Shown here: one piece after another, positions 1-64,000 of the stretch | Layout of the letters: the number at the start of each line of letters is the position of its first letter | Position numbering within the stretch: the stretch's first letter is position 1 | Source: Clostridia bacterium | GTDB lineage: Bacteria; Bacillota; Clostridia; UMGS1810 | NCBI GenBank assembly: GCA_017416845.1 | Contig: JAFQBA010000049.1 | Coordinates: 1-64,000, forward strand | Length of the DNA: 64,000 nt | Direction: 5' to 3' | Made by a program: the position numbers and the translations under genes | The notes under the pieces: generated by a model | Database searches by the model: none | What the model saw: only the letters and a program-made list of their open reading frames with translations | What the model was told of the DNA's origin: nothing

Positions 1-784
<784 letters not shown>

Positions 785-799
785 TTACCTCCTTATAAT

Positions 800-1345
800 T
801 TATGAATATATATGTTCTTCCAAAACACCAATATATGGAAGATTTCTGTATTTTTGAGCAAAGTCAAGACCGTATCCGACAATAAAATAATCTTCGTCCA
901 TAACAAATCCTACATAGTCAGCTTTTACTTCATTTTTCCTTCTTGCAGGTTTGTCGATAAGAGTTGCAATTTTAAGGGAAGATGGATTCTTGGCTTCGAG
1001 GTATTCTTTTAATTGGCTGAGGGTATATCCGCTGTCGATAATATCTTCAACTACAATTATATCTTTACCCTTAATATCCAATGATAAATCTTTTTTCAGC
1101 AAAAAATTGTCGCTTGTTGAAGTATCATTTCCATAGGTTGAAATCTGCATGAAATCAACAAGACAGTCAATAGTAATGCATTTCATCAAATCCGAAGTAA
1201 ACATAAATGATCCATTTAATATTGAAACAAAAATAACTTCTTTATCCTTGTATTCTTCGGATATTTGCTTGCCTATCGAAGAAACTCTCTCGGCTATTCT
1301 TTCCTGAGAAAAAAGAATTTTTTCACATATATTCTTCTCTGACAT
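800..1345 (-). CDS. hpt: Hypoxanthine phosphoribosyltransferase
   Basis: This cytosolic purine-salvage enzyme joins hypoxanthine or guanine to PRPP, giving IMP or GMP. It is 181 residues, normal for the family. The PRPP-binding signature VVEDIIDSGYT lies at about 98-108, and the LNGSF loop near residue 43 is where the pyrophosphate loop is expected. The ATG follows AAAGGAG with good spacing, and the tilS stop codon is directly adjacent with no gap, so the two are probably translationally coupled. The tilS-hpt-ftsH order is conserved across Bacillota. In Bacillus, Hpt has been linked to TilS in controlling ftsH; nothing in this sequence tests that. Confidence 0.97.
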   Translation of the reverse strand: MSEKNICEKILFSQERIAERVSSIGKQISEEYKDKEVIFVSILNGSFMFTSDLMKCITIDCLVDFMQISTYGNDTSTSDNFLLKKDLSLDIKGKDIIVVEDIIDSGYTLSQLKEYLEAKNPSSLKIATLIDKPARRKNEVKADYVGFVMDEDYFIVGYGLDFAQKYRNLPYIGVLEEHIYS

Positions 1346-2701
1346 TTACTTATTCTCCTTTATCATTTGTATTCTTAAAATATTTTTTGTTTTATCCGTA
1401 ATTTTAAAATCATCCGATATACGATACGGAATAACTGCAACAATTTTATCTGATTCACATAAAATTGGTATATTACCTCGTTCAAACGATGGAATTTTCA
1501 GGTCGTTAAACAATTGTTTTAATTTTTTAGTCCCCTTCATTCCGTAAGGTCTGATTTTATCTCCTTCTTTTTTGCTTCTTAAAACAAGTTTATCGAAACA
1601 TACTTTATCATAGTCAATATATAGTGAGTTCTTATCATTAAAATCAGCCTTAGATACTCGGGAGAGTATAATACTTGTTTCTTTGTCTGTTTTAATTATG
1701 TCGTCAACTGAAACAGGTATTTCGAAACCCGCTGTATTTTGGTGTTTTGCCGAAAAAATTATTTTATCATTTGTAACATATACTTTTACAGAGTGAGGCA
1801 TATCAAACACTTGGCCGTTTTTTAAATCTTGTAATAATATGTCGATGTGTTTACTTTCCACATCACCTTCATAGTTGCATACATAATGCAGACATTTTAG
1901 TATTACACGTTTCTTTATTGGTTTAGGAAACGTTTTGAAACGAAATATATCAATTGAAATATTTCCCGGAGAGCATGATTCATTTATAATGTCGTCACTT
2001 AATTTTTCAAAATATTCATTATCATCATTAAAATTCTTTATATTTGAAAAAATAGTTTTTACAACTGAAGGATTAATTTCTTTCATTTGATTAATAATGC
2101 AGTTTCTGATTTTGTTGCGTGTATAAATATTTTCAAAGTTGGTTTTGTCTGTGCAAAATTCAATGTTGTTATCTGAGAGATAATTTTCAATTTCATATCT
2201 TTCAACATTATAAATTGGACGTATAATATTTTTGTTTTTAGGTTTGATTCCGCATAATCCGTTTAATGAACAACCGCGTATTAGGTTTATAATCAGAGTT
2301 TCTACACTATCATTCATATTATGTGCAACAGCAATCTTATCATAATTATATATATGCGATATTTCATTGAAAAAATTATACCTTGCATTTCTGCCTGCTG
2401 TTTCCTCAGATATTTTATTATCCTTGGCTAATTTCGGAATATCAATATCTACGGTATGATAGGGGATATCAAGTTTAGCACATAATGATTTGCAAAAATT
2501 TTGATCTTTATTTGCATCTTCACCTCTTATACAATGATTGACATGGGCTGCACCAAGAGTTAATGAGTATTCATTCTTCAAATAATGAAGCATATGTATT
2601 AAAAATACTGAATCTGCTCCTCCTGACAGTGCGACCAAAATTTTGTCATTTGGTTCAATTAAACCGAGAGAGGATATTGTTTTTTTTACTTTGTCAATCA
2701 A
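1346..2701 (-). CDS. tilS: tRNA(Ile)-lysidine synthase
   Basis: TilS puts lysine on C34 of the tRNA-Ile CAU anticodon, so that it reads AUA instead of AUG; the reaction uses ATP and is essential. The N-terminal ATP-pyrophosphatase domain carries the PP-loop LSGGADS at 25-31. The middle and C-terminal parts match the TilS substrate-binding domains, including a C-terminal stretch with RPYGMKGTKKLKQLF typical of TilS-C. At 451 residues it is full length. It lies between dnaB (14 bp upstream) and hpt (abutting). AUA codons are common in this AT-rich genome, consistent with need for the enzyme. Confidence 0.96.
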   Translation of the reverse strand: MIDKVKKTISSLGLIEPNDKILVALSGGADSVFLIHMLHYLKNEYSLTLGAAHVNHCIRGEDANKDQNFCKSLCAKLDIPYHTVDIDIPKLAKDNKISEETAGRNARYNFFNEISHIYNYDKIAVAHNMNDSVETLIINLIRGCSLNGLCGIKPKNKNIIRPIYNVERYEIENYLSDNNIEFCTDKTNFENIYTRNKIRNCIINQMKEINPSVVKTIFSNIKNFNDDNEYFEKLSDDIINESCSPGNISIDIFRFKTFPKPIKKRVILKCLHYVCNYEGDVESKHIDILLQDLKNGQVFDMPHSVKVYVTNDKIIFSAKHQNTAGFEIPVSVDDIIKTDKETSIILSRVSKADFNDKNSLYIDYDKVCFDKLVLRSKKEGDKIRPYGMKGTKKLKQLFNDLKIPSFERGNIPILCESDKIVAVIPYRISDDFKITDKTKNILRIQMIKENK

Positions 2702-2715
2702 TAATTAACAACCCC

Positions 2716-4038
2716 TTAATACTTTTGTTCGAGATTGGTAAAGCGAGTAAATTCACCACGCCATCCAAGTTCAACAGTACCTACGCTTCCGTTTCTGAAT
2801 TTTGCTATTATACACTCGGAAACATTCTTTTTTTCAGTTTCCTGATTATAATAATCGTCACGGTATAAAAACATAACCATATCGGCATCCTGTTCGATTG
2901 AACCTGAGTCTCTGAGGTCACTGAGAACAGGTCTGTGGTCGGGACGCTGCTCGGGTGCACGACTGAGCTGAGAAAGACAAATTACCGGAACATCAAGATC
3001 TTTTGCCATTATTTTAAGCAGTCGACTGTTTTCGGCAACTTCGTTTTGTCTGCTGTCTCTTGAATTACCCTGAATTAGTTGAAGATAATCAATAACGACA
3101 AGGCCAAGCTCACCTTTTAATTTTAATCTTCTGCATTTAGATTTAATCTCAGTAACCGTTATACCGGCTGTATCATCAATATATATTGGAGCTTTGGATA
3201 ATGTATTGATTGTTGAAGCAAGTTTTGCAATATCCTCCGGACCTACATCTGCAATTTTCATTTTTTCATTTGAAATTAAAGCTTCCGAACAAAGGATACG
3301 ATTTGTCAATTGTTCTTTGCTCATTTCAAGACTGAAAATTGCAACGGGAACATTTGCATAGAGAGCTGCATTGGTTGCTATATTCAGTGCGAAACTTGTT
3401 TTTCCCATTGCAGGTCTTGCAGCAACAAGAACAAGATCGGAAGGTTGCAGACCGGTAGTTTTGAGATCAAGTATTTTAAATCCGGTAGGGACGCCCGTAA
3501 TCTTTTCCTTCTTTTGTACCATTTCTTCCAGTTTTGCAAGATTTTGTGCCAAAACTTCTTTTATATGAGTTAGTTCTGCGGTGTTTTTGTTCTGGAGAAT
3601 ATCAAAAAGCTTCTTTTCGGCAGCACTGAGTATTACAGGAAGATCATCTTTTTGTTCGTATCCGATAGCTGCAATATCATTACCTGCATTTATAAGACTT
3701 CTCAGAAGATATTTATCTTTGATTATTTTAATGTGATATTTTAAGTTCGAGGTGGTTGAAACCATTAAGCGCATTTTTGTAAGATATTCAATACCTCCAA
3801 CCGTATCGAAATTAATTCCCAACTGACTTTTCAATGTAACGAAGTCTATTGGCTCTGCACGATTTGAAATTGATATCATAGCTTCATATATAACCCTGTG
3901 TTGCTCAAGATAAAATTCTTCGCTTTTTAAAGAGCTCATAATATCAGCAACACAATCGTTATCAAAAATAGCCGCTCCAAGAACATATTGTTCGGCTTCA
4001 ACGTTGCAAGGCATATTTCTCACAATTTCTGATGCCAT
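2716..4038 (-). CDS. dnaB: Replicative DNA helicase DnaB (DnaC in Bacillus naming)
   Basis: This is the hexameric 5'-3' helicase that unwinds DNA at the replication fork and binds primase and the clamp loader. The 440 residues show the N-terminal helical domain, a linker, and a RecA-like C-terminal domain with Walker A ARPAMGKTS at about 207-215 and the LVVIDYLQL Walker B motif. The DRRDSGSIEQDAD-like H4 region is also present (here LRDSGSIEQDAD). A longer frame starts upstream inside rplI. I chose the ATG at 4038 because AAAGGAG lies about 9 nt before it and the protein then begins MASEIVRNMP, normal for DnaB. The rplI-dnaB pairing is conserved in Bacillota. Confidence 0.96.
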   Translation of the reverse strand: MASEIVRNMPCNVEAEQYVLGAAIFDNDCVADIMSSLKSEEFYLEQHRVIYEAMISISNRAEPIDFVTLKSQLGINFDTVGGIEYLTKMRLMVSTTSNLKYHIKIIKDKYLLRSLINAGNDIAAIGYEQKDDLPVILSAAEKKLFDILQNKNTAELTHIKEVLAQNLAKLEEMVQKKEKITGVPTGFKILDLKTTGLQPSDLVLVAARPAMGKTSFALNIATNAALYANVPVAIFSLEMSKEQLTNRILCSEALISNEKMKIADVGPEDIAKLASTINTLSKAPIYIDDTAGITVTEIKSKCRRLKLKGELGLVVIDYLQLIQGNSRDSRQNEVAENSRLLKIMAKDLDVPVICLSQLSRAPEQRPDHRPVLSDLRDSGSIEQDADMVMFLYRDDYYNQETEKKNVSECIIAKFRNGSVGTVELGWRGEFTRFTNLEQKY

Positions 4039-4054
4039 GATTAAAACTCCTTTA

Positions 4055-4501
4055 TTATTCACTGATAATATTTATATTTAGTAAACCTGTAATTCCTGAA
4101 TAAAGTTTGATTTCGACTTTATGATTGCCTGTTGTTTTAATTCCGTCAGGGAGAACAATTTTCTTTTTGTCAACAGAAATTGAATGCTGTTTTTTTAGCT
4201 CTTCTGACAAATCTTTGCTTGTTATAGAACCGAATAATTTTCCGTTATCTCCGCATTTTGTTTTTATTGTCAAAGTTATTCCGTCAATTTTCGATTTCAT
4301 TTGCTGAGCTTGTTCGATTTCTTGTTCCTTCTTATATTTTTCGGAATCTTTTTTTCCTTTGAAATCATTAATGTTTGATGCCGTTGCTTCTACAGCATAT
4401 CCCTTTGGAATAAGGAAGTTTTTGGCATATCCGTCACTGATGTTTTTTTCTTCACCAATTTTGCCCTGGCCTTTTAAATCTTTAATAAATATGACTTTCA
4501 T
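4055..4501 (-). CDS. rplI: 50S ribosomal protein L9
   Basis: L9 binds 23S rRNA near the L1 stalk and spans outward from the 50S subunit. The 148 residues begin [14 protein letters not shown], with the [13 protein letters not shown] stretch of the N-terminal domain, then a long charged connecting helix and a C-terminal domain. Length and order are standard. It is the middle gene of gdpP-rplI-dnaB, a widespread Bacillota arrangement, with 16 bp from the gdpP stop. Start ATG at 4501 is preceded by AGGATGA-type ribosome binding bases. Confidence 0.97.
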
Positions 4502-4517
4502 TATAAAATCATCCTTT

Positions 4518-6494
4518 CTAACCTAAATATTCATCTATAACTTTTATTAATTTTTCATATACTTCATCTGTGGTTGTATCTGAAAGTTGAGCTCCGGCTA
4601 TAGTCATGTGACCTCCGCCGCCGAGCTTTTCGGTGATAACCTGAACATTTATATCACCAAATGACCTTGCACTGATAATAATTTTATCGCCCATATCACA
4701 AATAACAAACGATGAAGAAATGTTTGTTATATTAAGCATTTCATCAGCAGCTTGAGCTACAACGGTCTGCATATCTTCATCATTCTTTTCACATACTGCT
4801 ATGGCAACCTTTTCACGATATGTTGAAGCTTGTTCTATAATTGCCCATTTTTTTACAAAAGTGTTTAAATTAATCTGGAAAAGTTTTTTAACTTCTATTG
4901 TATCTACACCGCATCGTTTGAGATATGAAGCCGCTTCAAATGTACGAACACCTGTTTTAAAAGTGAAATTCTTTGTATCCATAAAAATTCCGGCATATAA
5001 AGCTTCTGCCTCTGATTTGTTGAGCTTTGTCTCTGATATATATTGAATTATTTCTGTAATAAGTTCACTGGCTGAAGAAGCATATGGCTCGTGGTATGTT
5101 ATAAGAGAGTCCTTTATGAAATCTGTACTTTTTCTGTGGTGATCTATAACTATCGTGTTTTTTGTAACATCAAGAAGGGCAGGCTCTTCCACAAGAGAAT
5201 ATTTTTGAGTGTCTACAACGAGAAGCAGTGTGTCCGGCGTGATAAACTCATTAGCATATGGTTTGCTGACAATGATATTAGAGTACAAATCATTGTATTT
5301 ATTCAAATATCTTTCTACGGTCTGATTGTATGTTTCCATAACAATTTTAGCGTTTTTTCCCAAGGATCGTATTATGGAATATAGCCCCAGAGCTGAACCT
5401 AAAACATCAACATCGGCATATTTATGACCCATGATAAAAATCTGTTTTGAATCGAGTATGATTTCCCTCATTGCCTGAGATACAACTCTTGCTTTTACTC
5501 TTGTTCTTTTCTCAACTTCTTGGGTTTTGCCGCCATAAAATCGGAATTGATCATCATCTTTAATTACAACCTGATCGCCGCCTCGACCTAAAGCCATATC
5601 GAGGGCAGAATATGCATATACATCATTTTGCTGTAGTGTCTGACCATCTGTTCCGATGCCTATACTCAGGGTTGGAGCAACCTTGTTTCCGGCAAGGATT
5701 TTTTTAAAGTCCTCAAGAAAAGTAAAATTGTCAGTTATCATTTTGTCAAGATATGATTTTTGAATATAAAGGAAGTATCTGTCTTTTTCATACTTGTTTA
5801 AAATTCCGTTTGCATCCTGAGCAATTGAATCGAGAGATTCTTCCATAAACGCTGTGAGCTGAGGTTTATCGGCGTTGTTTGTACTCTGCATTACATCATC
5901 ATAGTTATCTATTACAATTACACAACTTACAAATGATTCAGAATAATGCTGTAATTTGAGTTTGTCATATTTTGTATTATCATACCAATATGTGACTATA
6001 TAAAAATCGTCGTCATTATTCTCGTCATAATAAATAATATCTCCGAAAACAATATATGAATTGTCGTTGAACTTAATTTCATATTTAATTATATTTTTGT
6101 TATCATCAACAACATAATCGTTTATGGAAAAACCCGGTATATATTCTGATACGGAGTGATTGTAGGTTACATCCTCATTACAGATTTCGTCAAATCTTTT
6201 GTTCGTCCACTGAATTGTACTGTTTTTGCTGATAATAGCAACAGGAATAAAAAAATCTGTTAAGCTTCTGAATTCAGTATATACCAAATCTATATCCATG
6301 CTTTTTACAAATTTTGATATTTGACTTTTTTTTCGTTTTTCGGCAAAAACAAAAACTACAGTTAATAATATTGTGAAAACAGCTTGTATAAAGGCGATTT
6401 TATAATCATATAATAAAGATATGCATACAAACACAAAAAGCAACCATAAATAATATACAGGATTAAGAGATATTACTCTGAGTATTTTCTTCAA
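4518..6494 (-). CDS. gdpP: Cyclic-di-AMP phosphodiesterase GdpP (YybT family)
   Basis: GdpP hydrolyses cyclic di-AMP to pApA and so tunes potassium and osmotic balance, cell-wall stress and beta-lactam tolerance. The 658 residues show two N-terminal membrane helices (about 10-50), a PAS-like region (about 60-170), a degenerate GGDEF domain with GRGGDQ at 303-308, and a DHH domain with GHKYADVD at 356-363 and DHH at 451-453. A DHHA1 domain with GGGGH at 625-629 ends it. All metal-binding residues I know of seem present. The start is TTG at 6494, preceded by GGGAGTGA; no in-frame ATG fits better. It leads the operon with rplI and dnaB. Confidence 0.94.
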
Positions 6495-6561
6495 GTTTCA
6501 ATTCACTCCCTATATAATTTGACTTTCCAGCATAAACTAACTCATGATATTATATTTTTTA

Positions 6562-6590
6562 ATTATAACACCAATTGATAAATTTTACAA
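6562..6590 (-). promoter_or_regulatory. Predicted housekeeping promoter for the gdpP operon
   Basis: On the minus strand there is TTGTAA, a 17-nt spacer, and a perfect TATAAT. It sits about 70 bp upstream of the gdpP start and is the only good candidate for the gdpP-rplI-dnaB-tilS-hpt-ftsH run. Confidence 0.6.
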
Positions 6591-6658
6591 GTGATTTTGA
6601 AATTAATTATGAATAAATTATTTGAATTTTCACACAATATTATTGGAGATGATGAATT

Positions 6659-6868
6659 ATGTTTGACAAAACAGCGTTGGTTATAGTCATAATTGGTGCG
6701 TTGAACTGGGCTTTTATCGGACTTTTCGGCATAGATCTTGTTGCACTGGCATTCGGCGGACAAATGTCCATTCTTTCGAGGATAGTATATACGATTGTCG
6801 GGCTCGCAGGTATCTGGTCTATATCGATACTGTTTAAAAACCTTGTCCCTAAGCACGACGAAGTATGA
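6659..6868 (+). CDS. DUF378 family small membrane protein
   Basis: This 69-residue protein has two hydrophobic segments (about 5-30 and 40-62) around the GALNWAFIGLFGIDLV signature of the DUF378 family, whose function is unknown. The ATG follows TTGGAG by about 13 nt. It stands alone, pointing away from gdpP and followed by a strong terminator, so it is probably a single-gene unit. It should lie in the cytoplasmic membrane with a short charged tail (PKHDEV). Family membership is clear; the role is not known. Confidence 0.85.
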   Translation: MFDKTALVIVIIGALNWAFIGLFGIDLVALAFGGQMSILSRIVYTIVGLAGIWSISILFKNLVPKHDEV

Positions 6869-6869
6869 A

Positions 6870-6905
6870 AAATAAGCTCTGCGCATAGCGCAGGGCTTAT
6901 TTTTC
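6870..6905 (+). terminator. Rho-independent terminator after the DUF378 gene
   Basis: An AATAAGCYCTGCGC stem folds on its complement around a short ATA loop and is followed by TTTT. It starts just after the DUF378 stop codon. Confidence 0.85.
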
Positions 6906-6928
6906 TGAAATATTATTTATAATATATA

Positions 6929-6957
6929 TTGTCAAAATATTATTTTTGTGATATAAT
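6929..6957 (+). promoter_or_regulatory. Predicted housekeeping promoter for lepA
   Basis: TTGTCA, a 17-nt spacer and a perfect TATAAT lie 32 bp upstream of the lepA start codon. Confidence 0.7.
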
Positions 6958-6989
6958 TAGCTAATAATTTGAAAGCAAGGAGACTGAAT

Positions 6990-8795
6990 ATGTCTGAAAG
7001 ACAGAATAAAATAAGAAATTTTTGTATAATTGCGCACATAGACCACGGTAAATCTACCCTTGCCGATCGTATGCTCGAAAAAACCGGTGTTCTCACTGAA
7101 AGAGAGATGGAAGATCAGATATTGGATAATATGGATCTTGAGAAAGAGAAAGGAATCACCATTAAAGCAAGAGCTGTTAAGTTAATATACAAAGCTTCTG
7201 ATGGAGAGGAGTACATCTTTAATCTAATTGATACCCCGGGACATGTTGACTTTAACTATGAGGTTTCACGTAGTCTTGCTGCTTGTGAAGGTGCGGTTCT
7301 TGTTGTTGATGCTGCTCAGGGAATCGAAGCTCAGACTCTTGCCAATACATACCTGGCAGTTGACCATGATCTTGAACTTGTTCCTGTTATTAACAAAATA
7401 GATCTCCCGAGTGCGAGACCTGATGATGTTAAAGACGAAATTGAAAATGTAATTGGTATTGAAGCTCAGGATGCACCTTTGATTTCCGCCAAAAACGGCA
7501 TTGGTATTGAAGATGTTCTTGAGAAAATTGTTGAACTTGTGCCTCCTCCTTCGGGAGATATAGATGCACCTCTTAAAGCTTTAATTTTTGATTCTTATTA
7601 TGATGCGTACAAAGGCGTTATTGTTTATGTAAGAATTAAAGATGGAGAGGTAAAAAAAGATGATGTTATAAGATTTATGGCAACAGGGAAAGAGTTCTCT
7701 GTTGTTGAGGTGGGCTATCTTTCGCCTATGGGTACCGTTCTTTCTGATAAACTATGTGCCGGTGAAGTAGGATATATTGCAGCATCTATAAAAAATGTAA
7801 CTGATGCAAGAGTAGGGGACACTGTCACAACTGTAGATCATCCTGCGTTAGTTCCTCTGCCCGGTTATAAAAAGGTTAATCCAATGGTATTTTGCGGCAT
7901 TTACACTGCCGATGGTTCAAAATTTCCTGATTTACGTGAAGCTTTGGAAAAACTTCAACTAAACGATGCTTCTCTTACTTTTGAACCTGAAACTTCAATT
8001 GCTCTCGGATTTGGTTTTCGTTGCGGATTCCTTGGACTTTTGCATATGGAAATCATCCAGGAACGCATCGAAAGAGAATATAATCTTGACATTGTAACTA
8101 CAGCCCCCAGTGTTATATACAAAATCACCAAAACAAACGGCGAAACGATTAATATTGATAATCCTACCAACATGCCGTCGGTATCAGAAATTGAATACAT
8201 GGAAGAACCTATTGTTGATGCATCCATAATGCTCCCAACCGAATTTGTAGGAAACATTATGGAGCTTTGTCAGGATAGGAGAGGGACCTTTAAAAATATG
8301 GAATATATTGATGATACAAGGGTTGTCCTTCACTATGAATTGCCGCTTAATGAAATAATTTATGACTTTTTTGATGCTCTTAAATCACGAACAAAGGGGT
8401 ATGCATCTTTCGATTATGATTTGAAGGGATATCAGAAATCTGATCTTGTTAAACTTGATATGCTTTTGAATGGCGATATGGTCGATGCACTTTCATTTAT
8501 TGTTCATGAATCAAAGGCATATGCAAGAGGCAGACGAATAGCGGAAAAACTCAAAGAATCAATTCCCAGACAGCTTTTTGAGATTCCCATTCAGGCTACA
8601 ATTGGCAACAAAATCATTGCAAGAGAAACTGTTAAGGCTATGAGGAAAGATGTTCTCGCCAAATGTTACGGTGGTGATATAACGCGAAAGAAAAAACTTC
8701 TTGAAAAGCAAAAAGAGGGCAAAAAACGAATGCGTCAGGTTGGAAATGTTGAAGTTCCTCAGGAAGCATTTATGGCAGTTCTTAAACTTGATTAA
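6990..8795 (+). CDS. lepA: Elongation factor 4 (LepA), back-translocating GTPase
   Basis: LepA is a ribosome-binding GTPase that resembles EF-G and affects translation under stress and ribosome assembly. The 601 residues carry the G1 motif DHGKST at 18-23, DTPGH at 81-85, the NKID motif, EF-G-like domains, and the LepA-specific C-terminal domain ending in a lysine-rich stretch. A longer reading starts at a TTG at 6969, but that would place the ribosome binding site AAGGAGA inside the gene. I therefore chose the ATG at 6990. It has its own promoter and terminator. Confidence 0.97.
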
Positions 8796-8810
8796 TAGAT
8801 TTATTATACA

Positions 8811-8846
8811 GAAAGCATATCATACAGAATGATATGCTTTCGTTTT
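8811..8846 (+). terminator. Rho-independent terminator after lepA
   Basis: A 13-bp perfect stem (GAAAGCATATCAT and its complement) with a 5-nt loop is followed by GTTTTTATT on the plus strand. The tail overlaps the stop of the convergent recombinase gene. Confidence 0.88.
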
Positions 8847-9838
8847 TATTCATCAAGTTTTATTGCGTTAAAAGGATTATTATCTGCTGCTTTCTTCATG
8901 TCACTATCATTTATGTGTGTATAAATTTGTGTTGTTGAAATGCTGACGTGACCAAGAATTTCTTGAAGAGTTTTTATATCCACATTTCCTTCTTTATACA
9001 TTACTGTTGCAGCTGTATGACGAAGCTTGTGTGGTGAATATCTTGTTTCGTCAATTCCTGCAGCTTTAAAATATTTTTTTGCCAAAAGTTCAACCATACG
9101 GTTTGAAATTCGTCTGTTTTTATCACTGATAAAAAGAGCGTCTCGGTCGTCATACAAAATATTATCACCGGGTCTGACCACCAAATAAGAATTAATTGCA
9201 CTTATGCAAAGATCATTAAGATATACAAACCTCTCTTTATTTCCTTTACCGATCACACGAAGAGTTTTTTTGGAAAAATTTATATTGCTGATATTTATTC
9301 CGACCAATTCCGAAAGTCTGAGTCCGCAGTTTAAAAAAAGCACAAAAATTGCAATATCTCTTTCTTTATGTTTGCCGTCGATTGATTTTAAAAGAGCGAT
9401 GCTTTCTTCAAGTGTTAAAAAACGAGGAAGTCTTTTTTTTAGTTTTGGTGTATCAAGATTAACTGCAGGATTTGTTTCCATAAATCCGATCTTAACATTA
9501 AGATAGTTATAAAACGACCGAAGACTTGCAACTTTTCGTGCTTTGTAGCTGTCGTTAGATGATTTGAAATTGTTTATGTAGGTCATAAACTCATATAAAT
9601 CATTCAGTGTAACTTCTTTTAGAATGTTTTCATCAAAATTATCGAGAGAAACATTTTCAAGATTCAAAATATCTAAATCATTTGTAACTGCCTGAAGATA
9701 TTTGAAAAATGTTTTTAAATCATAATAATATTCTTTTACTGTATTTTCAGACCGACCTTTAATAACAAGCATGAAATTGAGATAATTCCTCAATATATCA
9801 GGAACATCGCTAAATTTGCTGTTATTTTTTTTAAGCAT
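8846..9838 (-). CDS. Tyrosine recombinase of the XerC/XerD type
   Basis: Xer recombinases resolve chromosome dimers at dif; relatives act as integrases. The 330 residues show an N-terminal SAM-like core-binding domain (about 15-115) and a catalytic domain with Arg about 174 (CGLRLSEL), His-x-x-Arg at about 270-273 (HKLRH), His about 297 (LGHVS) and Tyr about 306 (QIYTH). The Arg-His-Arg-His-Tyr set looks complete. ATG at 9838 follows GGGAGG; an upstream frame would run through a hairpin. It ends a long core gene run and has no excisionase or phage gene beside it, so a Xer role is more likely than an integrase role. The spacing between domains is longer than in XerD, so I give no symbol. Confidence 0.88.
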   Translation of the reverse strand: MLKKNNSKFSDVPDILRNYLNFMLVIKGRSENTVKEYYYDLKTFFKYLQAVTNDLDILNLENVSLDNFDENILKEVTLNDLYEFMTYINNFKSSNDSYKARKVASLRSFYNYLNVKIGFMETNPAVNLDTPKLKKRLPRFLTLEESIALLKSIDGKHKERDIAIFVLFLNCGLRLSELVGINISNINFSKKTLRVIGKGNKERFVYLNDLCISAINSYLVVRPGDNILYDDRDALFISDKNRRISNRMVELLAKKYFKAAGIDETRYSPHKLRHTAATVMYKEGNVDIKTLQEILGHVSISTTQIYTHINDSDMKKAADNNPFNAIKLDE

Positions 9839-9853
9839 AAAAAAGCCTCCCTC

Positions 9854-9881
9854 ATTTCGCAAAATTTTAATTTTGCGAAAT
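9854..9881. repeat. Perfect 12-bp inverted repeat next to the recombinase ribosome binding site
   Basis: ATTTCGCAAAAT and its complement are separated by four bases. On the minus-strand transcript the hairpin ends a few bases before GGGAGG of the recombinase gene and has no U tract, so it is not a standard terminator. It could affect translation or act as a protein site. Confidence 0.6.
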
Positions 9882-9895
9882 CGCCATTCGGAATA

Positions 9896-10501
9896 TTACT
9901 TCTTCTCTTTCGTATAAATTATCTCTTTGTCTGTTATTATGTAGTCCATTATACAGTCATGCTCATCTCTCGGAATCTCTCCGTCGAAAATTTGTTCAGA
10001 AAAACAAATTGCAACAACAATCGGTTTATATGCCAGTGAATTTATAAACTTATCATAATAACCTTTGCCAAAACCAATTCTGGAACCAAATCTGTCAAAA
10101 CATATTCCCGGAGCTATAATTAAGTCAATTTTATCATCTGCGTAATCTGAATTTTTCATTTCAGTTATACCATACTCATTCACAGTTTGTTTTTTTGTAG
10201 GATTATAAACTGTTGCAGTCATAGTTTCGTCTGACACATTGCATTTCGGAATTAAAATTTTATAACCTATATCAGATAAATTTTTGATTATCTCTCCTGT
10301 TTCGACCTCTGATGCAAACGATTTATAAATAAAAATGTTTCCGCCGGTAATATTCAGCAGATTTAAAAATTCATAAAAATTATTATTTATTTTATCTTGC
10401 TTAGTTTTTCTTTCGGACCCTGTTACGGAATTTCGCACACTTTTAAATCTTGAACGAAGCTCGGCTTTATTTGATATCATATAGCATTGATTTACGTACA
10501 T
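9896..10501 (-). CDS. 5-formyltetrahydrofolate cyclo-ligase family protein
   Basis: The enzyme converts 5-formyl-THF to 5,10-methenyl-THF with ATP, returning the storage form to the folate pool. The C-terminal signature RFGSRIGFGKGYYDKF and the PGICFD stretch before it are diagnostic. At 201 residues it is of normal length. The first ATG (10501) follows GAGGAG with proper spacing and overlaps the preceding DJ-1 gene by 35 nt. A later ATG (10480) starting MISNKAELR looks like a more usual N-terminus but has no ribosome binding site. Confidence 0.93.
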   Translation of the reverse strand: MYVNQCYMISNKAELRSRFKSVRNSVTGSERKTKQDKINNNFYEFLNLLNITGGNIFIYKSFASEVETGEIIKNLSDIGYKILIPKCNVSDETMTATVYNPTKKQTVNEYGITEMKNSDYADDKIDLIIAPGICFDRFGSRIGFGKGYYDKFINSLAYKPIVVAICFSEQIFDGEIPRDEHDCIMDYIITDKEIIYTKEKK

Positions 10502-11012
10502 TTTTGCTAATCTCCTCGTTTTGGAGTTGCTTTAGAATTTCAAATGCAAAATCATGAGCTGTTCCGGCACCTCGTGAAGTGATAATGTTTTGGCTGACGC
10601 AAACTCTTGATTCTTTGAAATCACATCCGTTGAGGTGATTTTCAAATGATGGATAACAGGTTCCGGTTTTATCTTTAAGTAAGCCAAGTTCTCCTAAGAT
10701 CATGGGTGCAGCACAAATTGCTCCGATAATCTTCTTGTCGTTATTGGCTTTTATAATAATCTGTTCTAATATTTTGCAATTTTTTAGATTTAAAGTTCCC
10801 GGCATTCCACCCGGAAGAATAAGAGCTTCAAAGTCTTCACTCATATCCCCTATTGTAATGTCTGTAATTACAGAAATACCATGTGCTCCGACAACTGTTT
10901 TATTTTCTGTTATTGAAACAGTATTAATGTTTAATTCGCCTCTTCTCAGAATATCAACAACTGCCAATGCTTCAATTTCTTCAAATCCCTGTGCAAGCAT
11001 AATATATACCAT
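10467..11012 (-). CDS. DJ-1/PfpI family protein (class I glutamine amidotransferase-like)
   Basis: DJ-1/PfpI proteins include deglycases, chaperones and redox sensors. The 181 residues show the start MVYIMLAQGFEEIEA with its conserved glutamate, LPGGMPG, and the nucleophile elbow AICAAP with Cys at about 100. The ATG at 11012 is preceded by AAGGAGATATTAAA; a longer frame upstream has no such signal. It overlaps the folate cyclo-ligase gene downstream. It is closest in feel to the YajL/ThiJ subgroup; the substrate cannot be read from sequence. Confidence 0.92.
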   Translation of the reverse strand: MVYIMLAQGFEEIEALAVVDILRRGELNINTVSITENKTVVGAHGISVITDITIGDMSEDFEALILPGGMPGTLNLKNCKILEQIIIKANNDKKIIGAICAAPMILGELGLLKDKTGTCYPSFENHLNGCDFKESRVCVSQNIITSRGAGTAHDFAFEILKQLQNEEISKNVRKSMLYDIK

Positions 11013-11031
11013 TTTAATATCTCCTTTATTG

Positions 11032-11940
11032 TTATACTTTTTCAAGTAACCCTCTATCCGACAGGCTTACGTGTCGCTCACCGGCACAGATTATATGATC
11101 TTTTAATGTTATTCCCATTTCTGAAAGCTGAGCTACCAGACGTTGTGTTGCAGATATATCGTTGGCTGATGGTTCGGGATTATCTCCGGGGTGATTGTGC
11201 GCAATTGTGATTTTCACGCTACGTCTACGTAATACTTCCTTAAATACTTTGCGAGTATAGAAGCCTGTTTCTGTTTCGTCTCCGTTGCTTATGACAACAA
11301 TATCTTCAATATTATCATAATAATCAAGAAAAATAACAATTAGACTTTCTTCCACATGACTGCCAAAGTATTTGCAACAAAATCGACCGGCCTTAAGAGA
11401 AGTATCTAAAGTAACCGTGTCATATTCTTTTGTTCTTACGTATTTCGATATTTCTCTTTGTAAAACTATCAATGAAGCAGATACTTCGCTGATGCCGTTA
11501 ACTTCCATCAAATCATAATATTCAGCATTAAGGACAGCTTTCAGGGAACCGAATTTGTCAAGTAATTTATGTGCGAGTTCATTTGTATCGCGTTGAGGAA
11601 TTGAATAATACAATAAAAGTTCTAAAACTTCAATATCAGTAAAAGAATCCAGACCGTACTGCAAGAACTTATTTCTTACTCTTTTGCGATGATCTTTGTG
11701 AATGTTTTTACTCGAGGTATTATGTTTAATTTCATTATGTTTTGTTTCAGAATTCCATGTCCTCTTTTCTTTTGGCTGATGATTATCCTTTAAAACAACA
11801 TCAGCATTCTGCCACTCTGAATAAAATGAGTCGAAAATACCATTTAAAAGAGTATCGTATTCCGAATCCGCTTTATCGGCCTCGTTTACAGATGCAAAAT
11901 AAGAATTTCCGGATTTATCGGGTTTGGAATTATAACTCAT
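11032..11940 (-). CDS. radC: RadC/YsxA family JAB1-like metalloprotein with N-terminal extension
   Basis: The RadC family has an unclear role; it was once linked to DNA repair, and its C-terminal domain has a JAMM zinc fold. Here the helix-hairpin-helix region lies at about 145-155 (EVNGISEVSA). The JAMM motif HNHPGDNPEPSANDI has His about 248, His about 250 and Asp about 261. The first 80 or so residues are polar, low in hydrophobics and not part of the usual family core of about 225 residues. ATG at 11940 lies 7 bp after the tlyA stop; the longer TTG reading would overlap tlyA. Confidence 0.9.
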   Translation of the reverse strand: MSYNSKPDKSGNSYFASVNEADKADSEYDTLLNGIFDSFYSEWQNADVVLKDNHQPKEKRTWNSETKHNEIKHNTSSKNIHKDHRKRVRNKFLQYGLDSFTDIEVLELLLYYSIPQRDTNELAHKLLDKFGSLKAVLNAEYYDLMEVNGISEVSASLIVLQREISKYVRTKEYDTVTLDTSLKAGRFCCKYFGSHVEESLIVIFLDYYDNIEDIVVISNGDETETGFYTRKVFKEVLRRRSVKITIAHNHPGDNPEPSANDISATQRLVAQLSEMGITLKDHIICAGERHVSLSDRGLLEKV

Positions 11941-11947
11941 ATTACAC

Positions 11948-12751
11948 TTACCTACCAATCATATGTGATTTATAAACAACTTCATTAATAATTTGTTCTG
12001 TAATGTTATTTGTTGATTCTTCAGTTTTTTGCAACAAAACTAAAAACTCAATATTACCTTCAGGTCCTTTTATCGGAGAGTAATCAAGGCTTATTATCGA
12101 AAAACCTGTTTCAAATGCAAATGAAATCAAATCAGAAATAACTTTTTTGTGAACATTGGCATCTCTTACAACACCTTTTTTTCCCACTTCTTCCTTACCT
12201 GCTTCAAACTGCGGTTTGATTAGCGCAACCATTTGACCGCCGGTTTTGAGAAGTTTAAACGCTATCGGAAGAACATGCTTAATTGATATAAAAGCAACAT
12301 CTGTTGCAACAAAATCAATTTCTTCTTCAATTAAATCAAAATCAAGATATCTTATGTTTGTTCGTTCCATGTTTACGACACGCTCATCATTGCGTAATTT
12401 CCATGCAAGTTGTCCATAACCTACATCAACGGCATAGACTTTTGACGCACCGTTTTGCAACATACAGTCAGTAAAACCACCGGTTGATGCGCCTATATCC
12501 ATACAAACAAAGGAATCAAAATTGAGTTCAAAAACTTTTACAGCTTTGTCAAGTTTTAATCCTCCGCGACTGACAAAGGGTAATTTTTGACCCCTGATTT
12601 CAATTTGTGCGCCATCCTTTACCTTGTCACCGGCTTTCAGAACTTTTTCGTTATCTGCATAAACTATCCCGGCCATGATGAGCGCTTTCGCTTTTTCGCG
12701 ACTTTCGACAAGACCTTTGGTTACCATTTCAACATCTATTCTGTTACTCAT
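11948..12751 (-). CDS. tlyA: TlyA family rRNA 2'-O-methyltransferase (YqxC)
   Basis: TlyA-type enzymes methylate the ribose 2'-O of cytidines in 16S and sometimes 23S rRNA; loss gives capreomycin resistance in mycobacteria. The 267 residues have an S4 RNA-binding domain (about 2-60) and an FtsJ-like SAM-binding domain beginning DIGASTGGFTD at 85-95. Later VKPQFEAGKEEVGKKG matches the family catalytic region. It sits between dxs and radC as in many Clostridia. Whether the haemolysin activity once ascribed to TlyA applies is doubtful. Confidence 0.94.
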   Translation of the reverse strand: MSNRIDVEMVTKGLVESREKAKALIMAGIVYADNEKVLKAGDKVKDGAQIEIRGQKLPFVSRGGLKLDKAVKVFELNFDSFVCMDIGASTGGFTDCMLQNGASKVYAVDVGYGQLAWKLRNDERVVNMERTNIRYLDFDLIEEEIDFVATDVAFISIKHVLPIAFKLLKTGGQMVALIKPQFEAGKEEVGKKGVVRDANVHKKVISDLISFAFETGFSIISLDYSPIKGPEGNIEFLVLLQKTEESTNNITEQIINEVVYKSHMIGR

Positions 12752-12752
12752 T

Positions 12753-14600
12753 TTAATTCATCAGTTCTTTCTTAATATTAGAAATAATATTTTCTGCGCT
12801 GAGTCCGTATTTTTTCATTAGTTCAATCTGACTTCCATGTTCAACAAATGAGTCAGGGAACCCAAAATGTATAAACTTTGAACGGTGTTCTCTATTTGCT
12901 GTATTGCATAAATACTGACCTGCGCCCCCTGAAATTACATTATCCTCAATTGTAACTGCAAGAGTACATTTGCTCAAATAATTGTTTAGTTCATCAGTGT
13001 TGACCGGCTTTATAGTTCTTACATTACAAAGTGTTGATGAAATGTTTTCTGCATTTAATTTTTCAAAAACTTCATTTGCGAGATCAAGCATTCTGCCAAC
13101 TGAGAAAATAACAACGTTATTACCGGTTGAGTTTATTGTTTCAATTTTTGATATTTCAAAATCTGAATTATTTGTGTTATTAATTTTCGCTTTTGGAAAT
13201 CTGACAGCAACAGGGCCTTCACATTTGTCAATTGCATAGTCCATCATCTGTTCAAATTCTTTTTGAGTTGCCGGAGCAAGCACGGTCATATTAGGGATGT
13301 GTGTTAAATATGACAAATCAAAAAGACCTTGATGTGTTTCTCCATCTTCACCAACTACACCTGCACGGTCAATAGAGAAAACAACATGAAGATTTTGTAT
13401 GCATACATCATGCAAAATCTGATCATATCCCCGTTGAAGAAATGTTGAATATACCGAGAAAACCGGTATGATATTTTCGCATGCAAGTCCTGCCGCTAAT
13501 GTTACAGCATGCTCCTCAGCGATACCCACATCAAAAAATCTGTCGGGAAATTTTGATGCGAATAGGTTAAGTCCGCATCCGGATGTCATTGCTGCAGTGA
13601 TAACCGATATTTTTTTGTTAGATTCTGCTTTTCTTGTTATATAATCTCCGAAAACAGATGTATATGTTATGTTATTATTAACATTTTCGGGGTTGAAGTG
13701 TGGCGGGATACCATGGTAAATATCAGGGTTTCTTTCCGCGGGTTCGTATCCGCAGCCTTTTTTGGTTACAACGTGAATCAGGACGGGTCCATCAGTAGAT
13801 TTTGCTTTTTCAAAAGCAACAGTCAAATCATCAATATTATGTCCGTCAATGAGTCCGATATAGGTGAGTCCAAGCTCTTCAAATACCGGAGTGTTAATTG
13901 TTGCAAATTTGATGGCACGTTTCATTTTTTTTACAAATTTACTTATCGTTTGCCCGGGCTTGCCGAATTTATTGAAGAAACGATTGACCTTGTCTTTGAC
14001 ATTGATATATTTTTTGCTCAGTCTAAGCATGCTAAGATGTGAAGACAGTCCGCCAACATTTTTGTTTATAGACATTTCGTTGTCGTTGAGAACGATAATA
14101 AGCTTTGTCTCACCTGCACCGGAATCATTTAAGGCTTCAAAAGCCATGCCACCGCCAAGTGCACCATCGCCAATGAATGCAATAACGTTGTAATCATCTC
14201 CGTTAAGATCTCTTGCTTTTGCAATTCCGAGCGCGGCTGAAAGTGATGTGCTTGAATGTCCGGTATTAAAGCTGTCATACGGACTTTCGCTCCTTTTAGG
14301 AAATCCTGATAATCCGTCGTGTTTTCGCAAAGTGCTGAAATTATCGGCTCTTCCACTTAGAATTTTATGAACATAGCTTTGATGACCCACATCGAAAACA
14401 ATTTTATCTTTTGGAAAATCAAACACTTTATACATAGCAAGTGTCAGTTCGACCACTCCAAGATTTGAAGCGAGATGACCACCGGATTTAATAACGTTAT
14501 CGACAAGGAATCTTCGTATTTCGTCGGCAATCGGACGAACATTTTCATTATTAAGTTTTTTAAAAAATTCTTTATCATTAATGTTTATTAAAAAACCCAT
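12753..14600 (-). CDS. dxs: 1-deoxy-D-xylulose-5-phosphate synthase
   Basis: Dxs condenses pyruvate and glyceraldehyde-3-phosphate with thiamine diphosphate, the first step of the non-mevalonate isoprenoid pathway. The 615 residues include the HQSYVHKILSGR region, the ThDP motif GDGALGGGMAFEALN with the distal NDNEMSI, and the transketolase pyrimidine domain with GIAEEHAVTLAAG. The ATG at 14600 has GGGAGAG six nt upstream and gives the usual MGFLININ beginning. It follows ispA by 28 bp, so isoprenoid precursor supply and prenyl chain synthesis share this operon. Confidence 0.97.
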   Translation of the reverse strand: MGFLININDKEFFKKLNNENVRPIADEIRRFLVDNVIKSGGHLASNLGVVELTLAMYKVFDFPKDKIVFDVGHQSYVHKILSGRADNFSTLRKHDGLSGFPKRSESPYDSFNTGHSSTSLSAALGIAKARDLNGDDYNVIAFIGDGALGGGMAFEALNDSGAGETKLIIVLNDNEMSINKNVGGLSSHLSMLRLSKKYINVKDKVNRFFNKFGKPGQTISKFVKKMKRAIKFATINTPVFEELGLTYIGLIDGHNIDDLTVAFEKAKSTDGPVLIHVVTKKGCGYEPAERNPDIYHGIPPHFNPENVNNNITYTSVFGDYITRKAESNKKISVITAAMTSGCGLNLFASKFPDRFFDVGIAEEHAVTLAAGLACENIIPVFSVYSTFLQRGYDQILHDVCIQNLHVVFSIDRAGVVGEDGETHQGLFDLSYLTHIPNMTVLAPATQKEFEQMMDYAIDKCEGPVAVRFPKAKINNTNNSDFEISKIETINSTGNNVVIFSVGRMLDLANEVFEKLNAENISSTLCNVRTIKPVNTDELNNYLSKCTLAVTIEDNVISGGAGQYLCNTANREHRSKFIHFGFPDSFVEHGSQIELMKKYGLSAENIISNIKKELMN

Positions 14601-14628
14601 AGTTCTCTCCCGGTAAATTATATGAGGA

Positions 14629-15471
14629 TTAATAACCAAACAAAAAGTTGTGCATTAAAATTAAAAATTCACAATTGTACTGTTTCAAAATCTCAAGAGA
14701 ATCACGAGCATGTTTATCCATTAAAATACGTGCTTCATCTTCACCGAGATAATTGATAAAATTCGGAGAATCCCCTTTATCTGCCATGTCTTCGGTCATA
14801 TCTTCAAAATCATCTCTTATTTGGAAAGCAATACCAAGACTGTATGCAAATTTTTCCATGTCTTCAAGTTCTTCTTTTGTACATCCTGCTATTAATGCGC
14901 CTGATATTACAGAAGCTCTTATGAGAGCCATGGTTTTTTGTTCAATCATTTCAATAAAAAGACTATCTGAAACTTCCTTTTTTTCGGATATTTCAATATC
15001 TAAGATCTGTCCGTTAATCATGCCGCAAGCGCCGGCGCAGTTAGCAATGACTTTCAATGCACTTATGGTATCTTGATCACTGCATGCCGAAGACATGAGT
15101 TCGTATGCGCTGTTGAGCAACGCATCACCACATAAAATTCCTATTGCTTCACCATATTTTGCATGGCAGCTGGGTTGTCCTCTTCTCATATCATCATTGT
15201 CCATTGCCGGTAAATCATCATGAACAAGAGAATATGCATGAATAAGTTCGATTGCAGAGGCGAATTTTATGGCCACATCCGGTTTTCCGCCAAAGCTTGA
15301 ACAAATCTCCATACAAAGAATGGAACGGAGTCTTTTTCCGCCATTTAACACAGAATATCTCATTGCATCCCGAAGTATGGGGTGTGAATCGGCATATGCA
15401 CAGTTAAGATAGTCCGATATATATTTATCAATTGTTTTTATCCTATTTTCATATTCTAATTTAAAATTCAT
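14629..15471 (-). CDS. ispA: Polyprenyl (geranyl/farnesyl) diphosphate synthase
   Basis: It condenses isopentenyl diphosphate with allylic diphosphates, giving FPP used for undecaprenyl carrier and quinone or other isoprenoids. The first aspartate-rich motif DDLPAMDNDDMRRG lies at about 85-98 and the second, QIRDDFEDM, at about 215-225. The 280-residue length is slightly below the usual 290-300, and the C-terminus (NFLFGY) is a little unusual but aligns to the normal last helix, so I see no frameshift. It starts one base after the xseB stop. Confidence 0.95.
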   Translation of the reverse strand: MNFKLEYENRIKTIDKYISDYLNCAYADSHPILRDAMRYSVLNGGKRLRSILCMEICSSFGGKPDVAIKFASAIELIHAYSLVHDDLPAMDNDDMRRGQPSCHAKYGEAIGILCGDALLNSAYELMSSACSDQDTISALKVIANCAGACGMINGQILDIEISEKKEVSDSLFIEMIEQKTMALIRASVISGALIAGCTKEELEDMEKFAYSLGIAFQIRDDFEDMTEDMADKGDSPNFINYLGEDEARILMDKHARDSLEILKQYNCEFLILMHNFLFGY

Positions 15472-15472
15472 G

Positions 15473-15718
15473 TTAAATCTCCACTATTTCATCTGCATCA
15501 ATACTGTTAGCTTCAAAATTTTCGCTTTTGATAATTTCAATTTTCTGTTTTGCTTCTTCAAGAATAGTTATGCATTTGTTGGAAAGCACAATACCGCTTT
15601 CATATAGTTTTATACTTTCATCAAGTGGCACATTACCACTCTCAAGCGCAGAGACAATCTCTTCGAGTTTTTTTAGTGATTCTTCAAAAGATAAATTTTC
15701 ATTACTCTTTTTTGTCAT
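15473..15718 (-). CDS. xseB: Exodeoxyribonuclease VII small subunit
   Basis: XseB forms long helical multimers on XseA, giving the single-strand-specific nuclease VII used in mismatch and other repair. The 81 residues are short and helical with the family core SFEESLKKLEEIVSALESG. A longer frame begins upstream, but the ATG at 15718 follows GGAGGG by 7 nt and overlaps the end of xseA by 17 nt, as expected for coupled translation. Confidence 0.94.
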   Translation of the reverse strand: MTKKSNENLSFEESLKKLEEIVSALESGNVPLDESIKLYESGIVLSNKCITILEEAKQKIEIIKSENFEANSIDADEIVEI

Positions 15719-16907
15719 GTATAACCCTCCGTACAATACATTCAAGTTTTCCACTGTCAAATATGACATTAATCTCATCGCCGGAAACAATTTGTGAAAA
15801 ATCACTGATGCTTCCGTCCGGGCTTGTGGTTATGGTATATCCCCTTTTCAGAATCTTGCGGGGATTCAATGCCTCGATAGTAGCTGAATATTTTTCGATT
15901 AAATTTGAATGTTCTAATATTTTTTTATCAAATGATCCTAAAATTCTCATATTAAGATTTTCATAAATTCTAAAATATTCACTTATGTTCTGCATAAGAA
16001 TATAATACATTTTACGGCTGTCAATGTTTTTAACAAGTGAGCGTGACTTTGAATATATACTGTCGATCTGAAATGTCAGATGATTTTGATAATTTTTCAG
16101 AAGTCTTATTGTTTCCTCGGTTGAAGGTGTTGCAACTTCAGCTGCAGCAGATGGTGTGGGTGCTCTGAAATCTGCTACAAAATCAGCAATTGTGAAATCC
16201 GTTTCATGACCAACACCGGAAATTACAGGGATTTGGCATTCGTAAATAGCCCTGGCTGTATTTTCTTCGTTGAAAGCCCAAAGGTCTTCTATGCTTCCTC
16301 CACCTCTTGCGATAATTATCATGTCAACATTTTTGTTGTCAGAAAAATAACTGATACCATCACAAATAGATTCAGAGGCACCAATCCCCTGAACCTTAAC
16401 CGGGTATATAACAACATCCACGCTCTTACATCTGCGTGAAATCACATTCAAAATATCCTGAACAGCAGCACCTGAAACGGATGTAACAACACCGATTCTT
16501 TTGGGATAAGGGATAAGCTTTTTCTTGTGGTCTTCGTCAAACAATCCTTCATCTGAAAGTTTTGCCTTTAGTTGTTCATATGCGGCATACAATTCCCCTT
16601 TACCGTCGGGTATCATTGTATCAATATATAGTTGATATGTCCCTCCGGGTTCGTAAACACTGATTTTGCCAAATGCAACGATTTTCATTCCATCACTCGG
16701 TTTGAATTTCAATGTCAAAGCATTTGCTTTAAACATAACCGCTTTAAGAGTGGAACTGTCATCTTTGAGAGTAAGGTAAATGTGTCCGCTGTAATGATGT
16801 TTATAATTTGAAATTTCACCTTTAATCCACAAATCAGACAAATGCGAGTTTTGATCTATATACCTTTTCATGTAGTTATTTAACTGTGATACAGTTACAA
16901 CAGGCAT
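15702..16907 (-). CDS. xseA: Exodeoxyribonuclease VII large subunit
   Basis: XseA is the catalytic subunit of nuclease VII. The 401 residues have an N-terminal OB fold that binds single-stranded DNA (DLWIKGEISNY region) followed by the catalytic domain with VVTSVSGAAVQDI, IIARGGGSIEDLWAFN and SGVGHETDFTIADF, all family signatures. The C-terminal helical part binds XseB, encoded just downstream with overlap. It lies 3 bp after nusB. Confidence 0.97.
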   Translation of the reverse strand: MPVVTVSQLNNYMKRYIDQNSHLSDLWIKGEISNYKHHYSGHIYLTLKDDSSTLKAVMFKANALTLKFKPSDGMKIVAFGKISVYEPGGTYQLYIDTMIPDGKGELYAAYEQLKAKLSDEGLFDEDHKKKLIPYPKRIGVVTSVSGAAVQDILNVISRRCKSVDVVIYPVKVQGIGASESICDGISYFSDNKNVDMIIIARGGGSIEDLWAFNEENTARAIYECQIPVISGVGHETDFTIADFVADFRAPTPSAAAEVATPSTEETIRLLKNYQNHLTFQIDSIYSKSRSLVKNIDSRKMYYILMQNISEYFRIYENLNMRILGSFDKKILEHSNLIEKYSATIEALNPRKILKRGYTITTSPDGSISDFSQIVSGDEINVIFDSGKLECIVRRVIHDKKE

Positions 16908-16910
16908 ATC

Positions 16911-17324
16911 TTATCCCCGATCTGTCATAGGAGCCAGAATTCCGTTTATAAATGCAGGTGAATCATCATCTCCGAATTTTTTTGCAAGCTCAACCGCTTC
17001 ATTGATAGATACCTGATAAGGTATATCTGTCATATAAATCATTTCACATGCGGCAAGTCTGATAATGGAGAGATTAACACGCGAAAGTCTTTCTAATGTC
17101 CAGTCATTTTTCAAATGTTTTGATATTTGTTTATCAATGTTTTCGAGATTATCGTAACATAACGTTGTTACTTTTTTGAAATAAGTTTTGTCATTATCGG
17201 ATTTCAAATCATCTTTCTGATAATCAACAGCAAAACTGATTATTTCACATGGCGTTTCTTCGGTGTGAAATGATATTTCAAAAATAGTTTTAAATGCAGC
17301 TTCCCGCGCAGATTTTCTGCTCAT
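16911..17324 (-). CDS. nusB: Transcription antitermination factor NusB
   Basis: NusB with NusE binds boxA in rRNA leaders to promote antitermination. The 137 residues are nearly all helical, with the C-terminal signature YQVSINEAVELAKKFGDD followed by FINGIL. Start ATG is preceded by GGAGGAAAAC. Position between the Asp23 gene and xseA is the standard Bacillota order. Confidence 0.96.
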   Translation of the reverse strand: MSRKSAREAAFKTIFEISFHTEETPCEIISFAVDYQKDDLKSDNDKTYFKKVTTLCYDNLENIDKQISKHLKNDWTLERLSRVNLSIIRLAACEMIYMTDIPYQVSINEAVELAKKFGDDDSPAFINGILAPMTDRG

Positions 17325-17350
17325 GTTTTCCTCCGTACAAAAAGAAAGTA

Positions 17351-17749
17351 TTAATCTTCATTTTTATTTGTGTCAGTATTTTTTTCATCCGAAGAATCAA
17401 ATTCAACACCTGCAACATGTATATTTACCTTGGCAACCTTAAGTCCGGACATGCTTTCTACAGTTTTTTTGACATTATCCTGAACTTCCCATGCCACTTC
17501 CGGTATACGGATTCCATATTTAACAACAAGATTAATATCTATTGTTGTTTCATTTTCGTTTGTTGAAACTTTGATCCCTTTTGTATTGCTTTTTTTGGTG
17601 AATTTTTGAGCAATTTCACCGGCAAACGATACAGAAAGTCCGCAAACACCTTCGATTTCGGATACAGCAACAGAAGTAATAGTTGCAATCACTTCATCGG
17701 ATATTTTGATTGAACCGCTGTTTTCTATTGTTTCATTAATATTTTCCAT
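17351..17749 (-). CDS. Asp23/Gls24 family protein (YqhY-like)
   Basis: Asp23/Gls24 proteins are abundant envelope-stress proteins; YqhY, the version near accB/nusB in Bacillus, influences acetyl-CoA carboxylase activity. The 132 residues show the core VIATITSVAVSEIEGV and a later GIRIPEVAWEVQ and VNIHVAGVEF. The ATG at 17749 follows GGAGG by about 8 nt; the longer frame upstream lacks a signal. The polar acidic tail (about 115-132) is typical. It lies between spoIIIAH and nusB. Confidence 0.92.
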   Translation of the reverse strand: MENINETIENSGSIKISDEVIATITSVAVSEIEGVCGLSVSFAGEIAQKFTKKSNTKGIKVSTNENETTIDINLVVKYGIRIPEVAWEVQDNVKKTVESMSGLKVAKVNIHVAGVEFDSSDEKNTDTNKNED

Positions 17750-17786
17750 AATAAACCTCCGTTTTTTTCTTATTATAACACAAAAA

Positions 17787-18305
17787 TTATTTAACTTCAA
17801 CTATTTTTATGTTATTATTTCCTGTTTGTTCAAAAATTATATCGTTAATCTTGGCTGCATCCTCAGAAGAGAAGTCTTTTTTTTCAACTGTTACTGTTAC
17901 CGATGAATCAGAAATAAATACAACACAATTATTTAATCCTTTTGCTGCAAGCAATGATTCACATCTGATTTCATCATCCATATCTTTTGCGAGTTTTATT
18001 AGTTGGTTTTCGGCATTTTTTTTTGCTTCCTGTGAAGTGTTTTCGTTATCTATAGTGTTTTTCAGAAGTTCGCATGTTTTGCTGCGTGTAATATCTCTGT
18101 TGGTTTTTGCCTCTGTACAGTATTCATCATACTGTGAAGATACAGCTATTGCTTCACCGTTATCGGGAGCATCCTCCGGTTCATACACACTTTTAGTTTC
18201 AACATTTTTGTTATTATCGGTCAAATTGTGCACAAAAAGCAATGTAATACATAAAATACAAATGGTCGCAAATGAAATGTGTTTCTTTTTTATTACCATG
18301 AACAT
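17787..18305 (-). CDS. spoIIIAH: Stage III sporulation protein AH
   Basis: SpoIIIAH is a mother-cell inner-membrane protein whose outer domain docks with forespore SpoIIQ and forms a ring of the A-Q channel. The 172 residues have one membrane segment (about 10-28) and a C-terminal domain of the ring-building fold (about 70-170) containing CELLKNTIDNENTSQEAKKN and ESLLAAKGLNNCVV. ATG at 18305 follows AAGGAG with 9-nt spacing. It is the last gene of the spoIIIA operon. Confidence 0.93.
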   Translation of the reverse strand: MFMVIKKKHISFATICILCITLLFVHNLTDNNKNVETKSVYEPEDAPDNGEAIAVSSQYDEYCTEAKTNRDITRSKTCELLKNTIDNENTSQEAKKNAENQLIKLAKDMDDEIRCESLLAAKGLNNCVVFISDSSVTVTVEKKDFSSEDAAKINDIIFEQTGNNNIKIVEVK

Positions 18306-18316
18306 AAATATTCTCC

Positions 18317-18841
18317 TTATTTCATTTCAAAAATTTTTACTTTGTGTATGGGAACATTTAAAACAGATGAAACAGACTCTGTCATTTCATTTCTGATTTC
18401 TATATTCCCGTTAAATTCCGCAACGATTATGACACCTTCTATTGCCGGTGCATTTTCTTTGGTTATAAATGGTTTTGTTGATGAACCGTTATTTTCCGAA
18501 ACAGTTGTTTCGTTTCCGTTTTCATCTCTGATTTTCAAGGCAACTTTTTCATATCCGGATTTAAATATTATTTCAACTTTAACCTCACCTACCCCTTTGA
18601 TATAAGAAAGAATTGTTTCGAGTTCTTTTTCAATATTGCTGTTGTAATTATCCGGTAAAGTTTCGCTTTCTGATTTTTGCGCATATTCGTTGTTCATTAA
18701 TGCGTTGTCTTTTGTTTCGAAGGAAAATAGATTTTTTGATGAGGATATAGCCAGAAATATCCCCAAACAAAGTACACAGATTAAAATCGGCAGTGTTTTT
18801 TTTCGTATAAGTAGCTTGTATCCTTTTTCAATAAAACTCAT
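18317..18841 (-). CDS. spoIIIAG: Stage III sporulation protein AG
   Basis: SpoIIIAG forms a 30-subunit ring in the feeding-tube channel between mother cell and forespore. The 174 residues have an N-terminal membrane helix (about 17-36) and the ring-building domain with LETILSYIKGVGEVKVEI and EGVIIVAEF. Two ATG codons are possible; I chose 18841 because GAGGTG lies 10 nt upstream, while the earlier ATG at 18850 is too close to it. It overlaps spoIIIAF. Confidence 0.93.
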   Translation of the reverse strand: MSFIEKGYKLLIRKKTLPILICVLCLGIFLAISSSKNLFSFETKDNALMNNEYAQKSESETLPDNYNSNIEKELETILSYIKGVGEVKVEIIFKSGYEKVALKIRDENGNETTVSENNGSSTKPFITKENAPAIEGVIIVAEFNGNIEIRNEMTESVSSVLNVPIHKVKIFEMK

Positions 18842-19280
18842 TGTTGACATTCACCTCGTCATGGGATGTACAGTAGGTTGTTTTCAGATGTTTTTCGATT
18901 TCAATTTTTTCAGCTTCCGAAAACATACCGTTAACATATATTTTCATTGTATAATAATCACTCGTGACTTTAACTCTGAAAAATTCAAGCGAAAATCTCT
19001 CTTTCAGATCATTTTCAATGATTTTTTCAACATTTTCAGTAAACTCTTCATTTATACTGTTAAAATCAGAAATATTAATATTATATTGAGAGTTTGTGTT
19101 AACATCAAATTGTTTGTCGCATCCCGGAACAGATGCAATTGAAACCAACAACATTACACTGCCAATAAGTTTGAATAGTTTTTTGAATCCATTATCTGTA
19201 ATAAGCAATCCTCCAAGTTGAACAACTGATGAAACGATAATTATTTTTATAATATAGAATTTAAAAGTATTCATAAGCAT
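18828..19280 (-). CDS. spoIIIAF: Stage III sporulation protein AF
   Basis: SpoIIIAF is a membrane component of the A-Q secretion-like complex with a ring-building-motif domain outside the membrane. The 150 residues show two hydrophobic stretches at the N-terminus (about 10-28 and 32-52) and a soluble C-terminal domain with VKVTSDYYTMKIYVNG. It overlaps spoIIIAE by one base at its start and spoIIIAG by 14 bases at its end. A divergent member, placed mainly by position and topology. Confidence 0.88.
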   Translation of the reverse strand: MLMNTFKFYIIKIIIVSSVVQLGGLLITDNGFKKLFKLIGSVMLLVSIASVPGCDKQFDVNTNSQYNINISDFNSINEEFTENVEKIIENDLKERFSLEFFRVKVTSDYYTMKIYVNGMFSEAEKIEIEKHLKTTYCTSHDEVNVNNEFY

Positions 19281-20365
19281 TATCCTGTTGATGCAATTAC
19301 ACCGATTACAAGTACAAACATTACTATTGTAAGCAATAGTAATCCGAGCATGGTGGAAATAACATCACCTAAAGAATTAATCATTGTTCCCACTTTGTTT
19401 TCGGAAAAAAATCCGGAGAGAGCTGCGGTTATTCTGATTATGAAAATAATAACTGCTATTTTAATAACAGGAAACAAGCAAATTGATATTATCACAAGAT
19501 AGCATAAATATCCCATCGAATTTTTCAGCACTACCGATGAATTTATTACGCTGTGCAAAGCTTCAGAAAGACATCCGCCTACAACCGGAACAAAATTCGC
19601 TACAGCATATTTGGCAGTTTTAATTGCAAGATTATCAGCAGAAGCGTTGGCAAGTCCTGAGAATGTGAGAGCTCCGGCAAAAACCGTCATTATTATCCCC
19701 ATTGAATATTTAATTGTTTTGGAAATTACACTTATTATTTTAGACAAATCAATTACCGTTGAAACCGAGCCGACGACCGCAACAAGACCGCAACAATACA
19801 ACAAAGGGATTATAAAGCTGTTAATTATATGTGTAATTGTTACTCCAATGCCGAGAAACAGTCCCTGAACCGAAGTGGCTGATGCGGTATATCCTGTCAT
19901 TGCCAAGGTTGTTGCGTATGTAGGAATTGAAAACTTTATAAATTCGGTCAACGTAGAAATGCTTTCGCTGCATAGCTGACTTACTGTTTTGAAACTGTTT
20001 ATCATAATATACGCAACCAGACAATAGCAAGCATAAAATGCAATATCAGCAAGTGATGAGTCTGAAACATATATTTTTATCAGCGATGACAAGAAGCAAA
20101 TTATTATTACCTTAATTAACAACATCCAGGTTTTTTCAGTTTCTTTAAAAATATAATTTTTTGAAATTTCAATGATTTTATTTATGATTTTATCTGAACT
20201 TTCATTGTCTTTATATTCCGTAACAACCCCCGATTTGTCATACTGAACAAGATTTCTTTTGAATTCATTAAAATCCACTGTGTTTTCTTTTGCAAATACA
20301 ATTGATTTAAAACTCATTGATATCAATATAATTGATGTTATAATAAGTATTTTTTTAAATTTCAT
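19280..20365 (-). CDS. spoIIIAE: Stage III sporulation protein AE
   Basis: SpoIIIAE is the large polytopic channel component of the spoIIIA complex, like a secretion-system export gate. The 361 residues start with a signal-like segment (about 5-25), then a soluble stretch (about 27-75), then about eight membrane segments, including the conserved SIPTYATTLAMTGYTASATS region. Start overlaps spoIIIAD by 11 nt. Confidence 0.95.
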   Translation of the reverse strand: MKFKKILIITSIILISMSFKSIVFAKENTVDFNEFKRNLVQYDKSGVVTEYKDNESSDKIINKIIEISKNYIFKETEKTWMLLIKVIIICFLSSLIKIYVSDSSLADIAFYACYCLVAYIMINSFKTVSQLCSESISTLTEFIKFSIPTYATTLAMTGYTASATSVQGLFLGIGVTITHIINSFIIPLLYCCGLVAVVGSVSTVIDLSKIISVISKTIKYSMGIIMTVFAGALTFSGLANASADNLAIKTAKYAVANFVPVVGGCLSEALHSVINSSVVLKNSMGYLCYLVIISICLFPVIKIAVIIFIIRITAALSGFFSENKVGTMINSLGDVISTMLGLLLLTIVMFVLVIGVIASTG

Positions 20366-20738
20366 ATATTAATTCCACTACAAGATTAATAAGCGTAATA
20401 AATTCCGGAACAGCTATACAGATTATCATTATTTTCCCTGCAAGATTAATCTTTGATGCCAAATATCTTTCTCCTGCATCTGAACACAACTGCGAAGAGA
20501 ACTCACACAGAAAAGATACTCCAATTATTTTAAGGGTTGTTTTTATATAATTGTCGATTCCGCTTATAATGTTGTCAAGACTTTCGATGTATCCTATAAA
20601 ATTTTTAATATACGGCACTACAATCATAAAGCTGATAACTCCGGCTGATAAAGCAATCAATTTGCTGTAAATACCATCATTAACAAGTAATGCCGTTACA
20701 GTGCTGAAAACACAAATAACAATTATTTTAAATATCAT
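20355..20738 (-). CDS. spoIIIAD: Stage III sporulation protein AD
   Basis: A small polytopic membrane protein of the spoIIIA channel, resembling secretion export-apparatus subunits. The 127 residues carry four hydrophobic segments and the family stretch IIGVSFLCEFSSQLCSDAGE. It lies two bases after spoIIIAC and overlaps spoIIIAE, indicating tight coupling. Confidence 0.94.
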   Translation of the reverse strand: MIFKIIVICVFSTVTALLVNDGIYSKLIALSAGVISFMIVVPYIKNFIGYIESLDNIISGIDNYIKTTLKIIGVSFLCEFSSQLCSDAGERYLASKINLAGKIMIICIAVPEFITLINLVVELIYEI

Positions 20739-20740
20739 TT

Positions 20741-20935
20741 CTATAACTCGAATAATGTTTTAATTGTTGTAAACAACTCATAAATTTGATTGACAATCAT
20801 AATCAACACAACAACGAGTCCTGCAATTGTAACCATTAAAGCCTGTTCATCCCTGCCGGATTGGACAAGCAAGCGATAAATAACAGCAACAACAATACCA
20901 ATAGCTGCAATTTTAAATATCAATTCAACATCCAT
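20741..20935 (-). CDS. spoIIIAC: Stage III sporulation protein AC
   Basis: A 64-residue protein with two membrane helices (about 4-22 and 32-54) that matches SpoIIIAC: MDVELIFKIAAIGIV at the start and SGRDEQALMVTIAGL in the middle. ATG at 20935 is preceded by CCGGAG; a TTG three codons earlier is less likely. It belongs to the channel core with SpoIIIAD and AE. Confidence 0.94.
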   Translation of the reverse strand: MDVELIFKIAAIGIVVAVIYRLLVQSGRDEQALMVTIAGLVVVLIMIVNQIYELFTTIKTLFEL

Positions 20936-20953
20936 ACTTATCAACTCCGGTTA

Positions 20954-21472
20954 TTATATAATAAAAATAACAAGTCCTATTCCGGCGTAAAGTCCTATTT
21001 TAAATGATAAATTACCGGTTTTTTCAGCTGTTTGTTTTGCGGATTCAATTTTTTCTTTCAGTTTTGTTTTAAATATGTCAATGTTTTTTATTTGTGTATC
21101 TACATCGCCCGATCCCAACACATTGCCAAATTGATTAATAACCTCTATATCTTCTTTTAAATAACACCCCGAAGACCGACATTCATTTACGACATCACGC
21201 CATATTTGGGACAAGGGTTTGCCTTCGGATAACTCAAGCTTTTTTTGAACTCCGGTGAATATTTCTTTGTTTGTATAAATGGAATATTCAATCAATTTTT
21301 TCATAGCAGGTTCTATTTCACACAAACTGTAGCTTATTTCCTTTTCAAGAACAGTCATACACGAAAATAGATTTTCAAGTTCGTCAACTCTCAGAAATCT
21401 ACATTTTTTTGTCCTCAGACCAAGCATAAAACAGGAGAAAATTATCATTGTACATCCTATAAATTTAAACAT
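20954..21472 (-). CDS. spoIIIAB: Stage III sporulation protein AB
   Basis: SpoIIIAB has a GspF-like cytoplasmic domain and membrane anchors at both ends, and likely links the SpoIIIAA ATPase to the channel. The 172 residues begin with a hydrophobic segment (about 3-19), contain LENLFSCMTVLEKEISYS and end with FKIGLYAGIGLVIFII, a second membrane helix. It follows spoIIIAA by 5 bp. Confidence 0.94.
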   Translation of the reverse strand: MFKFIGCTMIIFSCFMLGLRTKKCRFLRVDELENLFSCMTVLEKEISYSLCEIEPAMKKLIEYSIYTNKEIFTGVQKKLELSEGKPLSQIWRDVVNECRSSGCYLKEDIEVINQFGNVLGSGDVDTQIKNIDIFKTKLKEKIESAKQTAEKTGNLSFKIGLYAGIGLVIFII

Positions 21473-21477
21473 AAAAT

Positions 21478-22401
21478 TTACACTTCCATGATTTGTTCAA
21501 TTGTACCCGGGCCATTTCTTCGACTTAAAATTATTATTTTTTCAAAATAACTACTGACATCATAGCCTTGCATTTCGTGATTGGTTTCATTGATGCCATG
21601 TACTGAAGCAATAACTGCACATCCTGATTTTGCCGCATATATAATCGCTTTAAAATCATCCTTGTTTCCCAACTCATCTGTTATAATTATATCGGGTGAC
21701 ATACATCTTGTAACCATGGGAATGGCTGTACTTTTTTGACAACCGCTAATTACAAAGTTGTTATCACCGACATCAAAACAAGTAATTCCGCCACGGGAGC
21801 ATGCGAGTTCGTATCTTTCATCAATTATTGCACATATTATAATCTTATTACAACGTGATGCATCGCTGAAAATACGCGCGATGTCTCTTAACATGGTTGT
21901 TTTTCCGCATCCCGGCGGAGAAATAATCAGGGTGTTTTTTGCTTTGCCGTTTGCATATATGTCAGGAAACACAATATCCCCTACCCCTTTTTTCTCGTGA
22001 GATATTCTTATGTTCAGAGAATTAATTTCATTTACACTGATTATTTTCCCGTCAGAAATGTTACAGTTACCGCATATACCGACTCTGTTTCCGCCCGGTA
22101 AAGTTATATATCCTGAATTAATATGTCGGTTATAAGCATATACAGAGGACTTGGTAATTAACTCCATTATTATATTTATATCGTCACTGCTTGAAATATA
22201 TGAATTAGAGTTGTTTTTTGAAAGCCCGCTGTCTGATATGTAATATCTCTCTCCGCATACATCCGCTATCAGTGGCTTTGAAACGTTTACTCTCAACTCA
22301 TTAAGATTGTCCCAGTTGTTGAAGCCGATATTGTCAAATAACTTTTTAATATTGCCCGACAAAAAAGGAACTATCTCAATTTTTTTTAAACTTTTGTCCA
22401 A
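21478..22401 (-). CDS. spoIIIAA: Stage III sporulation protein AA (secretion-type ATPase)
   Basis: SpoIIIAA is the ATPase thought to power the mother-cell to forespore channel. Walker A SPPGCGKTTML lies near residue 162, followed by IIDERYE and VTRCMSPDIIITDELG, the Walker B region. The 307-residue length is normal. The frame opens at GTG 22410, but that codon overlaps the ribosome binding site AGGAG. I chose TTG at 22401, 8 nt after it. First gene of the eight-gene operon; the family is under mother-cell sigma-E in Bacillus, but I could not point to a convincing sigma-E promoter here. Confidence 0.94.
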   Translation of the reverse strand: MDKSLKKIEIVPFLSGNIKKLFDNIGFNNWDNLNELRVNVSKPLIADVCGERYYISDSGLSKNNSNSYISSSDDINIIMELITKSSVYAYNRHINSGYITLPGGNRVGICGNCNISDGKIISVNEINSLNIRISHEKKGVGDIVFPDIYANGKAKNTLIISPPGCGKTTMLRDIARIFSDASRCNKIIICAIIDERYELACSRGGITCFDVGDNNFVISGCQKSTAIPMVTRCMSPDIIITDELGNKDDFKAIIYAAKSGCAVIASVHGINETNHEMQGYDVSSYFEKIIILSRRNGPGTIEQIMEV

Positions 22402-22457
22402 TTTGATCACTCCTAAATCAATTATATTAATAACAAATAAAAATAGAACTTAAATTC

Positions 22458-22485
22458 TTGACAAAACATTTAAATATGTTAAAAT
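22458..22485 (+). promoter_or_regulatory. Predicted housekeeping promoter for sigH
   Basis: TTGACA, a 16-nt spacer and TAAAAT lie 30 bp upstream of the sigH start, in the gap shared with the divergent spoIIIA operon. Confidence 0.7.
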
Positions 22486-22514
22486 AAGTATATTATTATT
22501 TGGGAGGGAAAGCT

Positions 22515-23153
22515 TTGAATAACGATACCATCAATTGTCTGGCAGAATTGAATGATGAACAGCTTATTGAGCTCTCTAAATTAGGAAACGGTTATGCAAC
22601 CGAATATATATTGAAAAAATACAGGAATTTTGTTCGTGCCAAATCCAGAACTTATTTTTTAATCGGGGCTGATAAAGAAGATATTATACAAGAGGGTATG
22701 ATCGGTCTTTATAAAGCCATAAGGGATTATAATCCGGAAGCCAAATCAACATTTAAATCATTTGCAGAGCTGTGTATTACCAGACAGATAATCACGGCAA
22801 TCAAAACAGCAACTCGCCAAAAACATATACCGTTAAATTCGTATGTATCCCTCAGTAAACCTATGTTTGACTCGGAGAACAACGAGCGAATTTTTCTTGA
22901 TACTGTTATTGAGCAAAAAAAACTTGATCCGGAAGAAATAATGATAGACAAAGAGCGTTTTTACAGCATTGAAGAAAAAATCTCTAAAATATTGAGCAAA
23001 CTTGAATGGACAGTTCTTTCGAACTATTTGGAAGGGAAAAGTTATACGGAAATAGCGGTCAGAGTCGGTAAAAGCGAAAAATCTATCGATAATGCTCTTC
23101 AAAGAATAAAAAAGAAAATTGAAAAACATATTATTAACGGTAATGATGAGTAG
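22515..23153 (+). CDS. sigH: RNA polymerase sporulation sigma factor SigH
   Basis: Sigma-H directs early stationary-phase and sporulation genes. The 212 residues show region 2 with DKEDIIQEGMIGLYKAIRDY and TFKSFAELCITRQIITAIK, and a region 4 helix-turn-helix with GKSYTEIAVRVGKSEKSID. The reading opens at 22500, but the bases there form the ribosome binding site GGGAGGG, so the start is TTG at 22515. It is transcribed divergently from spoIIIAA, placing two layers of sporulation control side by side. In Bacillus sigH lies near rplK/nusG; here it precedes rplM-rpsI. Confidence 0.93.
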   Translation: MNNDTINCLAELNDEQLIELSKLGNGYATEYILKKYRNFVRAKSRTYFLIGADKEDIIQEGMIGLYKAIRDYNPEAKSTFKSFAELCITRQIITAIKTATRQKHIPLNSYVSLSKPMFDSENNERIFLDTVIEQKKLDPEEIMIDKERFYSIEEKISKILSKLEWTVLSNYLEGKSYTEIAVRVGKSEKSIDNALQRIKKKIEKHIINGNDE

Positions 23154-23210
23154 TTGTGCATTTTGAACAAATTAATCACTCCTGTTTTGACATTTTCGTC
23201 AGAATTCATC

Positions 23211-23239
23211 TTGATTTTTTTGTCAAATAGTGATACTAT
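23211..23239 (+). promoter_or_regulatory. Predicted promoter for a short transcript between sigH and rplM
   Basis: TTGATT, a 17-nt spacer and TACTAT are followed, about 50 nt after the expected start point, by a strong terminator and no open reading frame. Confidence 0.45.
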
Positions 23240-23245
23240 ATATAC

Positions 23246-23327
23246 AACAAAACAAACTTTTTTCATTTTCCCTCCTTATCTATATAAGGAAAAAAAACAA
23301 GCATCTAAAAATGCTTGTTTTTTATTT
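23246..23327 (+). ncRNA. Candidate small RNA with a CCCUCCUU element
   Basis: The predicted transcript of about 80 nt starts after the promoter at 23211-23239. It contains an unstructured A-rich leader, the motif CCCTCCTT (complementary to ribosome binding sites, 23270-23277), a small TCCTTAT/ATAAGGA hairpin, and a terminator stem AAACAAGCAT with U tract. It has no plausible ORF. C-rich seed motifs like this are found in regulatory RNAs of Bacillota that block translation starts. This is inference from sequence alone; the hairpin may simply be the sigH terminator. Confidence 0.35.
23291..23327. terminator. Rho-independent terminator between sigH and rplM
   Basis: Stem AAACAAGCAT with its complement around a short loop, followed by TTTTTTATTT on the plus strand; the minus strand also ends in U-rich bases. 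It closes sigH or the candidate small RNA. Confidence 0.85.
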
Positions 23328-23415
23328 TGCTGAAAATAAGAGAAAACAAGAGCTATTTTAAGAAAAACACAATTAATTACACGTAATCAAACTCAAAAAA
23401 AATAAATTGCGTTTG

Positions 23416-23455
23416 GAGAAAACACGAGAAAACGCGAGAAAACACGAGAAAAACA
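23416..23455. repeat. Four tandem 10-bp repeats upstream of the rplM promoter
   Basis: The unit GAGAAAACAC recurs four times with one or two changes. Period 10 is close to one helical turn, so the A tracts are in phase. The array ends 40 bp upstream of the rplM -35 box, where an upstream activating or bent-DNA element would act. The rest of the 415-bp gap (23154-23568) holds the promoters and terminator listed here. Confidence 0.7.
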
Positions 23456-23495
23456 GAGTTTTAAATAAACACTTTTAAAAAATCAAAAAAAGTTG

Positions 23496-23524
23496 TTGAC
23501 AAATCATTCTTTTTGTTATACAAT
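23496..23524 (+). promoter_or_regulatory. Strong predicted promoter for rplM-rpsI
   Basis: Perfect TTGACA, a 17-nt spacer and TACAAT give a near-consensus promoter; the predicted leader before rplM is only about 38 nt, too short for the Bacillus-type L13 leader. Confidence 0.85.
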
Positions 23525-23568
23525 ATCAAATGTTGATTAAAACAAGAAAATATGGAGGTAAATCTAAT

Positions 23569-24006
23569 ATGAGTACATTTATGGCTAAACCTGCCGAAGT
23601 AGAAAGAAAATGGTACATTATAGATGCTGAAGGCAAATCACTCGGTAGAGTTGCTGCTGCCGCTGCTTCTATTTTGAGAGGTAAAGTTAAACCTACATTC
23701 ACTCCTAATGTTGATTGCGGTGATTTTGTTATTATTTTAAACGCTGAAAAAGTTGTTCTTACAGGTAAGAAGCTTGATCAGAAATATTACAGATATCACA
23801 CAGGTTATGTAGGCGGTCTCAAAGAAATCAAATACAAAACTTTGATGGCTGAAAAACCCGAAAAAGCAATCACACTTGCTGTTAAGGGAATGCTCCCCCA
23901 CAACACCATCGGTGCAAATGCTCTCACAAGACTCAGAGTATATCAGGGAACAGAACACAACCATGCAGCACAGAAACCGGAAGCATACACCGGTCTCATT
24001 AAATAA
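23569..24006 (+). CDS. rplM: 50S ribosomal protein L13
   Basis: L13 is an early 23S rRNA-binding protein of the large subunit. The 145 residues start [19 protein letters not shown] and carry [20 protein letters not shown] and the signature [18 protein letters not shown] at 23569 follows GGAGG by 10 nt; a longer frame upstream covers the promoter leader and is rejected. It forms the standard rplM-rpsI pair. Confidence 0.97.
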
Positions 24007-24020
24007 GGAGGTATATGAAC

Positions 24021-24413
24021 ATGGCAAAAGAACAGTTTTACGGCACAGGTAGAAGAAAAAGCTCTGTTGCTAGAGTAAGAATCGTACCCGGAACCGGCAA
24101 AATTACTATTAATGATAGAGACATTGACGACTTTTTTGGTCTTGAAACACTTAAGGTTGTTGTTAGACAGCCCCTCGTAGCTACAGATACACTTGGTAAA
24201 TATGATGTTATCGCAAAAGTTACAGGCGGTGGATTCACAGGTCAGGCAGGTGCTATCAGACACGGCCTTTCAAGAGCTCTCCTCACTGTTGAAGATGAAT
24301 TCAGAGCTCCTCTTAAAGCTGCAGGTTTCCTCACAAGAGACCCCAGAATGAAAGAAAGAAAGAAATACGGTCTCAAAGCAGCTCGTCGTGCTCCCCAGTT
24401 CTCAAAGAGATAA
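24021..24413 (+). CDS. rpsI: 30S ribosomal protein S9
   Basis: S9 lies in the head of the small subunit; its C-terminal tail reaches the P-site tRNA. The 130 residues, the usual length, start [19 protein letters not shown] and end APQFSKR, the conserved tail. I chose the ATG at 24021, 9 nt after GGAGG; the ATG at 24015 is too close. It lies 14 bp after rplM and ends in a strong terminator. Confidence 0.97.
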
Positions 24414-24426
24414 TTATTATCTACTC

Positions 24427-24461
24427 AAATCCCACAACCATCAGGGTTGTGGGATTTCTTT
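24427..24461 (+). terminator. Rho-independent terminator after rpsI
   Basis: AAATCCCACAACC pairs with its complement GGTTGTGGGATTT around a short loop, then TTCTTT; about 14 nt after the rpsI stop. Confidence 0.9.
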
Positions 24462-24631
24462 ATGCCTATTGTCGCAAGTTTGTCGCAAATCTTTACTACA
24501 AATGACTTATTTTATTAATTTAGCCTTAGTGCATACCTCTCGTTTGGGCGGGGGGTTATGATTATATAAGAAATAACATTGAAACTTATTCTCGATATAA
24601 ACTCTACTTTTTATAAACAATTAAAAAACAA
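24462..24631. other. Non-coding stretch with a duplicated TGTCGCAA; possible integration scar
   Basis: There is no gene between the rpsI terminator and the zinc-ribbon gene. Two TGTCGCAA copies lie in tandem at 24470-24488. Read on the minus strand the same bases give FATNLRQ-stop, like a tyrosine-integrase tail, but a stop codon lies two codons upstream. A G-rich patch (GGGCGGGGGG, 24546-24555) is unlike its AT-rich surroundings. The 3' side of rpsI is a known landing site for some integrative elements; here any element is gone. Confidence 0.35.
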
Positions 24632-24682
24632 GAAAAAAAGACCCATACCATAAGTAATATCACATACCTTGGTTGAGTCTTA
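24632..24682 (-). terminator. Probable terminator of the glyA-rarA-zinc ribbon run
   Basis: On the minus strand AAGACTCA pairs with TGGGTCTT across a loop of about 30 nt and is followed by seven T. The long loop lowers confidence. Confidence 0.5.
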
Positions 24683-24748
24683 TTCATAAAACATTATAAT
24701 TCTTGTTGTTGATGTGGTTCTTGTTGTTCAGAAGGCTCTTTATAAACT

Positions 24749-25111
24749 TTAACTTTCAAATTTACAACCACATCTGGGACAAAAATCAAAATTTTTGTCA
24801 GACTTTGCTTTACATTCGGGGCATTCTTTACGATTGAGGTTATCATCAATAATCCCCTGAATTTTTTTTATATCTTCTTTCAATTGATCAATTTCCAAAC
24901 ATAAAGTATTAATTTTTGCTTCTGACTCATCGGTGTTATCTTTATTATAAATGATTTTTCCGATTTGGATATATTTATCATCCATATCTGTTTTCATTTC
25001 CATAATTTTTAATTTACATTTTGTAATCGCAATCATGGACTGTGATGTTTCTTTTGCAGCAACAGCTGTTTTGTACAAATTGGATTTAAATCTTTCAAAA
25101 TCAAAGTTCAT
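24749..25111 (-). CDS. Small coiled-coil protein with C-terminal zinc ribbon
   Basis: The 120-residue protein has a helical, charged body (about 1-95, likely coiled coil around 60-92) and a C-terminal zinc ribbon with CPEC and CPRCGC separated by about 11 residues. The start follows GAGGAGG by 8 nt. It lies 26 bp after rarA and may share its transcript. Related small proteins with an N-terminal helical part and a zinc ribbon are common in Clostridia with no assigned role. I can support the domain layout only. Confidence 0.85.
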   Translation of the reverse strand: MNFDFERFKSNLYKTAVAAKETSQSMIAITKCKLKIMEMKTDMDDKYIQIGKIIYNKDNTDESEAKINTLCLEIDQLKEDIKKIQGIIDDNLNRKECPECKAKSDKNFDFCPRCGCKFES

Positions 25112-25137
25112 TATAATACCTCCTCAGAAAAGAATTT

Positions 25138-26403
25138 TTATTTCAATTTTTCAAGATATAGCTTGAATTTTTCTTCGGTTGAATTAAGTCTCGGAACATA
25201 ATATTTTTTGTTTATTAAATTATCCGGCAAATATTGCTGTTTAACATAATAATTAGGATATTCATGAGGATATTTATACCCTATCGCCCTACCCATTTTC
25301 TGAGCACCGGAATAGTGACCATCTTTGAGATGTGCAGGAATTTCACCTGCATTGCCGGATTTTATGTCAGCAAGAGCATCATCAATTGCACAAATTGCGG
25401 CATTTGATTTTGGAAGACACGCCAAAAAGATAACAGCTTCTGCAAGAGGAATGCGAGCCTCGGGAAAACCAAGTTGCAATGCACAATCAACACACGATTT
25501 TGTAACCGTAACAGCAGTAGGATAAGCAAGACCTATATCTTCACATGCAATTACCATGAGTCGTCGACAAATGGAAATAAGATCTCCCCCCTCCACAAGT
25601 CGAGCCAAATAGTGAATTGCAGCATCAGGATCTGAACCGCGAATCGATTTTTGAAATGCGCTAAGGCAATCATAGTGATTATCGGCATCTTTGTCGAAGG
25701 AAAATGCAGACTTTTGTGTGACAGCGATTGCGTCATCCTGTGTAATTATAATTCTGGAATCAAGAGATGAAATTTTACTTTTAACACACATATCCATAGA
25801 TGTGAGAGCTTTTCGAACATCCCCGTACGAAGCAGCCGCAAGATGTAAAATGGCTTCGGGTTCAAAAGAAATATCTCTTCCCTCATACACTTCTCCTATT
25901 TTGCCTGCCGCTCTCTCAAGGGCAATTTTTACATCATCCTGTCCTACCGGTTTAAACTCTACAACTGTACAGCGGGAAAGAATAGCATTGTAAACGTAGA
26001 AATAAGGATTCTCTGTTGTGCTTGCAATAAGAGTTATCTTTCCGTTTTCAATATATTCAAGTAAAGACTGTTGCTGTTTTTTGTTAAAGTTTTGTATTTC
26101 ATCCAAATACAACAAGACACCGTTTGATGTTTCAAAGGTGTCGAGTCTTGCGGCAATATCTTTAATATCTTTTGTTGAAGCATTTGTTGCATTAAGCTTA
26201 TAAAGTTTTTTGTTTGTAACCTTGGCACAAATGTTTGCAACAGTGGTTTTCCCGGTCCCGGAAGGACCGTAGAAAACCATGTTTGGAATATCACCGTTTT
26301 TAATAATATTTGTAAGCAGTTTGTTTTCGCCTATAATGTGTTCTTGTCCTACAACTTCATCAATAGTTTCAGGCCTCAGAACATCGGCAAGAGGTCTTAT
26401 CAT
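25138..26403 (-). CDS. rarA: Replication-associated recombination protein A (RarA/MgsA)
   Basis: RarA is a clamp-loader-like AAA+ ATPase acting at stalled forks. The 421 residues have Walker A GPSGTGKT at about 46-53, the LYLDEIQNFNKKQQ Walker B region, and the C-terminal MgsA domain with SIRGSDPDAAIHYLARL and AYPTAVTVTKSCVDCA. I chose ATG 26403 after CGGAG. It follows glyA by 23 bp. It is not DnaX, since it lacks the zinc finger and clamp-loader C-terminus. Confidence 0.95.
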   Translation of the reverse strand: MIRPLADVLRPETIDEVVGQEHIIGENKLLTNIIKNGDIPNMVFYGPSGTGKTTVANICAKVTNKKLYKLNATNASTKDIKDIAARLDTFETSNGVLLYLDEIQNFNKKQQQSLLEYIENGKITLIASTTENPYFYVYNAILSRCTVVEFKPVGQDDVKIALERAAGKIGEVYEGRDISFEPEAILHLAAASYGDVRKALTSMDMCVKSKISSLDSRIIITQDDAIAVTQKSAFSFDKDADNHYDCLSAFQKSIRGSDPDAAIHYLARLVEGGDLISICRRLMVIACEDIGLAYPTAVTVTKSCVDCALQLGFPEARIPLAEAVIFLACLPKSNAAICAIDDALADIKSGNAGEIPAHLKDGHYSGAQKMGRAIGYKYPHEYPNYYVKQQYLPDNLINKKYYVPRLNSTEEKFKLYLEKLK

Positions 26404-26426
26404 CAAAACCACTCCGTAAGTTTAGA

Positions 26427-27665
26427 TTATCTGTAAAGAGGATATTTTTCAGTAAGAGCTTTAACACCGGCTCTGATTTCATCCTGTTTTTCTTCAAAAG
26501 AATTGAGTGTAAGAGCAATAAGATGAGCAATTGTCTTCATATCTTCTTCTTTCATACCTCTGCTTGTAACAGCGGGAGTACCTATTCTTACACCGCTTGT
26601 GATAAAGGGGCTTGTTGTTTCAAAAGGAATTGTATTTTTATTACAAGTGATACCTACTTCATCGAGCATATGTTCAGCTTCTTTGCCGGTCATATTTTTG
26701 TTTCTGAGGTCAACAAGCATAAGGTGGTTATCTGTACCACCGGAAACAAGTTCAAAGCCTTCTGCCATAAGAGCATCAGCAAGAGCTTTTGCGTTTTTAA
26801 CAACTTGTGTCTGATATGCTTTAAATTCATCGGAAAGAGCTTCTTTGAGGCACACTGCTTTGGCTGCGATGATGTGCATAAGAGGACCACCCTGAATACC
26901 GGGGAACACAGCTTTGTTAATAAGTTTAGCGTGTTCTTCTTTGCACATAATCATACCGCCACGGGGACCTCTGAGAGTTTTATGCGTTGTTGTTGTAACA
27001 AAATCTGCGTAAGGAACAGGACTTGGATGAAGACCTGCAGCAACAAGACCTGCAATGTGAGCAATATCAACCATGAGATATGCTTCAACTTTTTTTGCGA
27101 TTTGTGAAAGTCTTTCGAAATCTATTGTTCTGGGATATGCGCTTGCACCTGCAACAATGAGTTTTGGTTTATTTTCGACAGCAATTCTTTCAAGTTCATC
27201 ATAGTCAATGCGTGAATCGGTTTCGCTAACGCCATAAGGAACAATGTTGAAATATTTACCCGAAATATTAACAGGGCTTCCGTGTGAAAGATGACCACCA
27301 TGAGAAAGGTTCATACCGAGAACGGTATCTCCCGGATTAAGAACTGCAAAAAATACTGCAAGGTTTGCTTGTGCGCCTGAATGCGGCTGAACATTTGCAT
27401 GGTCACAGCCAAAAACTTCTTTTGCTCTTTCAATTGCAAGTGTTTCAACAATATCAACACATTCGCAACCGCCGTAATATCTTTTGCCGGGATAACCTTC
27501 GGCATATTTGTTTGTAAGAGGTGTTCCCATAGCTTCAATAACTGCATTGCTTACAAAGTTTTCACTGGCAATGAGTTCAATTTTGTTTCGCTGTCTTTCT
27601 ACTTCCATTTCGATTGCTTCCGCAACCTGAGGGTCAATTTTTTTTATTTCTTCAGTGCTGTACAT
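26427..27665 (-). CDS. glyA: Serine hydroxymethyltransferase
   Basis: GlyA interconverts serine plus THF with glycine plus 5,10-methylene-THF, the main one-carbon entry. The PLP-lysine lies in [14 protein letters not shown] at about residue 229, as in E. coli. Other signatures are IASENFVS and [11 protein letters not shown]. The 412-residue form starts at ATG 27665, 9 nt after GGAGG; the longer frame upstream overlaps the promoter. It heads a transcript with rarA and the zinc-ribbon gene. Confidence 0.97.
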
Positions 27666-27698
27666 AATTAATATCCTCCTGTAATTATATATAAATAC

Positions 27699-27727
27699 AT
27701 TATACATTTTTTTATACTATTTTTCAA
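27699..27727 (-). promoter_or_regulatory. Predicted housekeeping promoter for glyA
   Basis: On the minus strand TTGAAA, a 17-nt spacer and a perfect TATAAT lie 34 bp upstream of the glyA start. Confidence 0.75.
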
Positions 27728-27759
27728 TAGCAAGTTTTAAAAATTTTAATCAAAAAATG

Positions 27760-27789
27760 TTGAAATATATATAAGTTTTATGTTATAAT
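27760..27789 (+). promoter_or_regulatory. Predicted promoter for the CpXC-pfp pair
   Basis: TTGAAA, an 18-nt spacer and a perfect TATAAT lie about 30 bp upstream of the CpXC start, divergent from the glyA promoter. Confidence 0.65.
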
Positions 27790-27819
27790 TATAAATAAAA
27801 TAATACAGAGGTATGTTGA

Positions 27820-28446
27820 ATGTCACAGATTTGTGTATACGACTGTTTGTGTCAGAATTGTCACATTCCGTTTAAAAGTCATGCGGTTCTTTATAACTGC
27901 GTAAACTACGACATCAAAAATACAATGTTTGATGATTTTGTATCTCTCACGCTTAACGAAGTTTCGTGTCCTCACTGCAATACAAAATTCACTTACGAAA
28001 TTCCTATGGTCATTATTAGCTTCAGGTATCAATTTGCAATCAAAGTAAATCCGGCGGCTTTTCACAGTAACATAATGTCAAAACAGCCGCCGCCATTTCG
28101 GTTTCTTCCAACAGGGTTTAAATTTCGAGAAGTGTATTTTATGATTGAAGCTGTGGAAAAAGCAAATATTTTTTCAAAAGCTCTAAATGATATTTACATT
28201 GAGCATTTTAAAAAATATAATTTTTCAAATGAAGAAGCTTTGCCGTTTGATGAAGCAAATATTATATATACGCACTCTGATAATGATTTTCACTACTTCG
28301 AAAAATACGATTGCAATAATAACCTCATTGAATCATTAAAGAAAAGCATAAGTGTAACGAAAAAGATTTCACACGAACTATGCAACACCAAATGGCATTT
28401 GGTTAATCGTTTAACCATAAATAATTTTATTGAAAAGGGGAATTGA
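27820..28446 (+). CDS. CpXC domain protein
   Basis: The 208 residues begin with a CxxC pair (CLCQNC, near 9-14) and a later CPHC (near 55-58), matching the CpXC domain, a presumed metal-binding domain of unknown role in Bacillota. The C-terminal half (about 85-208) is helical and rich in acidic and aromatic residues. GAGG lies 10 nt before the ATG. It ends one base before the pfp start codon, so the two are surely co-transcribed and probably coupled. No functional link to glycolysis is known to me. Confidence 0.82.
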   Translation: MSQICVYDCLCQNCHIPFKSHAVLYNCVNYDIKNTMFDDFVSLTLNEVSCPHCNTKFTYEIPMVIISFRYQFAIKVNPAAFHSNIMSKQPPPFRFLPTGFKFREVYFMIEAVEKANIFSKALNDIYIEHFKKYNFSNEEALPFDEANIIYTHSDNDFHYFEKYDCNNNLIESLKKSISVTKKISHELCNTKWHLVNRLTINNFIEKGN

Positions 28447-28447
28447 T

Positions 28448-29662
28448 ATGTCCAAACTTAAAAATGCAGTCATTGGTCAGTCCGGCGGACCTACTACAGT
28501 AATTAATGCATCACTTGCAGGTGCTGTTTCAAGATTTTTTGAAATTGGAGAAGGCGCAACGATTTATGGCGCAGTTAACGGAATAAAGGGAATTCTCCGA
28601 GAAGAATTTCTTGATTTAAACAGCATATTTTCAAATGAGGATAATATTGATTTGCTTATGCAAACTCCATCATCATATCTTGGTTCATGCAGATATAAAC
28701 TCAAAACCGATTCCGATGAAGAGCTTAAACAAATTATAAATACCTTTGTTAAAAAAGATGTTGGGTATTTTTTCTACATAGGCGGTAACGATTCTATGGA
28801 CACCGTCATGAGACTTTCATCAATGTGTGAAGAAAACGGAATTAAAGCAATTGGAATTCCAAAAACAATAGATAACGATCTTCCCGGCACGGATCACTGC
28901 CCGGGTTTTGGAAGCTGTGCAAAATATATAGCGACCTCCATTTCGGAAATGGCTCTTGATGCAGGTTGCTATGACATTAAAAACGTTTTAATTGTTGAAA
29001 TAATGGGAAGAAATGCAGGCTGGCTCACGGCTTCATCAGCTTTGGCACGAAATGAAAAGAACTCAGCTCCGGATCTTATTTATCTTCCTGAAAAGCCTTT
29101 CGACGAGGAACGTTTCCTCTATGACATACGCCAAAAACTTTTAACCCGCGATACTGTTATTATTGCAGTATCGGAAGGTATAAAATATGCAAACGGCAAA
29201 TGTGTTGCCGAAGATTCACAAAGCTCCGCTGTTGATATGTTTGGTCACGGGCAGCTTGGAGGTGTGGGCAAAAAGCTTGAACTTCTTGTGAAAAAAAGAC
29301 TCGGTATAAAAGTGAGAAGTGTTGAACTTAATATTCCGCAGAGATGTGCAGCCCACAACGCATCGATGACAGATATTACCGAAGCATTTAATTGCGGTGC
29401 CGCAGCTGTTGATGCAGCGTTCGACGGCGAAAACGGTAAAATGATTGTTATGAAACGTACAGACAAAAAAAGATATGATGTAATTTATACAACCTCTGAC
29501 ATCAATTCAATTGCCAACAATGAAAAAATCGTTCCCGATGAATTTATTTCATCAAACGGAAACGATATTACCGAAGAATTCATTAAATACGCTGCTCCTC
29601 TTATTCAGGGAGAAAGGAAAATCAAATTTGATAATGGCATCCCTGCTTACATTAAACGCTGA
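28448..29662 (+). CDS. pfp: 6-phosphofructokinase, pyrophosphate-dependent type
   Basis: This enzyme phosphorylates fructose-6-phosphate, by sequence with pyrophosphate rather than ATP. In ATP enzymes the loop reads GGDGS; here it is GGNDS at 112-116, and the specificity Asp is present. PKTIDND has Lys at about 139, the second PPi marker. The neighbouring CPGFGSCAKYIA and EIMGRNAGW match PPi-PFKs of Clostridia. The first loop residue is Asn where most show Asp. The 404-residue form starts at ATG 28448 after AAAAGGGG. Its stop codon abuts the stop of a small opposite-strand ORF. Confidence 0.92.
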   Translation: MSKLKNAVIGQSGGPTTVINASLAGAVSRFFEIGEGATIYGAVNGIKGILREEFLDLNSIFSNEDNIDLLMQTPSSYLGSCRYKLKTDSDEELKQIINTFVKKDVGYFFYIGGNDSMDTVMRLSSMCEENGIKAIGIPKTIDNDLPGTDHCPGFGSCAKYIATSISEMALDAGCYDIKNVLIVEIMGRNAGWLTASSALARNEKNSAPDLIYLPEKPFDEERFLYDIRQKLLTRDTVIIAVSEGIKYANGKCVAEDSQSSAVDMFGHGQLGGVGKKLELLVKKRLGIKVRSVELNIPQRCAAHNASMTDITEAFNCGAAAVDAAFDGENGKMIVMKRTDKKRYDVIYTTSDINSIANNEKIVPDEFISSNGNDITEEFIKYAAPLIQGERKIKFDNGIPAYIKR

Positions 29663-29818
29663 TTATCTTTCACTTATATAAAAATTTTCCTCCGGAAAAA
29701 TAAGTTCATCAATGTCACCCTTAATGATAACATGATCATCATTAGTCTTATAAATATGAGTGTTTTGAATTTTACAATTACATGCCGTCTTATCATGTGT
29801 ATCGACATTTTGTGACAT
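29663..29818 (-). CDS. Small uncharacterised protein, 51 residues
   Basis: The frame starts with ATG at 29818, preceded by AAAGGAATG (AAGGA, about 10 nt spacing), and ends with TAA at 29663-29665. It encodes a polar 51-residue protein with a CNC motif at about 13-15 and the stretch VIIKGDIDELIFPEENF near the C-terminus. Its stop codon touches the stop of the convergent pfp gene with no base between, and no terminator separates them. It fills most of a 288-bp gap. I do not recognise it; the ribosome binding site and coding-like composition suggest it is real. Confidence 0.55.
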   Translation of the reverse strand: MSQNVDTHDKTACNCKIQNTHIYKTNDDHVIIKGDIDELIFPEENFYISER

Positions 29819-29897
29819 AAAAAATCATTCCTTTATATTGAGATTTAATAAAGCAACATTAATGACTATTATATTCACAAACATTTAGGATGATACC

Positions 29898-29945
29898 AAA
29901 AAATCCTGCCAATTATATGTAAAAAAACATAATTGGCAGGATTTA
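29898..29945 (-). terminator. Strong terminator of the pyrimidine operon
   Basis: A stem of about 18 bp (AAATCCTGCCAATTATAT with its complement) is followed by TTTTTT on the minus strand. It lies just after the last gene of the pyr run. Confidence 0.9.
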
Positions 29946-29950
29946 AATTT

Positions 29951-30499
29951 TTATTTGGCATATTTTGCCATCAGATTAGTATATTTATCTCCGGCGGTTA
30001 CAGCGGATACGAAATTTAAATTGACTTTAACTTTCTCTTTAAACATTATACCGCTACCGTCAAAGCATTGCATTGTAACAAGATTTGAATTGATTTCGGT
30101 AACAAAACCGAAATAATAATCAACTGCATCTTCAAACGCACATTCGACCGAAACAGGAATTTTGTCTGTTTGAATTTTAGAAAAAACACTGTTCCAGTTT
30201 TTCAAATCAAAACTTAGTTGTTTTTCGGGAAACAAATTCTCCTTTTTACAAACAGAATTCATAAAAGCAAGAGAGGGATTTTTGTCGCATAAAGCAATAT
30301 CGGAAATATCTTTGTTTCTGATTATTTTTACTCCATCAAATCTGAAATCGACAAAATTACCAAAACACAAAAGCGTAGACGACATGGCAATGGCATTTCC
30401 AAGCATCGACATTTCATCAATTTCATTTCTGAAAACTTCAAATAATTCACTTTTTTTAATCTTATTGGATATGAGCTTGTTGATTTCGGAATAATTCAT
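29951..30499 (-). CDS. Uncharacterised protein at the end of the pyr operon
   Basis: The 182 residues form a soluble protein without membrane segments. An N-terminal helical part (about 1-40) is followed by a beta-rich stretch with FRFDGVKIIRNKDIS (about 55-69). The C-terminal part (about 125-175) carries YYFGFVTEINSNLVTMQCFD. The two stretches look like small beta-barrel halves, as in some Clostridial proteins of unknown role; this is only an impression. ATG 30499 follows GGAAAGG. It starts 28 bp after pyrI and is closed by the strong terminator, so it is co-transcribed with the pyr genes. Function unknown. Confidence 0.75.
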   Translation of the reverse strand: MNYSEINKLISNKIKKSELFEVFRNEIDEMSMLGNAIAMSSTLLCFGNFVDFRFDGVKIIRNKDISDIALCDKNPSLAFMNSVCKKENLFPEKQLSFDLKNWNSVFSKIQTDKIPVSVECAFEDAVDYYFGFVTEINSNLVTMQCFDGSGIMFKEKVKVNLNFVSAVTAGDKYTNLMAKYAK

Positions 30500-30527
30500 A
30501 AAATCACGCCTTTCCAAAACATTGAAA

Positions 30528-30956
30528 TCATTCTTTGGTTACCTTGGGAGTTGAATCACAGTATATGCACCTGTAAATACCTTTCTCTTTATCGCTAAGC
30601 TTGAAAATGTGATGAATATCCTGTTCAATGGAAGTTATACAACGTGGATTTGAGCACTTAATAATATCAGTAATCTGAACAGGAAGCTCGGGGTGTAATT
30701 TTTTTACTTTAACACCATTTTCAATGAAATTAACTGTTATATTTGGGTCGATATACCCAAGTACATCAACATCCACAGAAATTTCGGCATCAATTTTAAT
30801 AATATCTTTTTTGCCCATTCTTTTGCTGGTAGCATTTTTTATTATTGCAATCTGACAGTCAAGAGAATCAAGATTGAGATAATGATATATTTCCATTGCT
30901 TTGCCTGATTTAATGTGGTCTATAACCAGTCCGTTTCTGATAGAATCAATATTCAT
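30528..30956 (-). CDS. pyrI: Aspartate carbamoyltransferase regulatory subunit
   Basis: PyrI binds CTP or ATP and gives allosteric control of PyrB. The 142 residues have the N-terminal allosteric domain and a C-terminal zinc domain with a CX4C (CSNPRC) and CX2C (CIYC) cluster at about 109-133, standard for the family. PyrI starts one base after the pyrB stop, so the two are coupled. Many Bacillota lack PyrI; its presence implies feedback at the enzyme level. Confidence 0.95.
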   Translation of the reverse strand: MNIDSIRNGLVIDHIKSGKAMEIYHYLNLDSLDCQIAIIKNATSKRMGKKDIIKIDAEISVDVDVLGYIDPNITVNFIENGVKVKKLHPELPVQITDIIKCSNPRCITSIEQDIHHIFKLSDKEKGIYRCIYCDSTPKVTKE

Positions 30957-31871
30957 TTATTCCACCTCCAACAGCTTGAGAATAAGAGCCATTCTGATAT
31001 ATTTGCCGTTTTTAGCCTGTTTAAAATAACAAGCACGCTTATCATCATCAACATCTGTTGTAATTTCATTAACACGAGGAAGCGGATGAAGAACAATCAT
31101 ATCTTCTTTAGCAAACTTCATTTTCTCACTGTTTAAAATACAACTGTCTTTAAGACGTTCATAATCTGCTTCGTTGAAAAATCTTTCTTTCTGAACTCTT
31201 GTCATATATAATATATCAAGCTCGGGCATTGCTTCCTCAATGCTTGTATATTCACTATATGGAACATTATTCTTTTCAAGAACATCGTTTTTAATATAAT
31301 CCGGAAGTCGAAGCTCGCTTGGTGAAATAAGAACAAATTTAATGTTTTTATATCTTGTCATTGCAGAAATTAGCGAATGTACAGTTCTGCCAAACTTCAA
31401 ATCACCGCAAAGACCAATCGTTAAATTGTCCAAACCACCTTTTTCGCGTTTTATGGTAAGGAGATCGGTAAGGGTTTGCGTGGGATGATTATGACCACCG
31501 TCACCTGCATTGATTATGGGTACGTCAGATTTCATTGATGCAACCATCGGGGCACCTTCTTTAAAATGGCGCATAGCAATAATATCAGCATAAAAACTTA
31601 CAACCCTAACGGTGTCGGATATGCTCTCCCCTTTTGCTGCAGAGCTTGAAGCAGCCTCTGAAAAACCAAGCACACTTCCCCCAAGTTCAAGCATTGCAGC
31701 CTCAAAACTTAATCTTGTTCTTGTGGAAGGTTCAAAAAACAGTGTTGCTATTTTTTTGTGTTTGCATTTTTCCTGATACTTTTCAGGATTATCGATAATA
31801 TCATTCGCTACATCAATAAGTTCATCAATTTCAGTAACTGAAAGATCGGAAATATCTATCAAATGTCTCAT
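30957..31871 (-). CDS. pyrB: Aspartate carbamoyltransferase catalytic subunit
   Basis: PyrB makes N-carbamoyl-aspartate from carbamoyl phosphate and aspartate. The 304 residues include the carbamoyl-phosphate motif [22 protein letters not shown] and [12 protein letters not shown] 31871 follows AAGG; the TTG three codons earlier is too close to it. Adjacent to pyrI, with which it forms the dodecamer. Confidence 0.97.
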
Positions 31872-31895
31872 TGGTATCAATCCTTATAATTTAAA

Positions 31896-32531
31896 TTAGT
31901 TGTTAATCCAGCTTTCATCAGAGGGATTATTTCTAAATTTGATGAGTCTTTCAACATCAGATTCTTTAATATATCCGCTTTCAGCGGCAACTTTTGCAAT
32001 GGTATCAAAATCACAGAGACTGTAGTTGATAACATCAGCTTCTTTAAGTCTGTCAAGACCTTTCTGCATGCCATATGTAAAGATGCTAACAATACCGAGA
32101 ACCTCTGCACCGGCTTCACGAAGAACATTAACAACCTCGATACAACTTCCGCCTGTGGAAATAAGGTCTTCAACAACAACGACTTTCTGACCTTTTTCAA
32201 GCTTTCCTTCAATCTGATTCTGACGACCGTGGTCTTTGGAGCCACTTCTTACATAACCCATAGGCATATCAAGAAGATGAGCGGTGATTGCAGCGTGTGC
32301 AATACCTGCTGTGGATGTTCCCATAAGAACCTCGGCATCGGGATAGTATTTTTTCACAAGTTCTGCAAGTCCGGTTTCAACATCGCCTCTGACCTTTACA
32401 TCAGAAAGAGTGAGTCTGTTATCACAGTATATGGGACTTTTAATACCGCTTGCCCATGTGAAAGGCTCGTCAGGACGGAAGAAAACAGCTTGAATTGACA
32501 ACAAATCTTTAGCAATAGTAATTTTATCCAT
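31896..32531 (-). CDS. pyrE: Orotate phosphoribosyltransferase
   Basis: PyrE joins orotate to PRPP giving OMP. The 211 residues contain the PRPP-loop [14 protein letters not shown] and [15 protein letters not shown], the flexible catalytic loop with its lysine. ATG follows GGAG. It sits between pyrF and pyrB. Confidence 0.96.
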
Positions 32532-32558
32532 TATAATAATCTCCTTTAAAATTAAATA

Positions 32559-33257
32559 TTAACCGACAAATTCATCAACACATCTTTTGTATGCTGCAAC
32601 AGGATCTTCTGCAGCGGTTATGGGTCTACCCACAACAATGTAATCTGAACCGATTTCTTTTGCTTTTGCAGGTGTTGTAATTCTAACCTGGTCACCAACA
32701 TCACCATCAGCAAATCTAATGCCGGGAGTGACAGTCATAAATGAAGCACCGCATTTTTCTTTAACGCTGCCGGCTTCGAGAGGAGAACAAACAACACCAT
32801 CGAGTCCGCTTTCGGCGGCGTTTTTAGCGTAGTGAAGAACAACATCTTCAAGTTTATGATCAATCAAAAGATCATTTTGCATTCTTTCTTCGCTTGTTGA
32901 AGTGAGCTGTGTAACAGCAATAAGAAGAGGTCTTTCACCCTCACCGGAAGAGAGTCCTTCAATTGCAGCTTCCATCATTGCTTTTGTACCAAATGCATGA
33001 ACATTGCACATGTCAACTCCAAGACCGGCAAGAACTGCCATTGATTTTCTTACTGTATTTGGAATATCACAGAGTTTTAAATCAAGAAAAATTTTGTGAC
33101 CTCTTTTTTTGATTTCACTTACAATTTCGGGACCTGCAGAATAGAATAGTTCCATTCCGATTTTCACAAATGGTTTAACATCGGTGAATAAATCAAGAAA
33201 ATCGAGAACTTTCTTTTTGCTGTCAAAATCACATGCAATAATAACATCTTTACCCAT
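32559..33257 (-). CDS. pyrF: Orotidine 5'-phosphate decarboxylase
   Basis: PyrF decarboxylates OMP to UMP. The 232 residues show the active-site [11 protein letters not shown] (Asp-Lys-x-x-Asp) and the phosphate-binding [22 protein letters not shown]. It shares one base with the pyrD stop. Confidence 0.97.
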
Positions 33258-34168
33258 TAATGAGCACCTCCGATAATATCTGATAATTTATTTATATTAT
33301 ATTTTTCCATAACACGTGGTAAATCTTCGATAATGTCTTTGCAAATACAGGGATTAATGAGATTTGCAGCTCCTACCTGAACTCCGGTTGCACCTGCAAG
33401 CATCATTTCAAGAACATCTTCACTACTGCTTACTCCACCCATACCAATAATGGGAATTGAAACTGCTTCATACACCTGATATACCATTCTGACAGCAACA
33501 GGAAATATTGCATTACCGGAGAATCCACCCATTTTGTTTGCTATAACGGGTTTTTTCGTGTTAAGATTGATTCTCATACCAAGAAGCGTATTAATAAGTG
33601 AAATACCATCTGCGCCTCCTGCTTCACAAGCTTTTGCAATTTCTGTTATATCTGTAACATTGGGACTGAGTTTTATGTACACGGGTTTATTTGTAACTTT
33701 TTTTACAGCCTCGGTAACTTTTTGAGCATCCGAAGCATTTGTTCCAAAGCTCATGCCTCCTCCGTGAACATTAGGACAGCTGATGTTAACTTCAATAAGA
33801 CCAACTTGTTCTTCACAATCCAAAAGTTCGCAGGTATAAACATATTCATCAACAGAAAAACCACCAACATTTGCAATGACTTTTTTATTGAAACATTTTT
33901 TGAGTTTGGGAAGTTCTTCATTTATAACAGCATGTACACCGGGATTTTGGAGACCAACCGAGTTTATCATACCCGAAACGCACTCGGCAATTCGAGGTGT
34001 TGGGTTGCCAAATCGAGGATCCTTTGTTGTGCCTTTAAAAGAAAAGCTGCCTAAAATGTTAATGTCATAAATTTCAGCAAATTCATATCCGTATCCGAAT
34101 GTGCCGGATGCCGGAATAATCGGATTATCCAATTTAAGACCTGAAAGCGTAACGCTTAAATCTACCAT
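33257..34168 (-). CDS. pyrD: Dihydroorotate dehydrogenase, NAD-type catalytic subunit (class 1B)
   Basis: PyrD oxidises dihydroorotate with FMN. The 303 residues contain the active cysteine region [13 protein letters not shown], where Cys replaces the Ser of class 2, and [17 protein letters not shown]. Together with PyrK encoded upstream and overlapping by 7 nt it forms the NAD-linked PyrDK complex. Confidence 0.96.
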
Positions 34169-34887
34169 ATAATCTCCTCCTTAACAAGAACAGGACCATC
34201 TTTACAAATTCGTTTGTTGCCGTATTTGGTTTTGCAACTACATCCCATGCACGCACCAAATCCACATCCCATTCTTTCTTCAAACGAAAACTGACCTGAT
34301 GTACTTGTAGCATCATATATTGCTTTTAGCATAGGTTCCGGACCGCATGTATAGAAATAGTCATAAGACAAATCTTTTAAAGCATCGGTTACAAACCCTT
34401 TTTTTCCATATGAACCGTCAACTGTTGTTATATACACCGAATCACAAATTTCAGAAAAATCTTTTTCATAAAAAACATCATCGGATGAGTTGAACCCAAG
34501 TATGGCAACGACTTTTTTGTTCATCGCCTTAAGCTTTTTTGCAAGATTAAACATAGGTGGTACACCTACCCCACCACCAATAACCAAAACATTGTTGCCG
34601 CAATCAAGATTATATCCGTTGCCAAGACCTGTTAGAATGTCGAGATTACCACATTTCATTTTCGACATTTGTTCGGTACCATTGCCTACAACCTTATATA
34701 TAAGAGTGAGAGTTTTGCTGTCATAATCACATACTGAAATTGGTCGTCTCAGATAAAGACCTTCAATCTTGATATTTACAAACTGACCTGATGCGGTAAT
34801 GTCGGATGTATCACCGGAAAGTATCATTTTAAAAACATCTTTTGCGATTTTTTCGTTTGAAATTATTGAGAAAATACTTTGTTTCAT
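34162..34887 (-). CDS. pyrK: Dihydroorotate dehydrogenase electron transfer subunit
   Basis: PyrK carries FAD and a 2Fe-2S cluster and passes electrons from PyrD to NAD. The 241 residues show RRPISVCDYD, the FAD-binding motif, GGGVGVPPMFNLAK, and the C-terminal cluster CGFGACMGCSC plus a later Cys. ATG 34887 follows GAGGTG; a GTG three codons earlier overlaps that site. Confidence 0.96.
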   Translation of the reverse strand: MKQSIFSIISNEKIAKDVFKMILSGDTSDITASGQFVNIKIEGLYLRRPISVCDYDSKTLTLIYKVVGNGTEQMSKMKCGNLDILTGLGNGYNLDCGNNVLVIGGGVGVPPMFNLAKKLKAMNKKVVAILGFNSSDDVFYEKDFSEICDSVYITTVDGSYGKKGFVTDALKDLSYDYFYTCGPEPMLKAIYDATSTSGQFSFEERMGCGFGACMGCSCKTKYGNKRICKDGPVLVKEEIIW

Positions 34888-34923
34888 AGTTTTCACCTCT
34901 TGGTTTACATAATTATATTATTG

Positions 34924-36159
34924 TTAATTATCAAAAAATCTGATTTCACCATCAATAATATTTCCTACACATCTGCCATAAACATCGATTCCTTCAAACG
35001 GAGAACTTTTACCCATAGAAATAAAGTTGTTGGGGGAAACTGTATATTTTTGTGATAAATCATAAATACAAAGATTCACTCCGTTGAAACTGTCAAGAAA
35101 ACGTTTCGCAGGATTAATACTCATAAGCTCAATAAGCTTTTCAAGACTGATAATTCCCTTTTTTACGAGATAAGTGTATAGAACAGGAAAAGCTGTTTCC
35201 AGCCCCACAACGCCCATGTTACTTCCACGAAGTCCTTTGTTTTTCTCTTCTGCACTGTGAGGAGCATGATCAGTGGCAATCATATCAATTGTACCGTCTT
35301 TAATTCCTTTAATAAGAGCAAGCCTGTCTTCTTCGCTTCTGATAGGAGGATTCATTTTGAATCTACCTTCGTCTTTTATGTCCATATCATTCATAATAAG
35401 ATAGTGAGGTGCGGTTTCGCATGTAATGTCTACCCCATCTTTTTTTGCTTGTCTTATCGCCTCAACGCTTTCTTTGGTTGAAATGTGACAAACATGATAA
35501 GAAACCCCTGTTTCCTTTGCCAGTTCAATATCTCTTTGAATTGGAAGATACTCACTCTGTGAACATATTCCGGGTATATTATTTTCTTTTGCAAACTGAC
35601 CGTCATGTATAACTCCGCCATTAAGAAGCGAATTTTCTTCGCAATGGGCACTGATGATTTTGGAAAGCGATTTTGCTTTAAGCATAGCTTGCATCATTAT
35701 TTCGGAACTTTGTACACCTTTTCCGTCGTCAGAAAATCCAACAACATAAGGTGCCATTGTTTCCATATCGGCAAGGACTTTACCGTCTTCATTCACTGTA
35801 ATTGAACCAAATGGCAAAACATTACATTTGGCGTCTTTTTCAATAAGATCAAGCTGAATGTTCAGATTGTCCAAACTATCGGGCACAGGCTTCAAATTTG
35901 GCATTGTACAAACAGTGTTATAACCCGATTTTAAAGCTGCGGTGCTACCGGTAGCGATTGTTTCTTTGTATGAAAAGCCCGGTTCACGAAGATGAACATG
36001 TACATCAACAAATCCCGGAAATATATATAATCCTTCACAATCATAACATACGGCTTCATCGTCAAAAGCCGGTAAAATCTTATTGTCCATTACACTAAAA
36101 GATTGTTTTACAAAAGTATTATTAGTATAAACATAGGCATTTTTTATCGAGAATTTCAA
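34924..36159 (-). CDS. pyrC: Dihydroorotase
   Basis: PyrC cyclises carbamoyl-aspartate to dihydroorotate. The 411 residues are a class I dihydroorotase with the metal motif DVHVHLREPG at about 52-61, GFSDDGKGV, and ATDHAPHSAEEK near 296. The start is TTG at 36159, 9 nt after GGAG; there is no better ATG. It heads the seven-gene pyrC-K-D-F-E-B-I operon. No carA/carB is in the window. Confidence 0.95.
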   Translation of the reverse strand: MKFSIKNAYVYTNNTFVKQSFSVMDNKILPAFDDEAVCYDCEGLYIFPGFVDVHVHLREPGFSYKETIATGSTAALKSGYNTVCTMPNLKPVPDSLDNLNIQLDLIEKDAKCNVLPFGSITVNEDGKVLADMETMAPYVVGFSDDGKGVQSSEIMMQAMLKAKSLSKIISAHCEENSLLNGGVIHDGQFAKENNIPGICSQSEYLPIQRDIELAKETGVSYHVCHISTKESVEAIRQAKKDGVDITCETAPHYLIMNDMDIKDEGRFKMNPPIRSEEDRLALIKGIKDGTIDMIATDHAPHSAEEKNKGLRGSNMGVVGLETAFPVLYTYLVKKGIISLEKLIELMSINPAKRFLDSFNGVNLCIYDLSQKYTVSPNNFISMGKSSPFEGIDVYGRCVGNIIDGEIRFFDN

Positions 36160-36188
36160 TCACATCATCTCCTAAACATACTCTTGTA

Positions 36189-36217
36189 ATTTTATCATAT
36201 TATTTATATATTGTCAA
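36189..36217 (-). promoter_or_regulatory. Strong predicted promoter of the pyrimidine operon
   Basis: On the minus strand a perfect TTGACA, a 17-nt spacer and TAAAAT give a start point only about 20 nt before pyrC. There is no room for a PyrR-type attenuator or a leader peptide. Confidence 0.85.
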
Positions 36218-36260
36218 GAAATTAACAGCTAATAAGCTTTAATTATTATATAAATATCAG

Positions 36261-36289
36261 TTGAAATTTTCAATTATTTGTGTTATAAT
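36261..36289 (+). promoter_or_regulatory. Predicted promoter for the HAD phosphatase gene
   Basis: TTGAAA, a 17-nt spacer and a perfect TATAAT lie about 38 bp before the start codon. Confidence 0.75.
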
Positions 36290-36327
36290 GATTTAAAATA
36301 TTTTATGACCTCAAGGAGCACGATATC

Positions 36328-37113
36328 ATGGAACAGATTCTAAATAAAAAAGGTTTTATATGTGACATGGACGGTGTTATATATCATGGCGAGAAAATTC
36401 TTGACGGAGTTTCTGATTTTGTTAATTGGATGATAAATACAGGGAAAAAATTTGTTTTTTTAACTAACAGTCCCGAAAAAACTCCGCACGAACTAAGCAT
36501 GAAACTTGAAAGAATGGGACTTTCTGTTCCTCATTCGAATTTTTACACAAGCGCTATGGCAACTGCCGCATTTCTCAGTTCGCAAAATCCCGGATGTACA
36601 GCATATGTAATTGGTGAGGCAGCACTGACAAAAGCACTTTATGATCAAAACATCTATATGAATGATGTTAATCCTGATTATGTTGTTGTTGGCGAAACAA
36701 GAACATATAATTTTGAAAAAATCGAAAAAGCCATTGAACTTGTAAATAAAGGAGCCAAACTTATTGGTGCCAACCCTGATATTACAGGTCCCACAATCAA
36801 AGGAATTATGCCTGCAACCGGGTCGTTGATTGCACCGATTGAAATTGCTACAGGGAAAAAAGCATATTTTGTTGGTAAACCGAATCCTCTTATGCTTCGT
36901 CACGGGCTTAAAAAGCTAAACTGTCATAGTGACGAAATTGCTTTTATTGGTGACAGAATGGATACAGATATAATAGCCGGTATTGAATCTAATGTCGACA
37001 CAATACTTGTTCTCTCCGGTGTAACATCCAGAGAAGATATTGATAAATTTCCATACAGACCAAAGTATATTCTCAATGGTGTTGGTGATATTTTAAATAT
37101 TAATATCAAATAA
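36328..37113 (+). CDS. HAD superfamily phosphatase, NagD-like
   Basis: The 261 residues match the HAD IIA subfamily (NagD, p-nitrophenyl phosphatase). Motif I CDMDGVIYHG has the two aspartates at about 13 and 15, motif II is LTNSPEKTP, and motif III is IGDRMDTDIIAGIES. The cap domain is of the C2 type. Substrate is not predictable; NagD relatives act on nucleoside and sugar monophosphates. Start follows AAGGAG. It is a single-gene unit with its own promoter and terminator. Two upstream matches, the minus-strand pyrC and this gene, diverge. Confidence 0.9.
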   Translation: MEQILNKKGFICDMDGVIYHGEKILDGVSDFVNWMINTGKKFVFLTNSPEKTPHELSMKLERMGLSVPHSNFYTSAMATAAFLSSQNPGCTAYVIGEAALTKALYDQNIYMNDVNPDYVVVGETRTYNFEKIEKAIELVNKGAKLIGANPDITGPTIKGIMPATGSLIAPIEIATGKKAYFVGKPNPLMLRHGLKKLNCHSDEIAFIGDRMDTDIIAGIESNVDTILVLSGVTSREDIDKFPYRPKYILNGVGDILNINIK

Positions 37114-37144
37114 AAAAAGCGAAGCAATGCTTCGCTTTTTAAAA
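37114..37144. terminator. Bidirectional terminator between the HAD and double-cupin genes
   Basis: AAAAAGCGAAGC pairs with GCTTCGCTTTTT around a 3-nt loop; both strands end in U tracts, serving the two convergent genes. Confidence 0.9.
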
Positions 37145-37888
37145 TTCAAATAACTCAGAATTATGTGAGCCTGTGTTAGAATTTTCAGCAATAACAACTT
37201 TTGCATTTTCACTTAAAAATACATGATGCCATGCTCCTTTTTTCACATTATAAAATTTGTATTTTTCCATATCAACACGTACAAGTGAATCAGGCTCACC
37301 AACCATCAGTGAAGCAGAGCCTTCTATGAGGATAAACACTTCATCAGTCATATTATGACGTTCAACACGTTTGAAATTATTCTCATCAAAGTTTTCGGAA
37401 TAATTAATCATGGCCGCAGTCCACTTATCATACTCAATTACTCTTGAATAGCCTCGCCCGGTATACTCTTTAATGTCAACTAAATCCCTTGAAATATTTT
37501 TATCACAGGATAAACCGGAAAATTCTATCTCAGACGATTTATCGCTGTTTTCAGAGCCGGTATTTGAATTTTCAACAACAATAACATTAGCATCTTCACT
37601 AACAAAAAGTGCATGCCACGTTCCTTTTTTTACATTATAAAATTTAAACTTATCCATGGTTATGCGAAACAAATTATTAAGTTCCCCAACTATGAGAGTT
37701 GCAGAACCTTTGGTAAGAATAAAAGTTTCATCTGTTTCGTTATGTCTGCTTACGGATGAAAAATTTTTTTCACAAAAATTATCGGAATAATTGATGGAGG
37801 CAACAGTCCATGCATCATATTCTACAACTCTTGAATAACCTTCACTGCGATAATCTTTAATATCTATGTAATTAGCTATACTATTCAT
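37139..37888 (-). CDS. Tandem double-cupin protein
   Basis: The 249 residues consist of two cupin copies (about 5-112 and 135-245) that agree over most of their length: each has a YSRVVEYD or YSRVIEYD strand, RHNxTDExFIL with the metal histidine and glutamate, FYNVKKGxWH with a second histidine, and ENSNTGS at its end. The copies are near-identical at the motifs, so the duplication is rather recent. The linker (112-135) is polar. It lies 18 bp after a TIM-barrel isomerase-like gene, with which it may act on a sugar or cyclitol. Substrate unknown. Confidence 0.88.
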   Translation of the reverse strand: MNSIANYIDIKDYRSEGYSRVVEYDAWTVASINYSDNFCEKNFSSVSRHNETDETFILTKGSATLIVGELNNLFRITMDKFKFYNVKKGTWHALFVSEDANVIVVENSNTGSENSDKSSEIEFSGLSCDKNISRDLVDIKEYTGRGYSRVIEYDKWTAAMINYSENFDENNFKRVERHNMTDEVFILIEGSASLMVGEPDSLVRVDMEKYKFYNVKKGAWHHVFLSENAKVVIAENSNTGSHNSELFEF

Positions 37889-37906
37889 TTTAATTCTCCG
37901 GTAAAA

Positions 37907-38713
37907 TTAATTAAATATTTGTTCCCACTCTGAAATTAAAGTTCTATACTCAGCAAGTGATGGTTTACCATCCGGAAAGCCGACTTCAAATACATAAGGA
38001 CCGTTATATCCTTTTTTTTCAAGAAGGTCAACAATGCTTTTCCAGTCATTAATACCTCTTCCGGGATACCAATGTCTTTCATCTATACCATCAAAATCAG
38101 AAAAATGGGTTGTATATATATATTCTCCGGCACCTCTTATAAAATCAAGATTATCTTCTTCTAAAAGGTGATTTGAATCAAAACATATTCCAAGATTATC
38201 TTTGTTTACATTTTCAAGAATATATAGATGCTCCTTAAGTCCATTTCCGATACATCTGGGTTTTAATGTTTCTACGCAAACTTTAATATTATTTAATCCT
38301 TTGCAAAAATCACATAGTTCTTTTAAATACTCAACAAAAGCGTTGAGTCTCTGTTGGCGCTCATGAGCAAGAACACGCAGACTACCGTGAATAACAACAT
38401 ATTCTATTCCTGTCGGCTCAAGAGCAGTGATAAGATTTTTTGTCATTTCAAGGGTTTTGGTTCTATCGGTAGAATCAAGTGATGAAGGTAAAAATGGGAT
38501 TTTCCCCTCATCGTTAAAAGGCAAATGATAGGATCGTATTGCAACATTATACTTATTTGATAGTTCAATTAATTTTGGTACATCATCAAGTGTATCTTCA
38601 TATGCTCTGTCGACCCTGAAATCACATCTGCAATATTCTACACATGAAAACAGTCCGCTTGCAAAAACTTCCTCATTTGCATTTTTAATAGAAATACCAT
38701 ATGATTTATTCAT
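37907..38713 (-). CDS. Sugar phosphate isomerase/epimerase family TIM barrel
   Basis: The 268 residues belong to the xylose isomerase-like AP2Ec family. Metal-binding residues are visible: a Glu in VCVETLKPR, an Asp/His pair in CFDSNHLL, His in TTHFSDFDG, and a final Glu in VFEVGFPDG. Earlier His in IRSYHLPF and VVIHGSL. The ATG at 38713 follows CGGAG by 9 nt; the longer frame overlaps the lipoprotein gene. Members include hexulose and inosose epimerases and keto-acid isomerases; the neighbours do not decide which. Confidence 0.87.
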   Translation of the reverse strand: MNKSYGISIKNANEEVFASGLFSCVEYCRCDFRVDRAYEDTLDDVPKLIELSNKYNVAIRSYHLPFNDEGKIPFLPSSLDSTDRTKTLEMTKNLITALEPTGIEYVVIHGSLRVLAHERQQRLNAFVEYLKELCDFCKGLNNIKVCVETLKPRCIGNGLKEHLYILENVNKDNLGICFDSNHLLEEDNLDFIRGAGEYIYTTHFSDFDGIDERHWYPGRGINDWKSIVDLLEKKGYNGPYVFEVGFPDGKPSLAEYRTLISEWEQIFN

Positions 38714-38729
38714 ATATAAAATCTCCGTT

Positions 38730-39461
38730 TCACTTGTAATTGTCATATATAATGTCAAACTCATTCATACTATCATCATTGATGAATATTTCAAACTCTT
38801 TTTCCCATTCTTTTGCCATGTTATTAAATTTATTCATGAGTGCAGCCTCGTGCATTTCATTTTCGTTATATTTGTTGAAATTCTTTTCAGTAAATTCTGA
38901 TAATTCATCATCGGTCAATGTAATAATACCATTACTTACATATGAGTCATACAGCAACTGTATATACGTGTTTTCTATTACAATCTGTCTGTATGATTCG
39001 ATATCTGTACCCATGGAATTTAATGTTTCTTCGAAAACTGCTTCTCCTCCGTTTTGTTCAATGACAGATAAAATCTCATTTTCGATTTGCTCCAATATAT
39101 CATCACTCAAAGTTATGCCTTCTAATAATGCTTTAAAATATTTTACCTTCTGTTCAACTGCGTTTATAGCGGCGGCATCACGTGCAACATCAATTGCGCT
39201 CTTGCCGTCAATTTCCGTTGTTTCCCAATATGTTTGTATGTCTGCCTGAGTGGAATTATCATTTGTCCATCCGGCTTCGGAAAGCATACTCTCTTGTGCA
39301 AGATAGAAAAAGTATGAAATGTATTCTTTTGAAAGGATTTCATCATTAACAGTAATATAGTAATCTGTGTTTTTATCTTTGTTATTTTCGGTTGAATCAG
39401 AACAAGACGTAAAACTAATTATAAAAACAAGAGTTACGATTAAACATATTAATCTTTTCAT
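38730..39461 (-). CDS. Lipoprotein with SurA/PrsA-like N-terminal domain
   Basis: The 243 residues start with a lipoprotein signal peptide MKRLICLIVTLVFIISF followed by the lipobox TSC at about 18-20, so the mature protein starts with a lipid-modified cysteine at the outer membrane face. The rest is helical and resembles the N-terminal chaperone part of PrsA/SurA foldases, including VNDEILSKEY, but the parvulin catalytic domain is missing. It sits 54 bp after mfd; in many Clostridia a PrsA-like gene follows mfd. Confidence 0.8.
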   Translation of the reverse strand: MKRLICLIVTLVFIISFTSCSDSTENNKDKNTDYYITVNDEILSKEYISYFFYLAQESMLSEAGWTNDNSTQADIQTYWETTEIDGKSAIDVARDAAAINAVEQKVKYFKALLEGITLSDDILEQIENEILSVIEQNGGEAVFEETLNSMGTDIESYRQIVIENTYIQLLYDSYVSNGIITLTDDELSEFTEKNFNKYNENEMHEAALMNKFNNMAKEWEKEFEIFINDDSMNEFDIIYDNYK

Positions 39462-39515
39462 ATTAAATACACCTCACAAATTTAATTATATACTATATTT
39501 ATATAATAACTCTAT

Positions 39516-42500
39516 TTAGCTTTCTTGTATTGTTTTTATAAGTTTTTGTAATATAATTTTAATATTACCAACAATATCGTCTGCACACTTATATATAAGC
39601 GCAGACTTGGGATGGGAAACAAATTTCATCTGTCTGTCATATTCACCAATCAATTTGACAACCGCTTCGGGACAAGCATATTCGGTAAAAATGAAAGTGA
39701 CTGAATTGTTTTTTTGAATAACATCTGTAATTTCTGCAATAGAACATAAATACTTAATAAATGATATGTCAATTAAATTTAAAACGCACTTCGGTAAATC
39801 ACCAAATCTGTCAATAAATTCAGATTGCATATCGTAATAATCTGATTCACTTTCTATGGAGGCGATTTTTTTGTATAAATCAATCCTTTGTTGTTCATAT
39901 TCGACATATGATTCCGGAATATACGCATCAACCTTGATATCAACCGTAATTTCAAGCGGAGGACGATAGGTTTCTCCTTTTTTTTCTTTAACAGCTTGCT
40001 CAAGTAACATACAATACATATCGTATCCGACAAGATTCATGTTTCCGTGTTGTTGTTTGCCAAGGAGATTGCCGGCACCTCTTATCTCAAGATCACGCAT
40101 TGCTATTTTAAATCCCGAACCAAATTCTGTATATTCTTTTATTGCCTGCAACCTTTTGTGAGCTACAGAATCAAGAATCTTTCCGGGGTGATATGTTAGA
40201 TATGCATATGCCATTCTGTTGGAGCGTCCTACTCTCCCACGGAGCTGATACAACTGAGAAAGGCCGAGACAATCTGAATTTTCGATAATTATTGTATTAA
40301 CATTTGAGACATCAAGTCCTGTTTCGATAATTGTAGTGCATACAAGAATATCGATTTCTCCTGCAAGCAATGACATCATAATTTCTTCCAGCTGATTTTC
40401 ACTCATCCTTCCGTGAGCAACAGCAACACGAGCATCAGGGAGGAGTTGTGAAATCTTTGATGCACATTTATCTATCCCTTCTACCCTATTATATAGATAG
40501 TACACCTGTCCATTTCGGTCAAGTTCCCTCTTGATTGCATTTACAACAACAGCTTCGTTATATTCCATAACAAAGGTCTGAACAGGATACCTGTCTCCCG
40601 GAGGGGCAGATATAACACTGAGATCTCTTATGCCGACCATTGCCATATTAAGTGTGCGCGGAATAGGAGTAGCACTTAAAGTCAATACCGAAACGTCTTT
40701 TTTCAGTTCTTTGATTTTTTCTTTGTGACCAACACCAAAACGCTGTTCTTCGTCAATAATCAATAGTCCGAGGTTCTTGAAATTAACATCTTTTGAAAGT
40801 ATGCGATGTGTTCCGATTACTACATCAACATTTCCGCTTTTTAATCCGGATATAGTTTTATCCTGTTGTTTTTTAGTTCTGAAACGTGAAAGCATATCAA
40901 CACGCATAGCATACTCTCCCATACGCGCGGAAAAATTATTATAATGCTGTTGAGCAAGAATTGTTGTGGGAACAAGATAAGCAACCTGCATACCTTCCAT
41001 TACACATTTGAAAGCGGCACGCATTGCGACTTCTGTTTTTCCATAGCCTACATCTCCGCAAAGAAGTCTATCCATAACTTTGCCTTTTTCCATGTCGTTC
41101 TTTACTTCTTTAATGCATCTTAATTGATCATCGGTTTCTTCGTAAATAAACTTTTCTTCAAATTCTTTTTGCCAGGCAGTATCCTCAGAGAACACATGCC
41201 CCTGAAGCTTGCTTCTTTCAGCGTAAAGCTTAATCAGGTCATCAGCAAGTTCACCGACACCGGAGCGTACGCGTTCAATTGTTTTGTTCCATTGAACTCC
41301 ACCGAGACTGTTAACTTTAATGGTCTGATTCTCCCCGGCACTGTATTTATGAAGAAAATCCAGTTGGTTTGTAGGCACATACAAGATGTCGCTACCCTTA
41401 TATTGTATTTTAAGATAGTCTTTTGTTACATTATCAACATTAAGCTGAGCTATACCAACATATTTTCCTATACCATGAGTTCTGTGAACAACATAATCGC
41501 CCTTTGTAAGATCATCAAAACTCTTTATAACGTCACGACTTTTTTTAGAAGAAAGTCTCTTTTTCTTCACTTTTTTAACAGCTTCGCCATCAGTTAAAAC
41601 CACTGTTTTTGCTGTGGGATATTCAAATCCCTTTGTTAGAGAGCCTTCAATTACAAATATTTGTCCAAAAGGCGGAATTGCTTTTTCTGCACTTGATATT
41701 GCTGCTTCAATATTTCTTTCGGCAAGATTGGATATCATTGACTCAGCTCTTGTTTTTCCACTTACAAGCAAAATTACACGATATCCGTTTTTTTTCCAAA
41801 AATTTAAATCATCAATAAGAAAATCTACTTTTCCGCTGTAACCATGTAAAGTTTTGGCGGTAAGACCAACAAAAGCACGCGGAGTAAACGACGGACATGT
41901 GTGCGACAAGGAACTTATGGATATAAGATTTTTCTCTGATATTGATGAAATAATATCAGAATAATCAAACATATAACTCTTTTTGTGTCTCGGGAGCAAC
42001 CCTTTTTCAAGCATATCCGAAACAATTTCAGCGTGTTCTTTGTAATTGACTTTTGAAATTTCACTGAGTTGTTTAGCTTCATCTAAGAATATCAAGGTAT
42101 CATCGTCAACATAGTCAAAAATAGTATATACTCTGTCATAGAAATACGGTTCATACTTATCAAGAGAAGCAAAAGAAAGACCTTGTTCCAGCTTTTCGGC
42201 ATCAGACATAAGATTTTCGTTTTTTAGTTTCCTTATGCATGATGCAACCTCGAAGGCTTTATCCTTAGTATAAACAATCTCACGAACCGGTGTAATTTTG
42301 CAGCTTTTAATATTTTCAATTGAAACCTGTGTTGAACATTCAAATTCTCTCAAAGAATCAACTTCATCATCAAACAAATCAATTCTGACAGGATTAGAGT
42401 GACATGGGGTGAATACATCAATAATCGAACCCCTTATGCTGAACTGCCCAACGCCCTCTATCATTGCGCATCTTTTATATCCCATGGTTACTAATTTATC

Positions 42501-42953
42501 GCCCATGGCAGAAATATCCAGTGTATCTCCTGGATATATCTCTAAAGTGAATTCTTCAAAAACATGAGGTGGAACAGTAAATTTAGAAGCAGCATCAACA
42601 GTTGAAATAACAGGTGCACCGCATACAAATCGGGATAGTGCATTTAATCTTGAAATTTCAGCTGAATGATTTGATGCATCAACGTCATAAAAAATATATT
42701 CTTTATTTTTAAAAATAAAAGATTCATGTCCAAACAAAAAAGATAAATCATCTCTTATTCTGACGGATTCTGCCTCATCATATGTGATTACAAGACACTT
42801 TTTATTCAGTTTTTTGCATACGGAATAAATGAAATGACTCTTTTGACTTCCGGTCATTCCGGTAATATGAACAGGACATTTATTATCTTGAATATTTTCA
42901 ATTACTGAAGTAAATTCCGCATTATTGCTTAATATTTCTGAAAAAACTGACAT
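39516..42953 (-). CDS. mfd: Transcription-repair coupling factor
   Basis: Mfd removes stalled RNA polymerase and recruits UvrA. The 1145 residues show the UvrB-like N-terminal domains, a CarD-like polymerase interaction domain with GDYVVHRTHGIGKYVG, a RecG-like helicase core with Walker A GDVGYGKTEVA and DEEQ (LLIIDEEQRFGV), the RGRVGRSNRMAYAYL motif VI, and the C-terminal TRCF domain. Length is normal. It follows pth by 23 bp. Confidence 0.97.
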   Translation of the reverse strand: MSVFSEILSNNAEFTSVIENIQDNKCPVHITGMTGSQKSHFIYSVCKKLNKKCLVITYDEAESVRIRDDLSFLFGHESFIFKNKEYIFYDVDASNHSAEISRLNALSRFVCGAPVISTVDAASKFTVPPHVFEEFTLEIYPGDTLDISAMGDKLVTMGYKRCAMIEGVGQFSIRGSIIDVFTPCHSNPVRIDLFDDEVDSLREFECSTQVSIENIKSCKITPVREIVYTKDKAFEVASCIRKLKNENLMSDAEKLEQGLSFASLDKYEPYFYDRVYTIFDYVDDDTLIFLDEAKQLSEISKVNYKEHAEIVSDMLEKGLLPRHKKSYMFDYSDIISSISEKNLISISSLSHTCPSFTPRAFVGLTAKTLHGYSGKVDFLIDDLNFWKKNGYRVILLVSGKTRAESMISNLAERNIEAAISSAEKAIPPFGQIFVIEGSLTKGFEYPTAKTVVLTDGEAVKKVKKKRLSSKKSRDVIKSFDDLTKGDYVVHRTHGIGKYVGIAQLNVDNVTKDYLKIQYKGSDILYVPTNQLDFLHKYSAGENQTIKVNSLGGVQWNKTIERVRSGVGELADDLIKLYAERSKLQGHVFSEDTAWQKEFEEKFIYEETDDQLRCIKEVKNDMEKGKVMDRLLCGDVGYGKTEVAMRAAFKCVMEGMQVAYLVPTTILAQQHYNNFSARMGEYAMRVDMLSRFRTKKQQDKTISGLKSGNVDVVIGTHRILSKDVNFKNLGLLIIDEEQRFGVGHKEKIKELKKDVSVLTLSATPIPRTLNMAMVGIRDLSVISAPPGDRYPVQTFVMEYNEAVVVNAIKRELDRNGQVYYLYNRVEGIDKCASKISQLLPDARVAVAHGRMSENQLEEIMMSLLAGEIDILVCTTIIETGLDVSNVNTIIIENSDCLGLSQLYQLRGRVGRSNRMAYAYLTYHPGKILDSVAHKRLQAIKEYTEFGSGFKIAMRDLEIRGAGNLLGKQQHGNMNLVGYDMYCMLLEQAVKEKKGETYRPPLEITVDIKVDAYIPESYVEYEQQRIDLYKKIASIESESDYYDMQSEFIDRFGDLPKCVLNLIDISFIKYLCSIAEITDVIQKNNSVTFIFTEYACPEAVVKLIGEYDRQMKFVSHPKSALIYKCADDIVGNIKIILQKLIKTIQES

Positions 42954-42976
42954 ATCAGCCTCCTAATTAATAAACA

Positions 42977-43540
42977 CTAATTATTATACTTGTTCATCGC
43001 TCTGTCTATACCCTGCGATATTATGCAATCTATTGCTTCACAAACATTTTCAACAACAGGTCTGAGTATTTTAATTTCTTCGTCAGAAAACTTGCCGAGC
43101 ACGAAATCAGCAAGATCAAAATCTTCGTGTTGAGGAGCTCCTACTCCTATTTTCAGTCGCGGAAAGTTGTCGCTTCCAAGTTTTGATATAATTGATTTAA
43201 GTCCATTATGTCCACCGGCACTGCCTTTTGCTCTGATGCGAAGTCTGCCGGGATTAAGACTTATGTCATCATGAACTATAATGATGTTTTCAGGGGGGAT
43301 TTTATAAAACTGAGCAAATTCCGCAATGGAATCACCACTAAGATTCATATATGTTTGCGGGAGTGCAACAAATACTTTTTCGCCTTTTATGTTCCCTTCA
43401 CCATAAAAAGCTTTAAATTTGTTTTTGTTTAACTCTATTGAATGCATTGATGCATATGAAACAACTGCATCAAACCCAATGTTATGTCTTGTTTTCTCGT
43501 ATTTTTTTTCGGGATTCCCAAGCCCTGCAATAAGGTACAT
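42977..43540 (-). CDS. pth: Peptidyl-tRNA hydrolase
   Basis: Pth releases peptides from tRNA that has dropped off ribosomes. The 187 residues include GLGNPEKKYEKTRHNIGF with the catalytic His, TYMNLSGDS, IIIVHDDI and GSAGGHNGLKSI. ATG follows GGAGG by 10 nt. The pth-mfd pair is typical of Bacillota. Confidence 0.97.
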   Translation of the reverse strand: MYLIAGLGNPEKKYEKTRHNIGFDAVVSYASMHSIELNKNKFKAFYGEGNIKGEKVFVALPQTYMNLSGDSIAEFAQFYKIPPENIIIVHDDISLNPGRLRIRAKGSAGGHNGLKSIISKLGSDNFPRLKIGVGAPQHEDFDLADFVLGKFSDEEIKILRPVVENVCEAIDCIISQGIDRAMNKYNN

Positions 43541-43650
43541 TTGAACGGTGCCTCCTTTGATAGTATATATTTACAGTCATTTAATGATGTTAAAAATATT
43601 AACAAATTTCTATATAATTATAATAAACAACAATTATATAATCTTTCTTA

Positions 43651-43685
43651 AAAAAATCAGTCTTGATAGTCAAGACTGATTTTAG
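43651..43685 (-). terminator. Terminator after prs
   Basis: AATCAGTCTTG pairs with its complement across a short loop and is followed by TTTTTTT on the minus strand. Confidence 0.88.
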
Positions 43686-43689
43686 ATTA

Positions 43690-44646
43690 TTAGTTAAAAA
43701 GTTCACTAACGGAAATATCTTCATAAATTCTGTCAATTGCTTCGGCAAAAATGTCTGCAGCACTGAGAACCTTGATTTTATCAATCTGTTTTTCCGGTGC
43801 AAGAGGAACGGTATCAAGAACAAGAAGTTCACTAATCGGTGAATTCTGAATTCTTTCAATTGCCGGGCCTGAAAGTACAGGGTGTGTACAGCAAGCATAA
43901 ACTTGTTTTGCACCTCTTTCAACAAGCGCTTTTGCACCGTTTACAATTGTACCTGCAGTATCAATCATATCGTCAACAAGAATAACATTTTTGTCTTTGA
44001 TATCACCAATGATATTCATAACTTCGGATACATTTGCTTTTGGACGACGTTTGTCAACGATAGCAATGGGAACATCTATGTAATCAGCAAATTTTCTTGC
44101 TCTGGTAACACTTCCGAGGTCAGGAGATACTACAACAGTATCCTCTTTGTGAGCCTCAAATTTTTCTTTATAATATTGACTGAGAATTGGCTGACCAACA
44201 AGGTGATCAACAGGGATATTAAAAAATCCCTGAATCTGCGGAGCATGAAGATCCATTGTAAGAACACGATCTGCACCGGCACTTGTAATAAGGTCTGCAC
44301 AAAGTTTTGCAGAAATCGGATCTCTTCTTTTTGCCTTTCTGTCCTGACGGGCATAACCAAAGTAAGGCATAACTGCTGTTATTCTTCCGGCAGATGCTCT
44401 TTTTAAAGCATCAATCATAATGAGAAGTTCCATGAAATTGTCATTTACGGGTGAACAAGTTGATTGAACTACAAATACATCACTACCTCTGACAGTTTCG
44501 TTGATATTAACAAAAATTTCTCCATCTGAAAATTTACCAACTTCGGAATTACCTACCTGCAATCCAAGTTTTGTGGCAATCTTGTGTGCAAATTCAGGAT
44601 TGGAATTTGCGGTAAAAATTTTAATGTTGTTTCCGTGTGCTATCAT
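43690..44646 (-). CDS. prs: Ribose-phosphate pyrophosphokinase (PRPP synthetase)
   Basis: Prs makes PRPP, the shared substrate of Hpt, PyrE and other enzymes in this window. The 318 residues begin with the loop region [13 protein letters not shown], include [18 protein letters not shown] and [11 protein letters not shown], and have the PRPP motif [14 protein letters not shown]. Start follows AAGGAG; a strong promoter precedes it. Confidence 0.97.
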
Positions 44647-44711
44647 GTCTTTAGCTCCTTTATGAATTCTCCGTTTTTCTTATGTTACATACTAAGTAAT
44701 CATACATTATA

Positions 44712-44740
44712 ATTATATCTGTAACGGACAAATATTTCAA
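44712..44740 (-). promoter_or_regulatory. Strong predicted promoter for prs
   Basis: On the minus strand TTGAAA, a 17-nt spacer and a perfect TATAAT lie 66 bp before the prs start. Confidence 0.8.
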
Positions 44741-44751
44741 GATATAAATTC

Positions 44752-44776
44752 AAAAAACTTTCACAAGTTTTTAAGT
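44752..44776 (-). terminator. Weak terminator-like hairpin after topB
   Basis: An AAAAACTT stem with a GTGA loop and TTTTTT; it is A-U rich, so its strength is doubtful. Confidence 0.4.
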
Positions 44777-44801
44777 ATAAGTTTACACATTTTTCACATA
44801 T

Positions 44802-46892
44802 TTAAAAATCAAAAACTATTTTGTCGCAATCAAGCTTTAAAGCAGCCGAAAAAGCTTTTCCTGTTCTTTTTGAAACAAAGCCGTCAATTATATCGCTTTT
44901 CCCTTTGTCAAGGATTGTTTTTGCTTGTTCAAGTGAAATAACAGCACCACAAATTTGATAAGAAAAAGCAAACTTGCAACCGTCTTTGTATGCACTGCAT
45001 CCGTATCCGAATTTTGTTCGGACAACATTTGCTTTGCACATAGGACATTTCCCGACTATATCCCCCATAAACCCTATATCATTTTTGTAAACTTCACTTC
45101 CGGGCTCTTTTGTTGCAAAAATGTTTGCGATTTCGTCTGTAGCAAGTTTAACACTGTCATCAACAGACATCTCTCTGCGAAAAACTTTTTTTAGAGCCTT
45201 ACCAAGCTCTGAGGTTTTGTATTTATCCATAATTATGCCCATCCTGCCGAGTGATTCAATAAGATATTCACCTGCGGGCAAAATTGTATATACATCTTTT
45301 TTTAAAAGAATGTAGTTGCTCTTGCGTGCATTATCAATAATTCCTGTTCGGGTTGCTTCAGTTCCGAGTTCAAGACCTTCAAATACAGCTTTGTATTCTT
45401 CTTCATCATTTTCGTCTTCAATATTTTTCTTTTCATCTCTAAACGGATTTTTGAGATAATTATTTAATGTTTCAATTGTATAATGTTTCGGAGGTGAAGT
45501 TTCTTTTTCACAGGGAACAAAATTCACGTCAAATGTATCGCCTTTTTCAAGAGCGGGCAAAAGTTTATCCTTTTTGGTGTAATCATCATACTTTGTCCAT
45601 CCCTTTTCGAGAATAACTGTTCCTTTGAGATTAAAGCTTTCGTATTCACCAACACTTATTTCAATTTCTGTTTTATCCGCTATGCAATCCTCTGCGCAAA
45701 ATACAGCTGCAAACCTACGCAGTATCGTGCTGTAAACAATAAATTCATCATCTGAAAGAGCGTTTTTCTGAGGAATTTTGTGTGTTGGAGTCAGAGCTGA
45801 ATGAGACTCTATTTTAGAATCATCAAATATATTTTTCCCATCTTTGAATTTTACAGAATATCCAAGTGATGAAATCGCAGATATTATGCCTTTGATTTTA
45901 TCCTTTTCAGCAGTAGCTAGATATTCGGAATTGGTACGCGGATATGTAACATAACCTTTTTCATAAAGATTCTGAACTATTGCCAGGCTCTTATCCATGG
46001 ACATTTTATATTTTTTTCCGAGTATATTCTGGAGTTTTGAAAGTGAATAAAGTTTGCCTGCAGAAACAATATCTTTTTTTCGTTTTTTTGAAGTGACAAT
46101 AGCTTTTTCTGCATTATATTTGCTACACATTTCCTTAGCTTTATTCAATTCATTTTTATCAAATTTCAGTTTGCTTGCAAGCTCAATCTGGCGTGAATCT
46201 ATTTCGGTTTTGGAAATAATGGAATAATAAATATCAGGTACAAAATTTCGAATTTGCATATCACGATCATATATAGCCTTTACAATAGGAACAATGACTC
46301 TTCCTACTCGTAAAAAATTACCGGTTTTAAGTGTTGCATAGCGTGTAAGGTTTACCCCGAAGAGCCAATCAATGTATGTTCGAGCATATCCTTCAGATGC
46401 AAGATTGTCATATTCCGAATCATCTTTCATATCATCCAATGCGGTTCGAACTGTTTCGGCTGTTTGGTCGGGCAACCATAATCTTGTAATTCTTTTGTTT
46501 GTTACACCTGTTTTTTCTATGCAAGTTCTCACTATAATCTCACCTTCGCGGTCGGAGTCACCTGCATTGACAATTGTATCGACATCTTCGCGAAGACACA
46601 AAGACTTAATTGTTTCAAACTGAGTTTTTACGCCTGAGTCGACATTTCCGTCTTTGTCGTGACGAAGTTCAAAATGAAATTTATCAGGGAAGCATGGTAA
46701 GTTTTTCAGTGTCCATCTTCCATCGGGATTCGGGTTATAAAACTCAATGTCGGCAAGAGAAAAAAGATGACCAAACACCCAAGTCACTATGTAGTTTTCA
46801 TTTATAAAATAATTTCCTTTTTTTGAAAAAGTCCCTAATGCCTGACAAATATTTCTGGCAAGACTCGGTTTTTCGGCTATAATGAGCTTCAT
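44802..46892 (-). CDS. topB: DNA topoisomerase III
   Basis: A type IA topoisomerase that decatenates and relaxes DNA. The 696 residues begin MKLIIAEKPSLARNICQAL, have the Toprim GDSDREGEI at 111-119, and the active tyrosine Y317 in GYVTYPRTNSEYL. A C-terminal zinc ribbon with CPMC and a partial partner CKF follows, then a C-terminal domain of about 50 residues. It shares the transcript with the PHP and Rossmann-like genes upstream. Confidence 0.94.
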   Translation of the reverse strand: MKLIIAEKPSLARNICQALGTFSKKGNYFINENYIVTWVFGHLFSLADIEFYNPNPDGRWTLKNLPCFPDKFHFELRHDKDGNVDSGVKTQFETIKSLCLREDVDTIVNAGDSDREGEIIVRTCIEKTGVTNKRITRLWLPDQTAETVRTALDDMKDDSEYDNLASEGYARTYIDWLFGVNLTRYATLKTGNFLRVGRVIVPIVKAIYDRDMQIRNFVPDIYYSIISKTEIDSRQIELASKLKFDKNELNKAKEMCSKYNAEKAIVTSKKRKKDIVSAGKLYSLSKLQNILGKKYKMSMDKSLAIVQNLYEKGYVTYPRTNSEYLATAEKDKIKGIISAISSLGYSVKFKDGKNIFDDSKIESHSALTPTHKIPQKNALSDDEFIVYSTILRRFAAVFCAEDCIADKTEIEISVGEYESFNLKGTVILEKGWTKYDDYTKKDKLLPALEKGDTFDVNFVPCEKETSPPKHYTIETLNNYLKNPFRDEKKNIEDENDEEEYKAVFEGLELGTEATRTGIIDNARKSNYILLKKDVYTILPAGEYLIESLGRMGIIMDKYKTSELGKALKKVFRREMSVDDSVKLATDEIANIFATKEPGSEVYKNDIGFMGDIVGKCPMCKANVVRTKFGYGCSAYKDGCKFAFSYQICGAVISLEQAKTILDKGKSDIIDGFVSKRTGKAFSAALKLDCDKIVFDF

Positions 46893-46932
46893 TTTTCCTC
46901 CAATAAATATTATAATTTTATCAGATAAAGAA

Positions 46933-47781
46933 TTAATTCTTTTTTAATAGTTTTCTTCCTAACTCCATAATCTTATCTGTAATATGATGTTTGGATGATG
47001 ATTTGTTACATTCGGTTATATACATAAAACCAATTAATAGTGATAGAGAGTCAATCCCTGCATCATCCAATGTTTCTATTTGATTATCAATAAAAGAAAG
47101 ATTTCTGCGTTTAACCGGATTATATGAATTCAAATCAGCAGTTTTAATCTTCAGCATATCAATAACAGACTCAGTAATTTCAGAATTGTGATAAAGAGAT
47201 ATTCTTATAAGTTTTTCAACAGCATCATTAATAGTTTCAGATAATACATCTGATAAACCCGCAGCTGTCGTCAATAACATTTTGTCTATGGAATTTAACT
47301 CAACAAAAGGAATACATATAATTCGACACATTGTTAAAAAATCATTGTACAAATCTCCATATCCCTGAATAAACATTCTTTGGAAGCCTTTCTCGTGTAT
47401 GAGAAAATATGACGATATATATGTGTTTTCAAAACCAAAATCAAGAACATCTGCGTTAAATCCGGGGTTGAAATGTATTAAAATCTTATTTCGTATGCCA
47501 TGTCCCTTAAGGGTTTTAGAGAGATTTTTAAGAGCTGATTCAGGAAGAAAAACCATTATTATATCAGATTTGGCAAATAAATCATCAGCATTAAGAAATA
47601 CACACATATCGTTTGCAGCTGCAAATTGTATACTATCTGCAGGGTTTGTTGTGAAAACACCCCCGGGTTGAAGCGGAATCTCTTCATAACCATTCAGCTT
47701 AATATAATCTTCTAAGATATCACGTATGTATAAGTTAACAAAACTTGCCGGTTTTGAAAGACCAAGATATGAATATATCAT
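46933..47781 (-). CDS. Degenerate Rossmann-like protein (DUF2520-like)
   Basis: The 282-residue protein resembles NAD-binding two-domain oxidoreductases of the ProC/ketopantoate-reductase group. An alternating pattern, SDIIMVFLPESAL (about 72-84), matches the strand after the cofactor domain, and the C-terminal half (about 150-282) is helical as in DUF2520 proteins. The glycine loop GxGxxG expected near residue 8 is replaced by YLGLSKPASF, so cofactor binding is doubtful. It overlaps the PHP stop by 4 nt and has GGAGG 7 nt before the ATG. I do not recognise a specific function. Confidence 0.65.
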   Translation of the reverse strand: MIYSYLGLSKPASFVNLYIRDILEDYIKLNGYEEIPLQPGGVFTTNPADSIQFAAANDMCVFLNADDLFAKSDIIMVFLPESALKNLSKTLKGHGIRNKILIHFNPGFNADVLDFGFENTYISSYFLIHEKGFQRMFIQGYGDLYNDFLTMCRIICIPFVELNSIDKMLLTTAAGLSDVLSETINDAVEKLIRISLYHNSEITESVIDMLKIKTADLNSYNPVKRRNLSFIDNQIETLDDAGIDSLSLLIGFMYITECNKSSSKHHITDKIMELGRKLLKKN

Positions 47782-48464
47782 TGATGTTCCTCCGAATACT
47801 TGATAATCACTTTTTTAGAAAGAGTATTCAATAGTGTTGCATTGTCCTTGATAACATTACGAGTATAAAGAGCAACAGCACCTTCGTCACCTCGCTCGTG
47901 AAAATCGGAACCGCCGCATTTTAATAGTTTGAATTTATTTGCCCATAATTTTGCAATATCATTACGTGAATCGTGTCGAGAGTGTCCATTCAATATTTCT
48001 ATCCCATCAATATTAGAAGGATTAACAACAGTCATTCCGTCCCTGAATGGGTGAGCGTGAAATATAAGCATGTTATGCATATGTGCAAGCTCTGCGAACT
48101 CCTTAAGATGCATGTTCAAAAAATTGTGCTCATCACTATAACTGTATTTTCGCACAAAATCTTCAGTCATACCATAAACAAGATAATCATTATTGGTGTA
48201 TAAATTACGATATTCCATTCCAAGTAAAATATTAATTCTGCCCTTTGCAGCTTCTTTGGCTAATTTATATGCACTTAAAAATATATCGTTTCTCTCATTC
48301 CATGAAGTTGCTTTAGAAAAACCGGATGTATACTGAGAATAATGATTTGTAATAACGAGTGATGAATAATTTTTATTAATATATAATTCCACTGCATCTG
48401 CAGTGGAAACACTTGAACACTGACTGACTTCTGCAGTATGACAATGAAGCTCTGTTTTATACAT
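47778..48464 (-). CDS. PHP domain phosphoesterase
   Basis: The 228-residue protein has the four PHP motifs: TELHCHTAEVS near the start, ITNHYS, an AHAHPFRDG (here FHAHPFRDG) stretch, and GGSDFHERG near the C-terminus. These ligate two or three metals. Family members include histidinol phosphatase and nucleotide phosphoesterases; there are no histidine genes near. I chose the ATG at 48464, after AGGAAG. It is coupled with the Rossmann-like gene and topB. Confidence 0.87.
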   Translation of the reverse strand: MYKTELHCHTAEVSQCSSVSTADAVELYINKNYSSLVITNHYSQYTSGFSKATSWNERNDIFLSAYKLAKEAAKGRINILLGMEYRNLYTNNDYLVYGMTEDFVRKYSYSDEHNFLNMHLKEFAELAHMHNMLIFHAHPFRDGMTVVNPSNIDGIEILNGHSRHDSRNDIAKLWANKFKLLKCGGSDFHERGDEGAVALYTRNVIKDNATLLNTLSKKVIIKYSEEHQ

Positions 48465-48520
48465 AGGTATCACTTCCTAAATTGATTTGTTTTATTATAG
48501 AATCAGTGAACAAAATAGAT

Positions 48521-48590
48521 GCCACTTTCCAAAGGATCCCTTGCGTAAAGGAGCTGTTAGCAAAGTTGACTGATCGGGTGTTTCTTTTTT
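48521..48590. repeat. Imperfect palindromic intergenic element
   Basis: The element has a CCCTT/AAAGG stem, then a second stem-loop TAGC-AAA-GTTG held by two wobble pairs, and ends in TTTCTTTTTT. Order and bases resemble an abundant intergenic repeat I recall from Oscillospirales genomes (stem GGGAGC, then CAGC-GAA-GCTG). Only one copy is in the window. It lies after the 48601-50280 gene. Confidence 0.5.
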
Positions 48591-48600
48591 CATCCCTTTA

Positions 48601-50280
48601 TTATTTGGTCGTGAGAATAACCTTTTGATACTCTGCGTTCCATTGCACATCCGTATCAAAACAATCGGAAACAAATCTTAAAGGCACCAAGGTTCTGCCA
48701 TTTACAATTTTACCGGGCACATCCAAAGTAATTGACTCATCATTTTTGTATGCTGTCACATCATTGATGGTAAGTGTGATGGTTGTATCCCCTTTGGTTG
48801 CTTTAACGGTTTGAGTTTCAGCATCCCATTGTACTTGTGCGCCAAGTTTTTCAAAAATAGCACGAAGAGGTACTAACGTTCTGCCGTTTGTGAGAATCGG
48901 GTCTTGATCAAATGTGATTCTTTCTCCGTCCAATTCAACACCAATGGCCAAATCCTTAACATCTATAGTGTAAAGTTCTTTATAATGTTCAACTCCGTTT
49001 TCAATTCGTTTATAATCCACAAACCAAGTGAGTTTACCATCTATTATGGCAGGCTGACAGTCGTCATTGAGCAGTAGACCGTCAAAAGTTTTAATGCCCA
49101 TCAGTTGATTTCCTTCGCCATCTATGGTGGTGCCCTTTAACACACATTCTTCATTCACCTTATCGCCGTCAAATTCAAACTCGTGCCACAAAACCGCAAA
49201 TTTATCATCCGAAATTTTTACAAGATACGGAACGCTTGCCGATTTATTATGATTGATATAATCCGTTAATTTAATATGCTTTGTTTTATCCCTGAGGTTT
49301 TTGTTCTGCACCAGTATGATTACATCCCGCTCATCCTTGTCCAGACCAATCATTTCATAACTTGTATATTCCGAAACCTTGTTGTGTTCAATGGTATTGA
49401 TAGTAGCTAAATAGTTGTTTTTGCTCTGTTCGAAGCCACCAACGAGAATACCTGTACAATTGGCACCTATATCGCCCGGCATATTGAACAAATCCACATT
49501 TATATTTTCCTCAAATATCTGCAAGCACACGCTTCTTGGATAGCCATCTCCGTGATCCAGCATTACAAATTTATCCTCATCTGCCAGAACAAATTGGTTA
49601 AAAGAATGTGACACATGATTATATTGAGATTTCCATGTGTTAATCATAGTCATTGTATCAGTATCCAACAAAATACTCAACTGCATTTGATGACCAGACA
49701 TCGCAGCACGGATATTTGCTGTTTTTGATGTATGAATCAATAGTTGATTGCCAATTTCCGCCATCCTGACATAGCCGGAATGGAAGGGTTCATTTATTCC
49801 ATAGTTTGACAAAGAAAAATGGCTGATTTTGTTAAAGCTTTTATCGTATTTTACAACTCGTATTTCCTCAACGTCCGCATCTCCCTTTGGATTCACGTCA
49901 CCATATACAATATAATTATATTGATCACCTGCATAAAAACCTCCGAACAACGGAAGCTCACAAACTATAGATTTGCTTGAGATAATCTCGTTAGTATGTT
50001 TGTCATATGTCACAATCATAACCTTGCCCCTACGGCCAATGTTGCTCCATTCATATTGTAAAATGGTATAGGAGCTATTGTCATTTTCGTATATATAGTC
50101 GTATGTGGGTGCATCCGGAAATCGTTCGGTTGATTTCTCGTAGGTAAGCCATTCTTTACCCCATGCGCGACTTTCAAGCTCAGTTTCCAACTCAACAGGC
50201 TCGTTTGCTGACACCTGAAAACAACTAAAACCTATGCAAAGAAACAAAAACATACTTGTAAACAACACTATTTTCTTCAT
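48601..50280 (-). CDS. Secreted protein with C-terminal copper-amine-oxidase-like domain
   Basis: The 559 residues have a signal peptide (about 1-26, cleaved after VSA), a long extracytoplasmic region (about 30-430) with repeated aromatic beta-strands suggestive of a propeller, and a C-terminal copper amine oxidase N-terminal-like domain (about 445-559). The last has two copies of NGRTLVPLR followed by a D/E-VQW signature (AQVQWDAETQ and DVQWNAEYQ). In Clostridia this domain is common in exported proteins and is thought to serve in the cell wall rather than in oxidation. It has a promoter, so it is a single-gene unit. Confidence 0.82.
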   Translation of the reverse strand: MKKIVLFTSMFLFLCIGFSCFQVSANEPVELETELESRAWGKEWLTYEKSTERFPDAPTYDYIYENDNSSYTILQYEWSNIGRRGKVMIVTYDKHTNEIISSKSIVCELPLFGGFYAGDQYNYIVYGDVNPKGDADVEEIRVVKYDKSFNKISHFSLSNYGINEPFHSGYVRMAEIGNQLLIHTSKTANIRAAMSGHQMQLSILLDTDTMTMINTWKSQYNHVSHSFNQFVLADEDKFVMLDHGDGYPRSVCLQIFEENINVDLFNMPGDIGANCTGILVGGFEQSKNNYLATINTIEHNKVSEYTSYEMIGLDKDERDVIILVQNKNLRDKTKHIKLTDYINHNKSASVPYLVKISDDKFAVLWHEFEFDGDKVNEECVLKGTTIDGEGNQLMGIKTFDGLLLNDDCQPAIIDGKLTWFVDYKRIENGVEHYKELYTIDVKDLAIGVELDGERITFDQDPILTNGRTLVPLRAIFEKLGAQVQWDAETQTVKATKGDTTITLTINDVTAYKNDESITLDVPGKIVNGRTLVPLRFVSDCFDTDVQWNAEYQKVILTTK

Positions 50281-50357
50281 TTTTATCTCTCACCTTCATT
50301 TATGTGATTAACATCAGACTTTTATAAATTTTGCAAAACAAAATATAGTATACAGTC

Positions 50358-50386
50358 ATTATAACATAATATAAAATTATTTTCAA
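50358..50386 (-). promoter_or_regulatory. Predicted promoter for the secreted protein gene
   Basis: On the minus strand TTGAAA, a 17-nt spacer and a perfect TATAAT lie about 80 bp upstream. Confidence 0.75.
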
Positions 50387-50436
50387 TCTTTAAATCAGTA
50401 AGTATCAAAGAAAATAAAAAAAATTAAAAAAAAGTC

Positions 50437-50465
50437 TTGACAAATCATATTATTACTGATATAAT
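50437..50465 (+). promoter_or_regulatory. Consensus promoter for tRNA-Ser
   Basis: Perfect TTGACA, 17-nt spacer and perfect TATAAT, 13 bp before the tRNA. Confidence 0.9.
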
Positions 50466-50478
50466 TGAAAAGTCGTTT

Positions 50479-50568
50479 GGAGAGGTGGCTGAGCTGGTTG
50501 AAGGCGCAGCATTGGAAATGCTGTAAACGGCTATAACCGTTTCGAGGGTTCGAATCCCTTCCTCTCCT
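50479..50568 (+). tRNA. tRNA-Ser (GGA anticodon)
   Basis: The gene folds with a perfect 7-bp acceptor stem (GGAGAGG/CCTCTCC), a 5-bp anticodon stem CAGCA/TGCTG with loop TTGGAAA (anticodon GGA, reading UCC/UCU), the long variable arm of serine tRNAs (AAACGG/CCGTTT), and a T arm with GTTCGAAT. The discriminator base is T, where bacterial serine tRNAs almost always have G. CCA is not encoded. Promoter and terminator frame it as a one-gene unit. Confidence 0.95.
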
Positions 50569-50570
50569 TA

Positions 50571-50605
50571 AAAAGCACTATGACTATGTCATAGTGCTTT
50601 TTTTA
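50571..50605. terminator. Bidirectional terminator after tRNA-Ser
   Basis: AAAAAGCACTATGAC folds on its complement around a TAT loop; plus-strand T tract ends tRNA-Ser, minus-strand T tract serves the convergent hydrolase gene. Confidence 0.92.
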
Positions 50606-50608
50606 CAC

Positions 50609-51583
50609 TTAAATATATTCTAAAATATCTTCATCGTATATTAGAGGTAATTTTACAATCTCATTTTTATTATAGTTAAGCTTTAAAGGATTAATTTTTA
50701 TGATTCTGTGATTTGTGTATGTTGTGTAATATAAATTAAAATTATCAAGATCGTAGCAGGATGTATACAGTGTTTTATCAAACATATTATTTTCTGTTTG
50801 AACACACCCCTCCTGTTGACATACAGAGTTTAAAATGTGAAAGAATTGCCCTACACATTGTTTGGGATTAATATAATCATTAGTACTATTTAATTTTGTA
50901 AAAGCAGCCTTAACAAAACGTGACATAGAAGATAAATCTCCCGGAAGACCGATAGCCCCCATTCCACGGCTATATTCATTAAAATCAATTATTTCGGAAA
51001 ATGTAGTTTTACCATTATCGGTTGTAAGATTTTTGTAATTATTAAGATTAAACATTTGAGTTTTAAAATCAGGACCATTTGTCAAAACCCCAATTTTGTT
51101 TTCGTATATTCTTATTCCTTTTTCATCACATTCCAATACAAATGAAGATTCACTGTCACATATCATCCAATGAAGAGGTTCCGGTTTAAATTCATTCGAA
51201 AATTCTTCCGAAGTAATATTTATGTTTTGCAGCAAATTGATTGCAGTGCTACACGATGAACAATTATATAACAGATACAATATGAACTCATAAGAAGGAA
51301 TATTATGCTTGTTTTCAATATTTTTGTTGTAATTTGCATCGGGGTAACGAAGCGCGCATACTCCGAGACCATGCTCATTTATTGCATCAAACATAAGTGG
51401 ATATCCTTGAGAGACAACTCCAATTCCCAATATTGTTGATTTAGTTTTGGAAGTATTATTATATTTTAGATTGACAGGATAATCAGCAGGAATTATAATA
51501 ACATTTTCACCATATGTCCTTTCTACATCAAAATTTCTGCCGAAAAAATGATGCTTTGAATTTAAATGGATTGCTGTACACAT
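50609..51583 (-). CDS. Choloylglycine hydrolase family protein (bile salt hydrolase-like, Arg in place of Asn82)
   Basis: Members are N-terminal nucleophile hydrolases that deconjugate bile salts or cleave penicillin V or acyl lactones. The 324 residues start MCTAIHLN, so Cys2 becomes the nucleophile after Met removal. Arg16 and Asp19 (GRNFD), Asn169 (VLTNG) and Arg222 (SMSRF) match the usual catalytic residues. The position of Asn82 in known bile salt hydrolases, or Tyr in penicillin acylases, is Arg79 here (GVCALRYPD). I chose ATG 51583 after GAGGTG; the longer frame would hide Cys2. No signal peptide. Substrate thus uncertain. Confidence 0.88.
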   Translation of the reverse strand: MCTAIHLNSKHHFFGRNFDVERTYGENVIIIPADYPVNLKYNNTSKTKSTILGIGVVSQGYPLMFDAINEHGLGVCALRYPDANYNKNIENKHNIPSYEFILYLLYNCSSCSTAINLLQNINITSEEFSNEFKPEPLHWMICDSESSFVLECDEKGIRIYENKIGVLTNGPDFKTQMFNLNNYKNLTTDNGKTTFSEIIDFNEYSRGMGAIGLPGDLSSMSRFVKAAFTKLNSTNDYINPKQCVGQFFHILNSVCQQEGCVQTENNMFDKTLYTSCYDLDNFNLYYTTYTNHRIIKINPLKLNYNKNEIVKLPLIYDEDILEYI

Positions 51584-51675
51584 TTGTTTCACCTCTTGAT
51601 TATTATTAAGAATAATTAAGTCAATTATTCCAAACATGTGACATAACATAGAAATATTTTAGTGAAATAAAATTA

Positions 51676-51704
51676 TTGACAGTCTTATACTAATGTGTTA
51701 TAAT
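51676..51704 (+). promoter_or_regulatory. Consensus promoter for tRNA-Leu
   Basis: Perfect TTGACA, a 17-nt spacer and perfect TATAAT, 26 bp before the tRNA. Confidence 0.9.
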
Positions 51705-51730
51705 ACATAAAGTCTTAATGATTATTTTAT

Positions 51731-51811
51731 GCGGATGTGGCGGAATTGGCAGACGCGCTAGACTTAGGATCTAGTGATTTTATCGTGGGGGTTCAAGTCC
51801 CTTCATCCGCA
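51731..51811 (+). tRNA. tRNA-Leu (TAG anticodon)
   Basis: Acceptor stem GCGGATG/CATCCGC, anticodon stem CTAGA/TCTAG with loop CTTAGGA (anticodon TAG, reading CUA), a variable arm and T loop GTTCAAGTC. Discriminator is A, as expected for leucine. CCA is not encoded. Confidence 0.95.
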
Positions 51812-51822
51812 CTAAACAGTAG

Positions 51823-51866
51823 AAATCCGAACCTTAACCAATTGGTGAAGGCTTCGGATTTTTATA
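51823..51866 (+). terminator. Terminator after tRNA-Leu
   Basis: AAATCCGAA pairs with TTCGGATTT, with an inner CCTT/AAGG pairing, then TTT. Confidence 0.82.
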
Positions 51867-51870
51867 TACA

Positions 51871-51907
51871 AAAAATAACCCTGTTAATTAAACAGGGTTA
51901 TTTTTGA
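51871..51907. terminator. Terminator of htpG
   Basis: AAAATAACCCTGTT pairs with AACAGGGTTATTTT around an A/T loop; the minus-strand U tract closes htpG, the plus strand could back up the tRNA terminator. Confidence 0.88.
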
Positions 51908-51909
51908 AA

Positions 51910-53802
51910 TCATAGCATCATATTACAAACAAGGTCGCTTATTTCAGCGGGATTATCAATCGATAGACCGCTGATCAATCTTGCTTGAGCATATAAAATT
52001 ATGCTGTAATCACTTAATTTTTCTTTGTCATTTTCATATAAATCTGTTAATCGTTTTGCAAGGGGATGATTAATATTAATCTCAAGAACAATTTCCGCTT
52101 TTACTTTATTATCTTCAGCACCCGGCATTTTATTAAGAACTTTTTCCATCCCCATAGAAACCGCCCCTTCAGTTGTAAGACAAACAGGGTGTTTTTGAAG
52201 CTTATTGGTAAAACGAACTTTTGTAACTCCATCGCCTATACAATCTTTAATATATGAAAATAATTCTTCGTTTTTCTTGTTTTCTTCATTTAATGTTTCT
52301 TTCTCTTCATCAGAATCAAGGTCAAGACTATCTGTGCAGACATTAAGAAACTCTTTTTCATTATAATTTCTTAGCATTTGAAGTGCAAATTCATCAACAT
52401 CTTCTGTAAGATACAACACTTCATACCCACGTTCGATTACAGATTCTACTTGAGGTAACAGTTCAATTTTATCAACAGTATCGCCTGAAGCATAATAGAT
52501 TTTATTCTGTTCATCACTCATGCGTTCAACATATTCTTTTAATGTTATTAGTTTCTTATCCTTGGATGATTTGAACATAAGAAGATTCTGGAGCACATCC
52601 TTATGCATGCCATAATCATTATAAATGCCCCATTTAAGCTGAGCACCAAAAGCTTTATAAAACTCTTCGTATTTATCTCTGTCGTTTTTAAGCATTTTTT
52701 CAAGTTCGCCGGAAATCTTTTTTTCAAGCGCTTTTGCAATAGCTTTTAATTGGCGATCATGTTGAAGCATTTCACGTGAGATGTTAAGCGATAAATCCGA
52801 ACTGTCTACAAGTCCTTTAACAAAGCTAAAATAATCAGGCAATAAATCCTTGCACTTGTCCATAATCATAACACCGCTTGAATACAATTGAAGTCCTTTT
52901 TCGTAATCACGGCTATAGTAATCAAAAGGAGCATGTGAAGGAATAAACAACAGTGCGGTATACTCAGTAGTACCTTCGGCCTTTTGACGAATTGTTTTAA
53001 TTGGAGCTTGAAAATCATAAAACTTTTCTCTATAAAAGTTTGCGTAATCGTCATCTGTTACCTCGGAAGGATTTTTCTTCCAAAGAGGAATCATGCTGTT
53101 TAATATCTCATCGGCTGTAATTGTCTCGTATTCGTTTTCGGAACCTTCTTTCAGTTCTTGTTTGGAAACAAGCATTTTAATCGGATAGCGAATATAGTCA
53201 CTGTATTTTTTTATAAGCTCTCTGATTTTGTATTCTTCAAGATATATTTCAAATTTTTCATCATCGGTATCTTCTTTAATGTGAAGGATAATTTTTGTGC
53301 CATATGTATCTTTGTTGCATTCTGTGATTGTATATCCATCTGCGCCTGTAGATGTCCAGCAAAAACTTTCATTATTGCCATGAACCCGGCTTTCAACAAC
53401 AATCTTATCACTAACCATAAATGCAGAATAAAAACCTACTCCAAACTGACCGATTATATCAATATTTTCAATATCTTGATTGTCAGAATTATTTTTAAAA
53501 TCATAAGAACCGCTCTTGGCAATGGTACCAAGATTATTTTCAAGCTCTTCTTTTGTCATACCAATACCATTATCGGTCAAGGTAAGCGTTCTCGCTTGCT
53601 TATCTATAGAAATACGAATTTCATATTCATCAGATTTAACATTTACACTATCATCTGTAAGCGAACGGAAATAAAGTTTATCTATTGCATCACTGGCATT
53701 TGAAATGAGCTCACGAAGAAAAATTTCTTTGTGAGTATAGATTGAATTAATCATCATATCAAGAAGTTTTTTTGATTCGGTTTTAAATTGTTTTTTTGCC
53801 AT
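51910..53802 (-). CDS. htpG: Molecular chaperone HtpG (Hsp90)
   Basis: HtpG is a dimeric ATP-driven chaperone. The 630 residues have the N-terminal GHKL domain with ELISNASDAIDKL, DNGIGMTKEEL and GQFGVGFYSAFMV, a middle domain with GLVDSSDLSLNISREMLQ, and a C-terminal dimerisation domain. The start follows CAGGAG. No CIRCE operator is visible upstream, only a TATAAT with a weak -35 (53838-53843), so HrcA control is unlikely. Confidence 0.97.
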   Translation of the reverse strand: MAKKQFKTESKKLLDMMINSIYTHKEIFLRELISNASDAIDKLYFRSLTDDSVNVKSDEYEIRISIDKQARTLTLTDNGIGMTKEELENNLGTIAKSGSYDFKNNSDNQDIENIDIIGQFGVGFYSAFMVSDKIVVESRVHGNNESFCWTSTGADGYTITECNKDTYGTKIILHIKEDTDDEKFEIYLEEYKIRELIKKYSDYIRYPIKMLVSKQELKEGSENEYETITADEILNSMIPLWKKNPSEVTDDDYANFYREKFYDFQAPIKTIRQKAEGTTEYTALLFIPSHAPFDYYSRDYEKGLQLYSSGVMIMDKCKDLLPDYFSFVKGLVDSSDLSLNISREMLQHDRQLKAIAKALEKKISGELEKMLKNDRDKYEEFYKAFGAQLKWGIYNDYGMHKDVLQNLLMFKSSKDKKLITLKEYVERMSDEQNKIYYASGDTVDKIELLPQVESVIERGYEVLYLTEDVDEFALQMLRNYNEKEFLNVCTDSLDLDSDEEKETLNEENKKNEELFSYIKDCIGDGVTKVRFTNKLQKHPVCLTTEGAVSMGMEKVLNKMPGAEDNKVKAEIVLEININHPLAKRLTDLYENDKEKLSDYSIILYAQARLISGLSIDNPAEISDLVCNMML

Positions 53803-54196
53803 TTTAATTACTCCTGTCTAATATTTTTGTTGTATATATTATAACATAATAAATTATAAAAATAAACTGATAATGAATATTTTATGAAAAAAATGTAAAT
53901 TATCTTAAAAACAAAAAAGCAATGCTCTCACAATTGATCACATCGCTTTTTTGTCTTAACATCTTAATTATTAATCCGGTGTTAACAATAAGATAACTGT
54001 AATCAAACTTGTTAAGTCTTATACATTGAATATAAATTCAAATTAATTTATATATTTATCTCAAAATATATTTCCTGTATTAATTCAAATTAATAATCAA
54101 AGAATTATAACTTAATCCAAACATAAAACAGCTACAATTTATGTTTTTTGATTACATAACTATTATATGCATCAAGTGAGATATTATTCAACAATT
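53803..54196. other. Gene-free AT-rich stretch with hairpins
   Basis: The 394-bp stretch holds the htpG leader, a terminator-like hairpin at 53908-53956 (AAAAAAGC with one mismatch), and a second inverted repeat (AAACATAAA/TTTATGTTT, 54119-54147, followed by TTT on the plus strand). TTCAAATTAAT occurs twice. A plus-strand promoter-like pair lies at 54009-54036. No ORF is convincing. Confidence 0.5.
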
Positions 54197-55429
54197 TTAA
54201 GATTTATTCTTCATTCTGATAATACTGTATGGTACAACATCACCTTCAATTCTGAGTTTGACAATCATCTGAGGATGAGGTGCAACATCAATATCGGTAC
54301 CATTCTCATCTCTCATATAATTTGAGCAGAACGAAAATGATGGTCTGTACGGTGATATTATTTCGAGGTTATCACCTTTGAAGAAACGATTTTTTTGCTC
54401 AACAGTAGCGATTTTTGTTATAGGATCATAATCGGTTATTACCCCGGCTATCGTGTAATCCTGAATGTAAGTATTGCTGGTATATAGCTGATTGTTTTCG
54501 TCGGGTTTCCCAAAATAAAATCCGGTGGTATATTCACGGTGGCTTACCTTTTCGAGTTCTTCAAGAATATCGGAGTCTACTTTAAAATCATCTGGATTCT
54601 CATAATATGCATCAATGGCACGTCTGTATGCCCCGACAACGGTTGCAACATAGAGCTCATTTTTTACTCTGCCCTCAATTTTGAAACTGTTTACACCGTT
54701 TTTAATAAGCTCAGGAATATGTTCTATCATGCACAAGTCTTTTGAATTGTACAGAAATGTTCCTCTTTCATTCTCAAACACGGGCATATATTCACCGGGA
54801 CGTTTTTCTTCCATGAGATAATACTTCCAACGACAAGGATGGGAACAAGCTCCTTTGTTGGCATCACGGTGAGTGAGAAAATTGCTGATGAGACATCGAC
54901 CGCTGTAAGAAACACACATTGCCCCGTGAACAAAGCATTCAAGCTCTTCATCGGGAGCTATGTGCTCTCTTATCTCCCCTACCTCTTTAAGGGATAAATC
55001 ACGTGCAACAACAACTCTTTTTGCGCCCATTTTATACCAGGTTTTTGCACTCATATAATTTGTGTTGTTAGCTTGAGTGCTGATGTGAATATCGAGATTT
55101 GGAGCAACCTCTCTTACAATGGAAAAAGTTCCCAAATCCGAGACTATTATTGCATCGGCACCAAGGGAGTCAACTTCACGCACAAAATCCGGGAATTCAA
55201 CCAAATCTTCATTGTGAGGAATAATGTTTGCAGTGATATAAACCTTTTTCCCTCTTGCATGAGCAAACTCAATACCCTCACGAATTTCTTCGATGCTGAA
55301 ATTCTTTGCAGCAACGCGAAGGGAAAATGCTTCACCGCCTATGTATACGGCATCGGCGCCGTATTCAATTGCATATTTTAATTTTGTAAGACTGCCTGCC
55401 GGAGCAAGCAGTTCGGGTTTATTGTTCAT
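54197..55429 (-). CDS. trhP: Peptidase U32 family protein, tRNA 5-hydroxyuridine synthesis (TrhP-like)
   Basis: Many U32 proteins are not peptidases; TrhP (YrrN/O) puts the hydroxyl on U34 of several tRNAs using prephenate. The 410 residues begin with the TIM-barrel motif LLAPAGSLTKLKYA, have ECFVHGAMCVSYSGRCLIS, and CSHPCRWKYYL, conserved cysteines. ATG 55429 follows AAAGGAG. It lies 13 bp after a TrmR-like gene, matching the Bacillus pair that makes 5-methoxyuridine at wobble positions. Whether one or two U32 subunits are needed here is unknown; only one is in the window. Confidence 0.88.
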   Translation of the reverse strand: MNNKPELLAPAGSLTKLKYAIEYGADAVYIGGEAFSLRVAAKNFSIEEIREGIEFAHARGKKVYITANIIPHNEDLVEFPDFVREVDSLGADAIIVSDLGTFSIVREVAPNLDIHISTQANNTNYMSAKTWYKMGAKRVVVARDLSLKEVGEIREHIAPDEELECFVHGAMCVSYSGRCLISNFLTHRDANKGACSHPCRWKYYLMEEKRPGEYMPVFENERGTFLYNSKDLCMIEHIPELIKNGVNSFKIEGRVKNELYVATVVGAYRRAIDAYYENPDDFKVDSDILEELEKVSHREYTTGFYFGKPDENNQLYTSNTYIQDYTIAGVITDYDPITKIATVEQKNRFFKGDNLEIISPYRPSFSFCSNYMRDENGTDIDVAPHPQMIVKLRIEGDVVPYSIIRMKNKS

Positions 55430-55442
55430 TGGTATTCTCCTT

Positions 55443-56096
55443 TCAATCGGACAGCTTAACAGAAATCGACACTCCGTCACCGATTGGAATTATTGAAGTT
55501 TCGAGCTTTGGATGATGTGAGATAAAATCAAGAAACTCTCTCAAATTTGTAATTATTGTATTTTGTTTACGAGGACAAAGTTCATCATTTGAAACCATGC
55601 CCTTATACAGAATGTTATCACATATTATTACACCACCGATGTTAAGAAGTGGGAAAAGTGTGTCAAAGTAATAACGGTACATGGATTTGTTTGCATCCAT
55701 GAAAATAACATCAAACTTTTCATCAAGCTTTTTCACATTATCGAATGCATCACCAAACATAATTTTAATCATGTTTTCTTTTCCGGCTTTTTTTATGTTT
55801 TGCAAAGCAATTTGATAATAATCTTCTTCGCGCTCAAACGTGACAATTTTACCATTGTCAGGAAGATAATCTGAAAAAAACAATGAAGAATATCCGATTG
55901 CAGTACCAAGTTCGGCAATTGACACAGGTTTTAGGATTCGTAGAAGTGTACCAAGAAAACATCGGACCTCTTTTTGTATAATAGGAACAGTGTTTTCTTG
56001 TGCATAAAGCTCCATTTCGCGAAGAAGCCCCGATGTATCGGGTAACGTTATATTAAGATAATCCACTATATGATTGTAATTAATATTATCTGTCAA
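55443..56096 (-). CDS. trmR: SAM-dependent O-methyltransferase, tRNA 5-hydroxyuridine methyltransferase (TrmR-like)
   Basis: TrmR (YrrM) methylates 5-hydroxyuridine at tRNA position 34, giving 5-methoxyuridine. The 217 residues have the catechol-methyltransferase-like fold with AELGTAIGYSSLFFSDYL, FDVIFMDANK and GGVIICDN. I chose TTG 56096, 8 nt after AGGAG; this gives the same length as Bacillus YrrM. Adjacent trhP gives the preceding reaction, supporting the call. Confidence 0.88.
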   Translation of the reverse strand: MTDNINYNHIVDYLNITLPDTSGLLREMELYAQENTVPIIQKEVRCFLGTLLRILKPVSIAELGTAIGYSSLFFSDYLPDNGKIVTFEREEDYYQIALQNIKKAGKENMIKIMFGDAFDNVKKLDEKFDVIFMDANKSMYRYYFDTLFPLLNIGGVIICDNILYKGMVSNDELCPRKQNTIITNLREFLDFISHHPKLETSIIPIGDGVSISVKLSD

Positions 56097-56133
56097 AGAT
56101 ACCACTCCTGACTTTGGCTTGTGTAAAAAATTG

Positions 56134-57381
56134 TTATTCCTGATATATATCAACACCGAGCATACTCATTTTTTTACAAAAATCAGAGTATCCGCGATTT
56201 AAAAATTCCGCATTATTAATTATTGTTTTACCTTTAGCACATATTCCTGCAATTGCAAGAGCTGCACCGGAACGAAGGTCTGTAGCATTTACTTCAGCTC
56301 CAACTAGATCACTGTTGCCGTTAATCACTGCGCATCTGCCATCAACTTTGATTTTCGCATTCATTCTTACAAGTTCGGGTACATACATGAATCTGTTTTC
56401 AAAAATAGTTTCAGTAATTACAGATGTGCCACCCACCAAGCAAAGAAGCGAAGCAAATTGAGATTGCATATCTGTCGGGAATCCGGGATAAGGCATTGTT
56501 TTAATATCTGTACTTTTTTTGATTTTTGGCGAAAAAATCGAAAGTTCATCGCCAAACTCCGCGATTTGTGCACCTATTTCCGTCAGTTTGGAAGAAACTG
56601 AAGTAAGATGTGCCGGATTTATATTTTTTACACGAATCTTACCTCCGGATGCTACTGCCGCAATCATGAATGTTCCTGCTTCTATCCTGTCAGGAATGAC
56701 TGTGTGCGAACATCCGCTAAGTGATTTGACTCCATTTATTATTATCTTATCACTTCCTGCACCTGTTATTCTTCCACCGCATTTATTTATGAAATCAGCG
56801 AGATCTGATATTTCAGGTTCAGACGCGCAGTTTTCAATTATTGTCTCACCTTCGGCGAGAGAAGCTGCCATCATTATATTTTGAGTTGCACCAACCGACG
56901 GGAAGTCAAGATATATTCTTGCACCTTTTAACGATTTGCATTCAATATCAATTTTCCCGTCACTGATAGTGTATTTAGCACCAAGAGACTTAAAACCTTT
57001 GAGATGTAGATCGACAGGTCTTGTGCCAATTGTACAACCTCCGGGAAGAGAAACAGACGCATGTCCAAACCGGGCAAGAAGCGGACCTGCAACGAGAAAG
57101 GATGCTCTTATGCGTCCTGTCAAATCGTACGGAAGACAGATATTTTTTATATTCTTTGTGTTTGCAGAGACAGTTGAATTTTCAAATGTAATTTTGCATC
57201 CGAGACTTGATAATATTTGTATCATTGCATCAATATCACTCAAATCAGGAACATTGGAAAGAATAACATTTCCTTCTGTCAAAAGACAGGCAGAAAGAAT
57301 CGGTAATGCAGAGTTTTTTGACCCTGAAACCGAAACTTCACCATCAATTGGTTTACTTGAATTTATTATTAATCTGGACAA
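56134..57381 (-). CDS. murA: UDP-N-acetylglucosamine 1-carboxyvinyltransferase
   Basis: MurA adds enolpyruvate to UDP-GlcNAc, the first committed peptidoglycan step and target of fosfomycin. The 415 residues show SGSKNSALPILSACLL, the catalytic cysteine at about 116 in LPGGCTIGTRPVD (so fosfomycin-sensitive type), and RIEAGTFM. The start is TTG 57381 with GGTGA upstream; the nearest ATG is out of frame. Confidence 0.95.
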   Translation of the reverse strand: MSRLIINSSKPIDGEVSVSGSKNSALPILSACLLTEGNVILSNVPDLSDIDAMIQILSSLGCKITFENSTVSANTKNIKNICLPYDLTGRIRASFLVAGPLLARFGHASVSLPGGCTIGTRPVDLHLKGFKSLGAKYTISDGKIDIECKSLKGARIYLDFPSVGATQNIMMAASLAEGETIIENCASEPEISDLADFINKCGGRITGAGSDKIIINGVKSLSGCSHTVIPDRIEAGTFMIAAVASGGKIRVKNINPAHLTSVSSKLTEIGAQIAEFGDELSIFSPKIKKSTDIKTMPYPGFPTDMQSQFASLLCLVGGTSVITETIFENRFMYVPELVRMNAKIKVDGRCAVINGNSDLVGAEVNATDLRSGAALAIAGICAKGKTIINNAEFLNRGYSDFCKKMSMLGVDIYQE

Positions 57382-57432
57382 ATTTTATCACCATAATTAA
57401 GTATTGGTGATAAAGTAAAAAATATACTTTGT

Positions 57433-57879
57433 TTAGCGGTTTGTAAATTTTTTCATTCTTATTTTATCGATAAACCGACACAAGAAATATCCTACTGTTG
57501 ACCCCAAAGTATCGATAACAATATCATAAACTCGGCACGCTCTTCCCGGAACAAAAAACTGATGAACTTCGTCTGTAATGCTGTAGAATGCGCATATGCA
57601 AACAGTTAACCAAAGTTTTTTTGAACTTAACCCAAATGATTTGAGCGTTATATACCAAAAAGCTGCCAAAACACCATATTCACCAAAATGGCACAATTTT
57701 CTGAATACTGTTTCAGTCACATCGAGAAGCATCTCGGAAGGATTATCAATAAATAATCTCAGAATCTTCTCGGTTATAAAAACACTCTCTGCACCGGAAA
57801 CATCCGAGGTTTGTGCTGAAAACATATAGATTACAGCCATCCAAGCAATAGTTAATGTTAAATATATATACTTTTTCAT
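57433..57879 (-). CDS. VanZ-like membrane protein
   Basis: VanZ family proteins give low-level teicoplanin resistance in some hosts but mostly have unknown roles. The 148 residues hold four hydrophobic segments, the motif RKLCHFGEYGVLA, and TDEVHQFFVPGR, the family's conserved core. The start is uncertain: ATG 57879 fits the membrane topology but has a weak ribosome binding site, while upstream in-frame codons overlap the preceding gene. Confidence 0.85.
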   Translation of the reverse strand: MKKYIYLTLTIAWMAVIYMFSAQTSDVSGAESVFITEKILRLFIDNPSEMLLDVTETVFRKLCHFGEYGVLAAFWYITLKSFGLSSKKLWLTVCICAFYSITDEVHQFFVPGRACRVYDIVIDTLGSTVGYFLCRFIDKIRMKKFTNR

Positions 57880-57893
57880 AACAATTTTTAAAT

Positions 57894-58355
57894 TCACTTT
57901 TCTTTTATTTTTTTTGCAATATCCGTAATCATTTTTTGAATCATATACCACAGTGCCCACGCAAGGCTGATTCCGCAAGCTATTCCCAAGGCATAGAGAC
58001 CGGTTGTTCTTCCGTATTGACTAAAAAGTTCGGAATTACCCTGAATAAGATAGCTCATTGTATAATAAAGAGAACCTCCGGGAATAAGGGCAACAACGGC
58101 AGGTATAAAAAATACGGTTGCAGGAGTTTTATAGATTCGTGCCATAACCTCGGCATATATTGCACAAAAAGCCGATGAAACAAAACATGAAATAAAATAA
58201 TTCTCAACCGAGGTCTGTACCAACAGATAAATTACACAGCTGAGTAAACCTCCTACAGATGCCAAAAGCAAATGTTTAATTCGAATATTGAATACCAGTG
58301 CAAAACCCGCGGCACCGGCAAAAGCAGAAATAACCTGAATAACATCCTGACTCAT
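57894..58355 (-). CDS. Threonine/serine exporter ThrE, small subunit (ThrE_2 type)
   Basis: In Bacillota the ThrE exporter is often split; this 153-residue part has four to five membrane segments, and the motif VALIPGGSLYYTMSYL is the family signature. It starts 2 bp after the large subunit gene's stop. Together they probably export small amino acids or organic acids; substrate is not proven for split forms. Confidence 0.87.
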   Translation of the reverse strand: MSQDVIQVISAFAGAAGFALVFNIRIKHLLLASVGGLLSCVIYLLVQTSVENYFISCFVSSAFCAIYAEVMARIYKTPATVFFIPAVVALIPGGSLYYTMSYLIQGNSELFSQYGRTTGLYALGIACGISLAWALWYMIQKMITDIAKKIKEK

Positions 58356-58357
58356 GA

Positions 58358-59122
58358 TTACACCCCCATTGCAAGAATCGCCAAAACAAATCCTATGGCA
58401 AGGGCAGCCGCCCAGATAACGGTTTCTACCAATCGCATTATACCCGTTACCGTGTCACCGCTTAATAAATCTCTCATAGAATTGGTGAAGGCAATTCCGG
58501 GAATAAGAAGCATGATATCACCTATTATCACCTTGTCTGCGTTCAGTGACGCAAGCTGTGATACAGCACAGATGCCTATTCCCACAATGAAAGACGATAT
58601 CAGATTAAAAATTATATTATTCGGGCAAAAAGCTCGAAAATAGGCTTGCAAAAAATAGATTGCAACCGCAAAAACAACAGCCGCTGCGGCATCACAAACG
58701 GTACCGCCGAAAAAGAGTGTGAATGCCCCACCCGCCAGCATGCTACCGAGACATATTTTAAGTTTATTAGATTTTTCTGATTTGATTTGAGAAATCTCAA
58801 GCTCAAATTCATCATGAGAAATAATACCGCCACATTTTTTTCGGCTCAGACTGTTTAACTTTTCAAGCTTTGTAAAATCGGTGCCTGCATTAGACTGAAA
58901 TCTTCTCGACTGAGTGTATATTGTGCCGTTTTCAACAATTAGTGTTACAATTATATTATTAGTTACAGCAAATACATTCATTCTTTTTGCACCGTATGAC
59001 AATCCGAGTCTGGTTAGCGTATCTTCAACACGGTTGATTTCTGCTCCGACAGAAACCATCAATTCACCAAAATCCAGAATAGTATTTAATATTTTTTTAT
59101 AATCGGTTGCAGTATTAATCAT
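58358..59122 (-). CDS. Threonine/serine exporter ThrE, large subunit (DUF1212)
   Basis: The 254 residues have an N-terminal cytoplasmic part with GAEINRVEDTLTRLG and about five membrane helices, ending with IMLLIPGIAFTNSMRDLLSGDTVTG, the conserved family core. Start follows AAGGAG. First gene of the run thrE-thrE2-vanZ-murA. An inverted repeat GCAAC/GTTGC lies in the leader near the ribosome binding site. Confidence 0.9.
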   Translation of the reverse strand: MINTATDYKKILNTILDFGELMVSVGAEINRVEDTLTRLGLSYGAKRMNVFAVTNNIIVTLIVENGTIYTQSRRFQSNAGTDFTKLEKLNSLSRKKCGGIISHDEFELEISQIKSEKSNKLKICLGSMLAGGAFTLFFGGTVCDAAAAVVFAVAIYFLQAYFRAFCPNNIIFNLISSFIVGIGICAVSQLASLNADKVIIGDIMLLIPGIAFTNSMRDLLSGDTVTGIMRLVETVIWAAALAIGFVLAILAMGV

Positions 59123-59248
59123 ATTATTCTCCTTGCAACAGCTTTAGTAACAGCCATAAAACTCGGTTGCTAAATTCAAATTATATACAAAAACTACCAA
59201 GATACATTCTATCACATTTATTTTAAAAAATCAACAGTTATAAAGCAG

Positions 59249-59282
59249 AAACCCCACAGAAAAAATTCTGTGGGGTTTTGAA
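59249..59282 (-). terminator. Terminator of the hydrogenase operon
   Basis: AAACCCCACAG pairs with CTGTGGGGTTT around an A/T loop directly after the hndD stop; the U tract on the minus strand is short. Confidence 0.75.
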
Positions 59283-59284
59283 AA

Positions 59285-61021
59285 TTATTTATTTGCAGAT
59301 TTATCTGTATAGTGAGTGTGAAGAAGCTCGTGGGATTTGTGTCCGCAAGGTTCACCGAGGAAATCATCATAAAGCTGTTTGATAACAGGGTTTTCATGAG
59401 ATTTTCTGATGGTAGCTTTTTCGTCTTCACTGTAGAGTGCAGATGCTCTGAGAGCTTTGAAGTCTGTGGTTGCTCTTGTGTTGGCATCAACAATAGGCTG
59501 ACCGCCGCCATTGATACATCCGCCCGGACATGCCATAACTTCAACGAAGTCATAGTGTTCGCCTGCTTTGATTTTGTCAAGGATAATTCTTGCATTTGCA
59601 GTACCGTGAACAACAGCAATTTTAACTTCTTTGCCTGCAATTGTGAGAGTTGCTTCTTTAACACCGTCGAGACCACGAACAGGTTCAACATTGAGGTTTT
59701 CAAGAGGTTTCTTTTCGAGGATTTCATATACGGTTCTGATTGCAGCTTCCATAACACCGCCGGTTGTACCGAAGATTACGCCGGCACCTGTAGCTTCGCC
59801 GAAGGGAGAATCAAATTCTTCATCGGGAAGTGAATTAAAGTCAATACCTGCCTGCTTAATCATTCTTGCAAGCTCTCTTGTTGTAAGAGAAACATCGATG
59901 TCACGGCCACCGCTGGTGGAGTGTTCTTCTCTGCTTGCTTCATACTTTTTGGAAGTACAGGGCATAATAGCTACCGAGAAGATGTCATCTTTGTTGATGT
60001 TGTTCTTTTCTGCATAATATGATTTGATTACTGCACCGAACATTTCCATAGGTGACTTACATGTTGAAAGGTTACCGATGAATTCGGGATAGTAATGTTC
60101 ACAGAATTTAACCCAACCGGGTGAGCAGGAAGTGATGATGGGGAGATTTTCTCCGGATGTGAATCTCTGGAGGAATTCTGTTCCTTCTTCCATGATTGTA
60201 AGGTCAGCACCGGTATCGGTGTCGAACACTTTGTCAAAGCCGAGACGACGAAGAGCTGCAACCATTTTACCGGTAACAGGTGTTCCGATGGGAAGACCGA
60301 ATTCTTCGCCGAGTGCTGCTCTTACAGCGGGAGCTGTCTGAACAACAACGTGTTTTTCGGGATTGTCAATAGCCTTCATAACTGCAGGTACTTCGTTCTT
60401 TTCGGAAAGAGCACCAACAGGGCAAGATACGATACACTGACCACAGAAGATACAACCAACATCTTTGATTTCTTTTTCATAGGTGGGTGTAACGTGAGTT
60501 GCAAAACCTCTGTCTGCACAAGTGATAACAGAGATTGCCTGATTGTTACATGCAGCAACACATCTTCTGCAGAGTATACATTTGTTGTTGTCTCTTACAA
60601 GTGATGTGGATGTGTTGTCAATTTCATAGGGAATGTTTTCACCTTCGAATCTGAGACCGTCAACACCAAGCTCATCAGCAAGAGCCTGAAGTTCACAGTT
60701 TCTGTTTCTGATACAGGTGAGACATTTTTTATCGTGATTTGAAAGGATGAGTTCAAGAGTATCTCTTCTTGCTTCTCTGACCTTTGCACTGTTAGTGTAG
60801 ATTTCAAGACCTTCGCTGACAGGATATACACAAGCTGCCTGAAGTGCTCTTGCACCTTTAATTTCAACAAGACACATTCTGCAGGCACCAATCTGATTTA
60901 CATCCTTGAGGTAGCAAAGTGTGGGGATTTTGATTCCGGCTTCTCTGGCTGCGTCGAGTATGGTATAAGAAGCAGGAACACTGTAGTCTTTATCATTAAT
61001 TTTAATATTAATCATTTCCAT
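59285..61021 (-). CDS. hndD: [FeFe] hydrogenase catalytic subunit (HndD/HydA type)
   Basis: This is the catalytic subunit of a multimeric [FeFe] hydrogenase, which likely bifurcates electrons from NADH (or NADPH) and ferredoxin to H2. The 578 residues carry a 2Fe-2S domain (Cys 36, 47, 50, 64), the His-ligated 4Fe-4S site (His 96, Cys 100, 103, 109), two 4Fe-4S ferredoxin motifs (148-158 and 190-200), and the H-cluster motifs TSCSPGW (297-303), MPCTSKKYE (353-361) and ACPGGCINGG (497-506). All ligand cysteines are present. A C-terminal small-subunit domain ends it. Confidence 0.96.
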   Translation of the reverse strand: MEMINIKINDKDYSVPASYTILDAAREAGIKIPTLCYLKDVNQIGACRMCLVEIKGARALQAACVYPVSEGLEIYTNSAKVREARRDTLELILSNHDKKCLTCIRNRNCELQALADELGVDGLRFEGENIPYEIDNTSTSLVRDNNKCILCRRCVAACNNQAISVITCADRGFATHVTPTYEKEIKDVGCIFCGQCIVSCPVGALSEKNEVPAVMKAIDNPEKHVVVQTAPAVRAALGEEFGLPIGTPVTGKMVAALRRLGFDKVFDTDTGADLTIMEEGTEFLQRFTSGENLPIITSCSPGWVKFCEHYYPEFIGNLSTCKSPMEMFGAVIKSYYAEKNNINKDDIFSVAIMPCTSKKYEASREEHSTSGGRDIDVSLTTRELARMIKQAGIDFNSLPDEEFDSPFGEATGAGVIFGTTGGVMEAAIRTVYEILEKKPLENLNVEPVRGLDGVKEATLTIAGKEVKIAVVHGTANARIILDKIKAGEHYDFVEVMACPGGCINGGGQPIVDANTRATTDFKALRASALYSEDEKATIRKSHENPVIKQLYDDFLGEPCGHKSHELLHTHYTDKSANK

Positions 61022-61035
61022 TGTAATTTCTCTCC

Positions 61036-62832
61036 TTATTTCTTACTGATTGCGCCAAACTTACAAGATTCCATACAAACACCGCACTTAATACATTTGT
61101 TTGTATCGATTGTGAACGGATTCTTAACAACACCTTCAATTGCTCCAACAGGACATTTTTTAGCACAGAGGCTGCATCCTTTACATTTATCGGGATCGAT
61201 AACATAGGAAAGAAGAGCCTTACATACGCCTGCAGGACATTTCTTGTCTACAACGTGTGCAATGTATTCGTCTCTGAAGTAACGAAGTGTTGAAAGAATT
61301 GGGTTAGGAGCAGTCTGACCAAGACCGCAAAGTGCAGCATTTTTGATGCTGTAGCAAAGTTCTTCGAGTTTGTCGATATCTTCGAGAGTACCTTTACCGC
61401 TTGTAATCTTTTCGAGGATTTCGAGAAGTCTCTTTGTACCGATACGGCAAGGAGCACATTTACCGCAGGATTCATCAACTGTAAATTCGAGGAAGAATTT
61501 AGCAATGTCAACCATACATGTGTCTTCGTCCATAACGATGAGACCGCCGGAACCCATCATTGAACCGATTGAAATAAGTGAATCGTAGTCAATGGGAGTA
61601 TCGATAAGGTCTGCAGGGATACATCCGCCGGAAGGTCCGCCTGTCTGAGCAGCTTTGAACTTTTTACCATTGGGGATACCGCCGCCGATTTCATATACGA
61701 TTTCGCGAAGGGTTGTACCCATGGGAATTTCAACAAGACCTGTATTTTTAATTTTACCGCCGACAGCAAATACTTTTGTACCTTTGCTCTTTTCGGTACC
61801 AATCTGTTTGAACCATTCAGCACCGTTGTTGATGATAGCGGTAATGTTTGCATAGGTTTCAACGTTGTTGAGAAGTGTTGGTTTGCCAAAAAGACCTTTA
61901 ACTGCAGGGAAAGGAGGTCTGGGACGGGGTTCACCTCTGTGACCTTCGATTGAAGTCATAAGGGCTGTTTCTTCACCGCATACAAATGCTCCGGCACCAA
62001 GTCTGATATCAAGGTCAAAATTGAAACCTGATTCAAAAATGTTTTCGCCGAGGAGTCCGTATTCTTTAGCCTGATCGATGGCAATTCTGAGACGGTTAAC
62101 TGCGATGGGGTATTCTGCTCTGATATAAACATAACCCTGATCGGCACCTACAGCATAAGCTGCAATTGCCATAGCTTCGATGAGGCTGTGGGGGTCACCT
62201 TCGAGGATTGATCTGTCCATGAATGCACCGGGGTCACCTTCGTCGGCATTACATGCAACATATTTTTTGTCGCCCTGAGAGTTAGCAGTAAACTGCCATT
62301 TGAGACCTGTGGGGAATCCGCCGCCGCCTCTTCCGCGAAGACCGGATTCTTTGATTTCGTCAATAACTTCCTGAGGTTTCATTTCGGTAAGAACTTTACC
62401 GAGAGCTGTATAGCCGCCGAATGCGATGTATTCGTCAATGCTTTCGGGGTTGATAACACCACAGTTTACGAGAGCAATTCTCTGCTGTTTTTTGTAGAAA
62501 TCAACTTCGTTAAGAGATTTAACATTATCTTCGTCAACAACTGTTTCCTGATAAAGCAATCTTTTAACGATACGACCTTTGAGAAGATGTTCTTCAACAA
62601 TTTCAGATACATCTTCGGGTTTTACCATGCTATAGAACGCACCTTCGGGATAAACAATAACGATGGGACCGAGAGCACAAAGACCAAAGCAACCTGTCTG
62701 TACAACTTTGATTTCATTTTCCAGTCCTTTATCCTTAAGGCAGTTTTCAAATTCTTCAATAATTTTAGCGCTTCCTGAAGAAGTACATCCTGTACCTCCG
62801 CAGACAAGCACGTGTCCTCTTGCTAATTCCAT
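61036..62832 (-). CDS. hndC: NADP-reducing hydrogenase subunit HndC (NuoF-like)
   Basis: HndC binds FMN and NAD(P)H and passes electrons to HndD. The 598 residues have an N-terminal thioredoxin-like 2Fe-2S domain (CGGTGCTSSG and CFGLCALGP), a NuoF core with the FMN motif GRGGGGFPTG and GAGAFVCGEETAL, a 4Fe-4S site (CGKCAPCRIG), and two C-terminal ferredoxin clusters (CKGCSLCAKKC and CIKCGVCMESC). Lies 14 bp before hndD. Confidence 0.96.
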   Translation of the reverse strand: MELARGHVLVCGGTGCTSSGSAKIIEEFENCLKDKGLENEIKVVQTGCFGLCALGPIVIVYPEGAFYSMVKPEDVSEIVEEHLLKGRIVKRLLYQETVVDEDNVKSLNEVDFYKKQQRIALVNCGVINPESIDEYIAFGGYTALGKVLTEMKPQEVIDEIKESGLRGRGGGGFPTGLKWQFTANSQGDKKYVACNADEGDPGAFMDRSILEGDPHSLIEAMAIAAYAVGADQGYVYIRAEYPIAVNRLRIAIDQAKEYGLLGENIFESGFNFDLDIRLGAGAFVCGEETALMTSIEGHRGEPRPRPPFPAVKGLFGKPTLLNNVETYANITAIINNGAEWFKQIGTEKSKGTKVFAVGGKIKNTGLVEIPMGTTLREIVYEIGGGIPNGKKFKAAQTGGPSGGCIPADLIDTPIDYDSLISIGSMMGSGGLIVMDEDTCMVDIAKFFLEFTVDESCGKCAPCRIGTKRLLEILEKITSGKGTLEDIDKLEELCYSIKNAALCGLGQTAPNPILSTLRYFRDEYIAHVVDKKCPAGVCKALLSYVIDPDKCKGCSLCAKKCPVGAIEGVVKNPFTIDTNKCIKCGVCMESCKFGAISKK

Positions 62833-62846
62833 CAGAAGAAACCTCC

Positions 62847-63221
62847 TTAGTTATTTTCAGCTGCGCCGATTGTATATTCGTTGATAACTTTACCGTTTAC
62901 GATTGTTTCGTTAACAATTTTCACAGCTTTTTCAGCATCCATTTTTACATATGTGATTTTTTCGGAACCGGGAATATAAACCTCTACAATAGGTTCAAGA
63001 CGGCATACACCAATGCATCCTGTCTGAGTAACAAAACAGTTTGAGATGTTTCTTTTTTCGATTTCGTCCATAAGAGCTTTCATAACGGGTCTTGCACCGG
63101 CAGCGATACCGCAGGTAGCCATACCAACAACAACTCTGATGTTGCTGTCATCTTCTTTTCTCAAATTAACTCTTGCAAGAGTTTTGTTTCTGAGCTGTTC
63201 GAGTTCTGCTAAACTTTTCAT
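62847..63221 (-). CDS. hndB: Hydrogenase subunit HndB, thioredoxin-like 2Fe-2S ferredoxin
   Basis: The 124-residue thioredoxin-like ferredoxin is normal for HndB. It has the cluster cysteines in MATCGIAAGA and TQTGCIGVCRLEP (about 37, 69 and 73, with a further one to be assigned). It likely relays electrons in the complex. Start follows GGAGG; it lies 14 bp before hndC. Confidence 0.93.
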   Translation of the reverse strand: MKSLAELEQLRNKTLARVNLRKEDDSNIRVVVGMATCGIAAGARPVMKALMDEIEKRNISNCFVTQTGCIGVCRLEPIVEVYIPGSEKITYVKMDAEKAVKIVNETIVNGKVINEYTIGAAENN

Positions 63222-63224
63222 ATT

Positions 63225-63776
63225 CTATGCACCTCCGTACAAATTTTCAGTTTCATTTTCAATATACTGTTCAATCCAGCGGAGCACTTCAAACTCCGAA
63301 AGACTGATTTCTTCCCCGAGAACCTTTTTGATTTCACGGGTGTCAAAAACAAATTCGTTGTCATTGAACACATGCTTATACACATATTCAATTTCGGGAT
63401 TGGAATTAATGATTGCAGAAATTGTCAAAGCCATATCACCGAGAGGCTGACGGTCGATGCTGTCGTGAACAAACACGGCAGTGAGACTTGTACCCTCCCC
63501 CTGCACAGACGTTATGTCAAAGCTTCCGCCGGTAAGCTCTGCGGCACTTTTAAACATCGAAATGCCAAGACCAACCTTACGGGTTGTGCGCGAAGTTCTG
63601 AAAGGATTTGTAACATCCTTCAAAAAATCGGGTGCCATGCCGCATCCGTTATCCGTAACCGTGACGGAAAGAATGTTTTTGGCAATGTTTTCCACTACGG
63701 TGATTTCAATAAGTGAGGCATTTGCCTTGATTGAATTCTGGGCAATGTCAAGAATATGCAGTGAAATTTCTACCAT
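63225..63776 (-). CDS. GHKL-type ATPase in the hydrogenase operon
   Basis: The 183-residue protein has a histidine-kinase-type ATP-binding fold with an N box DIAQNSIKANA, G1 DNGCGM, and G2 GLGIS. No phosphoacceptor histidine domain or sensor part is present, so it resembles anti-sigma or Hsp90-like ATPases. In many Clostridia such a gene lies between hndA and hndB. The C-terminal tail (about 110-183) is specific to this subgroup. Its role, possibly assembly or regulation of the hydrogenase, is not established. Confidence 0.86.
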   Translation of the reverse strand: MVEISLHILDIAQNSIKANASLIEITVVENIAKNILSVTVTDNGCGMAPDFLKDVTNPFRTSRTTRKVGLGISMFKSAAELTGGSFDITSVQGEGTSLTAVFVHDSIDRQPLGDMALTISAIINSNPEIEYVYKHVFNDNEFVFDTREIKKVLGEEISLSEFEVLRWIEQYIENETENLYGGA

Positions 63777-63791
63777 GATTACAAACTCCGA

Positions 63792-64000
63792 TTAGTCCAT
63801 ATATTTACTGAGGATATCGTCAACATCGTCAACTGTGAGTCTGCCGTATACATCGTCATTAACTGTGAGTACGGGAGCGAGACCGCAAGCACCGATACAA
63901 CGTGTAGCTTCGAGAGAGAATCTGCCGTCGTCTGTGCACTGACCAACTTCGATACCGAGTTTTTCTTTGATTTTGTCAATAATGTCGCCGGAGCCCTTAA
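63792..64000 (-). CDS. hndA: Hydrogenase subunit HndA (NuoE-like), C-terminal part
   Basis: The window holds the last 69 codons. The C-terminal 2Fe-2S part of NuoE/HndA is clear: ATRCIGACGLAPVL with two cluster cysteines, and an upstream VGQC-like Cys. The start is beyond the window. It is 15 bp before the GHKL ATPase gene and is the first visible gene of the hnd operon. Confidence 0.93.
   Translation of the reverse strand, partial: KGSGDIIDKIKEKLGIEVGQCTDDGRFSLEATRCIGACGLAPVLTVNDDVYGRLTVDDVDDILSKYMD

Follow-up and report, generated by a model that had tools for sequence, protein, structure and literature searches.

A BSH-clade choloylglycine hydrolase of a clostridial genome with arginine at the position of Asn82 and a valine at residue 20

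The window is a stretch of 64,000 nucleotides from a Clostridia bacterium (contig JAFQBA010000049.1). At positions 50609..51583 it holds one open frame on the minus strand (51583..50609), encoding a protein of 324 amino acids that starts with Met1-Cys2. The preliminary description gave the correct coordinates but no strand; the gene is on the minus strand, and the plus strand of 50609-51583 has stops throughout. The features used below are the following.

50609..51583, minus strand: choloylglycine hydrolase gene of the bile salt hydrolase (BSH) type, 324 aa (frame, Pfam, NCBIfam, PDB match, fold match)
51590..51595, minus strand: ribosome-binding-site-like GAGGTG, 6 nt before the ATG (read by eye)
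51578..51580, minus strand: codon of Cys2, the predicted nucleophile once Met1 is removed (sequence, alignment)
51524..51526, minus strand: codon of Val20; among 115 distinct rows, only the three with a basic residue 79 have valine here (alignment)
51347..51349, minus strand: codon CGT of Arg79, in the Asn82 column of BSHs (alignment, read from the sequence)
51077..51079, minus strand: codon of Asn169, in the Asn175 column; oxyanion-hole side chain (alignment)
50963..50971, minus strand: Ser205-Arg206-Gly207, S-R-G motif of the selectivity loop (motif read from the sequence; meaning after the passages on the loop in PMC10066039)
50918..50920, minus strand: codon of Arg222, in the Arg228 column (alignment)

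A longer in-frame start is available at 51649. The start at 51583 is preferred because the Ntn fold needs cysteine as residue 2 and because a ribosome-binding site is seen by eye directly before 51583 only. The source genome (3.3 Mb in 142 contigs, estimated as 79.5% complete) has a single match to PF02275, which is the window gene.

The neighbours of the gene are htpG upstream and a protein with a copper-amine-oxidase N-terminal domain downstream. Of 16 genomes, 11 gave a match to htpG, and the htpG regions were compared from two genomes of the same family (G003, 7 kb; G008, 6 kb); no other neighbour of the window gene was matched beside htpG in these two. A conserved neighbourhood was therefore dropped as a clue to function, the lack of shared neighbours leaving no operon or empty-site argument. 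The gene is flanked by tRNA-Ser(GGA) at 50479-50568 and tRNA-Leu(TAG) at 51731-51812, both on the plus strand, opposite to the gene. At locus L091 a tRNA-Ser(GGA) likewise follows the sister gene described below, but on the same strand as that gene. A 58-nt direct repeat (L091:4635-4692 and 4826-4883, 95% identical, spacing 191 nt) begins there in the 3' end of the tRNA-Ser(GGA) and covers the hairpin after it; it appears to be a short duplication or insertion at the tRNA end. Elsewhere in the window, two adjacent minus-strand proteins (46933-47781 and 47778-48473) have no Pfam match at 1e-5. The second of them starts with His-x-His and presumably, judged by eye, resembles the PHP phosphoesterases.

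The window protein matches the Pfam model CBAH (PF02275) over residues 2-310 with an E value of 1.9e-83 and 281.2 bits against a cut-off of 20.4. Cys2, Arg16, Asp19, Asn169 and Arg222 occupy the Cys2, Arg18, Asp21, Asn175 and Arg228 columns, as the preliminary description had placed them, and the protein belongs to the choloylglycine hydrolases. The NCBIfam equivalog model bile_salt_hydro (NF038245) is passed barely (359.5 bits; cut-off 350); two relatives of the same family, L003 and L011, pass it with 401 and 378. The earlier description of the protein as a BSH homologue holds, and it is placed within a mostly Asn-type BSH clade (see below). The penicillin V acylase (PVA) model NF058572 gives 158 against a cut-off of 600, a strict value which the Tyr-type rows L084 (425) and L079 (299) miss too. 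Scores also fall below the cut-offs for the acyl-CoA:6-APA acyltransferase model PF03417 (22.2 against 23.2) and the C45 model NF040521 (34.3 against 85). In the PDB, 29 distinct sequences were matched; the top 19 all carry names of bile salt, conjugated bile acid or choloylglycine hydrolases, and the BSH of L. salivarius comes first.

The predicted model of the window protein, based on 14 aligned sequences, matches solved BSHs with Z of about 32 (32.8 to BSH B of L. gasseri). Among the 50 entries listed in the fold comparison, the first 42, with Z from 33 down to 23, are structures of BSHs, PVAs or choloylglycine hydrolases. The model thus has the alpha-beta-beta-alpha Ntn fold, as far as a prediction with a mean pLDDT of 65, and of less than 50 over residues 1-6 and 163-223, can be followed. 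No side-chain geometry was taken from it because this confidence is only moderate. Position 82 of the family holds neither the aromatic residue of the PVAs nor the asparagine that is listed for BSHs together with the six active-site residues and is known to vary, but Arg79. Since arginine replaces this asparagine, the protein is called here a BSH-clade choloylglycine hydrolase, and its status as a BSH is not proven.

PMC8066178 and PMC11736000 describe the oxyanion hole as made up of the Asn81/82 backbone NH together with the Asn175 (Asn173) side chain. As it is the backbone NH of residue 82 that forms the hole, its side chain can change without removing the hole. The preliminary description had located Arg79 at the oxyanion hole, which holds; the inference that the arginine alters the hole is weakened by this assignment and by the variability of the site, while the substrate preference may differ, as that description suggested. 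The side chain itself has other reported roles. Asn79 of L. salivarius BSH forms a hydrogen bond with the glycine carboxyl (PMC6711994), and in a simulation the barrier rose by about 6 kcal/mol when the charges of Asn82 were removed (PMC3289653). In the BSH of Enterococcus faecalis (EfBSH) activity is described as slightly reduced by Asn79Tyr and strongly by Asn79Trp (PMC8066178), and mutation of this asparagine markedly lowered activity in the BSHs of L. plantarum and L. salivarius (PMC6100381, PMC8066178). PMC6100381 reports seven residue types at the site in lactobacillar enzymes called BSH and links high activity with Asn or Gln. Position 82 has been proposed to tell BSHs from penicillin acylases (PMC8066178) and active from weak BSHs (PMC6100381).

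Arg79 lies opposite Asn79 of L. salivarius BSH (5hke) in an alignment that is ungapped from residue 1 to past residue 79, so the earlier observation that the site carries neither Asn nor Tyr holds. No other asparagine was found at the oxyanion hole in the sequence alignment. That residue 79 is an artefact of sequencing, assembly or alignment, as the 142 contigs and the estimated completeness might suggest, is very improbable: the alignment around the residue has no gaps, and Arg79 recurs in a second genome of the same genus, together with Val20 and Ala77, which nearly refutes this explanation. The second protein (L003) is 47% identical to the window protein, and a protein identical to L003 is present on the public contig SVJL01000109.1, named 'Oscillospiraceae bacterium isolate SIG434'.

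The residue is rare. In the class sample of 391 genomes, 85 had a match, at 92 places, of which 89 were read (88 and the window), three short or weakest matches (G235:C13, G206:C222, G297:C16) being left unfetched. Residue 79 in these 89 rows is N in 61, Y in 14, L in 3, R, H and A in 2 each, and M, S, K and F in 1 each; one fragment does not reach the column. In the window's own family, matches were found in 10 of 16 genomes, and the nine readable ones have N (5), R (2), K (1) and Y (1). Over all collected rows, viral-contig copies included, Arg79 occurs in 2 and Lys79 in 1 of 115 distinct sequences (the window plus 114 rows that reach 150 aa or more, taken from 146 matching loci); the alignment of column 79 is unreliable in the most distant rows, L092, L101, L102 and L131. 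The Lys79 protein is L011 (G011:C64), which also has Val20 and carries Ser-Asn-Gly instead of Ser-Arg-Gly in the loop. Matches were further obtained in 11 of 398 genomes drawn from the phylum and in 15 of 21 and 3 of 6 genomes of two other families; the rows read from these added no Arg79 or Lys79. Viral contigs yielded no relatives with the window protein as single query and none with the PVA-like queries A5 and A6. The alignment queries A2 and A3 found 21 and 25 viral loci, and their rows of at least 150 aa all have Asn at the site except the distant L131. A scan of genome contigs with patterns from two proteins returned the sister contig and one distant protein only. Among the papers listed by a literature search on arginine at this site in BSHs (10 of 30), none contained the term 'bile salt hydrolase'. 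Leucine at position 82 was seen in six choloylglycine hydrolases (L026, L050, L064, L132, L141, L143), five of them from one bacterial genus (g180) and the sixth from another family.

A phylogeny had been proposed in the preliminary description. In a tree of 87 rows, built without column 79 and without the fragments L005 and L088, the window protein and L003 are sisters (100/97) nested in a clade of 64 rows (100/98), 54 of whose 62 other members have Asn at the site; the program warned of unsettled bootstrap, and several end branches are long. The tree requires a minimum of 13 changes in column 79, and one for arginine. Given the nesting of the pair in this mostly Asn-type clade, Arg79 seems to be a state derived among Asn-type BSHs rather than the mark of an old lineage intermediate between BSH and PVA.

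Eight positions, Val20, Ala77 and Arg79 among them, are common to the window protein and L003 and occur in at most two of the 62 other clade rows. The branch of the window protein is long (1.22 against a median of 0.37). Of the 89 columns with a conservation of 90% or more among the 62 other rows, it retains 73, against 74 to 88 in the nine other rows counted; one of its 16 departures is an insertion. It is also changed at Tyr13, Ala76 and Phe80, positions invariant in all 62 other rows. The nucleotide differences between the window gene and the L003 gene fall 131, 88 and 207 on the three codon positions, and 85 of the 153 residues identical in both have differing codons. The gene has therefore been kept as a protein, as expected under selection for the product.

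Val20 occurs in exactly 3 of the 115 rows, namely the two Arg79 proteins and the Lys79 protein L011, and in none of the 112 others. Phe20 is found in 16 of 17 Tyr79 rows; residue 20 of the Asn79 rows is Tyr, Leu, Phe, Trp, Ile or Asn. If the two sites were independent, the coincidence of the three Val20 rows with the three basic rows among 111 full-length rows would have a probability of 4.5e-6; this is not used as a significance level because the rows are related and at most two events are involved. On a tree of 42 rows, thinned by hand from the 87 after the first tree had been viewed (19 outer and 26 other rows dropped) and built without columns 20 and 79, L011 is placed apart from the window protein and L003, giving two origins of Val20 with a basic residue 79. 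The AU test does not reject a single origin (p 0.199, for a group chosen after the data were seen), and the paired test of the two sites gave p 0.5 with too few pairs. In PVAs an aromatic pair at the corresponding places is described as stacking on the penicillin V ring, and a double mutant of both positions was made in EfBSH (PMC8066178, its numbering being matched by family position without structural superposition). The link between Val20 and a basic residue 79, in three proteins, is the new point here, and Val20 may make room for Arg79.

PMC6711994 names eight sterane-pocket residues of L. salivarius BSH. Four of them (Tyr24, Leu63, Phe65, Phe130) are the same in the window protein, and the other four are replaced by residues that are still hydrophobic or aromatic (Leu20 to Val, Ile56 to Val, Phe100 to Tyr, Leu134 to Phe). 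The window protein has Glu21 and Arg206; in a BSH that prefers glycine, residues of these kinds are joined by a salt bridge (PMC10066039), the correspondence being by residue number and not by superposition. The S-R-G loop motif and Glu21 are reported there to go with glycine preference in lactobacilli, and the S-R-G loop may by analogy indicate such a preference here. The loop is not a shared trait, since L003 has Ser-Tyr-Gly, and a BSH from bison did not follow the loop rule (PMC11736000).

Among known enzymes, L. salivarius BSH (PDB 5hke, 5y7p, 8bls, 8blt) is the top PDB sequence match (E 2.5e-85); the plasmid-borne bsh product is about 45% identical to the window protein. It shares the five other catalytic residues besides the four sterane-pocket residues, but has Asn79, Leu20 and a Gly-Thr-Gly loop where the window protein has Arg79, Val20 and Ser-Arg-Gly. 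EfBSH (PDB 4wl3), from the next best organism, has the loop Tyr-Ser-Arg-Gly-Met-Gly in common with the window protein and differs from it by Asn at the site. The PVAs of Bacillus (PDB 3pva, 2oqc) have the fold of the window model (Z about 29) and a mechanism described as shared, with an aromatic residue at position 82 and a Phe partner (PMC8066178) in place of the Arg and Val found here.

The window protein is best explained as a BSH-clade cysteine Ntn amidase that would act on conjugated bile acids or similar N-acyl amino acids, to which a probability of roughly 0.5 is given. After removal of Met1, Cys2 would attack the amide of such a substrate; the residue-79 backbone NH together with the Asn169 side chain would hold the oxyanion, and the amino acid would then leave. 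Arg79 would stand in place of the Asn whose side chain contacts the amino-acid end of the substrate, with the smaller Val20 nearby. The expected effect would be on how tightly acidic leaving groups (glycine, taurine, other amino acids) are bound or which of them is chosen, and the mechanism would not be lost. This explanation is preferred because the NF038245 cut-off is passed, the clade is mostly of the Asn type, the eight named sterane-pocket positions hold either the same or other hydrophobic or aromatic residues, the hole is made by a backbone NH, Asn79 of L. salivarius BSH contacts the glycine carboxyl, Glu21 and Arg206 are present and the codon pattern is that of a protein-coding gene under selection. 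It has to reckon with the long branch, the 73 of 89 conserved columns, the half of the named sterane-pocket residues that are changed and the changes at Tyr13, Ala76 and Phe80, which reach beyond residue 79. The computed rise of the barrier, the reduced mutants of L. plantarum and L. salivarius BSH, the link of high activity with Asn or Gln, the loop of L003, the bison exception and the narrow NF038245 score also weigh against it. Conjugated bile salts would be the most likely substrate, the competing options being that the enzyme is weakened or has shifted to an acidic N-acyl substrate.

A BSH under relaxed constraint, correctly folded, with weak or lost activity and with Arg79 as one of several damaging changes, is unlikely. 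It would account for the long branch and the 16 departures, and for the loss of activity reported for mutants at this site (PMC6100381, PMC8066178), but it agrees poorly with the open frame, the ribosome-binding site, the retention of the five other catalytic residues and the codon pattern. Arg79 is moreover common to a sister that is only 47% identical and must therefore have been kept for long. A little more doubtful is that Val20 with a basic residue 79 is a third pocket state, beside Phe20/Tyr79 (PVA-like) and mostly Tyr or Leu20/Asn79 (BSH), which would favour a different N-acyl substrate, bearing an acidic group adjacent to the amide, over ordinary bile salts. The exclusive pairing of Val20 with basic residues and the Phe20/Tyr79 pairing fit such a state, as do the location at the aromatic pair of the PVAs, mutated together in EfBSH (PMC8066178), the double appearance on the thinned tree and the four altered sterane-pocket residues. 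However, only three proteins and perhaps one event are involved, the altered residues remain hydrophobic or aromatic, and L003 and L011 also pass the BSH model. It is still less probable that these proteins form a third substrate class, in which a positive charge of Arg/Lys82 by the oxyanion hole, combined with Val20, would select acidic N-acyl or unusual amino-acid bile conjugates, possibly having arisen twice within one bacterial family. The preferred explanation reads Val20 and Arg79 as a coupled pocket change in a presumably active BSH-type Ntn amidase.

The window thus contains a real and intact BSH-clade gene whose product has a rare residue where variation has been reported before. A basic residue at position 82 together with Val20 is a natural test of whether this site sets substrate choice, with Asn-type relatives for comparison. 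It would caution against labelling every PF02275 match in Clostridia a standard BSH. As matters stand, the general picture is unchanged, and the finding adds a modest, testable twist on a known enzyme.
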